Shown piece by piece: positions 1-64,000 of a stretch of DNA of 64,000 nucleotides (its first letter is position 1; the number at the start of each line of letters is the position of its first letter). The stretch spans positions 496,001 through 560,000 of the forward strand of contig CACNEF010000001.1 of NCBI GenBank assembly GCA_902619485.1, read 5' to 3'. The notes beneath the pieces are model-generated. The model was not told the DNA's origin, did no database searches, and saw nothing but the letters and a program-made list of their open reading frames with translations. A program made the position numbers and the translations under genes. The DNA is from an uncultured SAR116 cluster alpha proteobacterium. Its GTDB lineage: Bacteria; Pseudomonadota; Alphaproteobacteria; Puniceispirillales; Marisalimonadaceae.

Positions 1-291
1 ACAAATTTTCGGATAGTTGGACTTGATATTCCATTGTTATATGAGATAGGTTTGGATAAAAAATGTGATTATGTTTTTTTGATGCATACATCTAAGAAAA
101 TTCAAAAAAATAGAGTTTTAATGAGGCCAAATATGACTGAGAAAAAATTTGAACTTATCAATAACGTACAATGGAGTTTTGAAAAAAAAGCAAAAAGAAA
201 ACCTTTTATAATAAGTACGTCATTTGGTAAATTAATTACCTTTATTCTAATTTTGTATTATTTACTAAAAATTAAATTTAGAGTTGAATAA
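1..291 (+). CDS. coaE: Dephospho-CoA kinase, C-terminal part (5' truncated by window edge)
   Basis: Frame open from base 1; motif VLMRPNMTEKKFELINNVQWSFEKKAKRKPFIISTSFG resembles the CoaE C-terminus; located directly before dnaQ. Confidence 0.75.
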   Translation, partial: TNFRIVGLDIPLLYEIGLDKKCDYVFLMHTSKKIQKNRVLMRPNMTEKKFELINNVQWSFEKKAKRKPFIISTSFGKLITFILILYYLLKIKFRVE

Positions 292-292
292 A

Positions 293-1003
293 ATGACTAG
301 AGAGTTAGTACTAGATACAGAAACTACTGGTTTAAACTACGAAGATGGCCACAGAATAGTTGAAATAGGTATAGTTGAACTAGAAAATTATTTACCAACT
401 GGGAGTTGTTTTCATTATTACTTAAACCCAGAAAGAGATTCAGACAAAAGAGCTGAAGAAGTTCATGGTTTAAGTCGTGAATTCTTGAATGACAAACCAA
501 AATTTTCCGATATAGCAAACGAATTTATAGATTATATATCGGATAGTAAAATAATTATACATAATGCTGCATTTGATGTTGGTTTTATAAACGCGGAGTT
601 AAGTAGATGTAATATGAAAAAGTTGAATGGTAATAAGATAATAGATACATTAATTCTAGCCAAAGAAAAATTTCTAGGTCAGTCAGTCAGCTTAGACTCA
701 CTTTGTAAAAAATATAATATTGATTTAACTGGAAGAGAAATCCACGGCGCTATAAAAGATGCTAAACTTTTAGCCTCTGTATATTTAGAATTGATTGGAG
801 GAAGACAATCTAGGTTAGATTTTGAAATTTTAACTGAAAATGTCAACTTTGCTGAAGATCAATTCTTCAGTTTAGATCATTATAATAAGAAGATAAATTT
901 AAGAAATAAGAAAAATCCAGAAGTAAATTTTGACGATTATAAATTGCATTTAAGTAAAATTCGAACAATAAAGAATAATATTTGGAAAAAAATAAGTGAC
1001 TAG
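293..1003 (+). CDS. dnaQ: DNA polymerase III epsilon subunit (3'-5' exonuclease)
   Basis: ExoI motif LVLDTETTGLNYEDGHRIVEIG, ExoII HNAAFDVGFIN, ExoIII HGAIKDAKLLASVY; ATG at 293 preferred over the ORF-track start at 284. Confidence 0.95.
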   Translation: MTRELVLDTETTGLNYEDGHRIVEIGIVELENYLPTGSCFHYYLNPERDSDKRAEEVHGLSREFLNDKPKFSDIANEFIDYISDSKIIIHNAAFDVGFINAELSRCNMKKLNGNKIIDTLILAKEKFLGQSVSLDSLCKKYNIDLTGREIHGAIKDAKLLASVYLELIGGRQSRLDFEILTENVNFAEDQFFSLDHYNKKINLRNKKNPEVNFDDYKLHLSKIRTIKNNIWKKISD

Positions 1004-1428
1004 TTTTTAATTAAGTTAAAGTCCACCTCATTTAATGAAATAGGAATACTCCCACCTTTTCTTGTTATATCTTCTACTATTTCTTTTATAAAAGGAAATA
1101 ACATTTTTATACCACTTTTAGTAAATTCCTCTTGATCATAATTTTTTTGTTTTAAAATTTCAAAGAAACCAAAGTAATCTAATTCAAGATTAAATAAATT
1201 TTTTTTATTCTCTTTTGAAGAACAGTCAAAAGTATACCTTAATAGTAAGCTGAAAAGATTATTATTGTAAGGTGTATAAAAAACGTTCATGTTAATGTTA
1301 AGATTACTATTGCTATTATTGAATACATTATTTTCATTAATGTTTTGAGGATTCTCAAAAGATAAATCTTTGATAAAATTTTTTAATAATTTAATACTAT
1401 TATCTTTATTTAAATTTAAATTATTCAT
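1000..1428 (-). CDS. secB: Protein-export chaperone SecB
   Basis: SecB-like length and C-terminal ITRKGGSIPISLNEVDF; between dnaQ and a Tim44-like gene as in alphaproteobacteria. Confidence 0.75.
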   Translation of the reverse strand: MNNLNLNKDNSIKLLKNFIKDLSFENPQNINENNVFNNSNSNLNINMNVFYTPYNNNLFSLLLRYTFDCSSKENKKNLFNLELDYFGFFEILKQKNYDQEEFTKSGIKMLFPFIKEIVEDITRKGGSIPISLNEVDFNLIKN

Positions 1429-1550
1429 ATAATTCTCTAAATATCTATATACTCGTATATATATATGAAATAATTAATAATGAATATTAATTTTTCTTTT
1501 TTTTAGTATAATAAAATATGTTTTATTATAAGTAAGGATGGTTTAAAAAC

Positions 1551-2180
1551 ATGCAGAATAGTTTTCCGTATATTGATATATTGATTTTTGGAGTGATAGC
1601 AGTCTTTCTGATTTTTAGACTTAAAAATATTTTAGGTACAAAAACAGGTTTTGAAGAATCTAATCTAAATGAAAAAAAACAAGATAAACAATTCACCAAT
1701 GTTGTCTCTCTAAAATCAGAAAAGAATAATCTAAACAACAAAGAATTAAATGATATTCTAAACGTTGATCCTAATTTCAATATGAATGATTTTCTTTCTG
1801 GATCAAAAAATTTTTTTAGAATGGTTTTAGAAAGCTTTGTTAGTGGTAATTTAGAAAATATTAAAAATTTTACTAAACCATCTGTTCTCAAAAGTTTCAA
1901 AACTGCTATTGATGAAAGAAACAGTGAAAAAGAAACACTTATTATTGACTTAAAATCGATAAAAGAAAATAAAATTACCAAAGCGGTAATAACAAAATCA
2001 TCTATAAAGTTAAATGTAATCTTTGAATCTTTCCAAATTAGAGCACTTTTAGATAAAAATGACAAAGTAATTGATGGTAATAGTGAAAATGAAATCCTTG
2101 TAAAAGATGAGTGGGTTTTTGAAAGAAAAATACAAGACATTAATCCTAACTGGACGCTTGTAGAAACCAAAAGTAATTAG
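1551..2180 (+). CDS. Tim44-like domain membrane-associated protein
   Basis: N-terminal TM segment (IDILIFGVIAVFLIFRLKNILG), Tim44-like C-terminus ending VKDEWVFERKIQDINPNWTLVET. Confidence 0.8.
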   Translation: MQNSFPYIDILIFGVIAVFLIFRLKNILGTKTGFEESNLNEKKQDKQFTNVVSLKSEKNNLNNKELNDILNVDPNFNMNDFLSGSKNFFRMVLESFVSGNLENIKNFTKPSVLKSFKTAIDERNSEKETLIIDLKSIKENKITKAVITKSSIKLNVIFESFQIRALLDKNDKVIDGNSENEILVKDEWVFERKIQDINPNWTLVETKSN

Positions 2181-2184
2181 AAAT

Positions 2185-2652
2185 ATGACCTCAATCTCAA
2201 AATGCGATAAAAAGGTATGGGAAAATTATGTATCCAATTTAGAAAAATATATTTTACTTCCCAGAAAAAATCGTAGCCTCTTGAATAATGAAAGAAATAA
2301 CACCAAACGTATTTTAAGAAATAATTCATTGAATAGTGCAAAAAGTTTTAAGAAGAAAAAATTAGAACCAGATATAAATTTAGATCTTCATGGCCAAACG
2401 CTTTATTCCGCAAGACAATTATTACATAAATTTTTATCTAATTGTTATGAAAAAAACATACGAAATATATTAATTATTACTGGAAAAGGACAAAATAACA
2501 AAGGCGCTTTAAAAGAAGAAGTACCAAAGTGGTTAAGTGACAAATACCTTAACAAATTTCTCATAAGTTTCAATGTAGCACCTAAACATTTGGGCGGTGA
2601 AGGTGCTTTGTTAGTAAGACTTAAAAATAGATTCAAAACAAATTATCAATAA
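2185..2652 (+). CDS. Smr/MutS2 C-terminal domain protein
   Basis: LDLHGQTLYSARQLLHKFL...ILIITGKGQNNKGALKEEVPKWL Smr signature. Confidence 0.9.
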   Translation: MTSISKCDKKVWENYVSNLEKYILLPRKNRSLLNNERNNTKRILRNNSLNSAKSFKKKKLEPDINLDLHGQTLYSARQLLHKFLSNCYEKNIRNILIITGKGQNNKGALKEEVPKWLSDKYLNKFLISFNVAPKHLGGEGALLVRLKNRFKTNYQ

Positions 2653-2665
2653 TTGTGGGTAAAAA

Positions 2666-3283
2666 ATGACTAGAATAATTCATGAAAGAGTTTCGTCTGT
2701 TGATAGAAAAACTAATGAAACCCAGATTACGGTGAATGTTAATTTAGATGGTACTGGGAGAAATTCAATAATAACAGGATTGCCGTTTTTTGATCATATG
2801 ATCCAACAACTTTCAAAACATAGCTTAATCGATATTGATATCAAATGTAATGGTGATCTTGAAATTGACTCACACCATACAATGGAAGATGCAGGTTGGG
2901 CACTTGGCAAAGCTATTAAAGAAGCACTAGGTAATAAGCAAGGTATAAAAAGATACAGCTTCAGTTATTTACCGATGGATGAGTGTCTAACTAGGTGTTG
3001 CATTGACATATCTGGACGTCCATGGTTAGTTTGGAATGTTTTCTTGCCAAACATAACAATAAAAAATATTGAAACTGAGATATTCAGGGAATTTTTTCAA
3101 TCTTTTTCGCAATCTGCAGAAATAACACTTCATATTGAAAATATTTATGGTCAAAACACACATCACATTATAGAATCATGTTTTAAGTCTATGGCTATTT
3201 CTCTTAGAAATGCAATTAATCTCGATCTTAAAAACTTAAATAATGTTCCATCTACAAAAGGAACTTTAACTGGAAATATGTAA
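2666..3283 (+). CDS. hisB: Imidazoleglycerol-phosphate dehydratase
   Basis: GLPFFDHMIQQLSKHS, DSHHTMEDAGWALGKA, GQNTHHIIESCFK motifs. Confidence 0.97.
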   Translation: MTRIIHERVSSVDRKTNETQITVNVNLDGTGRNSIITGLPFFDHMIQQLSKHSLIDIDIKCNGDLEIDSHHTMEDAGWALGKAIKEALGNKQGIKRYSFSYLPMDECLTRCCIDISGRPWLVWNVFLPNITIKNIETEIFREFFQSFSQSAEITLHIENIYGQNTHHIIESCFKSMAISLRNAINLDLKNLNNVPSTKGTLTGNM

Positions 3284-3284
3284 C

Positions 3285-3944
3285 ATGAACCTAGCTATAA
3301 TTGATTATGGTTCTGGTAATTTGAGGTCAGTTGAAAACGCTTTTAAAAATTCTGTTAAAAACAATAATTTAAACTTTACAATTCAAGTTACTAACAAATT
3401 AGATTTAATATCTAAGGCTGATCATTTTGTCTTACCTGGTGTTGGTTCATTCCCAGACTGTAAAAAAGGTTTAGATGATATAGAGGGCTTAGTAGAACTA
3501 TTAAGAACTGAAGTTATAAACAAAAGAAAAAAATTTTTAGGAATTTGTGTGGGCATGCAACTTATGGTCGACTTTAGCCTAGAAAAAAAAAGAACTAAGG
3601 GTTTCTGTTGGCTTGAAGGTCACTTTAAAAAAATTAAAACAAAAGGTTTAGATTACCTTGGTAGGAAATATAAAATTCCACATATGGGATGGAATAATCT
3701 ACAAATTGATTATAATAATCATCCAGTTTTAGAAAATATCAGTGAAAACGAACAATTTTATTTTGTTCACTCTTACGCTTTGGATTGTAGACAAACTAAC
3801 CAAATAATAGCTAACACTAATTATAGTCATAAAATTCCAGCAATAATTGGAAAAGAAAATTATATAGGAGTTCAATTTCACCCAGAAAAGAGTGGCAATT
3901 CTGGACAAAAATTTATATATAACTGGCTAAAATGGTCACCATAA
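3285..3944 (+). CDS. hisH: Imidazole glycerol phosphate synthase, glutaminase subunit
   Basis: IDYGSGNLRSVENA, FLGICVGMQLM, GVQFHPEKSG. Confidence 0.97.
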   Translation: MNLAIIDYGSGNLRSVENAFKNSVKNNNLNFTIQVTNKLDLISKADHFVLPGVGSFPDCKKGLDDIEGLVELLRTEVINKRKKFLGICVGMQLMVDFSLEKKRTKGFCWLEGHFKKIKTKGLDYLGRKYKIPHMGWNNLQIDYNNHPVLENISENEQFYFVHSYALDCRQTNQIIANTNYSHKIPAIIGKENYIGVQFHPEKSGNSGQKFIYNWLKWSP

Positions 3945-3959
3945 TACTTGAGAGATAAA

Positions 3960-4496
3960 ATGAAAACGAAATTAAAAAAATATAACGTGAAGGCGGAATT
4001 ATGCAAAAGCTTAAGTAAAATTGATTTACAAGAATTATGTGATGCAACCGAAGAGGCAATTTTAGCTGGAGGGGGTTTTGGATGGATTTCACCTCCATCA
4101 TTAAAAACACTTCAAGATTACTGGAAAGGAGTTTTGCTTATCCCAGAAAGAATTTTAATTATTGGAAAATTAGATAATGTTGTAGCTGGTTCTGCTCAAC
4201 TAATTAAACCTGCTAAAAACAACGAAGCTCAATCTCATTCTTGCACATTAAGTACTTTTTTCTTTGCATCTTGGGCAAGGGGATTTGGCCTTGCTAAAGC
4301 TGTTTTTGAAAAAGCTGAATTAAAAGCAAAACAAGATGGTTTTAAAATTATTAATTTGGAAGTAAGAGAAACCCAGTTAAGAGCAATTCAATTGTATGAA
4401 CAGGCTGGGTATGTTAGATCTGGCATTAATCCTAAGTCAGTTTTATTAGATGGAAAATATATAGCTGGTTACTATTATTATAAAGAACTAAAATAA
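3960..4496 (+). CDS. GNAT family N-acetyltransferase embedded in the his operon
   Basis: LEVRETQLRAIQLYEQAGYVRSG GNAT motif; start ATG 3960 (ORF track uses TTG 3948); TAATG junction with hisA. Confidence 0.85.
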   Translation: MKTKLKKYNVKAELCKSLSKIDLQELCDATEEAILAGGGFGWISPPSLKTLQDYWKGVLLIPERILIIGKLDNVVAGSAQLIKPAKNNEAQSHSCTLSTFFFASWARGFGLAKAVFEKAELKAKQDGFKIINLEVRETQLRAIQLYEQAGYVRSGINPKSVLLDGKYIAGYYYYKELK

Positions 4497-5251
4497 TGAA
4501 AGATAATGTTTTCACTTTATATCCTGCTATTGATATTAAAGATGGTAAGTGCGTTAGGCTTCTTTTTGGAGAAATGGAAAAAGAAACAGTTTATAACAAT
4601 AGCCCATTAGATCAAGCTATGTGGTTTGTAGATCAGGGAGCAGATTGGTTGCACATCGTAGATTTAGATGGTGCAGTTACTGGTAAAAATGTAAATAAAA
4701 GAGTAATTGAGAAAATTTTAAATAAGCTTCATAACAAAGTGAAAATTCAAATAGGCGGGGGTATAAGAAATATTAATGATATTGATTTCTGGATAAAAAA
4801 TTCAGTAAATCGAGTAATTTTAGGTACCTTAATACTCGAAAATCCAAGTTTTATAAATCAACTTAACCAAGAGTATTCAAAAAAAATAGTTGTAGGTGCG
4901 GATGTTAGAAATGGACTGATTGCTTCTCATGGTTGGAAAAAGCAATCTAATATAATTGCTGTGGATTTAATTAAAGGTCTTGATTCTTCTATTGTCAGTT
5001 CCGTTATTTATACTGATATTACTAAAGATGGTAGTTTAAAAGGAGTAAGCCTAGATCAAACTGTTAAATTTGCCAAATCAATTCCACATTCAGTAATTGC
5101 TTCAGGGGGAGTTTCTTCATTAAATGATATTTCAAGATTAGCGAAGCAGTTTTCAAATGGGGTTCATGGAGTAATAGTTGGACGGGCATTGTATGATAAA
5201 AAGTTTTCGTTTTCAGAGGCGTTACAAAAAATTAAAGAGGCAAATATTTAA
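4496..5251 (+). CDS. hisA: ProFAR isomerase
   Basis: LYPAIDIKDGKCVRL, IQIGGGIRN, GVIVGRALYDKKF. Confidence 0.97.
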   Translation: MKDNVFTLYPAIDIKDGKCVRLLFGEMEKETVYNNSPLDQAMWFVDQGADWLHIVDLDGAVTGKNVNKRVIEKILNKLHNKVKIQIGGGIRNINDIDFWIKNSVNRVILGTLILENPSFINQLNQEYSKKIVVGADVRNGLIASHGWKKQSNIIAVDLIKGLDSSIVSSVIYTDITKDGSLKGVSLDQTVKFAKSIPHSVIASGGVSSLNDISRLAKQFSNGVHGVIVGRALYDKKFSFSEALQKIKEANI

Positions 5252-6030
5252 TGCTTTCAACAAGGGTTATAGCATGTCTAGATGTGCACAATGGAAGAAC
5301 GGTAAAAGGGATAAACTTTATTAATTTAAAAGATGCTGGTGATCCAGTTGAGCAAGCAAAGAAATATAGTACAATAGGTGCTGATGAAATTTGTTTTCTA
5401 GATATTTCTGCTACACATGAAAAAAGAAGAGCAATGTTTAATGTAATTTCCAAAACCGCCGAATCTTGTTTTGTTCCACTTACTGTAGGAGGAGGTGTAA
5501 ATAATATTAATGATTTTAGGGATTTATTAAACTCAGGAGCAGATAAAGTGTCAATTAATTCATCTGCAGTTTACAATCCAAATTTAATAAAAGAATCGTC
5601 GGACAAATTTGGAAATCAATGTGTTGTTTTAGCAATTGATGCCACAGAAAATATAAATATGCCTAGTGGATACGAGATAACCACTCATGGAGGAAGAAAA
5701 AAAACAAATTTAGATGCTCTTAAATGGGCAAAGCAGGGAGAAAAAAACGGAGCTGGTGAAATCTTATTGACATCAATGGGATCAGATGGAACAAAAAAGG
5801 GTTATAATTTAAAACTTACAAGATTAATCGCTGAAAATGTCTCTATTCCAGTGATTGCATCAGGTGGAGCTGGAAGTCCAAAAGATATGGTTGAGGTCGT
5901 TTTAAAAGCTGGTGCATCTGCAGTCTTAGCTGCATCAATTTTTCATTATGGTATTCATACAATACATTCGGTAAAAAAACATATGTTCAATAATGGGATA
6001 TTTGTAAGGGAATGTGATCAAAATGAATGA
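5251..6030 (+). CDS. hisF: Imidazole glycerol phosphate synthase, cyclase subunit
   Basis: RVIACLDVHNGRTVKGINF, LTVGGGVNN, VIASGGAGSPKDM. Confidence 0.97.
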   Translation: MLSTRVIACLDVHNGRTVKGINFINLKDAGDPVEQAKKYSTIGADEICFLDISATHEKRRAMFNVISKTAESCFVPLTVGGGVNNINDFRDLLNSGADKVSINSSAVYNPNLIKESSDKFGNQCVVLAIDATENINMPSGYEITTHGGRKKTNLDALKWAKQGEKNGAGEILLTSMGSDGTKKGYNLKLTRLIAENVSIPVIASGGAGSPKDMVEVVLKAGASAVLAASIFHYGIHTIHSVKKHMFNNGIFVRECDQNE

Positions 6031-6343
6031 ACAAATAATAAAAAAATTATATAGTGTTTTAAAACAAAGAAAGAAATTTAGTGAAGATCAATCGTATACC
6101 TCACATTTGATAAAAAATCCTGAACTACTAGCAAAAAAAATTGGTGAAGAATCATCTGAGCTAATTATAGATTTTATAAAAAAAAACAAACAAGGTGCGA
6201 TAAGAGAGTCTGCAGATTTATTTTATCATGTTTTAGTTGTCTGGGTTTCTTTGGGCATTAATCCAAGTGAAATTTGGAACGAATTATCTTCTAGAAATTT
6301 AAAGTCTGGGATTGAAGAAAAAAAAAATAGAGGAGTAAAATGA
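6023..6343 (+). CDS. hisE: Phosphoribosyl-ATP pyrophosphatase
   Basis: SYTSHLIKNPELLAKKIGEESSELIIDFI...ESADLFYHVLVVW; ATG 6023 or upstream in-frame ATG 6014. Confidence 0.93.
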   Translation: MNEQIIKKLYSVLKQRKKFSEDQSYTSHLIKNPELLAKKIGEESSELIIDFIKKNKQGAIRESADLFYHVLVVWVSLGINPSEIWNELSSRNLKSGIEEKKNRGVK

Positions 6344-6702
6344 ATAATTTATATGATGTAAACAACATATTTGCCAAAATATTAAGATCTGAAGTTCCTT
6401 GTGAAAAAATATTAGAAAATGAACATGCTTTGGCTTTTTCTGATATCAACCCTCAAGCACCAATTCATACATTAGTTATTCCTAAAAATTCTTATATCAA
6501 TTTTTACGACTTTACAAAAAACGCTTCAACAAAGGAACATGAAAGTTTTTGGAAACTTGTTAATGATGTTATTGAGTACTCTAATGTTGAAACTGAAGGA
6601 TTTAGAATTATAACAAATTCAGGCAATAATGGAAATCAAGATGTACCTCATTTTCATGTTCATATTCTAGGCGGAGAGAATTTAGGTAGAATGATAGGTT
6701 AA
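6340..6702 (+). CDS. HIT family protein (HinT-like)
   Basis: HFHVHILGGENLGRM histidine triad; ATGA overlap with hisE. Confidence 0.95.
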   Translation: MNNLYDVNNIFAKILRSEVPCEKILENEHALAFSDINPQAPIHTLVIPKNSYINFYDFTKNASTKEHESFWKLVNDVIEYSNVETEGFRIITNSGNNGNQDVPHFHVHILGGENLGRMIG

Positions 6703-6705
6703 GTC

Positions 6706-7659
6706 TTAAATCTTTAATTTATTCTCGATGAAATCCCAGAACATCTCTTCAATAGCTATTGAGTACAAATTTTTTATCTCTCTTATTCCTGTTGGAGAAG
6801 TGACGTTTATTTCAGTGATGTAGTCACCAATAATATCTATGCCAACAAAATAAAGTTCTTTTTTTACTAAAGAAAGTGAAATTTCTTTGCAAATAAACTT
6901 GTCTCTTTCAGTTAGTTCTGTTTTTTCAGGTTTTCCTCCAACATGCATATTTGATCTACTTTCACCTAATTTTGGAACTCTATTAATTGCTCCAACTGGC
7001 TCTCCGTTTAACAAAATAATTCTTTTATCTCCGCTTCTAACATCTTTTAAATATTCCTGAATCATTAAGGGTTCTTTATTTTGACTAAAAAACATTTCTA
7101 GGATCGAATTTAAATTTTCATCTTCTGGGAGAATATGAAATATACCTTGTCCGCCATTTCCATAAAGTGGTTTTATAATAATATCTTTAAACTGTTTCCT
7201 AAATTCTTTAATTGCATTTAAATTTCGACTTATTAATGTTTTTGGCATTAAATGTGAGAAATTTGTTACAAAGATTTTTTCTGGGGAATTTCTAACTTCA
7301 AAAGGGTTATTTACTACTAATGTTGAAGTTGGAAGCTTTTCAAGAATATGTGTTGCACTTATATAAGACATATTGAAGGGGGGATCTTGTCTCATCATAA
7401 CTACATCATATTCTGATAAAGGTTTTATAAAAGTATCGTGATATTTAAACTTATCTAAATTATTAGATGATGATAATTCTAACTTACATATGTTTGCTAA
7501 AACATTATTATTACTTAATATTAAATCCTCAGGCTTAAAAAAACTAATATGATGTCTTCGTCTTTGAGCTTCTAAGGCAAGAGCGAAAGTTGTATCACCT
7601 TTGAGATCCAATTTTTCTAAGGGATCCATTAAGAATGCTATGTTAAGATTACGACTCAT
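6706..7659 (-). CDS. gshB: Glutathione synthetase
   Basis: IAFLMDPLEKLDLKGDTTFALALEAQRR, MRQDPPFNMSYI, GGQGIFHI, EINVTSPTGIREI. Confidence 0.96.
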   Translation of the reverse strand: MSRNLNIAFLMDPLEKLDLKGDTTFALALEAQRRRHHISFFKPEDLILSNNNVLANICKLELSSSNNLDKFKYHDTFIKPLSEYDVVMMRQDPPFNMSYISATHILEKLPTSTLVVNNPFEVRNSPEKIFVTNFSHLMPKTLISRNLNAIKEFRKQFKDIIIKPLYGNGGQGIFHILPEDENLNSILEMFFSQNKEPLMIQEYLKDVRSGDKRIILLNGEPVGAINRVPKLGESRSNMHVGGKPEKTELTERDKFICKEISLSLVKKELYFVGIDIIGDYITEINVTSPTGIREIKNLYSIAIEEMFWDFIENKLKI

Positions 7660-8231
7660 CTTGTATCTTTGCTTAGTATAATATAATTGTAAACTTCTGT
7701 AACAAATCTTGCGCTTGAAGCATGATTTTTTACAAGTGTCATTTCAAGTTCATTAGAAGCAACACCACTAATATAAGCTTTATCGTTAACCACATCTATT
7801 GAAAAATTAATACTATTAATTGATTTATCCGAGATTATTCTTGCTCTTATTTCACCCAATGAAGCAATGTCTCTTGCAATATTTTTTATAGAAGATATAT
7901 CAGTTACTTGAATTTCGTTATTAACTTCTTTAACACCTCTTATATTCCAAGCTAACTTCGTAAATTCAATTTTATCATTTGGACTCTTTAATTTTCCTGT
8001 AAATAAAACTGAACCATTATTAACAAAAACTTTAGTATTTGCTATCAAATCCTTATTATATTTATAAATCAGATTAGATATTTTTGTTTTTATAAGGTTA
8101 TCATTTATTGATGTGCCCAACCCTTTTTCTTTAGATGCAGCTCCTAAAGAAACCATTCCAACAGTACTAACAATTGGAGCACATGACGGCAGAAATAAAA
8201 TAATAATTGATATAAATAATAAATTTCTCAT
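7656..8231 (-). CDS. BON-domain lipoprotein (OsmY/DolP-like)
   Basis: Signal peptide with lipobox ...LFLPSC; two BON-like repeats (VFVNNGSVLFTGKL..., VVNDKAYISGVAS...). Confidence 0.85.
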   Translation of the reverse strand: MRNLLFISIIILFLPSCAPIVSTVGMVSLGAASKEKGLGTSINDNLIKTKISNLIYKYNKDLIANTKVFVNNGSVLFTGKLKSPNDKIEFTKLAWNIRGVKEVNNEIQVTDISSIKNIARDIASLGEIRARIISDKSINSINFSIDVVNDKAYISGVASNELEMTLVKNHASSARFVTEVYNYIILSKDTR

Positions 8232-8284
8232 GTCTAACCCTTTCTAAATTAAAAAGAATAAATTAAAACTAAAAATTGTCATCG

Positions 8285-9187
8285 TTAAATTTTTCTACAT
8301 CTATCATTTCTTATTTTTATTGCTTCATTATAAACTACTCTACGAGGTAATTTAGTCTCTGTAATTATTTCATTCACGGTGTCACGAAGTGAAAGTTTCT
8401 TAAGTTTGTTTTTTATATTTACACTTAATTTCTCAATATTAAATTTTTTTTTAGTATAACCACCGACTATTAAAATAACTTCACCTTTTAAAGGATTGTT
8501 ATTTTTTTTTCTTTCATCAACAATTTTTATAACGCTATTTAAATCACCAGAAATAATTTCTTCATAGGTTTTCGTTAGTTCTCTTGCGATTGAAATTTTT
8601 CTATTTCCAAAAACCTCTTGCATTACAGCAAGTGTATTAATAATTCTAAGACAAGTATCAAACCAAATCCCTGTCATGTTATATGTTTGACTGGCTAAAA
8701 ATTGTTTTTTTTTTAAATTTTTCTTGGACGACACAAATCCACCAAAATAAAATTGGTTTGTTGGTAGGCCAGATAATATTAAACCACTAATAACTGAAGA
8801 AGGACCTGGTGCGTGAGTTACTCTAATATTATTTAATTGGCACTCTTTGACAAGTTTATAACCAGGATCAGATATTAATGGTGTACCTGCATCACTTACC
8901 ATTCCAATGTTTATTTTTGAAAGGAGTTTTTTAATAATTTCTGGCCTCTTTTTTAAAGCATTATTGTCGTTATACGAAACAAGGTTTTTGCGCTTAATAT
9001 TAAGATGTGAAAGTAACTTTTTTGTTTTTCTGGTATCCTCGCAAATCAAAATTTCTACAGTTTCTAATAGTTTGATTGCCCTTAAGCTTATATCATCAAA
9101 ATTACCTATGGGAGTAGAAATTAAATATAAACACCCATTTATGTTTTTATCATATTGTCTTGGATCTTCTTTACTTACTTTTTGCAA
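8285..9187 (-). CDS. rsmI: 16S rRNA (cytidine1402-2'-O)-methyltransferase
   Basis: GCLYLISTPIGNFDDISLRAIKLL, CEDTRKTKKLLSHL, MVSDAGTPLISDPGY. Confidence 0.95.
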   Translation of the reverse strand: MQKVSKEDPRQYDKNINGCLYLISTPIGNFDDISLRAIKLLETVEILICEDTRKTKKLLSHLNIKRKNLVSYNDNNALKKRPEIIKKLLSKINIGMVSDAGTPLISDPGYKLVKECQLNNIRVTHAPGPSSVISGLILSGLPTNQFYFGGFVSSKKNLKKKQFLASQTYNMTGIWFDTCLRIINTLAVMQEVFGNRKISIARELTKTYEEIISGDLNSVIKIVDERKKNNNPLKGEVILIVGGYTKKKFNIEKLSVNIKNKLKKLSLRDTVNEIITETKLPRRVVYNEAIKIRNDRCRKI

Positions 9188-9228
9188 TATATTACCTTAA
9201 AATTTATTATAACAATTAGTGCACTTTC

Positions 9229-10686
9229 ATGTTTTTTAATAATTTTAAACATAATATTATTATAATTCTTTGTACATTATTAATGATAAATGGATGTAAC
9301 GACGATAACAGCAAACTAATAATTGAAAATAATAATAAAGCAGAAAAAACAAAAAAAGTATTAGTTAATACAAACAACTTAAAGAAGAAAGTATTAAGAA
9401 ATAAAATAACTGAAAAAAATAACATTAAACTTAAAGAAGAAAATAATAATATCATTTTTGAATTTAGAAATGAGAGATTGCTTCAAGGTAGAAATATTTC
9501 TAATAATAACAAAGAAAAAAAAAAGAGGCTGGCGTTATCAGCTGTTCAGAAAATGTTTAAAAAAAATTTAAGTTCAAGTGATAATGAAATTAATCTAAAA
9601 AATAATGATAATATCTCTACTTTAGATAGGTATAATTTCGAAAAAAGTAAGGCTATAAATTATCAAAATATTATAGTTTTTCTACCTTTAACAGGAAAGT
9701 ATTCAAACTTTGGAGATAAAATAAGAAAATCACTTGATTTAAGTATATTAAATTTTGGTAACAATAAAATAAAATTAATTTATTTTGATACTGGAAAAGT
9801 TGTTGATTTAGAAATCATAAAAAATTTATTTAATGAGCTTTATCCTAAATTTATTATTGGCCCATTTACAAGAGAAGTGTTATTAAAAATCAAACCATTT
9901 GCAAAGAAATATGATTTACCAATCTTAACGTTTTCAAATGACATAGCAATGGTGGAAGATAATGTATGGTCTTTAGGATTTTCACCAGAAGAACAGGTTC
10001 AAAATGTAATTTCATGTGCCTTAATCGAGGGATATAGTAAATTTGGCATAATAGCTCCAGATAACCTGTATGGGAAAATCATTTCTCGACAAACAATAGA
10101 TTTGATTTCAGTAGATAAAAATAATTATTATAGCTCACTTTTTCTTTCAAATGAAGAATTAAACAATAAAACAAATCTCTACTCAAATTTGAGAAGATTT
10201 TTACAGTATTCTGAAACTAATGAAATGCACACAAAATTTGACGCTATTCTTATCGGAGGAAGAAAAGAGTTTATATTGGAGGTAGCACCTTTGTTAGCTT
10301 TCTTTAATGTAGATTCAAAATTAGTGAGAATTTTGGGCACTGAAACTTTCAATGATGAGGAAATTAAAAATGAACCATCATTAGAAAAATCTTGGTTTCC
10401 AGTTATATCAAGTAAGAATAACGACCAGTTTAAATTTCTTTGGGAGGATATTTGGGGAGGTGCCAATGATTATTTTTCAAATGCAGGTTTTGATGCTGGC
10501 GTAATAGGTATAAACTATGTCAATAATTTGCAAAAAAATCTTAGATATTTAAATAATGTTGAAGGTCCAGTAACAGGATTAATTTTTGATGATAATGGCT
10601 ATGTCAAAAAGCCTGTTCAAGTAATGCAAATAGAGGATTTAGGGAAATTAACTAACATTAAAAAATGCAGCAATACTAATGACTAA
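9229..10686 (+). CDS. Penicillin-binding protein activator / LpoA-LppC-like lipoprotein
   Basis: Lipobox ...LLMINGC, Asn/Lys-rich linker, periplasmic-binding fold segment (IVFLPLTGKYSNFGDKIRKSLDLSIL). Confidence 0.75.
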   Translation: MFFNNFKHNIIIILCTLLMINGCNDDNSKLIIENNNKAEKTKKVLVNTNNLKKKVLRNKITEKNNIKLKEENNNIIFEFRNERLLQGRNISNNNKEKKKRLALSAVQKMFKKNLSSSDNEINLKNNDNISTLDRYNFEKSKAINYQNIIVFLPLTGKYSNFGDKIRKSLDLSILNFGNNKIKLIYFDTGKVVDLEIIKNLFNELYPKFIIGPFTREVLLKIKPFAKKYDLPILTFSNDIAMVEDNVWSLGFSPEEQVQNVISCALIEGYSKFGIIAPDNLYGKIISRQTIDLISVDKNNYYSSLFLSNEELNNKTNLYSNLRRFLQYSETNEMHTKFDAILIGGRKEFILEVAPLLAFFNVDSKLVRILGTETFNDEEIKNEPSLEKSWFPVISSKNNDQFKFLWEDIWGGANDYFSNAGFDAGVIGINYVNNLQKNLRYLNNVEGPVTGLIFDDNGYVKKPVQVMQIEDLGKLTNIKKCSNTND

Positions 10687-11869
10687 TTAAATAATCTAAT
10701 ATACTATTTAGTTTTATCATATGATTTTTATTTACTTTTAAGATATCGTCCTTAAATGAGACTATATTTTGTTTTTGTAATTCTTTAAGAGACCTAAAAT
10801 TTATAATAGACAAGTTATTAATTTTAGAAATTTCTAAACCTTCATATAGTCTTAATCCCATTGTGAGCGTATCAATGTCAGAAACGTAAGTGTTTAATTT
10901 AGTAATTTTCTCAAATTTTGGTTGCAACAAATTTTTAGATAACCAAGTTTTGGGATTTTTATAATTTTGATATTCAACTCTATATTTATTTTTGTTTAAA
11001 GACCACAACCTACCATATGCACCCGGTCCTACGCCAATCCAATTTTCAGATTTCCAATAATTTAAATTATGTTTACACTTAAAACCAATTTTTGCATAGT
11101 TTGAAATTTCATATTTGACAAATCTAAAATCACTGAGCACTTTGTTAGAGATATTATAAAATTCAGCAGCTTTGTTATCATCTATTAATTTAATAATACC
11201 ATTTTTGTGATCTTTGAAAAACTTTGTCCCCTCTTCAATTGTTAATTGATACAAAGATAGATGTTGTAAATTATAAGTACTAAGAAAACTTTCTAACTCA
11301 TTTGCCCAATCATGTATCTTTTGACCATAAAAAGCATATATCAAATCAATAGAAATATTTTCAAATATTTCGGATGCATCATTTAATGCAATTTTAATAT
11401 CTTTAATATTGTGTAATCTTCCTAAAAACTTTAAATGATTGTTATTTAGAGACTGCGCACCAATCGATAACCTATTTATTCCCATTTGTTTAAATTTAAT
11501 AAATTTTTTGCTCTCATACGAACTTGGATTAGCCTCAAGTGTTATCTCAATATCCTTTTCAAAACCGAATATTTCTTTGGATAGATCTATAATACTTTCT
11601 ACTATTTTTAATGGCATTAATGAAGGAGTACCGCCACCGAAAAAAATTGTATCCAAATGTTTTAAATTTATATTATTTTCAATTAATTCTTCTTTCATAG
11701 CTAATAATTGATTTTTATATGATTGGATCCAATCGTTCACATTAATTTTTTCGTTTACATGAGAATTAAAATCACAATAGGGACATTTTGACTCACAATA
11801 AGGCCAGTGGACATAAAGACTTAACAAGTTTTGATTATATTTATTCAATTTTCTAAACTGGGAAAACAC
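10676..11869 (-). CDS. hemW: Heme chaperone HemW (radical SAM, coproporphyrinogen oxidase-like)
   Basis: YVHWPYCESKCPYCDFNSH radical SAM cluster, FFGGGTPSLM, GVGPGAYG. Confidence 0.95.
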   Translation of the reverse strand: MFSQFRKLNKYNQNLLSLYVHWPYCESKCPYCDFNSHVNEKINVNDWIQSYKNQLLAMKEELIENNINLKHLDTIFFGGGTPSLMPLKIVESIIDLSKEIFGFEKDIEITLEANPSSYESKKFIKFKQMGINRLSIGAQSLNNNHLKFLGRLHNIKDIKIALNDASEIFENISIDLIYAFYGQKIHDWANELESFLSTYNLQHLSLYQLTIEEGTKFFKDHKNGIIKLIDDNKAAEFYNISNKVLSDFRFVKYEISNYAKIGFKCKHNLNYWKSENWIGVGPGAYGRLWSLNKNKYRVEYQNYKNPKTWLSKNLLQPKFEKITKLNTYVSDIDTLTMGLRLYEGLEISKINNLSIINFRSLKELQKQNIVSFKDDILKVNKNHMIKLNSILDYLISH

Positions 11870-12462
11870 AAACTTTTTAACTTTTTAAATGCTAAAGCTC
11901 TATGACTTATACTATGTTTAAATTCTGGATCCATTTCACCAAATGTTTCATCATAACCTAGTGGTTTAAAGATTGGATCATAACCGAATCCAAAATTACC
12001 TTTAGGTGGCCATGAAAATTTACCATCAATTTTTCCAGACACTGTTATATTATTCCCATTAGGCCAACTAAGTGACAAAGCACATACAAAGAAGCATTTA
12101 TAATTAGGATTTTCTACTTTATTTATAGCATTGTTGATTTTAGACATTGCAAGATTAAAATTTTTTTCTTTTCCTGCCCATCTAGCAGAATAAATACCTG
12201 GTTCATTGTTTAGATCACAAAAGCAAATTCCACTATCATCTGATAAACTTGGAATTCCTGTTTTTTTACACACATAAGATGATTTAATTAAAGCGTTTTT
12301 TTCAAACGTATTACCATCTTCAATTGGTTCTTTTAAATTGAAATTATTTGCTGATAAAACCTCAATTTGTAGAGGTTTTAGCATAATTTTAATTTCTTCA
12401 ACCTTGCCTTCATTATGACTAGCAATTACTAATTTATTATCGTCAAATATATTTTTTTTCAT
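11845..12462 (-). CDS. rdgB: XTP/dITP diphosphatase
   Basis: LVIASHNEGKVEEI, SDDSGICFCDLNNEPGIYSARWAG, GFGYDPIFKP, SHRALA. Confidence 0.96.
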   Translation of the reverse strand: MKKNIFDDNKLVIASHNEGKVEEIKIMLKPLQIEVLSANNFNLKEPIEDGNTFEKNALIKSSYVCKKTGIPSLSDDSGICFCDLNNEPGIYSARWAGKEKNFNLAMSKINNAINKVENPNYKCFFVCALSLSWPNGNNITVSGKIDGKFSWPPKGNFGFGYDPIFKPLGYDETFGEMDPEFKHSISHRALAFKKLKSLCFPSLEN

Positions 12463-12467
12463 AAAAT

Positions 12468-13199
12468 TTAATTTAAACCTAGAGCTTCCTTTTGAATTTT
12501 AAATATATTCCTTGTACCTATTTCTGCCAGATTTAAAAGTTTTTGAAATTGTTCTTTATTGAATGGTTTTTCCTCAGCTGTTGTCTGTATCTCAACAATT
12601 CTATTATTTAAAGTCATAACAAAATTTCCATCAGTTTCTGCACTTGAATCTTCCTCATAGTCCAAATCAATTAATTCTTGATTTTCACAAATACCGCAGG
12701 ATATAGCTGCAACTTGGTCAATTATTGGATTTTCTGATAATTTTCCTGACTTGAGTAAAAAGTTAATCGCTTGATAAAGTGCTACCCATGCCCCGGTTAT
12801 AGATGCAGTTCTTGTACCTCCGTCGGCTTGTATTACATCACAGTCTACTTTGATCTGAAATTCAGCCAATTTTCCTAAATCAACAACTGATCTCAGGGAT
12901 CTTCCAATTAGTCTTTGAATTTCTTGAGTTCGCCCTGAAGGTTTTCCTTTAGTTACCTCTCTATCCATTCTAGAATGAGTAGATCTTGGGAGCATTCCAT
13001 ATTCTGCAGTAATCCATCCTTTACCAGAATTTCTTATCCATAGTGGTAACTTACTTTCAACTGAAGCAGTGCACAAAACATGAGTATTTCCAAATTTTGC
13101 AAAGCATGATCCCTCAGCATAAGGAGAAAAATTTGCTTTAAGTGATATATTTCTTAATTCGTCGAAATTTCTATTTGAGGGTCGTTTAAACATCAGCAT
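12468..13199 (-). CDS. rph: Ribonuclease PH
   Basis: [42 protein letters not shown]. Confidence 0.97.
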
Positions 13200-13334
13200 T
13201 TATAATTAATTAAATTTATTCATAGTTTGTAAAATTATACAAATTTGTTTTTAGTTTTATAATTTTTTAACTCTTGTAAATCAACCTAATATTTATTATG
13301 TGATAACTAATTATTAAATATTTGGAGTCTGAAA

Positions 13335-13985
13335 TTGTCTAAAAATAAGGTGACATCAAAAACAGATAATAAAGATGAAAATTCTTTGGAAGAAAACACT
13401 AACATTGACCAAGATACAAATACTGGCGAAGTTAATGTAGATAAAAATGGAGATGAAGATATTTCAATTGAACAAACGGTTGAAAATCAGAACAAAGAAA
13501 TTAAAGAACTTAAAGATCAACTCTTAAGAAGTTTAGCTGAAAGTGAAAACTTAAGAAAAAGAACAATTAAGGAGATTGCTGATGCTAAAAAATATAGTCA
13601 CATTTATTTTATACGAGACTTAGTTTCATCAGTTGATAATCTTCAAAGAGCACTAGAGGCAGTTCCAGATGATAAATCACAACTCTCTGAGCCAATAAAA
13701 AACTTAGTTATTGGTTTAGAAATTGTTGAAAAGGAAATATTAAACACATTTGAAAAACATAGTTTAAAACAAATTAATCCACTAGGAGAGAAGTTTGATT
13801 ACAACCGTCACCAAGCAATGTTTGAAGTTCCAACAAATGAACAGGAACCAGGATATGTGGTTGAAGTTTCACAAAAAGGATATCTTTTACATGATAGACT
13901 AGTTAGACCAGCAATGGTAGGAATATCAAAAAAATCTGAAGAAGAAACTACTGAACAAAATAATAAAGAAAATGAACAGAAATAA
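13335..13985 (+). CDS. grpE: Nucleotide exchange factor GrpE (TTG start)
   Basis: LLRSLAESENLRKRTIKEI, coiled coil, HQAMFEVPT..., KGYLLHDRLVRPAMVGIS. Confidence 0.96.
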   Translation: MSKNKVTSKTDNKDENSLEENTNIDQDTNTGEVNVDKNGDEDISIEQTVENQNKEIKELKDQLLRSLAESENLRKRTIKEIADAKKYSHIYFIRDLVSSVDNLQRALEAVPDDKSQLSEPIKNLVIGLEIVEKEILNTFEKHSLKQINPLGEKFDYNRHQAMFEVPTNEQEPGYVVEVSQKGYLLHDRLVRPAMVGISKKSEEETTEQNNKENEQK

Positions 13986-13999
13986 TTTTTATTTATAAT

Positions 14000-14027
14000 C
14001 TTGTAAATTCAACAACTTAACCCATAT
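14000..14027 (+). promoter_or_regulatory. Putative RpoH (sigma32) promoter upstream of dnaK
   Basis: CTTG (14000-14003), N17, CCCATAT (14021-14027), close to the sigma32 consensus. Confidence 0.5.
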
Positions 14028-14091
14028 AAAAAAATTATATTATTTAAATTATTAATTCTCAGGAATTATTCTGAATTTAGGGAGCGCATTT

Positions 14092-16011
14092 ATGGCAAAA
14101 GTTATAGGTATCGATTTAGGTACAACGAATTCATGTGTATCTGTGATGGATGGTAAATCACCTAAAATTATTGAAAATAGTGAAGGTGCCAGAACAACAC
14201 CATCTATGGTAGGTATTACAGATGACGAACGATTAGTTGGACAGCCTGCTAAAAGACAAGCAGTAACAAATCCTGAAAACACTTTATTTGCTATAAAAAG
14301 ATTAATAGGGCGAAGACATGATGATGAATATTCTAAAAAATTTTCTGAATTAGTTCCATATAAAATCATATCTGCCAAAAATGGGGATGCATGGGTTCAA
14401 GCTAATGGACAAGACTATGCACCCTCTGAGGTATCTAGCTTTATTTTGCGAAAACTTAAGGAAGATGCCGAAGCGTTTCTTGGAGAAAAAGTTGAAAAAG
14501 CTGTAATTACAGTGCCTGCTTACTTCAATGATGCACAAAGACAAGCAACAAAAGATGCTGGAAAAATTGCTGGATTAGAGGTCCTCAGGATTATAAATGA
14601 ACCAACTGCTGCTGCTTTAGCTTATGGTCTTGACAAAAAAGAAAGTGGTACAATTGCAGTTTACGATTTAGGCGGTGGAACATTTGATGTGTCAATCCTA
14701 GAAGTTGGAGATGGCGTTTTTGAAGTAAAATCAACAAATGGTGACACATTTCTAGGCGGAGAAGACTTTGATCAAAGAATAATAGATTACATAGCTGAAC
14801 AATTCAAAAAAGAAAATGGAATTGACTTAAGAACTGATAAATTAGCTCTTCAAAGAATGAAAGAAGCTGCCGAAAAAGCTAAAATAGAACTTTCTAGTGC
14901 AGCTCAAACCGATATCAATCTACCTTTTGTAACAGCTGATGCGAGTGGGCCAAAACATCTTAATGTAAAATTAACAAGATCACAATTTGAAAGTATTGTA
15001 GATGATCTCATTACTAAAAGCATTGAACCATGCAAAGCTGCCTTGAAGGATGCCGGAGTTAATGCTAGTGATATTGACGAGGTCATTCTTGTAGGTGGAA
15101 TGACTAGAATGCCAAAAATAGTTGAAGCTGTAACCTCATTTTTTAAGACAGAACCTCATAGAGGTGTAAACCCTGATGAAGTTGTTGCTTCAGGTGCAGC
15201 AATACAAGGTGGGGTTTTAATGGGTGACGTCAAAGACGTCCTTCTATTGGATGTTACTCCGCTATCACTAGGAATTGAGACATTGGGTGGTGTGTTTACA
15301 AGATTAATTGACAGAAACACAACCATTCCTTCAAAAAAATCTCAGATTTTTTCAACTGCTGAGGATAATCAATCAGCTGTCACAATTAGAGTTTCTCAGG
15401 GTGAAAGGGAGATGGCCTCAGACAATAAATCTCTAGGCGAATTTAATTTGGAGGGTATTGCACCTGCTCCAAGGGGAGTACCCCAAATTGAAGTCACATT
15501 TGATATTGATGCAAATGGTATTGTTAATGTAAGTGCTCAAGACAAAGCTACTGGAAAAGCTCATAACATTACTATACAAGCATCTGGTGGGCTTGATGAC
15601 AATGAAATTGACAGAATGGTAAAAGAAGCCGAGGATAATGCTGAAGCGGACAAAGAAAAAAGAGAAGCCATCGATGCTAGAAATCAAGCTGAGTCAATGA
15701 TACATGGAGCTGAAAAATCACTATCCGATCTAGGTGACAAGGCTGAGGCTAATACAAAGAAAGAGGTAGAAGATGCTGTCGCTGAACTCAAAACAGCTTT
15801 GGAAGGTGAGGATATTTCAATAATAAAAGAAAAAACATCGTCTTTATCAGCAGTTATGATGAAGATGGGAGAAGCAGCTTACAAAGCAAATGAAGCAAAC
15901 AATGCTGAGAGTGCAGACAATGCAAATGATACTGCTGAAAGTAAAGAAGATGTTGTGGATGCTGATTTTGAAGAAGTCAAAGATAATGAAGAAAAGAAAG
16001 ATGCTTCGTAA
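14092..16011 (+). CDS. dnaK: Chaperone DnaK (Hsp70)
   Basis: [30 protein letters not shown], full-length Hsp70. Confidence 0.99.
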
Positions 16012-16042
16012 ATAGACTAAAGATAAACTTAAGGCATAATTT

Positions 16043-17143
16043 ATGGCACGTGATTACTACGAGATTCTTGGTTTATCTAAATCTGCTTCGGATAGTGAAA
16101 TAAAATCTTCTTATCGTAAATTAGCTATGAAGTATCACCCCGATAGAAATCCTGGTGATAAAAAAGCAGAAGAAAAATTCAAAGAAATATCAGAATCTTA
16201 TGAGATTTTAAAAGATCCCCAAAAAAAAGCTGCCTACGATCAGTTTGGGCATGCCGCATTCTCACAAGGTAGTGGCGGTGGTCCGGGTGGAGGATTTTCT
16301 GGTTTTGGAACTGGCGGTTTTTCAGATATTTTTGAAGATATGTTTGGTATGGGAAGTGATTCAAGAAGAAGAGCTGCTTCTGCTGGGTCAGATTTAAGAT
16401 ATGATTTATCTATTTCTCTTGAACAAGCTTTTTCCGGGGACCAAGTCGAAATTTCCCTAACAGTACCTGGAAAATGTGAATCATGTAACGGAACCGGAGC
16501 CAATAAAGGTTCACAACCAAAGCAGTGTGGTCAATGTGGCGGATATGGAAAAGTAAGAGCTCAACAAGGATTTTTTACGATAGAAAGGACTTGTGCTTCT
16601 TGCTCTGGTGCTGGAGAAATTATTGGTGATCCTTGTAGATCTTGTAAAGGTCAGGGACGAGTTAATAAAAATAAAAAGTTATCAGTGAATGTCCCTGCTG
16701 GTGTAGATAACGGAACGCGCATTCGTCTTTCTGGTGAAGGAGAAGCTGGTCCTAGAGGTTCATCAGCTGGCGATTTGTACATCTTTATTGATATAAAAGA
16801 TCACTCTCTTTTTCAAAGAGATGGAAAAGATACTTTTATCGAGGTGCCGGTAAACTTTATTGATGCTGTTTTAGGAAATTCCATTCAAGTTCCATGTATT
16901 GATGGGTCGAAGGCTAAAATGAATTTAAGTGCTGGAACACAAAGTGGTACTCGTTTAAGAATGAAGGGAAAAGGTATGCCTGGATTACGGGGTGGAACTA
17001 GAGGCGATCAATATGTACAAATAAATGTTGAAACCCCAATTGGAATCTCAAGAAAGCAGGAAGAGTTATTTAATCAAATTAAAGATTTAGGATTAGAGAA
17101 AATCAGCCCTAAGACAAGTAGGTTTAAAAAATTAATTCAGTAA
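16043..17143 (+). CDS. dnaJ: Chaperone DnaJ
   Basis: J domain with HPDRNPGD, Gly-rich linker, four CxxCxGxG-type zinc motifs. Confidence 0.98.
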   Translation: MARDYYEILGLSKSASDSEIKSSYRKLAMKYHPDRNPGDKKAEEKFKEISESYEILKDPQKKAAYDQFGHAAFSQGSGGGPGGGFSGFGTGGFSDIFEDMFGMGSDSRRRAASAGSDLRYDLSISLEQAFSGDQVEISLTVPGKCESCNGTGANKGSQPKQCGQCGGYGKVRAQQGFFTIERTCASCSGAGEIIGDPCRSCKGQGRVNKNKKLSVNVPAGVDNGTRIRLSGEGEAGPRGSSAGDLYIFIDIKDHSLFQRDGKDTFIEVPVNFIDAVLGNSIQVPCIDGSKAKMNLSAGTQSGTRLRMKGKGMPGLRGGTRGDQYVQINVETPIGISRKQEELFNQIKDLGLEKISPKTSRFKKLIQ

Positions 17144-17190
17144 TTTAAAATTTGTGTATATTAAAATACTGAAAAAAAAAAGAGATTAAT

Positions 17191-18003
17191 ATGAATAAAA
17201 TAGCTGTTTCTATCCCTGGATGTAATGGTAGAATGGGTAAAACTCTTCTTAGACTGATACTAGAAAGCTCAAAATATAAAATAGCATCAGCAACATGTTT
17301 GCCCAATGAAAACGAGATAGGTATTGATATTGGTTTTTTTGCTGGTAAGAATAAAATTAATAAAGAAATTAAGTCTGAACCAATGTCTTTATTTCAAAAC
17401 TCTAATGTCCTTATCGATTTTACTGCTCCAGATGCAACAATGTTTCATGCTAAAGAATGTTATAAAAATAATATGCCAATTGTAATTGGTACAACTGGAT
17501 TAAATGTTGATCAAGAAAATGAATTACGATTTTTTTCTAAAAAAATACCCATTGTTTATTCCGCTAATTTTTCAATAGGAGTAACTTTGTTGTCTCAATT
17601 AGTTTCAAATGCCACAAAAACATTAGGCGTTGGTTGGGATATTGAAGTTTTAGAAATGCATCATAAACACAAAGTTGACTCGCCATCAGGGACAGCACTA
17701 TTACTTGGAAAATCTGCTGCAGATGCAAGAAAACAAAAACTGTCAAATGTAAAATCTATTTCACGTGATGGATTAGTTGGAAAAAGAAATTCAGATGAAA
17801 TAGGTTTCGCAGTCTTAAGAGGCGGCGATGTTGTTGGAGAACACTCAGTATTATTTTGTAACTCTGGAGAGAGAATAGAATTAGCTCATAAAGCTACAGA
17901 TAGGTCGATTTTTGCTTCTGGAGCTTTACGCGCTTCATATTGGGCCGCAAGTGCAGAGCCAGGTTTTTATTCTCTTGCAGATGTCTTGGAAAATGGTGGA
18001 TAA
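17191..18003 (+). CDS. dapB: 4-hydroxy-tetrahydrodipicolinate reductase
   Basis: GCNGRMGKTLL, EMHHKHKVDSPSGTALLLG. Confidence 0.97.
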   Translation: MNKIAVSIPGCNGRMGKTLLRLILESSKYKIASATCLPNENEIGIDIGFFAGKNKINKEIKSEPMSLFQNSNVLIDFTAPDATMFHAKECYKNNMPIVIGTTGLNVDQENELRFFSKKIPIVYSANFSIGVTLLSQLVSNATKTLGVGWDIEVLEMHHKHKVDSPSGTALLLGKSAADARKQKLSNVKSISRDGLVGKRNSDEIGFAVLRGGDVVGEHSVLFCNSGERIELAHKATDRSIFASGALRASYWAASAEPGFYSLADVLENGG

Positions 18004-18009
18004 ATATAA

Positions 18010-18528
18010 TTAATTAATTATTTGTTTTATTTCTTCTAAACAAGCCTTAATATTTACTGTTCCATTTAACTTTGTTGGTCTCTTTTCTATATAATTTACT
18101 AAATAAACTCTATTTTTTTTTAGTAAAAAAACATCTATATAACATTCTTTAAAATGATATTGATAATTTTTTAATTTTCCCTCTTCTTTCACAAAGTGGC
18201 TTTTACCAAGTGTTTTAATAAGTCTTTCTTCATTCCAATTTATAAACCTTTCTAAACTCAATTTATTAGCATTTGGTATTCCTACTTGTTTTTGTAAATC
18301 TAACTTTTGAACTGTTTGTGTTTGTTTAGGCATTTCTATTGGAGCCATTTCGCTATTCATTGTAGTTTCTTCAACAGTAAATTCTGCGGATTTATCTTTT
18401 TTATCTAATACCTCTTCATTAGAATTTTTATTTTGAATAAAAATGTTTTGGTGTTCAAAGGTGTGGCATGCATTCATAGAAAAAACTATACAAAAACCAA
18501 AGAAAATTTTAATAAGAAAAGATTTCAT
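18010..18528 (-). CDS. Hypothetical lipoprotein
   Basis: Signal peptide with lipobox FSMNAC; no confidently recognised domain. Confidence 0.7.
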   Translation of the reverse strand: MKSFLIKIFFGFCIVFSMNACHTFEHQNIFIQNKNSNEEVLDKKDKSAEFTVEETTMNSEMAPIEMPKQTQTVQKLDLQKQVGIPNANKLSLERFINWNEERLIKTLGKSHFVKEEGKLKNYQYHFKECYIDVFLLKKNRVYLVNYIEKRPTKLNGTVNIKACLEEIKQIIN

Positions 18529-18548
18529 AAGTCATATTCATAAATATT

Positions 18549-19565
18549 GTGAGTAAAGAAGTCTATTTAAAAAATCATTTTGAGGATTATATGAAAAATT
18601 CTAAAGTTGAAATTTGTTTTATTGGTAACGCAATAGTAGATATTTTATCTAAAACAAGCAATGAAATGCTCCATAAGCTTAGAATACCTAAGGGTTCTAT
18701 GCAAATTGTTGACCAAGAAACATGTGATAAAATTTTAAAACATATTCAAAACCCATCAATTATTTCTGGTGGAAGCGCAGCAAATACAGCAGTAGGTTAC
18801 AACTCATTTGGAGGTAAATGTTGCTTTATAGGTCAAATTGGTAACGATAAGTTTGGGGATTTGTTTTCAAAGGATTTAAATAATTCTGGTGTATTTTTTC
18901 AAGATAAAGATTCGCAATTATTGGAGAAAACTTCTAAAAGTATTGTCTTAGTTACTCCTGATGCTGAGAGAAGTATGAATACTTTTTTAGGTGCTAGTAA
19001 CAAATTTAATATTAAATCTTTTGACGAACAATTTATTATTAATAGTAGTATAATTTATATAGAAGGTTACTTATTTGACCAACCTAAGGCAAAAGAGGCA
19101 ATTTATTATTGTTGTAATTTGGCAAAATCTCATGATAAAAAAGTAGCTTTGAGCTTATCAGATTTATTTTGTGTTGATAGACATAGAACAGATTTTCTTA
19201 AATTAATTGATAAATATGTTGATATTATTTTTGCAAATGAAGAAGAAATTAAAAGTTTGTATCAATCAGAATTGAAAGAAAGCATAAATAACATAAAAAA
19301 AATTGTTGATACCGGCGCTATTACGCTCGGTTCAAAAGGCTCTCTTGTCTTTGAAAATAAACTTGAATATCTTGTTGATCCAATAAGCGTAGCAGAACTA
19401 GTTGACACAACTGGTGCAGGTGATTTATTTGCTTCTGGTTTTTTGTTTGGTGTTATTAATAAATACTCAATTGAAAAATGTGGACATTTAGGAAACAAAG
19501 CAGCCTCAGAAATTATAAAACATATCGGAGCTCGTCCTAAAATTTCACTTAAAGAAATTTTATAA
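18549..19565 (+). CDS. PfkB-family carbohydrate/nucleoside kinase (adenosine kinase-like; GTG start)
   Basis: GGSAANTAVGYNSFGG and DTTGAGDLFASGFLFG PfkB signatures. Confidence 0.9.
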   Translation: MSKEVYLKNHFEDYMKNSKVEICFIGNAIVDILSKTSNEMLHKLRIPKGSMQIVDQETCDKILKHIQNPSIISGGSAANTAVGYNSFGGKCCFIGQIGNDKFGDLFSKDLNNSGVFFQDKDSQLLEKTSKSIVLVTPDAERSMNTFLGASNKFNIKSFDEQFIINSSIIYIEGYLFDQPKAKEAIYYCCNLAKSHDKKVALSLSDLFCVDRHRTDFLKLIDKYVDIIFANEEEIKSLYQSELKESINNIKKIVDTGAITLGSKGSLVFENKLEYLVDPISVAELVDTTGAGDLFASGFLFGVINKYSIEKCGHLGNKAASEIIKHIGARPKISLKEIL

Positions 19566-19573
19566 TATATTAT

Positions 19574-21862
19574 TTACTTTGAAAAAATTGCATTGTATGT
19601 AGCAATTGATGCAGAGTTAACAATATCTGATACAGACGAACCCATCTGAACAATTTGGAAAGGCTTTTCGCCACCTATCATAAGTGGTCCTAAAATAGAT
19701 CCGCCACCAAGTTTTTGCAATAATTTAAAAGATATATTTGCAGCCAGCAGGCTTGGCATTATTAAAACGTTAGCAGGACCAGATAGTCTACAGAATGGAT
19801 AATTTTCTTTTATCAGATCATAATCTAAAGCAACCTCTGGTGTCATTTCACCATCAAACTCAAAATCAACTTGTTTTTTATCAAGTATATTAACGGCTTC
19901 TTTTAAATCTTTTGAACTAGGTCTAGATAAGCTTCCAAAGTTAGAGAATGACAATAAAGCTACACGAGGTTTATAACCAAGATCTTTGACAGTATTAGCA
20001 ATACCTGTTGCTATATTGGCCAATTGTTCTGCGTTTGGTGTGTCATGTATATTTACATCTCCAATAAAAACAGTTCTCTCTTTTGATACCATCATAGACA
20101 TAGATAAAAAGCTTTGATTATTTTTTGAAGAAATTACTTTAGTAATGTCGTTAAAGCATCTGCCAAATGGTCTAGTAACTCCAGTAACCATTGCATCAGC
20201 ATCACCAGCTGACACCATAGATGCTGCAAATACGTTTCTGTCTTGATTAATTAGTCTTTGACAATCTCTTCTTAAATGACCGTCTCTATGAAGTAACTTG
20301 TAAAGATTATCTATGTATTTTTGATTTTTTTTACTAAGACTAGCATTATGTATAATTAGCTCATTAAGCCCCTCTAAATTTACTCTTTCCATTGTTTCTC
20401 TAACTCGATTTTCTCTACCAATTAATATTGGTATACCAAATCCTGAATTATAAAATGATAAGGCGGCTCTTATGGTTTTCTCTTCCTCTCCTTCTGCAAA
20501 AACAACCCTTTGTTTTTTACCTTTTATTCTAGCTTTAATAGGCTCTAAAATAGAAGCTATAGGATTAGTTCTACCTTCTAATTCTCTTTTATATGTCTCT
20601 AAATTTTTGATAGGTAGTTTTGCCACACCACTATCCATTGCTGCTTTAGCAACAGCAGATGATACTGACGAAATCAGCCTTGGATCAAAAGGAGCTGGTA
20701 TTATATAATCATTACCATAATGGAGTTGAACACCATGGTATGCAGCATTTACTTCATCTGGTACATCTTCTCTGGCTAATTCAGCAATAGCATTGGCAGC
20801 TGCAATTTTCATTTCCTCGTTGATTGTTGTAGCTCTTACGTCAAGAGCACCTCTAAAAATATATGGAAATCCAAGTACATTATTAACCTGGTTTGGGTAA
20901 TCTGATCTTCCAGTAGCGACAATCGCGTCGGATCTAACGCTTTTAACATCCTCAGGCATGATTTCTGGAACAGGGTTAGCCATTGCAAATATTATTGGCT
21001 TCTCAGACATGCTTTTTACCATTTTTTTTGTTACTGAACCAGGAACTGATAAACCTAAAAAAACATCTGCATTTTTTAGAGCATCTTCTAAAGTTCTCAA
21101 TTTGGTATCAACTGTATGACCAGATTTCCATTGATTCATATTACTTTGTCTACCTTTATATAACACACCATCTCTATCAACTAAAATAATATTATTATTT
21201 TTTGCTCCCATAGCTTTTAAGAGTTCAACACAAGCTATAGAAGCGGCGCCAGCGCCATTACTTACAAATTTAGTATCCTCTATTTTTCTATTAGTTAAAT
21301 GAAGAGCATTTATGATCCCAGCTGCAGTTACAATGGCTGTCCCATGTTGATCATCATGAAAAACTGGAATATTCATTTTTTCTCTTAATTTTTGTTCAAT
21401 TATGAAACAATCAGGAGCCTTAATATCTTCTAGATTAATTCCTCCAAAGCTAGGTTCGAGTAAAGAAACTGAATCAATAAATTTTTCTGTGTCTTCTGTA
21501 TCTACTTCTAAGTCTATTCCATCCACGTCTGCAAATTTTTTAAATAATACTGATTTTCCCTCCATAACAGGTTTTGACGCAGCTGCACCAATGTTCCCAA
21601 GTCCTAACACTGCGGTACCATTAGAAATAACTGCGACAATATTTCCCTTTGATGTATAATCGTAAATATTATCAGGATTTTTTTCAATTTCTAGACATGG
21701 AGTAGCAACGCCTGGTGAATATGCTAAAGACAAATCGTTAGAGCTTATAAGAGGTGTAGTTGGCGTTATTTCTAGTTTTCCAGGACGCCCTTTTTTGTGA
21801 TATTCCAAGGCTTCTTTTTCTAAATTAGATTTACTATTAGAATCGTTAATGGTGTTAGACAT
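19574..21862 (-). CDS. maeB: NADP-dependent malic enzyme fused to phosphotransacetylase-like domain
   Basis: Malic enzyme SPGVATPCLEI, FHDDQHGTAIV; C-terminal PTA-like domain. Confidence 0.95.
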   Translation of the reverse strand: MSNTINDSNSKSNLEKEALEYHKKGRPGKLEITPTTPLISSNDLSLAYSPGVATPCLEIEKNPDNIYDYTSKGNIVAVISNGTAVLGLGNIGAAASKPVMEGKSVLFKKFADVDGIDLEVDTEDTEKFIDSVSLLEPSFGGINLEDIKAPDCFIIEQKLREKMNIPVFHDDQHGTAIVTAAGIINALHLTNRKIEDTKFVSNGAGAASIACVELLKAMGAKNNNIILVDRDGVLYKGRQSNMNQWKSGHTVDTKLRTLEDALKNADVFLGLSVPGSVTKKMVKSMSEKPIIFAMANPVPEIMPEDVKSVRSDAIVATGRSDYPNQVNNVLGFPYIFRGALDVRATTINEEMKIAAANAIAELAREDVPDEVNAAYHGVQLHYGNDYIIPAPFDPRLISSVSSAVAKAAMDSGVAKLPIKNLETYKRELEGRTNPIASILEPIKARIKGKKQRVVFAEGEEEKTIRAALSFYNSGFGIPILIGRENRVRETMERVNLEGLNELIIHNASLSKKNQKYIDNLYKLLHRDGHLRRDCQRLINQDRNVFAASMVSAGDADAMVTGVTRPFGRCFNDITKVISSKNNQSFLSMSMMVSKERTVFIGDVNIHDTPNAEQLANIATGIANTVKDLGYKPRVALLSFSNFGSLSRPSSKDLKEAVNILDKKQVDFEFDGEMTPEVALDYDLIKENYPFCRLSGPANVLIMPSLLAANISFKLLQKLGGGSILGPLMIGGEKPFQIVQMGSSVSDIVNSASIATYNAIFSK

Positions 21863-22002
21863 TTCTTCCTCAAAAAATAAAAATTTTTTAATTTAAAACT
21901 ATAACTTAAATTTATCAAAAGATCTTAATAAATTGTATTTTATTAAAAAAATTTCGATTATAAATAATATAACATGTAGTTTTTTAAGGAAAATTATTAA
22001 TC

Positions 22003-24636
22003 GTGAAAAATTTACACACTCCAATGATGGAGCAATATTTAAATATTAAGAATAAATATAAAGATGCCTTATTGTTTTATAGAATGGGAGATTTTTATGA
22101 GTTATTTTTTGATGATGCAATTATAGCTTCAGAGGCATTAAATATTGCTCTAACTAAAAGAGGCAAATCAAATGGCAAAGATATACCTATGTGTGGTGTT
22201 CCTTTTCATTCAGCTGATAATTATTTACCAAAATTAATTAAACAAGGTTTCAATGTCGCTGTATGTGAACAAACAGAAACTGCTGAGGAGGCTAAACTTA
22301 ACTTAAAAAAAGGACCACTTAAAAGAGAAGTTGTAAGAGTAATATCACCAGGTACTTTAACAGAAGATAATTTACTAGAAAGAAAAAATAATAATTATTT
22401 AGGGGCAATATCAATAATTAATGATTCTATTTCTGTTGCATGGGTAGATGTCTCTACAGGATATTTTAAATCGAGACTTATTAAAAAAGAAAAAAATTCA
22501 AATCCAAAACAATTGTTAACCAACTTTTTGTTACGAAAGGATTTTTCAGAAATATTGATCTCTGATGATATGGATATGGATTATATTATTGATGAATGGC
22601 ATCCTATAATAAAGAAACAATCTTCTAGTTTGTTTCATTATCAATCTTGCTTTGACCAGATTTGTTCATATTACTCAGTCATTTCATTAGAGGGTATTGG
22701 CTTCTTTAGTAAGGGAGAAATTATTGCTGCTGGAGTTTTGTTATCTTACTTAAAACTAACTCAATGTGGAAAATTACCATTTCTTTCCATGATTAAGTCT
22801 GACAACATTAATGATTTTTTAGAGATTGATTATTTTACTCAGAAATCACTTGAAATTCTTAAAAATTTGTCAGGAAATAATGAAGGAAGCTTAATTTCTT
22901 GTATAGATGAAACAAAAACTGCTAGTGGCGCAAGATTACTAAAGCAAAGAATTATTGAACCATTTTATGATATCAATCTCATACAGGACAGATATGATGT
23001 AATAAATTGGATTCTAGAAAATAATATTGATATAAATAATATTCAAGAGATTTTAAAAGGCATACCAGATTTAGAAAGGTCATTATCAAGGATTTCTCTA
23101 TTAAGAGGTAATCCTAGAGACTTATCATTGATTTCCAAAGGTCTACTTAATATAAAAGAAATTTCAAAAAATTTGATATTTCACCAAAAAAACTTAAAAC
23201 CTAATTTGCTTAATTCAATCTTAGATAGTTTAAAAATTGACTATAGTCTTTTCTCTAATATTACAAAAGCTTTAAAATCAGACTTACCCATAGTTACAAA
23301 AGAAGGTGGATTTATAGCAGATGGTTTTAATGCGGAACTAGATCACTTAATAAATCTTAGAAATAATGAGTTAAATCAAATAATGAAACTTCAAAAGAAG
23401 TATTCAGAGCTTACAAAAATTAATTCATTGAAAATAAAACACAACAGAATGCTTGGCTATCACATAGAAGTAAGAGCTATGCATGATCAATCAATTAGAA
23501 ACTTTGATTTGTTTATTCATAGGCAAACCACTGCACAGGCATCAAGATTCACAACAAATGAACTTGTTGATATTGAAACACAAATATTAAACTCACATGA
23601 AAATGCAATCAAAATAGAACTAGAAATTTTTAATGATTTTGCTAGCCAAATATTACAAAAAGGCAAAGAAATATTAAATATTGTACATTCCATTTCTGAG
23701 TTAGATATATCTTTTATGGTAGCCAATCAGTCAGTATCTAGGAATTATATTTGCCCTATTGTTTCCAATGATAAAATATTAGAAATTACTGGTGGAAGAC
23801 ATCCTGTTGTAGAACACCAAATGAGAATTTCAGAGGATTCTTTTATTTCAAATGATTGTAAATTGAACAATGAAGACTTGATATGGTTAATAACCGGTCC
23901 TAATATGGCTGGGAAATCTACATATCTAAGACAAAATGCACTTATAGCTATAATGGCACAAGCGGGTCTGTTTGTACCTGCAAAAAAAGCAAAAATAGGC
24001 TTGTTTGACAAAATATTTTCCAGAGTAGGTGCCTCTGACGACCTGGCAAAAGGACAATCTACATTTATGATTGAAATGACAGAAACATCACTAATTTTAA
24101 ATACATCTACTGAAAAGTCCCTAGTAATTCTTGACGAGATTGGAAGAGGTACATCCACATTTGATGGTTTAGCAATTGCTTGGTCAGTTTTAGAATATTT
24201 GCATGAGAAAATTAGACCAATAACACTATTTGCAACTCATTATCATGAATTAACAGCTCTAAAAGGAAATCTAAAAAATTTAACATGCCATAAAATGTCT
24301 GTTCAAGAATGGAATAATTCAATAATTTTTATGCATAAAATTTTAAATGGAGAGGCAGATAAATCATACGGAATTTATGTTGCAAAATTAGCAGGAATTC
24401 CTTCAGTGGTAACAGAAAGAGCAGCTAAAATTTTATCTGATCTTCAAAATAAAAAACAGACAAAGATAAACAAACACAAAGAAGAAGTCACAGTCAATTC
24501 AAAAGAAATTGAGAGTTTTTTAGAAGAGTTTGATAAAATAGACGTTGATGATCTAAGTCCACGTCAGTCTCTTGATTTTTTATATAAGCTCAAATTAAAG
24601 AGACAAAGTAATGGTAAAAGTAAATTTAAAAAATAA
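22003..24636 (+). CDS. mutS: DNA mismatch repair protein MutS (GTG start)
   Basis: TPMMEQYLNIK...FYRMGDFYELF, Walker A TGPNMAGKSTYLRQ, DEIGRGTSTFDGLAIAW. Confidence 0.98.
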   Translation: MKNLHTPMMEQYLNIKNKYKDALLFYRMGDFYELFFDDAIIASEALNIALTKRGKSNGKDIPMCGVPFHSADNYLPKLIKQGFNVAVCEQTETAEEAKLNLKKGPLKREVVRVISPGTLTEDNLLERKNNNYLGAISIINDSISVAWVDVSTGYFKSRLIKKEKNSNPKQLLTNFLLRKDFSEILISDDMDMDYIIDEWHPIIKKQSSSLFHYQSCFDQICSYYSVISLEGIGFFSKGEIIAAGVLLSYLKLTQCGKLPFLSMIKSDNINDFLEIDYFTQKSLEILKNLSGNNEGSLISCIDETKTASGARLLKQRIIEPFYDINLIQDRYDVINWILENNIDINNIQEILKGIPDLERSLSRISLLRGNPRDLSLISKGLLNIKEISKNLIFHQKNLKPNLLNSILDSLKIDYSLFSNITKALKSDLPIVTKEGGFIADGFNAELDHLINLRNNELNQIMKLQKKYSELTKINSLKIKHNRMLGYHIEVRAMHDQSIRNFDLFIHRQTTAQASRFTTNELVDIETQILNSHENAIKIELEIFNDFASQILQKGKEILNIVHSISELDISFMVANQSVSRNYICPIVSNDKILEITGGRHPVVEHQMRISEDSFISNDCKLNNEDLIWLITGPNMAGKSTYLRQNALIAIMAQAGLFVPAKKAKIGLFDKIFSRVGASDDLAKGQSTFMIEMTETSLILNTSTEKSLVILDEIGRGTSTFDGLAIAWSVLEYLHEKIRPITLFATHYHELTALKGNLKNLTCHKMSVQEWNNSIIFMHKILNGEADKSYGIYVAKLAGIPSVVTERAAKILSDLQNKKQTKINKHKEEVTVNSKEIESFLEEFDKIDVDDLSPRQSLDFLYKLKLKRQSNGKSKFKK

Positions 24637-27469
24637 ATTCAGATTCCTTAATAAATCTAAAACAATCGAATCAAATATTAGTACTTTTGGACTTAACGAA
24701 AATATCGATAATAACGCAACCTGGTTCCAAAGCATGGAACCTGTTACCTATGCAAAAAATAATGGAAGTAAACTATATAAATTTAAAAAACTAAAAATTA
24801 ATTGTGAAGAAACAAAAGCTTTCAAAGATTTACTTTTAACGAATTTAAAGAAACAATTAAATCAATTTCAACACAAAATAAGACAGGAATTTTTAAGAAC
24901 ATCAGATGGGTCGCTTAATGTAGGTTTAAATGTAATTTTAATAGATAGCATGTTAAGAGAAATTATAAATAACACCCATCAACATATTTTTGGAAATTCA
25001 GATTATAAATTATCAATTGTAGCCGTTGGTGGATATGGCAGAGGTGAGCTTGCACCTCATTCTGATTTAGATTTATTATTTCTTATTTCGGATGATTTAA
25101 ATAAAACTGAAACTAAAAACATAGAAAGTCTTGTTAAATTAATTCTATATTTATTATGGGATCTAGGATACACGGTTGGTCACGCTACAAGAACTATTTT
25201 AGATTGTATACAAAAAAGTAAGTTAGACTTAACCATATCGACAAGTTTATTAGAGAAAAGGTTTATAGCTGGTAATGAACAAATCTTTAATTTGCTAAAT
25301 ATTAAATTTAATTCCTTTATTGCAAATACTAGAACGTTAAATTTTGTAGAAGCAAAATTAAAAGAGTCTGATTTAAGGCATAAAAAGTTTGGAGGATCTC
25401 GTTATGTTGTTGAACCTAATGTTAAAGATGGGAAGGGTGGATTAAGAGATCTTCACACTTTAATATGGATTTTAAAATTTGCTTATAAGGTCGATTCTAT
25501 ATCTAAGTTAATTAAAATGGGTGCTTTATCTAAAAATGAGGCAATCGCTTTTGCTGAAGCGCAACGCTTTTTGCTATCTGTAAGATGTCATCTTCATTAT
25601 AGAGCTCAAAGAGAAGATGATAGATTAGCAATGGATGCGCAGTTAGAAATTGCTAAAAGCATGAATTTTAAAAATACTATTACTCATAAAGATGTTGAAA
25701 GATTTATGAAAAGATATTTTCTTGCTACAAAAACAGTCGGAAACTTAACAAGAATTTTTTGTGCAGCCATTGAGACAGAGTTCAAAAAGCCTTTGAGATT
25801 AAGCTTTTTAAGTTTTAAAAAAAGTGAAAATGTAGAACCATTTAGTATTGAATTAGGTCGTTTATATGTACAAAATAAAAATATACTTACTGAAAATCCA
25901 GTTAACATAATAAAACTTTTTTATATTTCTCACCAAAAAAATATAGATTTTCATCCTAGCACATTAAGACTAGTGACAAGTTTAACAACTTTAATCAATT
26001 CTGAAGTTAGAAATGACTTTAATGCGAACCAAATGTTTTTAGATATATTAACAAGTCAAAGAGATTCAACAAGAACTCTAAGGCTTATGAATGAATCCAA
26101 TGTATTAGGTAAGTTTATCCCTGAATTTCAAAAAATTGTTTGTTTGATGCAATTTGATATGTACCATTCCTATACAGTAGATGAACATACAATTTTTACA
26201 ATATCTAATCTTCACTCGTTAAAAAATGGAAAATTTAAAGATTTTGCTCCACTAGCTAGCAAAGTAATACAAGAAATAAGTTCTTATAGATGCCTTTTTG
26301 TAGCAATGTTACTGCACGATATTGCAAAAGGAAAAAAAGGAGACCACTCTATCAATGGTTCAATAGTTGCATCAACTATTTGTCCAAGGCTAGGGTTAAG
26401 TAATGAAGAGACTGAAATTGTTAAATGGTTAGTACTTCATCATTTATTATTTAGCAAGACAGCTTTTAGATACGAATTAGGAGATCCAAAAACAATTAAA
26501 GATTTTGTTATAAAAGTAAAAACTGTCGAAAAATTAAAATTATTATTAGTACTTACTGTAGCAGATATAAAAGCTGTTGGGCCTGAAATATGGAACGATT
26601 GGAAAGGCTCTCTTATATCTGACTTGTACATAAAGAGTTTAAATGTTCTTCAAAAAAGAATTTCTTATAAAAATAAAGTTGAATACTTTGAAACAACAAA
26701 GGAATTATTTAAGAGAGACTTGTCGAAAAATGGAATTAAAAATGAATTAGTAGAACAGTACTGTAAGAACTATTATAAAAATTATTGGCAAATTTTTGAC
26801 TTGCAAACTCTCTTCAATCACTTTCATATTTTTAGAAAAATGGAAAGTGACAAACAAAAGTTTAAAATTCATATATCTAAAGGAAGTAATTTACAAGCAA
26901 CTGAGTTAATTGTTATTGCACCAGATCATCATGGTCTATTTTCTCTTATATCAGGCTTAGTAGCCGCATCAGGGTATGATGTTGTTAGTGCCAAAATTAT
27001 TACAAGATCAGATGGATATGCTTTAGATACATTTTTTATTCAAAATAAAGAAAAAAAGGCAATATCAGAAGATTATCTGAGAGAAAAGTTAATTAAAACA
27101 ATTTCTTTAGGCTTAGAAGGTAATTTTGACATAGAAAAAGCCATAAATATTAAATGGGAGGAGATCCCAGCACGTTTTAGAGCAGTAAAGGCTCCTACAA
27201 GAATAAGAGTTGACAATCAAACAAGTGAAAATTTTACTATTTTAGATATAAAATGCAAAAATGCACCTGGAGTTTTATATAAGATTACAAAAACTTTAAC
27301 AAGCTTAGGTGTTCAAATAAACACTGCAAATGTTTCTACGTATGGTGACAGAGTTGTAGATATTTTTTATATAAAAAATGCGTTTGGCTCAAAAATTGAT
27401 GACACAATAACAATTGATAAAATAAAGAAATCAATTTTAAAAATACTAGAAGAAATCAATTTTACATAA
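24611..27469 (+). CDS. glnD: PII uridylyltransferase/uridylyl-removing enzyme
   Basis: GGYGRGELAPHSDLDLLFL nucleotidyltransferase, HD motif LLHDIAKG, two C-terminal ACT domains. Confidence 0.96.
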   Translation: MVKVNLKNKFRFLNKSKTIESNISTFGLNENIDNNATWFQSMEPVTYAKNNGSKLYKFKKLKINCEETKAFKDLLLTNLKKQLNQFQHKIRQEFLRTSDGSLNVGLNVILIDSMLREIINNTHQHIFGNSDYKLSIVAVGGYGRGELAPHSDLDLLFLISDDLNKTETKNIESLVKLILYLLWDLGYTVGHATRTILDCIQKSKLDLTISTSLLEKRFIAGNEQIFNLLNIKFNSFIANTRTLNFVEAKLKESDLRHKKFGGSRYVVEPNVKDGKGGLRDLHTLIWILKFAYKVDSISKLIKMGALSKNEAIAFAEAQRFLLSVRCHLHYRAQREDDRLAMDAQLEIAKSMNFKNTITHKDVERFMKRYFLATKTVGNLTRIFCAAIETEFKKPLRLSFLSFKKSENVEPFSIELGRLYVQNKNILTENPVNIIKLFYISHQKNIDFHPSTLRLVTSLTTLINSEVRNDFNANQMFLDILTSQRDSTRTLRLMNESNVLGKFIPEFQKIVCLMQFDMYHSYTVDEHTIFTISNLHSLKNGKFKDFAPLASKVIQEISSYRCLFVAMLLHDIAKGKKGDHSINGSIVASTICPRLGLSNEETEIVKWLVLHHLLFSKTAFRYELGDPKTIKDFVIKVKTVEKLKLLLVLTVADIKAVGPEIWNDWKGSLISDLYIKSLNVLQKRISYKNKVEYFETTKELFKRDLSKNGIKNELVEQYCKNYYKNYWQIFDLQTLFNHFHIFRKMESDKQKFKIHISKGSNLQATELIVIAPDHHGLFSLISGLVAASGYDVVSAKIITRSDGYALDTFFIQNKEKKAISEDYLREKLIKTISLGLEGNFDIEKAINIKWEEIPARFRAVKAPTRIRVDNQTSENFTILDIKCKNAPGVLYKITKTLTSLGVQINTANVSTYGDRVVDIFYIKNAFGSKIDDTITIDKIKKSILKILEEINFT

Positions 27470-27483
27470 TTAAAATTAAATTT

Positions 27484-29118
27484 ATGAGAAATCCAGAACA
27501 AAACAAAACATTTTTTTTCTTAAGTGGTTTTACCCAATCAGCTATCTTTACAATGTTTAGTCGTATATCTGGGTATTTAAGAGATGTATTTGTAGCGGCA
27601 TTTTTAGGTGCTGGAATTTTTTCTGATATATTTTTTATCTCTTATAAATTACCAAATTTATTTAGGAGAATTACAGCAGAAGGAGCTCTTACTTCATCTT
27701 TTTTGCCAATTTATGCTAAACTAAAGTCTCAAAATGGTGATGAGATTGCCATAAAATATTTTAAAACAATTGTTTTAAGAGTAACATTAATATTAGTTTT
27801 TCTAATGATTTGTGTTCAAATCTTTATGCCTTTTGTTATCCATTTTCTAGTTCCTGGATTCATTAATAACAGAGAAGTCACAAACCAAATTATCTCACTT
27901 ACAAGAATAACAATCTTATTTATGCCCTTAATATCTTCAGTTGCTTTGTTAGGTGTAGCAACGAATGTATCAGGAAGATTTTGGATATTGTCATTTACTC
28001 CTATAATTTTAAATGTATTTATCATTCTAAGTTGTTTTTTTATAAGTGATTACTGGACAATTAAATCCTTACCTTTAGGAATAGCGATGGTAGCTGCTGG
28101 TATATTTCAACTTATTTTTATGCTAGTAATGATTAAAAAGTATGAAATTTTAAATCCTAAAAAAGTTGAAAAAAAAGTAAGTTCAAAAAATAATGAAAGT
28201 GTAGTTAATTCTCATATTAAACAAACATGGCGAAGATTTTTACCAGCTGCATTTGGTGGTGGTATTTTACAAATAAACTTATTGGTGGATACAGTATTAG
28301 CAAGTTTATTAGGATTTGGTTCAGTTTCGTATCTTTATTTTGCTGATAGAATTGCACAGTTACCTTTAGGAATAATTGGAATTGCATTAGGTACCACCCT
28401 TTTAACCTCATTATCCAGAGCAAGTGCTCAACACGATATCAAACAATTTTCCAAGGAGTTGATCATATCATTAAAAATAGGATTGTTTTTTTCGATACCT
28501 GCTGCGTTTGTTTTTATATTTTATAATGATTTAGTTATAAAAGTTTTGTTTGAAAGGGGTGAATTTACTTTTAATGAAACAAAACATACTTCAGTAGCTT
28601 TGTTAGCATATTCTTTTGGTATACCAGCATTTATTATGATGAAATCTTGTCAACCTGCTTTTCTTGCAATTGGAAATACAAAAACGCCAATGTATATTGG
28701 TCTTATTCTATTAATTTTAAATATTATATTATCATATAGTTTAATGAATTTTCTAAATCATGCAGGTATTGCGTTAGCTACATCAATTGTATCTTGGATA
28801 GGAACAGCAATATATATAATACTCTTAGTTAAAAATGGAAAAATTACAAAACCTAAATTTTCATTGAAAGAAGAACATTTAAATATATTTTCGGTTATTT
28901 CTTATTTTCTAAAAATCACTCTTGTTTCTATTTTAATGATGATAAGTATGAAATTAGTTCAGTACACATTAGAAAGTTTTAATTTATATGAATTTTTTGT
29001 ACTAATAATTTTATGTATAGTTGGTTTTTTTACGTATATTTTGACGTCTTTAATATTTAAATTTATTCCTCAAGAATTATATGATTTTATATACTTGAAA
29101 TTTAAGAAAGCAAAATAA
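27484..29118 (+). CDS. murJ: Lipid II flippase MurJ (MviN)
   Basis: [39 protein letters not shown], about 14 TM segments. Confidence 0.95.
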
Positions 29119-29122
29119 CATA

Positions 29123-30157
29123 ATGATTAATTCACAATTAAACAAAAGTAAAAAAAGAATATTTTCTGGAATACAACCAACAGGTAACTTACATTTAGGT
29201 AATTACTTAGGTGCAATAAAAAATTGGGTCAATTTTCAAAATGAAATTTACTCAATATTTTCAATTGTAGATTTACATGCAATTACAGTTCCTCAAGAGC
29301 CAGCTCAACTTAAATCTTCAATTCATGAGGTAACAGCAGCAATTATTGCGTCAGGAATAGATCCTAAAAAAGCTATTGTGTTTAACCAATCTTCCGTGAA
29401 AGAACATGCTGAATTGGCTTGGATATTTAATTGTGTATGTAGAATAGGATGGTTAAATAGAATGACACAATTTAAGGAAAAGGCAGGAAAAAATCGAGAA
29501 AAGGCTACTGTTGGTTTATATGGATATCCAGTCTTAATGGCTGCAGACATATTGCTTTATAAAGCCACACATGTTCCTGTGGGAGATGACCAAAAGCAAC
29601 ATATTGAATTAGCTAGAGATATAGCATCTTCTTTTAATAATATGTTTGCTTGTGATGATCAAAAAAATTATTTTCCTTTACCTGAGCCACAAATCTTAGG
29701 TCAGGCCACTCGGGTTATGAGTCTTAGAGATGGAACAAAAAAAATGAGTAAGTCTGACGTTTCTGATGCATCTAGAATAAACTTAACTGATACTAAAGAA
29801 GAAATTTCAAATAAAATAAAAAAAGCCAAAACGGATCCTCTTCCATTACCTGAAACTATAGAACAACTCAGCACTAGACCAGAAGCGTTGAATTTAATAA
29901 ATATTTATTCATCATTATCCAATCAATCAGTTGATCAAACTTTAAGTCAATTCTGTGGACATGGTTTTTCCTTTTTTAAACCTAAACTCATTGATTTGGC
30001 CGTTGAAACTCTAAACCCAATTTCATCTGAAATGAGAAAATTATTAAACGATCGCAAAGAAATCGATGAAATATTGAGAAATGGTGCAAACAATGCTAGG
30101 AAAATTGCAGAACCTGTATTAAAACAAGTAAAAGAACTTGTAGGTTTTGTAATTTAA
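29123..30157 (+). CDS. trpS: Tryptophanyl-tRNA synthetase
   Basis: [22 protein letters not shown]-like motif, KMSKSD KMSKS motif. Confidence 0.98.
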
Positions 30158-30210
30158 AAAGTTAATTTGTAGAAAGAAATAATGCTAATATAATTTTCAG
30201 GAGGTTAATT

Positions 30211-30768
30211 ATGTTTATTCAAACTGAAGACACACCAAACCCAGAAACATTAAAATTTATTCCTGGTAATATTATTCTTAAAACAGGAACTGCAGATTTT
30301 TCAAGTAAAGAAGTTGCATCAGTTTCACCATTGGCTTTAAAGTTGTTCGAAATTGATGGGGTTAGTAGAGTTTTTTTAGCAACTGACTTTATTTCTGTAA
30401 CTAAAGAACCTCAATTAGATTGGAATAACCTGAAACCTTCAATATTAACAGCGATTATGGAGCACTTTTCTAGTGGTCTTCCAGCGATTAATGAAACAGA
30501 GTATAAAAACTCTGAATCAAACAATATTGAAGATTCAGAAACTATTAAACAAATAAAAGATTTGTTGGAAACTCGTGTTAGGCCTGCTGTTGCAATGGAT
30601 GGCGGAGATATTACATTTTGTTCTTTTGAAAAAGGAGTAGTTACTTTGCAAATGAAAGGAGCGTGTGCTGGATGTCCATCTAGTACAGCTACTTTGAAAA
30701 TGGGAATTGAAAATATGCTTAGACATTACATTCCTGAAGTCACTGAAGTAAGGGCAGCAGAATTATAA
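30211..30768 (+). CDS. Fe-S cluster scaffold, NfuA/NifU-like
   Basis: MFIQTEDTPNPETLKFIPG Nfu N-domain; C-terminal MKGACAGCPSSTATLKMGIE CxxC; strong SD aggaggt upstream. Confidence 0.95.
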   Translation: MFIQTEDTPNPETLKFIPGNIILKTGTADFSSKEVASVSPLALKLFEIDGVSRVFLATDFISVTKEPQLDWNNLKPSILTAIMEHFSSGLPAINETEYKNSESNNIEDSETIKQIKDLLETRVRPAVAMDGGDITFCSFEKGVVTLQMKGACAGCPSSTATLKMGIENMLRHYIPEVTEVRAAEL

Positions 30769-30809
30769 AAAATCTAATTTTAATTATTTTTATAACCTAA
30801 AATTATGTT

Positions 30810-31784
30810 ATGAGTATACGTCGTTACCATGATGCTTTATTTTTACTGATAATTCTTTTATTATTTTTAGTTGGTTTTTTAGGGCCAAAATTTTGGATGA
30901 TACCGCAACCATTATTTAATTTTAAAGCTATGCAAAATAACATTAGTAATCCTGTTGTAAGCATTGATAGACTGAATCTGTTTTATTCTAACAATAACTA
31001 TTTATCTTCGGATCAATTAAATAACAAAGTTACTGTATTAAATTGGGCTAAAATTATTTTGAAGTATGTACAAAATGATATCCCTATTCCAAGAATGTAT
31101 TTTCCTTATATCCCAAAAAATATAAGTCAGTATGAAACAAATAAAAAAAAATCAACATTTATAGCTATTTTAACACCACTTGCACTTAGAGGAAATGAAT
31201 TGGTATTAGAAGAAAGAAAGCTAATGAATATAGCATTTTCCACAAATAATATTTACCAAATAGAGCGTCTTTCAAAAAAATATAAAGTTAAAAATTTTAA
31301 GAAAATTAATTTTGGTAACTTAAATAGATCAGAACTTAAAAAGATAAGAATAGAATTATTGAGTAAAATTAATACTATACCAATTTCATTAATTTTAGCC
31401 CAATCTATAATTGAAAGTGGATGGGGAGCCTCAAGGTTCGCTCAAGAAGGGAATGCACTTTTTGGTCAATGGACATGGAAAAACAACGATGGAATAAAAC
31501 CAAAAGGTAATCTAGATGCAAATTTTTCTGTTAAAAATTTTGATAGTTTATTGGACTCAGTTAATTCATATATATTGAATTTAAATACTCATACAGCATA
31601 CAAAGAGTTAAGAAATTTTAGAACATCACAATATAGAGTAGGCAAAAAAATTACTGGAAATGATATGGCAAATTTTTTAGATAAATATGCGGAAATTGGT
31701 TTTCAGTATGTTACTAAAATTAAAAATATGATTGAAAAAAACCAATTGAGTAAGTATGAAAATTCTATTTTAACTATTTATTGA
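30810..31784 (+). CDS. Bax-like / glucosaminidase-domain membrane-anchored protein
   Basis: N-terminal TM; ISLILAQSIIESGWGASRFAQEGNALFGQWTW glucosaminidase/Bax signature. Confidence 0.85.
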   Translation: MSIRRYHDALFLLIILLLFLVGFLGPKFWMIPQPLFNFKAMQNNISNPVVSIDRLNLFYSNNNYLSSDQLNNKVTVLNWAKIILKYVQNDIPIPRMYFPYIPKNISQYETNKKKSTFIAILTPLALRGNELVLEERKLMNIAFSTNNIYQIERLSKKYKVKNFKKINFGNLNRSELKKIRIELLSKINTIPISLILAQSIIESGWGASRFAQEGNALFGQWTWKNNDGIKPKGNLDANFSVKNFDSLLDSVNSYILNLNTHTAYKELRNFRTSQYRVGKKITGNDMANFLDKYAEIGFQYVTKIKNMIEKNQLSKYENSILTIY

Positions 31785-31791
31785 TTTGATA

Positions 31792-32817
31792 TTAATTAAT
31801 AATAAATTGTCTTCCAAGCCATCGCCATCTATTGTTATTTCCAGCCATTGTACAATTTATTCTTCCTCTTCCTTTTAAGAAAGGACCGTTTAATCGTACT
31901 TCTATTCTGTTTTTTCCTAATCTTTTAGTATCAGCTTTTAAACCATTATTCGCAAAGCATTTCACGGCATTTTTAGGCTCAATTTTCTTAGATATTGTAA
32001 ATCCATAAGAAGGAGGATTTTTTGAAATAACTGGGTTTTTTGGTGAAAGATCAGAAATTGGCATTGGTAATGCGTTCACTGCTAATAAAAATCTATCCAT
32101 GTCGCCATATTTTTCATTCATTGCAAACCTTGGAAGTTCATACATACCTAAACTTTTATGTGCAACTCCTGAATGTTGACCAAAAGCAGCAACAAATCCA
32201 TGTTGCTTAACTTGTTCTATAACTTCTAAATTATATTCTCCATAAGGATAGGCAAAATATTTTGGTGTCCCTCCAATTTCGTCAATAAATCGTTTATTTG
32301 AAATAGATAGTTCTTGTATAATTTTTTCTGTTGTTAACTTAAACATATGTGGGTGTGACTTAGTTTGGCTTCCAATAGTAACTCCATGATCTCTTAAAAT
32401 TCTGATTTGTTCCCAACTCATATATCCAGGTGTTTTATTATCGATAACATCTGTTGATACGAACAAAGTAAAAGGCAAATTATATTTTTTAAATATCGGC
32501 CAAGCATATTTATATACTGAAGAGTAAGCGTCATCAATTGTGATGACTACGGACCTGTCTTTTGTTGGCTCAACATTATTTATTGCTTGAAGTGCCTTAT
32601 CAATAGTAATTACGTTATATTTAGGTTTTATTAATTCGTTAATGTGTTCTAAAAACTGTTGTTTTTTAATATTAGTTGATGGATATCTACTATCTCCAAA
32701 TCTATGATACATTATAAAAGAAGCATGATTGGATTTTGAAACTTGGCTTTTTTCATTAGTTTGAGAAAATGAAAAGGTAGGTATAGTAAAAAATAAAAAA
32801 GTAAGTAGAAACTTCAT
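31792..32817 (-). CDS. Secreted polysaccharide deacetylase
   Basis: Signal peptide; MYHRFGDSRYPSTN, VVITIDDAYSSVYKYAWPIF, YFAYPYGEYN NodB motifs. Confidence 0.93.
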   Translation of the reverse strand: MKFLLTFLFFTIPTFSFSQTNEKSQVSKSNHASFIMYHRFGDSRYPSTNIKKQQFLEHINELIKPKYNVITIDKALQAINNVEPTKDRSVVITIDDAYSSVYKYAWPIFKKYNLPFTLFVSTDVIDNKTPGYMSWEQIRILRDHGVTIGSQTKSHPHMFKLTTEKIIQELSISNKRFIDEIGGTPKYFAYPYGEYNLEVIEQVKQHGFVAAFGQHSGVAHKSLGMYELPRFAMNEKYGDMDRFLLAVNALPMPISDLSPKNPVISKNPPSYGFTISKKIEPKNAVKCFANNGLKADTKRLGKNRIEVRLNGPFLKGRGRINCTMAGNNNRWRWLGRQFIIN

Positions 32818-32919
32818 TTAATCCTCAATAGTCAATAATTTAATTCAAAGACAATTAACTTTATTATATAATTAATCTAAATAGCGCTACATTTTTCTTA
32901 TTGTTGATTAAAGATTTTC

Positions 32920-33642
32920 ATGATTATTTCCATAGAAACAAGTACATCAGATTTATCACTTACTTTATTAAACAAAAATAATATTTTAAGTCACGTATCC
33001 ATCCCTATTAAGAATGAATTATCTGAAATTATTGTACCAACAATCAAAATGTTTTTAAGAGATAACTTAATATCTTTCGATAATATTTCCTTTTTGGCAG
33101 TTGGTTGCGGGCCAGGTAGTTTTACAGGAATTCGTGCTGTCATTTCAACTGCTTTAGGTATAACTGTTTCTAAAAGTCATATTAAAAGTATAGGTATAAA
33201 TTCATTGGCTGGCTTGGCAATGTCTGCACTACAAGAAGCCAAAACTTTGAAAGTAAAATATGTAATCAGCTCTATTGATAGCAAAAAGGAAGATCTTTTT
33301 TTGCAGTTATTTAAGATTAACTATACTAAAAACGGATTATTACCAATTGTCGCTATAAGTGATATTGATACGATAAAGATTGAAAAATTATATAATTATT
33401 TTTTGGTTCACAATTTAAATTTAACAGAAGTTTTATTTGTTGGTCATCAATCTAATATGGCAAAAAACATAATAGAAAATTTGAAAGTTTCTAAAAACTC
33501 AACACAATATCCAGATTCTCTGGGAATTGGAAAAATTGCTTCATGTATAATATCAAACAAAATCAGTATCAATAAAACTACTTACGCATTTAAAAAATTT
33601 AAACCTATATATGCTCGATCTGCACAAATTAATTTAAAATGA
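32920..33642 (+). CDS. tsaB: tRNA t6A biosynthesis protein TsaB
   Basis: IISIETSTSDLSLTLL, AVGCGPGSFTGIRAVISTALG. Confidence 0.95.
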   Translation: MIISIETSTSDLSLTLLNKNNILSHVSIPIKNELSEIIVPTIKMFLRDNLISFDNISFLAVGCGPGSFTGIRAVISTALGITVSKSHIKSIGINSLAGLAMSALQEAKTLKVKYVISSIDSKKEDLFLQLFKINYTKNGLLPIVAISDIDTIKIEKLYNYFLVHNLNLTEVLFVGHQSNMAKNIIENLKVSKNSTQYPDSLGIGKIASCIISNKISINKTTYAFKKFKPIYARSAQINLK

Positions 33643-34070
33643 TTAATATAGGGCAAGTAAAAAAAGGTGATCTATTAAAGTTAATTGAAATTGACAAGGA
33701 TATTTTTAATTATCCTACATCTATAAAAGATTTTGAAAATTATTTTAAAATAGAGACAATTAAAATATGGAAAATTTCAACTACAAAAATTATTGGATTT
33801 GTAATTTTTTATCATGTTAGAGATGAAATCGAAATAATACAAATTGGTATCATGAAATCATATCAAAGAAGGAACTATGGATCCCTAATAGTTAATAAAA
33901 TAAAAAAGCTTAAAGATATAAGAAAAATTTTTCTTGAAGTATCTGTAGAAAACATCCAAGCAATAAATTTTTATTTAAAAAATGGTTTTAAAAAAATTGG
34001 AATAAGAAAAGGCTACTATAAAAGAAATAAGCAAAGAGTAGATGCATTAAGATTATTATTTGAAATTTAA
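33639..34070 (+). CDS. rimI: Ribosomal protein alanine N-acetyltransferase RimI-like (GNAT)
   Basis: IGIMKSYQRRNYGSLIVNKI, FLEVSVENIQAINFYLKNGFKKIG; ATGA overlap with tsaB. Confidence 0.88.
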   Translation: MINIGQVKKGDLLKLIEIDKDIFNYPTSIKDFENYFKIETIKIWKISTTKIIGFVIFYHVRDEIEIIQIGIMKSYQRRNYGSLIVNKIKKLKDIRKIFLEVSVENIQAINFYLKNGFKKIGIRKGYYKRNKQRVDALRLLFEI

Positions 34071-34126
34071 TAAAAATGAAATACTTAAAATTTATTTTAT
34101 AACAATAAACTTCTAGTAGGTGTTTT

Positions 34127-35017
34127 ATGTTAATCGCTAAAGTAAAAGATAATATTGTAAAAAAAGATTTTAAAATAAGAAAATTTAATTCAATCTTTAA
34201 AAAAAAAATTTATTCTTTACAACCTCTAAAAACTAAAAAAACTTTTTCTAAAATTGAAGTTGATAATTTTATTATTAAAATTGCCGAGAAAAAATCAGAA
34301 TTGAAAAAAGCTCAAGCTCTTAGGTATTCAGTTTTTTACAAAGAAAAAAAAGCTGTACCAACATTATCAAAAAAAATTTTAAGGTTAGATTATGACAAAG
34401 TTGATAAATTTGCTGATCATCTTATTGTAATAGACAAGAATAGAAAAGGTATTAAAAACAAAATTGTAGGGACCTATAGACTTCTTCGTGGTGATATAGT
34501 AGCTCGTTATGGTGAGTTTTATACTTCTTCAGAATTTGATTTATCTAAGATATTGAATGCTTATAAAAATAATCAAATACTTGAATTAGGAAGGTCATGT
34601 GTTCATAAAGATTATAGAAATGGAACCATAATGAACCTCCTTTGGAAAGCAATTGCTAAGTATGTAAAATTATATGATATAAAAATCTTATTAGGATGCG
34701 CAAGTTTTCACGGGACTGATGTGATGAAATACAGCAATGAATTATCTTATTTAAGAAAGAATTTTTCTTTACCAGATGAATTGTCAGTAAAAAGTTTGGA
34801 TACAAAAATATATCCTTCTTACACTGAAATTAATTGCAACACCAATGATTTAAGAACTTTTGTAAAATTGCCACCACTTATAAAAGGATATCTTAGAATT
34901 GGTGGAAAGGTCAGTTATGATTGTTTTGTTGACTATGAATTCAATACAATAGACCTATGTGTGATTGTGACAACTGACAACTTAGATAAAAAATATAAGA
35001 AGAAATATTTAAATTAA
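34127..35017 (+). CDS. GNAT-family N-acyltransferase, OlsB-like (ornithine-acyl-ACP acyltransferase candidate)
   Basis: AQALRYSVFYKE...VGTYRLLRG...ILELGRSCVHKDYRNGTIMNLLWKAIAKYV OlsB-type pattern. Confidence 0.8.
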   Translation: MLIAKVKDNIVKKDFKIRKFNSIFKKKIYSLQPLKTKKTFSKIEVDNFIIKIAEKKSELKKAQALRYSVFYKEKKAVPTLSKKILRLDYDKVDKFADHLIVIDKNRKGIKNKIVGTYRLLRGDIVARYGEFYTSSEFDLSKILNAYKNNQILELGRSCVHKDYRNGTIMNLLWKAIAKYVKLYDIKILLGCASFHGTDVMKYSNELSYLRKNFSLPDELSVKSLDTKIYPSYTEINCNTNDLRTFVKLPPLIKGYLRIGGKVSYDCFVDYEFNTIDLCVIVTTDNLDKKYKKKYLN

Positions 35018-35023
35018 TAAAAT

Positions 35024-35848
35024 ATGACAACTAAAGAAAATTTTTATTATAGTCCTATCAACAATTTATCATTTATAGATAATTTAATTTTTTATTCAAA
35101 ACTTTTATTTTTTACAATTACTTGCGTTTTCTTAATTACTTTATCTTTACTACTTAGTAAAATAATACCATCAATAGAAAAATGGTCACCGGTATTATTT
35201 CACAAAATGTTACTATGGTTATTGTCTATAGAAGTGGAAATAATAGGTGAAACAGACCAATCCAAAAAAAGTAACTTATTTATAAGCAATCACTTATCTT
35301 ATTTGGATATTCCAATATTAGGATCAAAATTCCCATTAAGATTTGTAGCAAAATCTGAGGTTGAGAGCTGGCCAATTTTTGGTTTTTTAGCCAAGAAAGG
35401 TAGATCAATTTTTATAAGAAGGAATAAAAAAGACAGTCTTATTCAAAAAAATAAAATACTAGATATGCTATCATTAGGCGAGAAGATTTTTATTTTTCCT
35501 GAAGGAACAACATCTGATGGAAATAGGGTTTTAGAATTTAAATCTAGTTCTTTCTCATCAGTAGAAAATCAAAATTTTATAATCCAACCTATAGTTATTG
35601 TTTATTCAGATTTAAATGGCATTCCCATTAACAGATGGTTAAGACCTATGATAGCCTGGTATGGAGATATGGATCTTAAGCCACATTTATCTAAATTAGT
35701 TGTGTTGATGTCAATTAAGGCCCAACTAATTTATTTAGAACCAGTAAATACCCAAAACTTTGAAAACAGAAAAAATTTAAGTAATCATTTAGAAAACAGA
35801 ATAAGAAAAGTTTATTCTAGCGCTTTATCAAAAAAACTTGCAAAATAA
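35024..35848 (+). CDS. 1-acyl-glycerol-3-phosphate acyltransferase family protein (PlsC/OlsA-like)
   Basis: SNHLSYLDIPILG acyltransferase motif, FPEGTTSDGNRVLEFK. Confidence 0.88.
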   Translation: MTTKENFYYSPINNLSFIDNLIFYSKLLFFTITCVFLITLSLLLSKIIPSIEKWSPVLFHKMLLWLLSIEVEIIGETDQSKKSNLFISNHLSYLDIPILGSKFPLRFVAKSEVESWPIFGFLAKKGRSIFIRRNKKDSLIQKNKILDMLSLGEKIFIFPEGTTSDGNRVLEFKSSSFSSVENQNFIIQPIVIVYSDLNGIPINRWLRPMIAWYGDMDLKPHLSKLVVLMSIKAQLIYLEPVNTQNFENRKNLSNHLENRIRKVYSSALSKKLAK

Positions 35849-35893
35849 TTTTATAACTGGCAGTAAGTATCGTTAATTTATGATGAAGCATTA

Positions 35894-37240
35894 ATGAAAA
35901 AGCTATTTATTAAAACTCACGGATGTCAGATGAATTTTTATGATTCTGATAGGATGACGGATTTATTAAAACCTCATGGTTATCAGTTAGATGACAATGA
36001 AGATGACGCTGATCTTATAGTTTTGAATACATGCCATATACGTGAAAAGGCAGTTGAAAAAACATATTCTGAGTTAGGGCGTATAAGAGATAAAATTAAT
36101 GCCAGAAAAGAAAAAAATGGAAAAAGATCAATAGTAGCTGTTGCGGGTTGTGTTGCTCAAGCCCAAGGTAAAGAAATTATTAAGCGTTCTCCATGGGTTG
36201 ATATAGTTGTTGGCCCTCAATCATATCAAAATCTTCCTGAATTAATTGCAAAAGTTGATCCAGTTAATAAAAATAAAAACATTAATATTGACTTCCCTAC
36301 TATTCCAAAATTCGACCAGTTAAATGCCAAAATTGAAGAAAGAGGTCCCTCTGCATTTTTAACTATTCAAGAAGGATGCGATAAATTTTGTACTTTTTGT
36401 GTTGTTCCTTACACAAGAGGAGCTGAATATTCGAGACCTTTAAAGTCAATTATAGATGAAGCACATAAATTGATAGATGTTGGCGTTAAAGAAATTACTT
36501 TATTAGGGCAAAATGTTAATGCTTGGAGTTCAAAAGGTCTAGATAACCAAAATTGGGGTCTTGGTAAATTAATAGATGAACTAGCTAAAATTAATGAACT
36601 TAAATTTATTAGATATACTACTTCACATCCTTTAGATATGGATATTGAATTAATAAAATGTCACAAGGATAATAAAAAATTAATGCCTTATCTTCATCTA
36701 CCTGTTCAATCAGGTTCAGACAAAGTGCTCAAAATGATGAACAGAAAACACACATCAAAAGAATATTTAAAAATTATTGAAAAAGTTAGACACTACAATC
36801 CTGAAATTGCAATATCAGGAGATTTTATTATTGGTTTTCCTGGAGAAACCGATAAGGATCACATATCAACATTAAGTTTGATTAAACAGGTCAATTACGC
36901 GCAAGCTTACTCATTCAAATACTCAAAAAGACCTGGAACGCCAGGTAGTGTTTTTCTTAATCAAGTAGATGAGGATATAAAGAACTCTAGATTGTATGAA
37001 GTTCAAGAATTATTAAGATCTCAACAATTATCTTTCAATAAACAAACGATTAACTCTTCAATTAAAGTTTTAGTCCTTAAAAAAGGAAAGAAAAAACATC
37101 AGTATATTGGAAGATCACCATTTAATCAGTCTGTTTATTTTAGTTCTAAAAATGAGGACTTGATAGGATCATTTATAGATTTAAATATTACTGAAGCTTT
37201 TCAAAATAGTTTAACAGGCAATATTTTATCTGATTTATAA
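35894..37240 (+). CDS. miaB: tRNA-2-methylthio-N6-dimethylallyladenosine synthase
   Basis: IKTHGCQMNFYDSDRM, GCDKFCTFCVVPYTRG radical SAM. Confidence 0.97.
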   Translation: MKKLFIKTHGCQMNFYDSDRMTDLLKPHGYQLDDNEDDADLIVLNTCHIREKAVEKTYSELGRIRDKINARKEKNGKRSIVAVAGCVAQAQGKEIIKRSPWVDIVVGPQSYQNLPELIAKVDPVNKNKNINIDFPTIPKFDQLNAKIEERGPSAFLTIQEGCDKFCTFCVVPYTRGAEYSRPLKSIIDEAHKLIDVGVKEITLLGQNVNAWSSKGLDNQNWGLGKLIDELAKINELKFIRYTTSHPLDMDIELIKCHKDNKKLMPYLHLPVQSGSDKVLKMMNRKHTSKEYLKIIEKVRHYNPEIAISGDFIIGFPGETDKDHISTLSLIKQVNYAQAYSFKYSKRPGTPGSVFLNQVDEDIKNSRLYEVQELLRSQQLSFNKQTINSSIKVLVLKKGKKKHQYIGRSPFNQSVYFSSKNEDLIGSFIDLNITEAFQNSLTGNILSDL

Positions 37241-37265
37241 TGTTAACATCGAAAGCTTATATGTA

Positions 37266-38258
37266 TTGAATTATAAAATAAAAAAAGAAGAAATTTTACT
37301 CGAACTTCCTAGTAATTCATTAATAGCAGTTTTAGTGGGTCATCATAGCATTAACCTTGCAAAATTAGAAAAGTTGATAGACGTAAATATAAATTTGTTT
37401 GGTAACCAATTTAATATTTCAGGAAATGCTGAAAATATTAACAAAGCAAAATTAATTATTTCAAATGTTTACAACAAATTATCACTTAAAAAATCGGATG
37501 TTTCTGAGTTTGATTTTTCAAATTTTGAAACTGAGTTGAGAATGATTAATGGTATTTCATCTAATCTAAAATTAAATCAAAAAATTGATAAACAAGAAGA
37601 TTTAAAATTTGAAACTTGGAAAAAAACTATTATCCCTAAGAGTATTGGTCAAAAAAAATATTTTGAGGCGCTGAATAATTTTGAATTAGTTTTTGGACTT
37701 GGACCGGCTGGAACTGGAAAGTCTTACCTAGCTGTTGCAAAAGGTATTCACATGCTGAAAAAAGGTCTTATTGAAAAAATTATTTTAACTAGACCAGCTG
37801 TCGAGGCAGGCGAGAGACTTGGTTTTTTGCCAGGTGATATGAAAGAAAAGATAGACCCCTATCTCAGACCTATATATGATGCATTATATAAAATGATACC
37901 AGCAGATAGAGTTGAGAAAAAAATTCAATCTGGAGAAATAGAAATTGCGCCTTTGGCATTTATGAGAGGAAGAACTTTCACAAACTCTTTTGTCATAGTA
38001 GATGAGGCACAAAACACCACATCAATTCAAATGAAAATGGTTTTAACTCGAATTGGTGAAGGGTCCAGAATGGTAATTAATGGTGATTTAAGTCAAGTTG
38101 ATTTGCCAAAAGGTCAAATTTCCGGATTAAATGAATCAAAAAAAATACTTAGTAAAGTTAAAGATATTGGGATAATATCTTTGGATGCTGACGACGTTAT
38201 AAGGCATCCAATTGTTGCTAAAATAATTAAAGCATATGATAACTACAATAATAATTAA
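37266..38258 (+). CDS. phoH: PhoH-like ATPase (TTG start)
   Basis: VFGLGPAGTGKSYLAVAKG, RPAVEAGERLGFLPGDMKEKIDPYLRPIYDAL, DEAQNTT. Confidence 0.95.
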   Translation: MNYKIKKEEILLELPSNSLIAVLVGHHSINLAKLEKLIDVNINLFGNQFNISGNAENINKAKLIISNVYNKLSLKKSDVSEFDFSNFETELRMINGISSNLKLNQKIDKQEDLKFETWKKTIIPKSIGQKKYFEALNNFELVFGLGPAGTGKSYLAVAKGIHMLKKGLIEKIILTRPAVEAGERLGFLPGDMKEKIDPYLRPIYDALYKMIPADRVEKKIQSGEIEIAPLAFMRGRTFTNSFVIVDEAQNTTSIQMKMVLTRIGEGSRMVINGDLSQVDLPKGQISGLNESKKILSKVKDIGIISLDADDVIRHPIVAKIIKAYDNYNNN

Positions 38259-38276
38259 AATTTAAAATAGTATTAC

Positions 38277-38789
38277 ATGAAAGAAGCTGAACAAGATTAC
38301 AGAATATGGAAAAATAAAAATTTTGTTGTAGAATCTACGATTACTTTGTCATTATGGGATGAAATTTTAATTAATGGGTTTCATGAAAAATTAAATAAAA
38401 TTTTAAATGAAATTTATAAACAAATTGATTTTGTTTATAATAATTCAAAAACTTTAATATCAATTTCCTTTTCAGGTGATAAAAAAATTATGGAACTAAA
38501 TAGTTGTTTTGGAAAAAAAAAATCAGCTACAAATGTGCTTTCCTTTACTTCTAATAGTACTTTTAATAACACTTTATTTTTAGGTGACATAATTTTTTCA
38601 ATTGAAACTATTCTAAAAGAAGCCAAAAGAGATAATAAAACTGTAGAAAATCATTTAATCCATTTGTTTGTTCATGCAGTTTTACACTTGTTAGGTTATG
38701 AGCATGATACAGAAGAACAAGCAAAAAAAATGGAAAATTTAGAGATAAAAATATTAAGTAATCTTCAAATAGACAACCCATATAATTAA
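38277..38789 (+). CDS. ybeY: Endoribonuclease YbeY
   Basis: KKSATNVLSF..., HLFVHAVLHLLGYEHDTEEQAKKME zinc motif. Confidence 0.95.
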   Translation: MKEAEQDYRIWKNKNFVVESTITLSLWDEILINGFHEKLNKILNEIYKQIDFVYNNSKTLISISFSGDKKIMELNSCFGKKKSATNVLSFTSNSTFNNTLFLGDIIFSIETILKEAKRDNKTVENHLIHLFVHAVLHLLGYEHDTEEQAKKMENLEIKILSNLQIDNPYN

Positions 38790-38826
38790 ATCAATAATTC
38801 ATAATGAATAATGAAGAACTAAATCA

Positions 38827-39696
38827 ATGAAAATCAGCTTTCCAAGTTTTTTTAAGAAAATAAATTCTAAAAATTTAAATAAAGATCTTGATCAGGAACT
38901 AGATCAATTTGTTGCAAAGAGAATAAATGCAGATGATTCTAATGGAAAAACATTAAGTCATGAAAATGAGTTACTAAAAAATCTTGCTGGTTTGCGAGGA
39001 ATAACCGCTTCTGATGTAATGATTCCTAGAGTTGATATAGTATCTGTAGCAATGTCTGATGATTTTAATGAAATAGTAAAACAGTTAATCAAAACAAATC
39101 ATAGTAGAGTTCCGGTAAGAAATGAAAGTTTAGACGATATAGTAGGTATACTTCATATAAAGGATGTATTAGCTAATTTGTTCCTAAAAGAAAAACAAAA
39201 TATCAAAACTTTGTTAAAAAAGCCAATTTTTGTTTCTCCATCAATTAGTTTATTAGATTTGCTGTACGAAATGAGAATAAAAAGACGTCACTTAGCTTTA
39301 GTTGTAGACGAATATGGTGGCATAGATGGCTTAGTTACAATTGAGGACTTAGTTGAAGAGCTTGTTGGTGAAATTGAAGATGAACATGATTTATCCTCAG
39401 AATGTAGATTAGATAAAATGGAAGATGGGTCAATAGTTGTTGAAGCTAGAATAATGATTGACTTGCTTGAGAATTTTATTCAATCAATAAGAAAAGAAGA
39501 TTTAAATGAAGAAATTGAAACATTAGGAGGTTTTATTGTAAGTATTGCTGGAAGGGTGCCAGTAAAAGGTGAAGTAATTAAGTACTCTCCTTCAGGATTA
39601 AAATTCGAAATATTAGAAGCTGATCCAAGAAAAGTTATATTAGTTAAAATTAATGGACTTAATAAAATGACATACATAAATAAATTAGAATTATAA
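38827..39696 (+). CDS. corC: CBS-domain protein CorC/hemolysin-like
   Basis: DVMIPRVDIVSV, LALVVDEYGGIDGLVTIEDLVEELVGEIEDEHD. Confidence 0.93.
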   Translation: MKISFPSFFKKINSKNLNKDLDQELDQFVAKRINADDSNGKTLSHENELLKNLAGLRGITASDVMIPRVDIVSVAMSDDFNEIVKQLIKTNHSRVPVRNESLDDIVGILHIKDVLANLFLKEKQNIKTLLKKPIFVSPSISLLDLLYEMRIKRRHLALVVDEYGGIDGLVTIEDLVEELVGEIEDEHDLSSECRLDKMEDGSIVVEARIMIDLLENFIQSIRKEDLNEEIETLGGFIVSIAGRVPVKGEVIKYSPSGLKFEILEADPRKVILVKINGLNKMTYINKLEL

Positions 39697-39704
39697 ATTT
39701 ATAT

Positions 39705-41234
39705 ATGAATAAGTTTCTTGCTTCACCAATATTTAATTACTTGTCACTTTATACTATGGGGGCTATTGCAACATTCTCAATCCCCCCATTTTCAATTCTA
39801 CCGCTTGTAATTGGTATCGGTTTTGGTCTTTATCGAATAAATTTTCAATCTTCATTAATTAAGATTTTTTTATCGGGCTGGTTTTTAGGATTTGGCTGGT
39901 TTTCGTTTGGTTTATATTGGATTGGCTCAGCTTTTTTTATGGCAGACACTTATCATGTCTTCTTAATGCCCTTTGCTATTATACTTCTGCCAAGTTTATT
40001 AGCAGTATTTTGGGGAAGCGCTTGTGTTTGTGCTAAACTAATTAATAGAAACACAAATTTTTCTATTCTGTATATAATTGTTTTTTTATCACTATTTGAA
40101 TACTTAAGAGCACAATTATTTACTGGTTTTCCATGGTTAATGCCTTCTATGATATTTGCATCAAATGTTTATTTAATTCAAATATTTTCATTTATTGGTA
40201 GTTTCTCAACAAACATAATAGTTTTAATTTTAAGTATTTTACCATTTATTTTTTTCTCAAGTTTTAGAGGAAAAAATGTCTTATCATTAATCTTATTAAT
40301 ACCAATAGTATTTTTATTTTTTTCTGGAGTTTTAAGATATTTCAATAAAAGTTTTCTAAAAATCACTGATCAATTAGTTACCATTGTACAGCCTAATATT
40401 AAGCAAAAAAATAAATGGATTTTAAAAAATAGAGAACAACATTTAAACAACTTGGTAGAATTATCTACTAAAAATCGCGATAGTTTTAATAATAAAAATA
40501 GAATAATAATTTGGCCAGAAACTAGTTTTGAAGGATCAATTCCTAGTGAAACAAAATTACTATCTAATATTAGTGAAAAAATAATAAAAAATAAAAATAC
40601 AACATTAATTTTAGGTCTTTTGAGAACTGATGAAAAAAAAGTTTTTAACTCACTTATTTTTCTGAATTCTAAGGGGGATATAATACATAATTATGACAAG
40701 ATAAAATTAGTACCATTTGGAGAATACATCCCGTTTCGCCAATATGTAGAACCTTTGACAAACTTGTTGCCATCAAAAGATTTTACTAGTGGTAAATTAA
40801 AATTAAATCCATCTATATATGGCTTTGAAAATATTATTACATTAATTTGTTATGAAATCTTATTTACAAGTGAAATAGTCAGCAGACTCTCTGAAAATAC
40901 TAATTTATTAATTAATATTACAAATGATGCATGGTTTGGTAAAACGATTGGGCCATATCAGCATTTAGCTCTCGCTAAAATTAAAGCAGTAGAGTTTGGT
41001 TTGCCACTTGCTAGAGTTGCTAATACTGGTATTTCGGCTTATGTCTCACCCTACGGAGAAATAATTGGTAGAATTCCACTTGATAATAAGGGAGCAAAAA
41101 CTTTTTATTTTATTCCAGCATTGAATAATACGCTATATAAAATTTACGGAGAGTATATTTTTATTGTTTTAATTTTAATTTTATTAGTTATAAACACGAT
41201 ATATAATTTATTTTTAAGGATAAATAATAAATGA
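39705..41234 (+). CDS. lnt: Apolipoprotein N-acyltransferase
   Basis: Multi-TM N-terminus; [54 protein letters not shown]. Confidence 0.95.
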
Positions 41235-42406
41235 AAAATAATTATTTTTTTACTTCTGAATCTGTTTCAGAGGGTCATCCCGATAAAATTTGTGATAGAA
41301 TATCAGACGCTGTTGTAGATTTAATGTTAAACAAATACTCTGAGGCAAGGGTTGCATGTGAAACAATGGTATCAACTAATAGGACAATAATTGCTGGAGA
41401 ATACAGATTACCAAAAGAAATTGATATTACTAATGATGAAATTGAAAAATTAGTAAGGAAAACAGTTTATGATATTGGGTATGAGCAAGAGGGATTTCAT
41501 TGGGAAAAAATGCATTTTGAATGTCATCTTCATCCTCAATCTTCAGACATTGCTATAGGTGTAGATAAATCAGGAAACAAAGATGAAGGCGCAGGTGATC
41601 AAGGTTTGATGTTTGGCTATGCTTGTAATGAGACTGATGCGTTAATGCCTGCTCCAATTTATTATTCACATAAGATTTTAAAAGAATTAGCAAAAATAAG
41701 ACATAATGACAAAAATTCTATTTTGTTACCTGATAGTAAATCACAAATAACATTAGAATATAGAGATGATAAACCTGTAAAAGCGTCTTCTGTTGTTGTT
41801 TCTACACAACATAAAAAAAATTGCTCACAAAAAGATATTCGTGATATTGTAAGTGAAACTGTACACAAAGTTTTACCAGAAGGTTGGATGTGTCCAGAAG
41901 ATGAATTTTATGTCAATCCCACAGGCATTTTTGAAATTGGAGGACCTGATGGAGATGCCGGGCTTACTGGAAGAAAAATTATCGTAGATACTTATGGTGG
42001 AGCATCACCTCATGGTGGTGGAGCATTTTCTGGTAAAGATCCTACTAAAGTTGATAGGTCTGCCGCATACCTTACAAGATATTTGGCTAAAAATGTTGTT
42101 GCAGCTGGCCTTGCATCTAAATGTACAATACAAATTGCTTATGCAATTGGTGTTTCTAAACCATTATCTTTATATGTTAATACTCAAGGAACAGGAAAGA
42201 TTAATGATAATGAAATAGAGAGAATTTTGATTAATTTAATTGATATGTCTCCAAGAGGAATTCGAGAACATTTGAAGCTAAATAACCCTATTTATGTACC
42301 AACTTCTGCATATGGGCATTTTGGAAGAGTTCCAGATGAAAGTGTTATTGGGTCTTTTACTTGGGAAAAAACTGATCTTGTTGATGATATTTTGAGAGAT
42401 ATATAA
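41231..42406 (+). CDS. metK: S-adenosylmethionine synthetase
   Basis: [59 protein letters not shown] overlap with lnt. Confidence 0.99.
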
Positions 42407-42411
42407 TAAAG

Positions 42412-43086
42412 TTGAATATTCATAGTTTTTTTGAAAACCCTCAATTTTATGGTAGAAGAAAAGGCAGAAAGTTATCAAAATCTGGCCAATTGGCAATAAA
42501 ATATGGAAAAGATTATTTAATTAAAGAAGAAGAAATTTCTCATATTTTTGACTTAAAAAAGCATGTAGTCCTTGAAATCGGTTTTGGTGATGGTGAAAAC
42601 TTAATTAATTCTGCAAAGATAAATTCTAATTTTTTTTATATTGGTGCTGATCCTTTTATTAATACAACAGCTAGATGTCTTGGTAAAATTCTTAAATATA
42701 ATTTAAAGAATATTTTTATTTGGCCAGACGATATTAGAAAAATTTTAAAGTTTTTTCCTGATAAAAGCGTTTCAGAAATAAAAATACTTTTTCCTGATCC
42801 ATGGCCCAAAAAAAAACATAGAAACCGAAGGTTGATACAGAACGAATTTATAAAAACAATATATCCAATCATCAAACACCAAGGAACAATTACTATTGCT
42901 ACAGATCATGATTTATTGAAAAAATGGGTGTTAGAAAAATTTCAAAACTATAATGAATTTGAATGGGTAGTTAAAAGTTCAAATGATTGGCGTTTAAGGC
43001 CTAAAGACTGCTTTCAAACAAAATACGAACTTAAATCAATTAATCAAAAAAGAAAACCTAGTTGGTTTGTTTTTAAAAAAAAATAA
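42412..43086 (+). CDS. trmB: tRNA (guanine46-N7)-methyltransferase (TTG start)
   Basis: FYGRRKGRKLSK, LEIGFGDGENL, LFPDPWPKKKHRNRRLIQ. Confidence 0.95.
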   Translation: MNIHSFFENPQFYGRRKGRKLSKSGQLAIKYGKDYLIKEEEISHIFDLKKHVVLEIGFGDGENLINSAKINSNFFYIGADPFINTTARCLGKILKYNLKNIFIWPDDIRKILKFFPDKSVSEIKILFPDPWPKKKHRNRRLIQNEFIKTIYPIIKHQGTITIATDHDLLKKWVLEKFQNYNEFEWVVKSSNDWRLRPKDCFQTKYELKSINQKRKPSWFVFKKK

Positions 43087-43112
43087 ATTCATATTATGAT
43101 TAAGCAAAGTTA

Positions 43113-43140
43113 TTGATTTTTTTATAAAAAAATTTATAAT
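43113..43140 (+). promoter_or_regulatory. Putative sigma70-type promoter upstream of rimP
   Basis: TTGATT (43113-43118), 16-bp spacer, TATAAT (43135-43140). Confidence 0.45.
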
Positions 43141-43150
43141 AATCCACCAG

Positions 43151-43176
43151 AGTGAGTCATTTGACTCGCTTTTTTT
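43151..43176 (+). terminator. Terminator-like hairpin plus T-tract in the rimP leader
   Basis: AGTGAGTCATTTGACTCGCT inverted repeat (one G-T wobble) followed by a run of T, ending just before the rimP start. Confidence 0.7.
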
Positions 43177-43180
43177 ATTT

Positions 43181-43669
43181 ATGGAATTTTATCCTATGGT
43201 TGAAGAACAAATAAAAGACCTATTATTATTAAGATTAAAGAATTTGGGATACCATCTTATTCGTATTAAGCTTATTAATATCAACGCAAAAAAAACATTG
43301 CAGATTATGGTAGAGCGAATTAAAGATAAAAAAATGAATATTGAAGATTGTGTTTTTTTAAGCAAGCATATTTCTGCTTTTCTGGAGGTTGAAGATCCAA
43401 TAAGTTCTTCTTATGACTTAGAAGTTTCGTCTGGAGGATTGGCAAGACCTTTGACAATGATAGATGACTATGAATCATTTAAAAATAATAAGGCAAAAAT
43501 AGTATTAAAAGATAAATTTTTAGGAAAAAAAACTTACAAAGGTTTTCTTAAAGGGATTGATAAAAATGGTAAAATTTTACTTGAAACGGAGGACCATAAA
43601 ATAAAATTTAATTTCTTAGAAATTGAGAAAGCTAACATTGACCCAAACTGGGCAATAGAAAACAATTAA
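43181..43669 (+). CDS. rimP: Ribosome maturation factor RimP
   Basis: LEVSSGGLARPL motif, position before nusA; ATG 43196 is an alternative start. Confidence 0.93.
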   Translation: MEFYPMVEEQIKDLLLLRLKNLGYHLIRIKLININAKKTLQIMVERIKDKKMNIEDCVFLSKHISAFLEVEDPISSSYDLEVSSGGLARPLTMIDDYESFKNNKAKIVLKDKFLGKKTYKGFLKGIDKNGKILLETEDHKIKFNFLEIEKANIDPNWAIENN

Positions 43670-43701
43670 TTTAATTAGTTTATTTTTAATAAGGAAGCAA
43701 A

Positions 43702-45222
43702 ATGGAAGTTAAATCCATACCAAGATTAGAACTTTTACAAGTAGCAGAAGCTGTGTCTAGAGAAAAATCAATTGACAAAGAAGAAGTAATTACTGCTATG
43801 GAAGAAGCAATAGAGAAAGCGGCTAGGTCAAAATATGGCTTAGAAAGAGATATAAGAGCATATATTAACAGAAAAAATGGATCAATAAATATTGCTCAAT
43901 TCACTGAAGTTGTTGAAATTGTTGAAAATGAGTCCACTCAAATGACCTTTAAAGAATCTCAAAGAAGAAACTTGAATGTTGAAATTGGAGAATTTTATAA
44001 ACAATCACTTCCACCAATTGATTTTGGAAGGATTGCCGCACAAACAGCAAAGCAAGTTATTTCCCAAAAAGTCAGAGAAGCTGAACGTCAAAGACAATTT
44101 CAAGAATATAAAGATCGTGTGGGTGAAATTGTTGTTGGAACAATAAAGAGAGTTGACAACCAATCGGTTATAATTGACTTAGGTAGGGCAGAAGCTATAA
44201 TTAAAAAAGACCAAATGATACCAAGAGAACAATTAAGACCTGGTGACAGATTGAGGTGCTTTATAATAGAGGTAAGTGAACAAACGAAAGGGCCTCAAAT
44301 ATTTTTATCAAGAGCTTCAAATGATTTTTTAGCTGCCTTATTTACTCAAGAAGTTCCAGAAATTTATGATGGTATTATAGAAATAAAAGGCGTTGCAAGA
44401 GAGCCAGGGAGTAGGGCCAAAATTTCCGCTTTTTCTAATGATCCTAGCATTGATCCAGTTGGTGCTTGTGTTGGAATGAGAGGATCAAGAGTACAAGCGG
44501 TGGTTAGTGAATTACAGGGCGAAAAAATTGAAATAATTCCGTGGACAGATGATCCTGTTACTTTTGTAATTAACGCTTTAGCACCTGCTGTCCCTTCAAA
44601 AGTAGTTATGGATGAGGATGCAAATAGAATGGAAGTGGTTATTCCTGACGATCAATTATCTTTAGCCATAGGAAGAAGAGGTCAGAATGTAAGATTGGCG
44701 TCACAATTGACTGGTTGGTTTGTTGATATTTTAACTGAAGCAGAAGAATCAGAAAAAAGACAAGAAGAATTTTCAGAAAGAAGTAAGATTTTCATTGAAG
44801 CTCTAGATATTGACGATGTTATTGCTCATCTTATGGTAAGTGAGGGTTTCGTAACAATTTCCGATATAGCAGAAGCTTCTATTGAAGAATTAATGTCAAT
44901 CGAAGGTTTTGATGAAGATATATCCTCAGAGTTAAGTGAAAGAGCCAAAAACTATGTTAAAATTGAGAATCAAAGAATTGATAACGCTCTTAAAGAACTT
45001 AAAGTAAAAGACGATTTATATAATTTTTCTGATCTTAGTAAATCAAATATTTTAACTTTAGCAGAAAATAATATTAAAACTCTAGATGAACTAGCTGAAT
45101 TAGACAGTGGAGAGCTGTTTGGTATTTTAGGTGACAAAGTTTTTATAAATGAGGATGATGCGGGCTCAGTTATAATGAAAGCTAGACAACATTGGTTTAC
45201 AGAAAATAAAGTTGATCATTAA
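43702..45222 (+). CDS. nusA: Transcription termination/antitermination factor NusA
   Basis: S1/KH domains: DPVGACVGMRGSRVQAVVSELQGEKIEII, LAIGRRGQNVRLASQLTGW. Confidence 0.98.
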   Translation: MEVKSIPRLELLQVAEAVSREKSIDKEEVITAMEEAIEKAARSKYGLERDIRAYINRKNGSINIAQFTEVVEIVENESTQMTFKESQRRNLNVEIGEFYKQSLPPIDFGRIAAQTAKQVISQKVREAERQRQFQEYKDRVGEIVVGTIKRVDNQSVIIDLGRAEAIIKKDQMIPREQLRPGDRLRCFIIEVSEQTKGPQIFLSRASNDFLAALFTQEVPEIYDGIIEIKGVAREPGSRAKISAFSNDPSIDPVGACVGMRGSRVQAVVSELQGEKIEIIPWTDDPVTFVINALAPAVPSKVVMDEDANRMEVVIPDDQLSLAIGRRGQNVRLASQLTGWFVDILTEAEESEKRQEEFSERSKIFIEALDIDDVIAHLMVSEGFVTISDIAEASIEELMSIEGFDEDISSELSERAKNYVKIENQRIDNALKELKVKDDLYNFSDLSKSNILTLAENNIKTLDELAELDSGELFGILGDKVFINEDDAGSVIMKARQHWFTENKVDH

Positions 45223-45246
45223 TTTTTAGTTAGAGGTACTTTTGTT

Positions 45247-47814
45247 ATGGAAGATAAAGTAAATGGAGAAAGAAAAAAATTAAGTCTTTCCTCTGGTGGA
45301 AAATTAACATTAAGAAATTCTATTTCTGCAAACAAGTCCCCTAATAGCATTACAGCCAACTCAAGAGCAGGTAGAGGTACTGTTCAAGTTGAAGTTAAAA
45401 GAACCAAAAGACTTTCCAATCGACAAAGTGTAAATGAGAATACATCTCAAGAAAACACTTCTGGTTTAAGTGCTAAAGAAATTCAATCCCGAAGTAGAAA
45501 ACTACAAGAAGGTCTTGCAAAGACTGCTGCTCAAGCAGAAATAATCGCCTCTGAAAAGATACAAAAAGCTAAACTAGAAGAAGCTCGTATTGCTGCTAAT
45601 GCGTTAGAAGCTACAGAAGCCGCGTCATCTTTGGCACCTAAAGATAAAATATTGGCTAGAAGAAAAGCAGAAACTGAAGAAATACTTGAGATAAAAAGAA
45701 TTGAAGATGAACAACTTAAACTACAAATGGATGCAAAAAAAGCAGAAGAAGCTGCACTACAGGCTGAAAAAGACAGACAAAAACTAGGCGATACTGAATT
45801 ATTACCAAATACTAATAAATCATGGACAGGTCATAAGGTTCAGGAAAAAGAAATTTATAGAGAAAATTTAAAGAAACCTACCTGGAACAGAGGTTTTCAA
45901 GAAAAAAGACAGAGTAAAATGACAATTGCACGTGCTTTAGACTCAGAGAATGTTCGTGTAAGATCCCTTGCTTCAATAAAAAGAAGACGTGAAAAGGTTA
46001 GAATGCAAGCAGATCAAACGCCTGCTGTTAAACAGTTTAGAGAAGTTATTATTCCAGATACAATAACAGTTTCAGAGTTAGCTAATAGAATGACCGAAAA
46101 AACTGCTGACGTAGTAAGAGAATTGATGAAAAATGGAATTATGGCAACCGCAACTGAAGTAATTGATTCTGATACAGCTGAACTAATTACAACTGAATTT
46201 GGACATAAGCCAAAAAGAATCTCTGAATCTGATGTAGAATTAGATCTTGGTTTAGAAGAAAGTAATCCTAAAAATTTAGTTCCTCGTCCACCAATTGTTA
46301 CAATAATGGGACACGTAGATCACGGAAAAACTTCTTTGTTAGATGCTTTAAGGGAAAGCAAAGTTGCTGATGGAGAGGCTGGTGGAATTACTCAACATAT
46401 AGGGGCATACCAAATTACAACTAAAACAAATTCCAAGATTTCTTTCATAGATACTCCTGGGCACGAAGCTTTTACAGAAATGAGGGCTAGAGGGGCCAAT
46501 GTAACAGACATCGTCATTTTAGTTGTTGCAGCAGATGACGGTATTAAACCCCAAACCATTGAAGCTATTAAACACGCTAAAGCCGCAAATTGTCCAATAA
46601 TAGTGGCTGTTAACAAATGTGATAAACCTGAAGCTAATCCACAAAAAGTAAGAACTGAACTACTTCAACATGATTTGATTCCAGAGGAGATGGGTGGTGA
46701 TGTTCAATGCATTGATGTGTCTGCAAAAAATAAAAATGGATTGAACGATTTAATTGATGCGCTAGAGTTGCAAGCTGATCTAATGGAGTTAAAGAGTGAT
46801 CCAACAATAAGCGCTAATGGAGTAGTTGTTGAATCTAAAGTTGAACGAGGCAAAGGTTCAGTTGTAACATTGCTCGTAAAAGCAGGAACATTAAACGTTG
46901 GAGATATTATCGTTGTAGGATCTGTATCCGGAAAAGTTAGAGCTTTACTAAATGACGAAGGTAACAGAATAAATAATGCAGGACCATCAATGCCCGTAGA
47001 AGTACTTGGTTTATCAGGGACACCTGATGCTGGTGACTTGGCGCACGTTGTTGACTCTGAATCACAGGCTAGAGAAATTGCAGATTACAGACAAAGGAAG
47101 TTGAAGTTAAAAGAAGCAAAATTGACTGCTAGAGGTTCTGTAGAGCAAATGTTAGCTAATATACAGGCGGGAGAAACTTCTGAATTACCCGTCATAATTA
47201 AAACAGATGTACATGGATCGTTAGAAGCAATTAAAGCTGCATTAGAAAAAATAGGTAATTCAAATGTAAGTATTAGAGTTTTATCTGGTGCAGTAGGGGC
47301 TATAAGTGAATCAGATATTACTTTAGCATCTGCATCATCTGCACTTGTTTTTGCATTTAATGTAAGAGCAATACCGCAAGCTCGAGAATTATCTAGAAGA
47401 GATAATGTTGAAATTAGATATCACTCTATTATTTACGAACTAATTGAAGATGCAAAATTAGCTTTGACGGGAATGTTAGATCCAGATTTACAGGAAAGCT
47501 TTATAGGTTACGCTGAAATAAAACAAGTTTTTTCCGTTTCTAAAATTGGCAAGATTGCTGGATGTCTTGTTACTGAGGGCATGGTGAAAAAAGGATGCAA
47601 CTTCCGTTTGCTTAGAGACAACACTGTAATTCATCAAGGAATGTTAAAGACTTTAAGAAGATACAAAGATGAAGTAAAAGAAGTACGTGAAGGCACTGAG
47701 TGTGGAATGGGATTTGAAAATTACAATGATATCCAAGAAGGTGATGTAATGGAATGCTTTGAAGTTAAAGAAGTCGCAAGAAGTTTAGATTCAATAGATA
47801 AAAAAGTTGGGTAA
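45247..47814 (+). CDS. infB: Translation initiation factor IF-2
   Basis: [41 protein letters not shown]. Confidence 0.99.
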
Positions 47815-47825
47815 ATATCGACATA

Positions 47826-48224
47826 ATGGCAAATAATTTTTTATTTAATTCTAATAAAAAATCTATAAATAATTCTATAAAAACTCAAAGGCAACTTAAA
47901 GTTGGTGAGGAGTTAAGGCATCTGATTTCAAATGCACTCCTTCGCTGTAGTTTTTATGATGAAAATATTGAAAATAACAATATTACCATAACAGAAGTTA
48001 ATGTAAGTCCAGACTTAAAAAATGCTAAAGTTTATGTAATGCCTTTAGGTGGCAAAAAAAAACTAGATGTTTTAAATAGTTTAAATAAAGTCACAGGTCG
48101 TTTAAAAAAAATAATATCAAGTAATCTGAGCCTAAGACAAACACCAAAGCTTATATTTAAGATCGATGAAACATTTGAGTATGCGAAAAAAATTAATGAT
48201 ATACTTGATAAAATAAAAAAATAA
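47826..48224 (+). CDS. rbfA: Ribosome-binding factor A
   Basis: RQLKVGEELRHLISNALLR, VNVSPDLKNAKVYVMPLGG; between infB and truB. Confidence 0.92.
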   Translation: MANNFLFNSNKKSINNSIKTQRQLKVGEELRHLISNALLRCSFYDENIENNNITITEVNVSPDLKNAKVYVMPLGGKKKLDVLNSLNKVTGRLKKIISSNLSLRQTPKLIFKIDETFEYAKKINDILDKIKK

Positions 48225-48237
48225 ATATTTTTATTAT

Positions 48238-49173
48238 ATGAATAAAAAAAAATCCCATAAAATAAGTGGCTGGATAATACTAGATAAACAAAGTGGAATA
48301 ACTTCCCGCCAAGCCATTTCCAAAATTTCCAAAATTTTTAATTTTAACAAGATAGGACACGGCGGAACTTTAGATCCATTAGCTACAGGTGTTTTGCCAA
48401 TAGCTGTGGGTGAGGCAACAAAATTAATTTCCTTTATACAAAATAAAAAAAAAAAATATTCATTCATAATTAGATGGGGTGAAGCTACAGATACTGACGA
48501 TAGTGAAGGAAAGATCATAAAAAAATCAAACTTGCGACCAAATAAAGAAGAAATTGAAAACGCTTTAGTTTCATTTACTGGTAAAATCAAGCAAACACCT
48601 CCAAATTTTTCAGCCATTAAAATTGACGGTGAACGTTCTTACAAATTAGCAAGAAAAAACATATCAGTAAGGCACATACCAAGACAAATTGAAGTACATA
48701 AATTTACTTTAAAAAAAATCTTAAATATTGATTCTGCTGAGTTCGAAGTAATATGTGGAAAGGGAACATATATAAGATCATTGGCTAGGGATTTAGCAGA
48801 AAAGTTAAACACAAAAGGTCATATAATAAAGTTAAGAAGACATTCTGTTGGAAATTTTAATGAAAAAGATAAGATTTTTATAGATTTTTCTGAAGAAATA
48901 ATACATAGTCCATCGTTTTTAGAAAAAATAATACCAATTGAAAAGGTGCTAGACGACATCCCGGCACTTTTTTTAACTGAAACAGAAGCAATGAAGCTCA
49001 GGCAAGGACAAAAAATCAAATTAAATTCATTAAATTTTAAAAAGCATTTTATTAAAGAACATCCAAATTTTCACGAATTTGAAACTGTCTATACTGTAAA
49101 CGACAAAAAACTGGTTGCGCTTATTGAGATAGATGATGGATTGGTCAAGCCTAAACGTGTCATCAATTATTAA
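48238..49173 (+). CDS. truB: tRNA pseudouridine55 synthase
   Basis: [40 protein letters not shown]. Confidence 0.97.
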
Positions 49174-49186
49174 TAGAAAGGTAAAC

Positions 49187-49459
49187 ATGATGTCGATTAA
49201 TAAAAATCAAACAACCAAAATTATTAAAGACTTTGGTAGTAACGAAAATGATTCTGGATCAGCTGATGTTCAAGTAGCAATATTAACTGAAAGAATAAAG
49301 AATTTAACTGAGCATTTAAAAATACATAAGAAAGACTTTGGATCTAGACGTGGTCTTTTAAGTATGGTTGGACAACGAAGAAATTTATTAAAATACATAA
49401 AAAATAAAAATGAAGATAGATATACAAATCTTATAAAAAAGCTTGGTTTGAGAAGATAA
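49187..49459 (+). CDS. rpsO: Ribosomal protein S15
   Basis: [49 protein letters not shown]; start at ATG 49187 or 49190, not the ORF-track 49133. Confidence 0.97.
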
Positions 49460-49509
49460 TTAAAACTTTATTATTTATATTTTAAAGATTAGAAGTTAAA
49501 GGATGTGTT

Positions 49510-51627
49510 ATGTTTGAAGTTTATAGAAAAGAAATCACATGGGGTGGTAAATTACTAACATTTGAAACAGGAAAAATTGCTCGTCAAGCTGATGGAGCTG
49601 TCATGGTCACTTATGGAGGCACTACAGTTCTATGCACAGCGGTTGGAGCACCAACGGCCAAAAAGGGCGTTGATTTTTTCCCTTTGACCGTGAATTATCA
49701 AGAGAAAAGCTTTGCTGCCGGTAGAATTCCTGGAGGATTTTTCAAAAGAGAGGGACGCCCTTCAGAAAAGGAAACTCTAGTATCAAGGCTAATTGATAGA
49801 CCTATAAGACCTTTATTTCATAAAAATTATAAAAACGAAACACAAATTATAGCAACTGTTCTTGCACATGACATGGAAAATGACCCAGACATTGTTGCTA
49901 TGATAGGTGCATCTGCTGCATTAACTATTTCTGGATTGCCTTTTATGGGTCCTATTGGTGCTTGTAGAGTTGGATGGGATGGAAAAAATTATATTCTAAA
50001 CCCAACAATTGAACAAATGAAAAATCAAAGTCTTGATTTGGTTGTTGCGGGTACAAAAGAGGGCGTATTAATGGTTGAGTCGGAAGCCTCAGAGCTTTCT
50101 GAAGAAATAATGTTGGGTGCGGTTGATTATGGTCATAAGGAGATTGGAAATGTCATTAAAGCAATAATAGAAATAGCTGAAGTTGCTGCGAAAGAACCAC
50201 GACCTTTACCTGAAGAGCCTTCTGAAAAAAAAGAATATTCAAAATTAATAAAGCCATTTAGAAAAAAACTTGAAAAAGCATACAAGGAGGTTGATAAAAG
50301 TAATAGGTCAAAATTATTATCAGAAATAAGAAATGAAATTTTGTTAGAATTTGATGAGACATCTGATTATGTCTTAATATCTTCTTTAACAAAAGATTTA
50401 GAAGCTGATATAGTAAGAGGAAGTATTCTTAAAACCAAAAAAAGGATTGATGGCAGAGATACTAGTACAGTCAGACCAATTGTGGCAGAAGTTGGAACTT
50501 TACCTAGAGCTCATGGTTCTGCGCTTTTTACTAGAGGAGAAACACAGGCTTTAGTAGTTGCAACTTTAGGAACTGGTCAGGATGAACAAATAATTGATTC
50601 ACTAGAAGGTGAATATAGGTCAAAATTTATGTTGCATTATAATTTTCCACCTTTTTCTGTTGGAGAGGCTGGAAGAGTTGGATCTCCTGGTAGAAGAGAA
50701 ATTGGACATGGAAAGTTAGCATGGAGAGCAGTCAACCCTTTACTGCCTTCAGACGATGACTTTCCTTATACTGTAAGGATTGTTTCTGAAATAACAGAGT
50801 CAAATGGATCCTCTTCTATGGCAACTGTTTGTGGAACTTCTTTAGCATTAATGGATGCTGGTGTTCCAATTAAGAAACCAGTTGCAGGTATAGCTATGGG
50901 TTTAATTAAAGAGAAAAAAGAGTTTTCTGTTCTTTCAGATATATTAGGTGATGAGGACCATTTAGGAGATATGGATTTCAAAGTTGCTGGAACTACTGAT
51001 GGTATTACTAGCCTTCAAATGGATATTAAAATTACTTCTATTACAAAAGAGATTATGAAAATTGCTTTGCAACAAGCTAAAGAAGGAAGAATTCACATCT
51101 TAAATGAAATGAGTAGAGCAATAACTTCTTCTAGAGAAGTTTTAGCAGATACAGCACCTAAAATAACAACTTTAAAAATAAAGCTGGAAAAAATTAGAGA
51201 TGTTATAGGTCCTGGTGGAAAAGTGATAAGAGAAATATGTGAAACAACAGGTGCTAAAGTTGATATTGAAGATGATGGAACTGTAAAAATTGCAGCCTCG
51301 GATAATGAATCCTCAGAGGCTGCATTAAAGAAAATCAATGATATAGTTGCTGAAGCTGAATTAGGTGTGATTTATACTGGTAAAGTTGTAAAAACTGTTG
51401 ATTTTGGTGCTTTTGTAAATTTTCTTGGAACGAAGGATGGATTAGTTCATATTTCTGAATTACAAAATGCAAGAACTGAAAAAACTACTGATATTTGTAA
51501 AGAGGGAGACACAGTTAAAGTAAAAGTTATTGGCTTTGATGATAGAGGAAAGGTAAAATTATCAATGAAAAGAGTAGATCAAGAAACTGGTGCAGATATT
51601 GAAAATGTAAATCAGGATGATAAATAA
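49510..51627 (+). CDS. pnp: Polyribonucleotide nucleotidyltransferase
   Basis: Two RNase PH domains, KH ([15 protein letters not shown]) and S1 domains. Confidence 0.98.
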
Positions 51628-51642
51628 AATAAAGGGCAAATT

Positions 51643-52434
51643 ATGAATAATTTAATTCCAAAAACTGAATGGATAAAAACATGGTCAGAAAATGGTGTCG
51701 GTTGGATACAGCTATGTCATGAAAATAAACTCAACCCATTGTCAGCTTCATTTATTTTAGCCATTAAAAATGCGGCTGAAAAATTTGATAATGACCCTTC
51801 AATCGGCTGTATTGTTCTTACAGGTTCTGAAAAAGCCTTTGCAGCTGGTGCGGATTTAAAGGAAATGATTAAACTAAATTATGCCTCTGTAACCGAAAGC
51901 AGATATATTGAAAATGGATGGCTTGATATACCTAAAATTCAAACTCCAATTATTGCTGGCGTTAAAGGTTATGCATTAGGAGGAGGTTGTGAACTAGCTA
52001 TGATGTGTGATTTTATAATAGCCAGAGATGATGCTAAATTTGGACAACCTGAAATTAATATTGGTGCAATACCAGGTGCTGGCGGCACTCAAAGACTTAC
52101 AAGATCAATTGGTAAATCTAAGGCTATGTTAGCTATACTAACTGGAGATATGATTTCCGCAGATGAAGCTGAGAATTGTGGTTTGGTTGCTAAAGTGTTT
52201 AAAGGTGAAGATTTTGATATTTCCCTAAAAGATGTGGCGGTTAAAATTGCTAATCAATCAAAGCCATTAGCTAAACTAGCTAAACAAGCTGTTAATGTAG
52301 CCTTCGAAACAACATTAGAAGAGGGTATTCGTTCTGAAAGAGCCTTATTTTATTCAACTTTTGCATTAGACGATCATGTTGAAGGTATGGGTGCTTTTTC
52401 AGAAAAGCGCAAACCAGTATGGAAAAACAAATAA
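51643..52434 (+). CDS. Enoyl-CoA hydratase/isomerase family protein
   Basis: AFAAGADLKEM, GYALGGGCELAMMCDFIIARDDAKFGQPEINIGAIPGAGGTQRL. Confidence 0.95.
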   Translation: MNNLIPKTEWIKTWSENGVGWIQLCHENKLNPLSASFILAIKNAAEKFDNDPSIGCIVLTGSEKAFAAGADLKEMIKLNYASVTESRYIENGWLDIPKIQTPIIAGVKGYALGGGCELAMMCDFIIARDDAKFGQPEINIGAIPGAGGTQRLTRSIGKSKAMLAILTGDMISADEAENCGLVAKVFKGEDFDISLKDVAVKIANQSKPLAKLAKQAVNVAFETTLEEGIRSERALFYSTFALDDHVEGMGAFSEKRKPVWKNK

Positions 52435-52442
52435 TCCGAAAA

Positions 52443-53246
52443 TTATTCTAAATCTTCTTGCTTAGGAATGGCTACACTATGTAATCCACCATCCACGTGA
52501 TGAACGTTCCCTGTAACACCTGACGATAATTCAGAAGTTAAGTATAATGCAGCGTTACCAACTTCATTTAATTGTGGATTAAATTTAAGAGGTGCTACAT
52601 CTTCTGAATACCTAAATACATGTCTAGCTCCCGAAATGGCAGCGCCAGCCAGGGTTTTTACTGGGCCTGCAGATAGTGCATTCACTCTAATGTTATTTTT
52701 ACCTAAATCCATAGCTAAATATTTTATTGAAGCTTCTAATGCGGATTTTGCAACACCCATTACATTATAATTAGGTGTAGTTCTTTCTGCGCCAAGGTAA
52801 GATAGTGTCAATAGACTACCACCTTTTAAAGACATTAGAGGTAAAGATGATTTTGCAATTCTTGTAAAACTGAACGCAGAAATATCAAGGGAATTTAAAA
52901 AATTTTCTCGACTACAATTAACATACTTTCCTTTTAATTCCTCTTTATCAGAATATGCAAGAGCATGAACGACAAAGTCAATTTCATCCCAAACTTTAGT
53001 AAGTTTTTCAAACATATTTTCAATAGAATTTAATTCACCTGAAGGCTTAGAAACATCACATTCATAATAGTTGACTGATTTTATGGTGTTCATTAATGGT
53101 ATTAGTCTTTTCTTAAAATCTTCGTTTTGATATGAAAAAGCTAGTTGAGCACCGTTTTCAGATAATGCTTTTGCAATACCCCAAGCTATTGAACGTTCAT
53201 TTGCCACGCCCATTATTAGACCTTTTTTACCATTCATAATAGACAT
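52443..53246 (-). CDS. fabI: Enoyl-ACP reductase
   Basis: GLIMGVANERSIAWGIAKAL, YLGAERTTPNYNVMGVAKSALEASIKYLA. Confidence 0.97.
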   Translation of the reverse strand: MSIMNGKKGLIMGVANERSIAWGIAKALSENGAQLAFSYQNEDFKKRLIPLMNTIKSVNYYECDVSKPSGELNSIENMFEKLTKVWDEIDFVVHALAYSDKEELKGKYVNCSRENFLNSLDISAFSFTRIAKSSLPLMSLKGGSLLTLSYLGAERTTPNYNVMGVAKSALEASIKYLAMDLGKNNIRVNALSAGPVKTLAGAAISGARHVFRYSEDVAPLKFNPQLNEVGNAALYLTSELSSGVTGNVHHVDGGLHSVAIPKQEDLE

Positions 53247-53257
53247 AGTATTTTCTC

Positions 53258-54487
53258 TTAATTAAATTTACTAAAAGCAAGGCAGGCATTTGTTCCACCA
53301 AAGCCAAACGAATTAGATAATGCCAAATTTATCTCTATATCTTCTATTGTATTTCTTGGTATTTCAATAGATCCAATTTCTGGATCATCGTCATTTATAT
53401 TGGACGAACCAGATATAAAATTATTGTTCATCATAATTAAGGTATAGATAGCCTCGTGAACACCTGTCGCTCCTAGAGAATGACCTGTTATAGACTTTGT
53501 GCTTGTTAGTTTTGGAAGATAGTCTTTATCTTTAAAGACCTCTCTTATGGCATGAAGTTCTTGCATGTCTCCTACAGGTGTACTAGTTCCATGGGCATTT
53601 ATATAATCTACTTTTTCATTTATACCACTGATAGCTTCGTTCATACATCTTATTGCACCTTCACCGCTTGGTGCAACCATATCATGGCCATCTGAATTAG
53701 CACAATGTCCAACAATTTCACCATATATTTTCGCACCTCTAGCTTTTGCGTGTTCAAGCTCCTCTAGAACAAGCATACCTCCACCACCAGCTATAACAAA
53801 ACCATCTCGATTTATATCATAAGGTCTTGAAGCTAACTCTGGTGTTTCATTATACTTGCTAGACATGGCTCCCATTGCGTCAAAAAGGACAGATAGTGTC
53901 CAGTCTAATTCCTCGCCACCACCTGCAAAAACTATATTTTGATTACCATATCTAATTTGATCTGCACCTATACCTATACAATGAGCCGAAGTAGAACAAG
54001 CAGATGTTATAGAGAAATTAACACCTTTTATTTTAAAAAAAGTTGCAATACATGCTGATACAGTTGAGCTCATACATCTTGGAACCATGAAAGGACCAAC
54101 TCTTTTTGGTCCTTTTTCCCTGGCAATATCAAACGATTGCAGCATATTAGCAGTGCTAGGACCTCCTGATCCTGCAATCAGGCCTGTTTTGGGATTAGAA
54201 ACTTCTTCAGGAGTCAATCCTGAGTCTTTGATCGCCTGTTCCATAGAAAGTACTGAATAAGCTGCACCTGCACCCATAAACCTAAGTTGTTTTTTGTCAA
54301 CATGATCCTCAAGATTTAGCTTTACTTTACCGTGTATTTGACTTCTAAAGCCCATTTCTTTGTAAGTATCAGATTTAACAATTCCTGACTTTTGTCTAAT
54401 TAGGGAATTTTTAACCTCTTCTATATTATTCCCTATAGAACTTACAATTCCCATCCCTGTAATAACCACTCTTTTTTTACCAGTCAT
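53258..54487 (-). CDS. fabB: Beta-ketoacyl-ACP synthase I
   Basis: [47 protein letters not shown]. Confidence 0.97.
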
Positions 54488-54513
54488 CTCTAATCCTGTT
54501 AACTAAGTATTAA

Positions 54514-55020
54514 TTAATCTTGAAAAAGCCCAACTCTAATATCAGATGCTTCAAAAACTAATTTATCATCACAGATAACTTTACCATCAGCAATTCCAAG
54601 AATTAATTTCCTCATAATAATACGTTTAAAATCAAGTAAATATTCTACCTTTTTAGCTATGGGCAATATTTGACCAGTAAATTTTACTTCTCCAACTGAT
54701 ATAGCCCTTCCTTTTCCTCTTCCACCCATATTGCCTAAAGAAAAACCTAGTAGTTGCCATAATGCATCCATTCCTAGACATCCGGGCATAACAGGATCAC
54801 TTTCAAAGTGACAAGGAAAAAACCATTTATCAGGTGTAATTTTAAATTGAGCATGTGCCGTGCCTTTGTTGTAAGCACCGCCAGTTTCTTTGATGCTTGT
54901 TACCTCATCAAACATCAGCATAGGAGGCAAAGGTAATTTGGGAAAATCTACTCCAGCAAGCTTTCCTTTTGCACAGTCAATCAATTCTTGATAATTAAAT
55001 GAATCTTTAAATAAAGCCAA
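54514..55020 (-). CDS. fabA: 3-hydroxydecanoyl-ACP dehydratase
   Basis: FFPCHFESDPVMPGCLGMDALWQLLGF. Confidence 0.97.
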   Translation of the reverse strand: MALFKDSFNYQELIDCAKGKLAGVDFPKLPLPPMLMFDEVTSIKETGGAYNKGTAHAQFKITPDKWFFPCHFESDPVMPGCLGMDALWQLLGFSLGNMGGRGKGRAISVGEVKFTGQILPIAKKVEYLLDFKRIIMRKLILGIADGKVICDDKLVFEASDIRVGLFQD

Positions 55021-55091
55021 TATTAGTACCTTTAAAACAATTAATTACATTATGTAAAATATAAAATACAACAATTTAAAGAATTATAAAA

Positions 55092-55652
55092 TTAATTTTT
55101 TGTTGAACCCCAAAAGGTCTCTTTTTGAACCCAACCTATAAATTTATTTTTCTTAACTATCTCAACCTTACACCATTTTTTTTTACATTTTTTTATATTA
55201 ATTAATAAATTAGGCAAAAGTTTGGCTAAAGAATTACTCGAATTAGAAGGTATTTTTTTTAAAAAAGTAGTTTTTGTAATTAATCCAGTTCTTTGTGAAG
55301 ACAATAATTGAGTATGTACCCATCCTGAGGTTTTATTATATGTTACTACTTTTCTCCAATTGTTGAATTCAGCCACAACTTGTAAAGGATATCCTTTTTG
55401 TTTTAGTTCGAATTTTACTGGGAACTCTTTTCCTGGCCCAGTTCTCATGTAAGTTAATGAATTTTTTAATGAAACCATTCTAGGTATTTTTAAACCACTC
55501 CCATTAATTGATTCTTTGAGCTCTTTTGTGTTTGAATAAGCGTTTTCTGAAGATATGACAAAATTAATTATCATAAAAATTGCAGCATATATAATTATTT
55601 TACAGTTAAAAATATAAATATTCATGGTATTTAGTCTGAACACACAGGACAT
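55092..55652 (-). CDS. SH3-domain protein (bacterial SH3_3/4-like), secreted or membrane-anchored
   Basis: Hydrophobic N-terminus, SLKNSLTYMRTGPGKEFPVKFELKQKGYPLQVVAEFNNWRKV. Confidence 0.85.
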   Translation of the reverse strand: MSCVFRLNTMNIYIFNCKIIIYAAIFMIINFVISSENAYSNTKELKESINGSGLKIPRMVSLKNSLTYMRTGPGKEFPVKFELKQKGYPLQVVAEFNNWRKVVTYNKTSGWVHTQLLSSQRTGLITKTTFLKKIPSNSSNSLAKLLPNLLINIKKCKKKWCKVEIVKKNKFIGWVQKETFWGSTKN

Positions 55653-56380
55653 TGGTTATTTTTTATAAGTTTGATTTTATCTAGATTTAGAGTTAACCCA
55701 TCATATAAAAATAAATTTCCTGCTGTAGATTGATAATTTTTAAAAGCTATTTCTTTTATGGCCTCATTAACTTGCATACTTCCAATTAAGCCTGTCACTG
55801 GTCCAATTATTCCAGCCTCTCTGCAATTAGTAATTGGAGCTTTTTCATTAGTTCTTGGAAAAATACATTCATAACAAGGGTAATTTTTGTTTAATCCACT
55901 TTTCCAAATGGCTAATTGACCTTCCATTTGTACAGCAGAGCCAGAAATTAAAATTTTTTTGCACTTGTGTGATAAAAAATTTAAAATATACTTAGTTTCG
56001 GAATTGTCACAACAATCAAAAATCAAATCAAAATTACTAACATCTATTGATTCATCAAAAAGTATTTTTTTGGAAGTAATTGAAATATTTGGATTTATTT
56101 TGAGACACTCTTGTACTAAATTTTCAGCTTTACTATTTCCTATGTGATTATTTTTATGAGCGATTTGTCTGTTTAGGTTACTAATTTCAACAATATCTTG
56201 ATCGTAAATCTCTATATGTCCAAACCCTGCTGCAGAAGCGTAAAGTGCAACTGGACAACCTAAACCACCAGCTCCAACAATTAAACAATTGGTGTTAAGT
56301 AATCTTTCTTGACCTTCCTCATCAAAGTTAGGAATGATTACCTGTCTTGCATATCTATTAAGATCGTCATCATTAAGCAT
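55631..56380 (-). CDS. HesA/MoeB/ThiF family adenylyltransferase
   Basis: RYARQVIIPNFDEEGQERLLNTNCLIVGAGGLGCPVALYASAAGFG; CYECIFP and CPVC zinc cysteines. Confidence 0.93.
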   Translation of the reverse strand: MLNDDDLNRYARQVIIPNFDEEGQERLLNTNCLIVGAGGLGCPVALYASAAGFGHIEIYDQDIVEISNLNRQIAHKNNHIGNSKAENLVQECLKINPNISITSKKILFDESIDVSNFDLIFDCCDNSETKYILNFLSHKCKKILISGSAVQMEGQLAIWKSGLNKNYPCYECIFPRTNEKAPITNCREAGIIGPVTGLIGSMQVNEAIKEIAFKNYQSTAGNLFLYDGLTLNLDKIKLIKNNQCPVCSD

Positions 56381-57818
56381 TTACAGCTCTTTTGTTGTAA
56401 TTAATTAAAAGATCGTTAATTCTATTAGCTAAATGGTAAGCCACAGATTTCTTACTTTGTTTTTCCCATTGCTCATAATTATTTTTATAAATAAGAAATA
56501 CTTTATTAAACTCTTCCCCAAAAACTTTATTATTGCTGACATCATTAGCAATTATTAAATCAACATTTTTTGATATTAATTTAGAATAGGAATTATCTTT
56601 GATATTACTTGTTTCTGCTGAAAATCCAATTACGATCTTCGGTCTTAACTTGCTTTTAGAAATTGTTTCTAAAATATCTGGGTTTTTTATGGTTTCGAAT
56701 AGCAATTTTTCTTTGGTTTTTTTAATTTTATTATTTGTGTCAATTTTATTATTTGATGATGTTTTGGGTATTAATCTCCAATCTGCTACTGCTGCACAAC
56801 AAATTAAAATATCAGCAGGGAGTTGTTGAGTTACGTTATCTAACATTTCCTGAGCAGTTTTAACTTTTATTACATTATGACAATTCGGAAAAGGAATACT
56901 TACAGGTCCACTAATCAGAGTTACTTTTGCTCCTCTTTTTGTCAATTCAGAAGTAATTTCAAAACCTTGTTTCCCAGATGATTTATTGCTTACAAACCTT
57001 ATTGGGTCAATTGCCTCTACCGTAGGCCCTGCTGTTATTATAACTGAAATATCTTGAAATTGATTAGAAAGTTTTTGTTTTTCCCTCATGTATGAAATGA
57101 TAAACCCAAATATTTCTCTCGGCTCTGGAAATCTTCCTTTTCCGCTCTCGCCACACGCCATATCTCCTGTATCTGGCTCTATAAATTCTATACCTCTTTC
57201 TAATAGTTTTTTGTAATTGTCGCGTGTTGCCAAGTTATTCCACATAACAGGGTTCATTGAAGGAGCCATAATTATTTTTGAGAAAGAAGCAAGCAAAATA
57301 GTACTTGCTAAATCATCAGCTATTCCATTCGCGAGTTTTGCCATTATATTTGCAGTTGCGGGAGCAACTAAAATTATATCTGGGCTTCTAGCTAAGTTTA
57401 TATGATTCATTTTTGTCTCGTCTTCAATAGAAAATAAATCAATATAACATTTTTTCTCATTTAAGCTTGTTACTAACAAAGGTGTGATAAATTTCTGAGC
57501 TGATTTAGTCATAACAACGTCAAGCTCAATGTCAGTTTTCTTAATCAATCTAATTATTTCAAGAGATTTATATGATGCTATACCTCCACTAATAATTAAC
57601 AAAATTTTAAATTTAAAATCATGCAATTTTTGTGTCGGTAAAAAATGTTCAATGTTTATATCTAGATATGAACTCAGTTCTAAAACATCTTTATGTTTAG
57701 TGCTTGGTATTTTATTAAGCTTTTTCCAATTTGAAATTGCAGAGGGTTTGATTTTTAATTTTTCTGCGACAGCACCTGTTCCACCAAGTAAAGAAATAAG
57801 TTGAGAGATTTTATTCAT
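56373..57818 (-). CDS. coaBC: CoaBC (phosphopantothenoylcysteine decarboxylase/phosphopantothenate-cysteine ligase) with N-terminal HTH domain
   Basis: Residues from ATG 57818: MNKISQLISLLGGTGAVAEKLKIKPSAISNWKKLNKIPSTKHKDVLELSSYLDINIEHFL (Cro/YdaS-like HTH), then FKILLIISGGIASYKSLEIIRLIKK (CoaC) and ITAGPTVEAIDPIRFVSNKSSGKQG (CoaB) without a stop. Confidence 0.93.
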   Translation of the reverse strand: MNKISQLISLLGGTGAVAEKLKIKPSAISNWKKLNKIPSTKHKDVLELSSYLDINIEHFLPTQKLHDFKFKILLIISGGIASYKSLEIIRLIKKTDIELDVVMTKSAQKFITPLLVTSLNEKKCYIDLFSIEDETKMNHINLARSPDIILVAPATANIMAKLANGIADDLASTILLASFSKIIMAPSMNPVMWNNLATRDNYKKLLERGIEFIEPDTGDMACGESGKGRFPEPREIFGFIISYMREKQKLSNQFQDISVIITAGPTVEAIDPIRFVSNKSSGKQGFEITSELTKRGAKVTLISGPVSIPFPNCHNVIKVKTAQEMLDNVTQQLPADILICCAAVADWRLIPKTSSNNKIDTNNKIKKTKEKLLFETIKNPDILETISKSKLRPKIVIGFSAETSNIKDNSYSKLISKNVDLIIANDVSNNKVFGEEFNKVFLIYKNNYEQWEKQSKKSVAYHLANRINDLLINYNKRAVNA

Positions 57819-57886
57819 GAGCAAAACTACATAATTATAATAATAAACTACAATAACTGAAAAATATGAAAAATAAATGAAATTTT
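57819..57886 (-). promoter_or_regulatory. Candidate promoter and operator of HTH-coaBC
   Basis: Minus-strand TATAAT (57839-57834) flanked by exact direct repeats TGTAGTTT at 57852-57845 and 57831-57824, start-to-start 21 bp. Confidence 0.4.
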
Positions 57887-59335
57887 TCATTTATTTGATA
57901 AAATTTCATCAATTTTCCTAATTATTTCAGGGATTTTCAGTAAAGCTAGTTTGTTTTTATGAAACCATTCTTCTAAGACTTTAAATGGGTCGTGTGTATC
58001 AGTAATCCATTTATGTATTAATGGTCTGGACAATTCCCACATATTTATATCTGGATTTATTTGTCTAGTTGTTCCTTCAGCCATTAACATATTTTTTTGT
58101 AATAGTGTAAATTGTGGTTGCACTTCAATGTTAAAATTTTTTGATAAATTCAGTATTTGACCTAGCAATTTAGCTAAAGAAACTTCACCAATAGGTTTAT
58201 TTAAAATAGGTGTAGAAATTGCTCTTATTGCTTGAGAGAGATGATCGTGGCAAATATCTTTACCTAACATATTTGCTTCATCATGTATTTCAACAACTTT
58301 CTTATAATTTTTATTTAAAAGATAAGTAAGTAATAATGCTAGAAATTGCCTGTCATTATTTGATAGTCTGCCCATGATACCAAAATCAATAGGTACCAGT
58401 GCTCCTTCCTTATCAATTAGAATATTTCCGGGATGCATATCCCCATGAAAGAAACCATCACGAAAAACCTGGAGGAAGAAAACTTCTGTGCCTATTTCTG
58501 TTAAATTTTTAATATTATGTTTAGAGGCCTTGAGGGATTCTAAATCATCAATTCTAATCCCATCTATAAATTCCAGAACAAGCATATTTTTAGTTGTAAA
58601 CTCCCAGTAAACTTTGGGAACTCTATAATTATGATGATCTTTGAAATTTTCAGCAAGTTCATCCGCTGCAGAAGCTTCTAATGTTAAATCAAGCTCATTC
58701 AAAGAAACTTCTGATAATACCTCTACATTTTTTGGAAGCTTGAGTCTTTTTATAGTTGGAATACAAAATTCTAAAAACTTGGTAATCCAATAAAAAAAAG
58801 TGAAGTCTCTAAACAATTCTTTATGTATATTTGGCTTTAATATTTTTATCGCTACTTTTTTTCCATTTTTTAGGATTCCTGTGTGGACTTGAGCAACAGA
58901 CGCGCTTGCGATAGGATTATCTTCAAAGAAAGCTAAAGTTTCTTGAAGAAACTTTTGATTTTCATCCTGAATAATTTTTCTCGAAATAGAATTTGAAAAA
59001 GGTTTTAATTTACCTTGTAATATTTTAAGTTCATCACATGTTTTTTTTCCAAGAATATCAGGTCTTGTTGACAAAGCCTGTCCAAATTTTATATATCCAG
59101 GCCCCAAGTTGATTAAAACATTTGAAAGATTTTTTCCAATTTCTTTTTGATTGTTATTTCCAAAAATAAAATTTAAAATTTTTAAAATTAATTCTATTTG
59201 TTTATTAAAATATTTGTTTTCAATTAGAAGAGCTAAAATGCCAGTTCTAATTACTTTAATAAATACTAAAAAACTTTTGATTAAAAAATATGGTATTTTC
59301 CATACTGGGTATTCTAGCTTTTTTTTAATCTTCAT
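57887..59335 (-). CDS. ubiB: UbiB/ABC1-family ubiquinone biosynthesis protein
   Basis: KFGQALSTRPDILG, ASASVAQVHTG, FFHGDMHPGNILID. Confidence 0.96.
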   Translation of the reverse strand: MKIKKKLEYPVWKIPYFLIKSFLVFIKVIRTGILALLIENKYFNKQIELILKILNFIFGNNNQKEIGKNLSNVLINLGPGYIKFGQALSTRPDILGKKTCDELKILQGKLKPFSNSISRKIIQDENQKFLQETLAFFEDNPIASASVAQVHTGILKNGKKVAIKILKPNIHKELFRDFTFFYWITKFLEFCIPTIKRLKLPKNVEVLSEVSLNELDLTLEASAADELAENFKDHHNYRVPKVYWEFTTKNMLVLEFIDGIRIDDLESLKASKHNIKNLTEIGTEVFFLQVFRDGFFHGDMHPGNILIDKEGALVPIDFGIMGRLSNNDRQFLALLLTYLLNKNYKKVVEIHDEANMLGKDICHDHLSQAIRAISTPILNKPIGEVSLAKLLGQILNLSKNFNIEVQPQFTLLQKNMLMAEGTTRQINPDINMWELSRPLIHKWITDTHDPFKVLEEWFHKNKLALLKIPEIIRKIDEILSNK

Positions 59336-60091
59336 TTAGATTTTCCAGCCACTATGTAAGGCAACTATACCGTTTGATAAGTTTCTGCACTTTACTCTAG
59401 AAAATCCAGCTTGAGAAAACATTTGAGTGAGCTCAGCTTGAGTAGGGAATTTTCTTATAGACTCAACTAAATATCTGTAAGCTTCCTTGTTGCCAGTAAC
59501 TTTATCTCCTATTAATGGCATAATTTTAAAAGACCATAAATCGTAAAATTTCTTTAGGAAATCATTTTCTACATGGCTAAATTCTAAACATATAAATCTT
59601 CCACCAGGCTTTAGAATACGGTAAATTTCTTTTAATGATTTATTTCTATCTGTAATATTTCTTAAACCAAAACTGATGGTCGCTCTTTCAAATGAATTAT
59701 CTGAAGCTGGAATATCCTCTGCACTTGCAATAGTCCACTCTAAATTTCGAATATTTTTGTACTTTTTTCTACTTACTTCTATCATTTTTTTATTTATATC
59801 AAAAATGTGAGCTGAGTTACCTCCTGCATTTATAAATTTATTAGCGATATCACCTGTCCCTCCAGCAATATCGGCCAAATTTTGATTACCTTGAGGAGCT
59901 AACCAATTAATTAAATTATTTTTCCAACTTCTATGAATACCTAAACTTGTTATATCATTCATAAGGTCGTATTTGCCAGCAACTGAATCGAATACATAAT
60001 TAACTAATTTTTGTTTATCATTTTTTTTTACCGACTTGTAACCAAAGTCAACATTATTTTGATTTTCACGTACCATCATTAACCTAGACAA
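59336..60091 (-). CDS. ubiE: Ubiquinone/menaquinone C-methyltransferase
   Basis: YDLMNDITSLGIHRSWKN, LADIAGGTGDIA, FGLRNITDRNKSLKEIYRILKPGGRF. Confidence 0.97.
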   Translation of the reverse strand: MSRLMMVRENQNNVDFGYKSVKKNDKQKLVNYVFDSVAGKYDLMNDITSLGIHRSWKNNLINWLAPQGNQNLADIAGGTGDIANKFINAGGNSAHIFDINKKMIEVSRKKYKNIRNLEWTIASAEDIPASDNSFERATISFGLRNITDRNKSLKEIYRILKPGGRFICLEFSHVENDFLKKFYDLWSFKIMPLIGDKVTGNKEAYRYLVESIRKFPTQAELTQMFSQAGFSRVKCRNLSNGIVALHSGWKI

Positions 60092-60166
60092 TTTATTTAA
60101 TTTATATCTTAATTAAAATTAATATACTTTTTAAATTTGTTTAAAGATAGAGGAAAAAGGACAAAA

Positions 60167-61000
60167 ATGCCTGAATTACCAGAAGTTGAGACAGTATGTT
60201 TAGCCTTATCTAAAATTTTAAATAATTCTGAAGTGAGTAATATTGAGATATTTAGAAAAGATTTAAGATGGACTATAAATGATAACTTAGAAACAGATTT
60301 AAAAGAAAAAATTTTAAAAAAACCATATAGAAGAGGTAAGTATATTTTAATTCCAACTTCCAAAGAACATATATTATTATTTCATTTAGGGATGAGTGGA
60401 ACAATAAAGATTTTATCTGGAGAATATAAGGTATTTAAGCACGATCATGTTAAAATTAAGATAGAAACTGAAGATAATAATTTTTTTACAATTGTGTATA
60501 ATGATCCTAGAAGATTTGGGTATGTTGATTTTTTTCATATTAGTAAAATTAAAAATCACTTTTTACTTAAAAAATTAGGTGTAGAACCACTTGGAAAGGA
60601 CTTCACTATACAATATCTACAAAAAAAAATGTATAATAAATCAAAGTGTGTCAAAAACTTTTTAATGGATCAAAGTATCATTGCTGGTATAGGTAACATT
60701 TATGCTAGTGAGATTTTATATGAAGCCAATATTAGTCCTTTACGAACTGTGGATAAGCTTAACAAAGAACATTTAAAATCCATAATAACTGCAACAAAAT
60801 TTATTTTAAAAAAATCAATTAATGCTGGTGGAACATCCATTAGAAACCACTTGCAGCCAGATGGAAATCTTGGATATTTTGTACAAAAACTCAAAGTTTA
60901 TGGAAAGAACAAATCTAAATGTAATAAATGCAATAATGTGATAGTTTTAATAAATATTAATAATCGATCAACGTATTATTGTAGCAACTGTCAAAGGTAG
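60167..61000 (+). CDS. mutM: Formamidopyrimidine-DNA glycosylase
   Basis: MPELPEVETV (start must be ATG 60167 because Pro2 is catalytic); C-terminal CNKCNNVIV...YYCSNCQ zinc finger. Confidence 0.97.
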   Translation: MPELPEVETVCLALSKILNNSEVSNIEIFRKDLRWTINDNLETDLKEKILKKPYRRGKYILIPTSKEHILLFHLGMSGTIKILSGEYKVFKHDHVKIKIETEDNNFFTIVYNDPRRFGYVDFFHISKIKNHFLLKKLGVEPLGKDFTIQYLQKKMYNKSKCVKNFLMDQSIIAGIGNIYASEILYEANISPLRTVDKLNKEHLKSIITATKFILKKSINAGGTSIRNHLQPDGNLGYFVQKLKVYGKNKSKCNKCNNVIVLININNRSTYYCSNCQR

Positions 61001-61034
61001 TTTTTCAATAAAATAAATATATATCTTTATTAGC

Positions 61035-61063
61035 TTGACAATTAATAAAGAAAAATTTAATCC
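61035..61063 (+). promoter_or_regulatory. Putative sigma70-type promoter for rpsT
   Basis: TTGACA (61035-61040) with TTTAAT/TAATCC-type -10 at 15-17 bp. Confidence 0.35.
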
Positions 61064-61089
61064 ATATGGAATATTTGAAAGGTTTTATT

Positions 61090-61353
61090 ATGGCTAATCA
61101 CGCATCGGCAAAAAAGAGAATTAGAAGAAATGCTAGAATGGAAATTGTAAATAAGATCAGAAAAAACAGGGTCAGATCTTTTATAAAAAAAGTTGAAATA
61201 GCTATAGATAAATCTGATAAAGTATTAGCTGAAGAAGCTTTCAAAATAGCTCAACCAGAAATGCATAGATCAGTTTCAAAAGGTGTTTTTAAAAAAAATA
61301 CAATGTCTAGAAAATTATCCAGACTTTCTACTAGAATAAAAAATATAGCTTAA
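61090..61353 (+). CDS. rpsT: Ribosomal protein S20
   Basis: MANHASAKKRIRRNARMEIVNKIRKNRVRSFIKKVE; ATG 61090 rather than the ORF-track 61066. Confidence 0.97.
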   Translation: MANHASAKKRIRRNARMEIVNKIRKNRVRSFIKKVEIAIDKSDKVLAEEAFKIAQPEMHRSVSKGVFKKNTMSRKLSRLSTRIKNIA

Positions 61354-61832
61354 ACTTATTTTGAAAATGAATTTTAATTAAAAATGCACTTGCCTCTTTT
61401 TTTTAGAATAATCAATCCAACGATTCGCGTAATTTAGAAAAATAATAAGCTTAGGATTTATGAAAATTTTATTCAAAAAATAAATTAAAACAATTTTTGA
61501 AGTTATAATAAATTTTAAATATCATTTAAGAGAATCATAATAAATTCAAAGAAGTAGGATTAATAATTAGAAAATAATCTAAAGTATTTTATTTTCTTCA
61601 TCGAACATTTATTTAACTTTTTTAATTGTTTTAAATATTCCAAAAAAATTTAATCTACTGTTTTATTTATCTTTTTTACAGATAATTAAAAATCAATATA
61701 TTTTTTTATTTTATTATTACCTCAAATCTTGCGATTGGTTTGTATAAATATATATTTGAGTTTGTTAATCATTTTGTGTTTTCAAGAAATAATCTGGTTA
61801 CATTATCTTTTTTAAAATAGGATTTTGAAAAA

Positions 61833-63272
61833 ATGTCTAATGTTGAAATTAATTCTAATTTAGAAGATATTAACAACAAAAATACAAATGACATTAATGA
61901 AATATTTATCACTCAGAAAAGTCAGTGGGAAGAGATTAAAACTTTAATATCTAAAAATATAAAAGAAATTTTTTGGAAAGCCTGGATTAATCCTCTTAAG
62001 TTTGAAAAATATGAGAAAGGTATTTTACACCTTTCAACTGACTCCCAAATAATTTCTAACAGAGCAGAAAATCAATATTACGAAACTATTTTTTTTGAAG
62101 CCTCTAAATTTTTTAAGTCTTTAAAAAAAATTCAATTTCATACATCTTATTTTAAGAATAATGAAAATATTTCTAAAAAAAATAAAGTTAAAAAAGTTAA
62201 AATAGATCAACTGATCAATTATAATGATTTATCTTTTATTGAGAGTATGTCAATGAAAACAAACTCTAAGTTTTGTTTCGATAATTTTGTCGTGGGTGAA
62301 GCTAATCAAATGCCATATGCTGCATCTAAAAGAATATGTGAAAAAAATTCTTTAACTTACAATCCGCTATTTATTCATGGTAATGTAGGAATGGGAAAAA
62401 CACATCTATTAAATGCAATTGCAATAGAATTAAAAGCAAATATTCCTAATTTAAAAATTGTAATGATGTCTGCCGAGAGGTTTATGTATCAATTTATAAA
62501 ATCAATTAGATTAAAAGAGACAATTAAATTCAAAGATCAATTTCGATCAATTGATATTTTACTGATTGATGATATCCAATTTATAGGTGGTAAAGAGTCT
62601 ACTCAAGAAGAATTTTTTTATACTTTTAATGAATTAATTAACCAAGGAAAACAAATAATAATTTCATCTAATAAATCTCCAGTTGATTTAGTGTCTTTAG
62701 ATGAAAGACTCAAATCCAGATTATCAGGCGGTCTTGTTGTAGATTTTCTTCCAACTAATTACGAATTGAGATTACAAATATTGAAAAAAAAAATAGAAGT
62801 ATTAAACATTAATATTCCAATTGATGTGCTTCAGTTTGTAGCTAGTAAAATAGTAAATAATATTAGAGAATTAGAAGGTGCATTGAATCGTATTTGGGCT
62901 AACTTTGAGTTAACAGGTAAAAATATTAATATAGAAAATTCTACAAATTTATTATCTGATCTAATTTCTGCACGTGAAAAAACTATTTCTATAGATAATA
63001 TACAGAAAAAAGTTTCATCTTATTATAATCTTGCTTTTTCTGACATGACTTCATCTAAAAGATCTATTAATATTGCTAGACCTAGACAAATAGCGATGTA
63101 CCTTTCTAAGGGACTAACAAGTTATTCTTACCCTGAAATTGGTAAAGCTTTTGGTGGTAAAGATCATACAACAGTCATACATGCTGTAAAAAAAATTGAG
63201 TCAATGCTTGAAATTGATCAAAAATTAAAAAAACATATTTTTGAGTTAAAAGAGAACATTTTTAAACTATAA
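61833..63272 (+). CDS. dnaA: Chromosomal replication initiator DnaA
   Basis: PLFIHGNVGMGKTHLLNAIA Walker A, LLIDDIQFIGGKESTQEEFF, C-terminal KAFGGKDHTTVIHAVKKIE. Confidence 0.99.
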   Translation: MSNVEINSNLEDINNKNTNDINEIFITQKSQWEEIKTLISKNIKEIFWKAWINPLKFEKYEKGILHLSTDSQIISNRAENQYYETIFFEASKFFKSLKKIQFHTSYFKNNENISKKNKVKKVKIDQLINYNDLSFIESMSMKTNSKFCFDNFVVGEANQMPYAASKRICEKNSLTYNPLFIHGNVGMGKTHLLNAIAIELKANIPNLKIVMMSAERFMYQFIKSIRLKETIKFKDQFRSIDILLIDDIQFIGGKESTQEEFFYTFNELINQGKQIIISSNKSPVDLVSLDERLKSRLSGGLVVDFLPTNYELRLQILKKKIEVLNINIPIDVLQFVASKIVNNIRELEGALNRIWANFELTGKNINIENSTNLLSDLISAREKTISIDNIQKKVSSYYNLAFSDMTSSKRSINIARPRQIAMYLSKGLTSYSYPEIGKAFGGKDHTTVIHAVKKIESMLEIDQKLKKHIFELKENIFKL

Positions 63273-63313
63273 ATATTTCTTTATTAATCAAAGAATTTCT
63301 TCGATGTAATTGC

Positions 63314-63343
63314 TTGCTGAAACAACTTTAAACATGTTATAAA
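63314..63343 (+). promoter_or_regulatory. Putative promoter for dnaN
   Basis: TTGCTG (63314-63319), 18-bp spacer, TATAAA (63338-63343). Confidence 0.3.
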
Positions 63344-63387
63344 TAATTGAATATTTTATTTTTTTATAAAATAATTGAGGTTCGAGT

Positions 63388-64000
63388 ATGAATTTTACCA
63401 TAGATAGGAATAATCTTTTAAAACCACTAGGTCATGTATATTCTGTGGTAGAAAGAAGAAACACTATTCCTATTTTATCTAATGTACTTATAGAAACTAA
63501 TTCATCAAAAGTCTCATTTACTGCTACTGACATGGATATGGATATTGTAGAAGAAACAAATTGTATAGTATCAAGTCAAGGAAAAGTAACGTTATCTGCA
63601 CATACATTATATGATATTATAAGAAAACTTCCAGATGGTTCAGAAGTCAAAGTTGAGCTCAAAGAATTAAATGTAGAAGTTTCAGCAGGTAAATCCAAAT
63701 TTATTCTTCCAACTTTACCTGTTGATGATTATCCAATTATGACAAATATTGAAAAAGATTATGAATTCAACGTGCAGTCAATAGACCTTGCCAATTTAAT
63801 TGATAATACAAAATTTGCAATTTCGTTAGAGGAAACAAGATATTATTTAAATGGTATTTTTTTGCATGTTCCTAATTCAGATAGTCACAAATTAAGAGCT
63901 GTTGCCACTGACGGACATAGATTAGCTCAAGCAGAGATACCTCTTCCTGAAGGAGCATCTAACATGCCTGGTATAATCTTGCCAAGAAAAGCTGTAGGTG
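63388..64000 (+). CDS. dnaN: DNA polymerase III beta sliding clamp (3' truncated by window edge)
   Basis: ATG 63388: MNFTIDRNNLLKPLGHVYSVVERRNTIPILSNVLIETN...; open to window end. Confidence 0.96.
   Translation, partial: MNFTIDRNNLLKPLGHVYSVVERRNTIPILSNVLIETNSSKVSFTATDMDMDIVEETNCIVSSQGKVTLSAHTLYDIIRKLPDGSEVKVELKELNVEVSAGKSKFILPTLPVDDYPIMTNIEKDYEFNVQSIDLANLIDNTKFAISLEETRYYLNGIFLHVPNSDSHKLRAVATDGHRLAQAEIPLPEGASNMPGIILPRKAVG

Follow-up and report, generated by a model that had tools for sequence, protein, structure and literature searches.

Enzymes that are also repressors, or trigger enzymes, are an established principle, known from BirA, PutA and NadR. SAR116 bacteria abound in the ocean and have reduced genomes and few regulators; how CoA synthesis is controlled at the level of transcription is, to our knowledge, poorly known. 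Described CoaBC proteins (TIGR00521; structure 6TGV) consist of a full CoaC-CoaB with catalytic motifs; that in 6TGV starts at CoaC and has no helix-turn-helix (HTH). Mycobacterial CoaBC is a dodecamer built around a CoaC core, with CoaB at its periphery; CoA and acyl-CoAs inhibit it (PMC7794376). The closest DNA-binding relatives of the domain described here are the prophage repressors of the Cro/YdaS type (Xfaso 1 Cro, 3bd1; P22 Cro, 1rzs; N15 Cro, 6on0; YdaS), which are free-standing proteins of 60-100 aa; YdaS, from the same superfamily, binds specific operators in E. coli (PMC8630535).

We analyzed a 64,000-nucleotide stretch of a SAR116 contig (the window), in which an HTH of this fold and recognition-helix type is joined to the essential enzyme CoaBC. 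Comparison with related genomes leads us to regard this protein as probably both an active CoA enzyme and a DNA-binding protein that controls its own gene.

The HTH-CoaBC protein and its distribution

The open frame 57818..56373 (minus strand), with its ATG at 57818, encodes 481 aa arranged as a Cro-fold HTH, a disordered linker, a complete CoaC and a complete CoaB.

56373..57818, minus strand: HTH-CoaBC fusion (open frame, NCBIfam; start kept across the genus)
57666..57818, minus strand: Cro/YdaS-type HTH, residues 1-51, with helices 3-10, 14-21, 25-34 and 39-51 (NF046037 above cut-off; AF2; Foldseek; PDB profile matches)
57717..57746, minus strand: predicted recognition helix, residues 25-34, PSAISNWKKL (AF2 helix 3; mean identity 85% in the genus)
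57609..57665, minus strand: variable linker, residues 52-70 (low pLDDT around residues 61-70; identity of residues 42-70, 47%)
57084..57608, minus strand: CoaC (flavoprotein decarboxylase) domain, residues 71-245 (PF02441; APSMNPVMW and ACGESGKGR motifs)
56418..57050, minus strand: CoaB (ligase) domain, residues 257-467 (PF04127; AAVADW and KIKK motifs)

The enzyme portion belongs to CoaBC by the NCBIfam model TIGR00521 (residues 71-467, 396 bits against a cut-off of 220), and its decarboxylase and ligase motifs were found intact. At the N-terminus, residues 4-50 fall within the NCBIfam family NF046037, 'carph-isopro' (40.1 bits, or 44.8 for the isolated N-terminus, against a cut-off of 38). 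The Pfam models YdaS_toxin (PF15943) and P22_Cro (PF14549) cover the same stretch below the gathering cut-off of 30 (23 bits; 27 for the isolated domain), and on these scores the HTH is a relative of both families without being filed as a member. A profile of the domain matched Xfaso 1 Cro (E 3e-15) and P22 Cro (E 2e-7) among PDB entries; the SAISNW core of the former is identical to that of the window's HTH. AlphaFold modeled the HTH as four helices at a pLDDT of ~90 and both CoaC and CoaB as folded domains, with low confidence for the linker near residues 61-70. The best Foldseek match of the HTH model was again Xfaso 1 Cro (probability 1.00, TM 0.67/0.72, with a weak E of 0.025), so that the predicted fold is a helical HTH matching a solved Cro. 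The first-pass annotation had read a Cro/YdaS-type HTH and a complete CoaC-CoaB in a single frame from ATG 57818; the profile models, predicted structure and intact motifs bear this out.

That annotation also considered a start at an in-frame TTG at 57626, which would yield a free-standing CoaBC and leave the upstream stretch as a separate or untranslated HTH. The codon does exist in the window, at residue 65. It recurs, however, in just 3 of 29 species of the genus, 7 of the 29 congeners lack any start codon between residue 36 and CoaC, and no stop codon separates HTH from CoaC in any species examined. Translation from ATG 57818 is thus the rule, and we give the shorter product almost no credence.

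For comparison we distinguished the window's own genus (f1) from three other families of the order (f2-f4). All 28 congeners with a full-length match align from residue 1 or 2, and the HTH was present in every full-length CoaBC of the SAR116 order that we examined, in all four families. In f2-f4, it was seen wherever the contig reached the N-terminus; an apparent loss in two f2 genomes (G058, G060) was dismissed, as their contigs stop inside the gene. Elsewhere in Alphaproteobacteria, 30 of 30 CoaBCs lacked the HTH and started 1-7 residues before CoaC. Together with 6TGV, these agree with the earlier statement that an ordinary CoaBC starts at the decarboxylase domain, and on this sample the fusion is confined, within the class, to this order.

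Mean identity across the genus was nearly the same for the HTH core (81%) and CoaC (83%), the linker region was not conserved like the HTH core, and the recognition helix was the best-conserved portion of the N-terminus. For the HTH, dN was well below dS across the genus, indicating purifying selection. From the conserved start, the HTH core identity and the low dN, we conclude that the fusion is real, translated as a single protein and maintained. These data also bear on a neutral origin, in which a captured prophage cro-like gene is read through in frame and has no regulatory role. The domain does resemble prophage Cro/YdaS proteins and, outside the class, is commonly free-standing; yet selection on the HTH, its retention across four families and the conserved palindrome that accompanies it (below) make such an origin very improbable.

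A candidate operator in the ubiB-coaBC spacer

In the window, coaBC follows ubiE and ubiB on the minus strand, and ubiB adjoins it throughout the genus.

59336..60091, minus strand: ubiE (ubiE/menG-type methyltransferase), first gene of the run (open reading frames; neighbourhood comparison)
57887..59335, minus strand: ubiB, upstream gene (conserved neighbour)
57875-57892, no strand assigned: candidate operator, 18-bp palindrome AAATGAAATTTTTCATTT, overlapping the ubiB stop codon (one in the window against 0.02 expected)
57857..57881, minus strand: phased TTCA(T/G) repeats at 57881-57877, 57870-57866 and 57861-57857, possible extra half-sites (spacer alignments)
57834..57863, minus strand: promoter-like TTTTCA-18-TATAAT just downstream of the palindrome (consensus scan alone)
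55631..56380, minus strand: ThiF/MoeB-like gene overlapping the coaBC end, which could be co-controlled (assigned by sequence reading)

The palindrome, AAATGAA-N4-TTCATTT (AAATGAAWWWWTTCATTT), has perfect arms and lies 57-74 bp before the coaBC ATG, in a spacer that measures 53-76 bp across the genus. It was found at coaBC in 25 of 29 congener genomes, with 66-76 bases from start codon to far palindrome end, and a reversed control pattern had no matches across the same 29 genomes. The palindrome is absent from two deep species (G029, G030) and altered in two more (G014, G034). Its conservation is partly coding, since the left half overlaps the end and stop codon of ubiB. The consensus promoter scan of the spacer did not rise above the level of shuffles.

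In the window's genome, the sole exact 18-bp site is that at coaBC, so that an exact-site search gave no sign of a pantothenate/CoA regulon. Six congener genomes each had one extra match to the pattern. We rejected these as operators: the five of six examined all mark the start of one orthologous small open reading frame (ATGAAATTTTTCATTT, MKFFI...) and are, on this reading, a coding coincidence.

The f2-f4 families carry a different palindrome, TTCACA-N3/4-TGTGAA (TTCACAAAATGTGAA). A scan of 24 whole genomes gave 16 occurrences, of which 13 lie immediately ahead of coaBC, and a control pattern had no match in these genomes. Against 300 dinucleotide shuffles, 7 of 13 f2-f4 loci exceeded all, two more stood at 0.003 and 0.013, and four were unremarkable; four f4 coaBC loci had half-sites only. 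At the 30 CoaBC loci of the class without the HTH, the TTCACA palindrome was absent throughout (0/30). Separately, three f3 genomes (L274, L287, L288) each contain one extra TTCACA-N3-TGTGAA between tpsB-like (ShlB/FhaC) and tpsA-like (hemagglutinin) genes.

The same HTH on other enzymes

We searched for the domain in ~390 genomes of the class and 400 of the phylum, naming partner enzymes by curated models. A profile search of the window's genome found the CoaBC copy alone, ruling out repetition of the domain on its other proteins. Beyond Alphaproteobacteria, nearly all matches were short free-standing proteins. Within the class, the domain sits at the N-terminus of HisZ, PDH E1 alpha (PdhA), ArgB, PyrB, GlmU, Nnr, biotin carboxylase, SerA and CarA, with ArgH, pyruvate kinase and a TorD-like chaperone as further carriers; LeuA carries it in non-alpha genomes. 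Each fusion occurs in particular lineages (L091-L107, L035, L057, L257-L260, L267-L269). The name 'carph-isopro' is evidently contracted from carbamoyl-phosphate synthase and isopropylmalate synthase, and both presumed name-giving enzymes, CarA and LeuA, thus reappear in our survey. In a domain tree of only 62 columns, which bears on whether f1 and f2-f4 gained the HTH once or twice, the f2-f4 CoaBC HTHs grouped with that of HisZ.

Many HTH-enzyme genes have a strong inverted repeat just upstream. For HTH-hisZ this is TTCATA-N3-TATGAA (TTCATATTATATGAA, TTCATATWATATGAA): all six exact genome-wide occurrences in 10 genomes precede HTH-hisZ, with zero control matches. HTH-carA has TGGGAA-N5-TTCCCA in 4 of 6 genomes, a pattern found elsewhere too. 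Palindromes were likewise seen at HTH-nnr (AATTCCACAAG-N5-CTTGTGGAATT), HTH-pyrB (AAATTGCG-N5-CGCAATTT) and HTH-argH (AACGTATT-N-AATACGTT), and none was seen upstream of HTH-serA and one HTH-nnr.

Recognition helices and half-sites tend to vary together. The unrelated enzymes f2-f4 CoaBC and HisZ have a near-identical recognition helix, SA[VI]SNY (SAVSNYR in HisZ), and their palindromes have the outer TTCA and a mostly 6-3-6 layout in common, differing in one half-site base. A TTVQGW helix goes with ACGTA half-sites in both HTH-ArgH and HTH-Nnr (family f99), and CarA differs in helix and palindrome alike. This correlation is in keeping with a site that is read by the HTH. The f1 CoaBC helix, SAISNW[KR], represents a third arrangement, in which TTCA polarity is reversed relative to f2-f4. 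A single polarity rule for all CoaBC therefore fails, and the shared-half-site argument carries over only imperfectly to the window's genus, where the putative HTH-site link draws on conservation and position instead.

Several further proteins broaden the picture. Mic60/mitofilin-like membrane proteins of many Alphaproteobacteria (L033, L034, L043, L058, L108, L110), so named from one Mitofilin model match, have the same HTH at their cytoplasmic N-terminus. TorD/DmsD-like chaperones from several alphaproteobacterial families (L262-L264, L270) have an N-terminal YdaS domain, which exceeds the Pfam cut-off in L263. One genome (G074) has the domain three times: GlmU and Nnr each carry it, and the third copy is a short frame that stands alone (L104, L105, L148). 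In one ArgB (L266, G808) and a prephenate dehydratase PheA (L272, G122), the N-terminal domain is instead of XRE/HTH_3 type, with a palindrome ATAATATAC...GTATATTAT upstream of this ArgB; the two cases suggest convergent fusions of enzymes with other HTH families. An HsdM (L109) has an ordinary XRE domain, and we treated it as a separate matter.

The Mic60-like genes mostly lack a strong palindrome upstream. They lend some weight to another interpretation, namely that the HTH is a protein-protein or oligomerization module that has lost DNA binding, the palindromes belonging to another regulator, which could in principle own them. Enzyme families may likewise have recruited the HTH for contacts. 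The palindromes, however, follow the HTH fusion rather than the enzyme, being absent from all 30 plain CoaBC loci; similar recognition helices pair with similar half-sites on unrelated enzymes; and the recognition helix is the very part of the N-terminus that is conserved best. We therefore consider a pure contact module unlikely, though less so than a neutral fusion.

Proposed autogenous control and known precedents

Our preferred reading remains that HTH-CoaBC is an enzyme and a regulator of its own gene. Enzyme and DNA-binding domain are joined in one polypeptide, and comparative evidence places a specific, conserved site at the gene itself. In the mechanism that we propose, the flexible linker would hang the Cro-type domain from the CoaC/CoaB oligomer, so that many HTHs are presented, and the domain would recognize the palindrome in the ubiB-coaBC spacer; we infer this binding from the comparisons above. 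Bound there, CoaBC would most likely repress a promoter inside the ubiE-ubiB-coaBC run, and its abundance would set coaBC transcription. Occupancy by substrate or CoA thioesters possibly does so too; this role for ligands is the weakest step, although the inhibition of the mycobacterial enzyme by CoA and acyl-CoAs makes coupling of DNA binding to CoA status plausible. Genes 3' of coaBC could also be affected: downstream on the same strand, window positions 52443-56380 hold ThiF/MoeB-like, SH3-like, fabA-, fabB- and fabI-like genes, and control from the coaBC spacer might thereby reach fatty-acid synthesis.

Its occurrence on many unrelated enzymes, often with a site of their own, makes the HTH look like a portable part for own-gene control. 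In this broader scheme, one Cro-type HTH would have been grafted repeatedly onto unrelated, mostly feedback-controlled biosynthetic enzymes (CoaBC, HisZ, CarA, PyrB, ArgB, ArgH, LeuA, SerA and others). Each such enzyme would thereby act as a repressor with one target, its own gene, through a palindrome of its own, and the ligands that it binds would set transcription. We regard the chances for and against this generalization as evenly balanced. The earlier proposal of a bifunctional enzyme and DNA-binding regulator has thus gained from the conserved own-gene palindrome, from the lack of HTH and TTCACA palindrome in all 30 plain CoaBCs and from the palindromes at other HTH enzymes; the architecture is not an isolated one, because an NCBI domain family already covers the HTH. 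The proposal's link from substrate (4'-phosphopantothenate), FMN or CTP occupancy to transcription is conjectural.

A literature search, with most subscription journals outside its scope, returned no paper on the domain by name, the CoaBC fusion or its sites; a full-text search for 'carph-isopro' gave no paper, and nothing relevant was found on HisZ or Mic60 with a helix-turn-helix within the same scope limit. The NF046037 model names the domain, and we did not find function, operator or CoaBC fusion described. Already known, then, are the HTH domain and the enzyme-repressor principle; new are the CoaBC case with its candidate operator and the finding that many enzymes have apparently reused a single HTH. 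If true, the circuit at coaBC would be a minimal feedback loop of one gene, one protein and one site. Since a dozen other enzymes share the domain and have palindromes to match, these would, if our reading is right, form a natural set of enzyme-repressors, with a testable recognition code and a modular design for metabolite-responsive switches. Like BirA, PutA and NadR, HTH-CoaBC joins an enzyme and a DNA-binding domain in one polypeptide that is expected to regulate its own pathway. Each of those precedents is a single enzyme family, whereas the single Cro-type HTH described here occurs on many unrelated enzymes, with local sites and putative ligand control.
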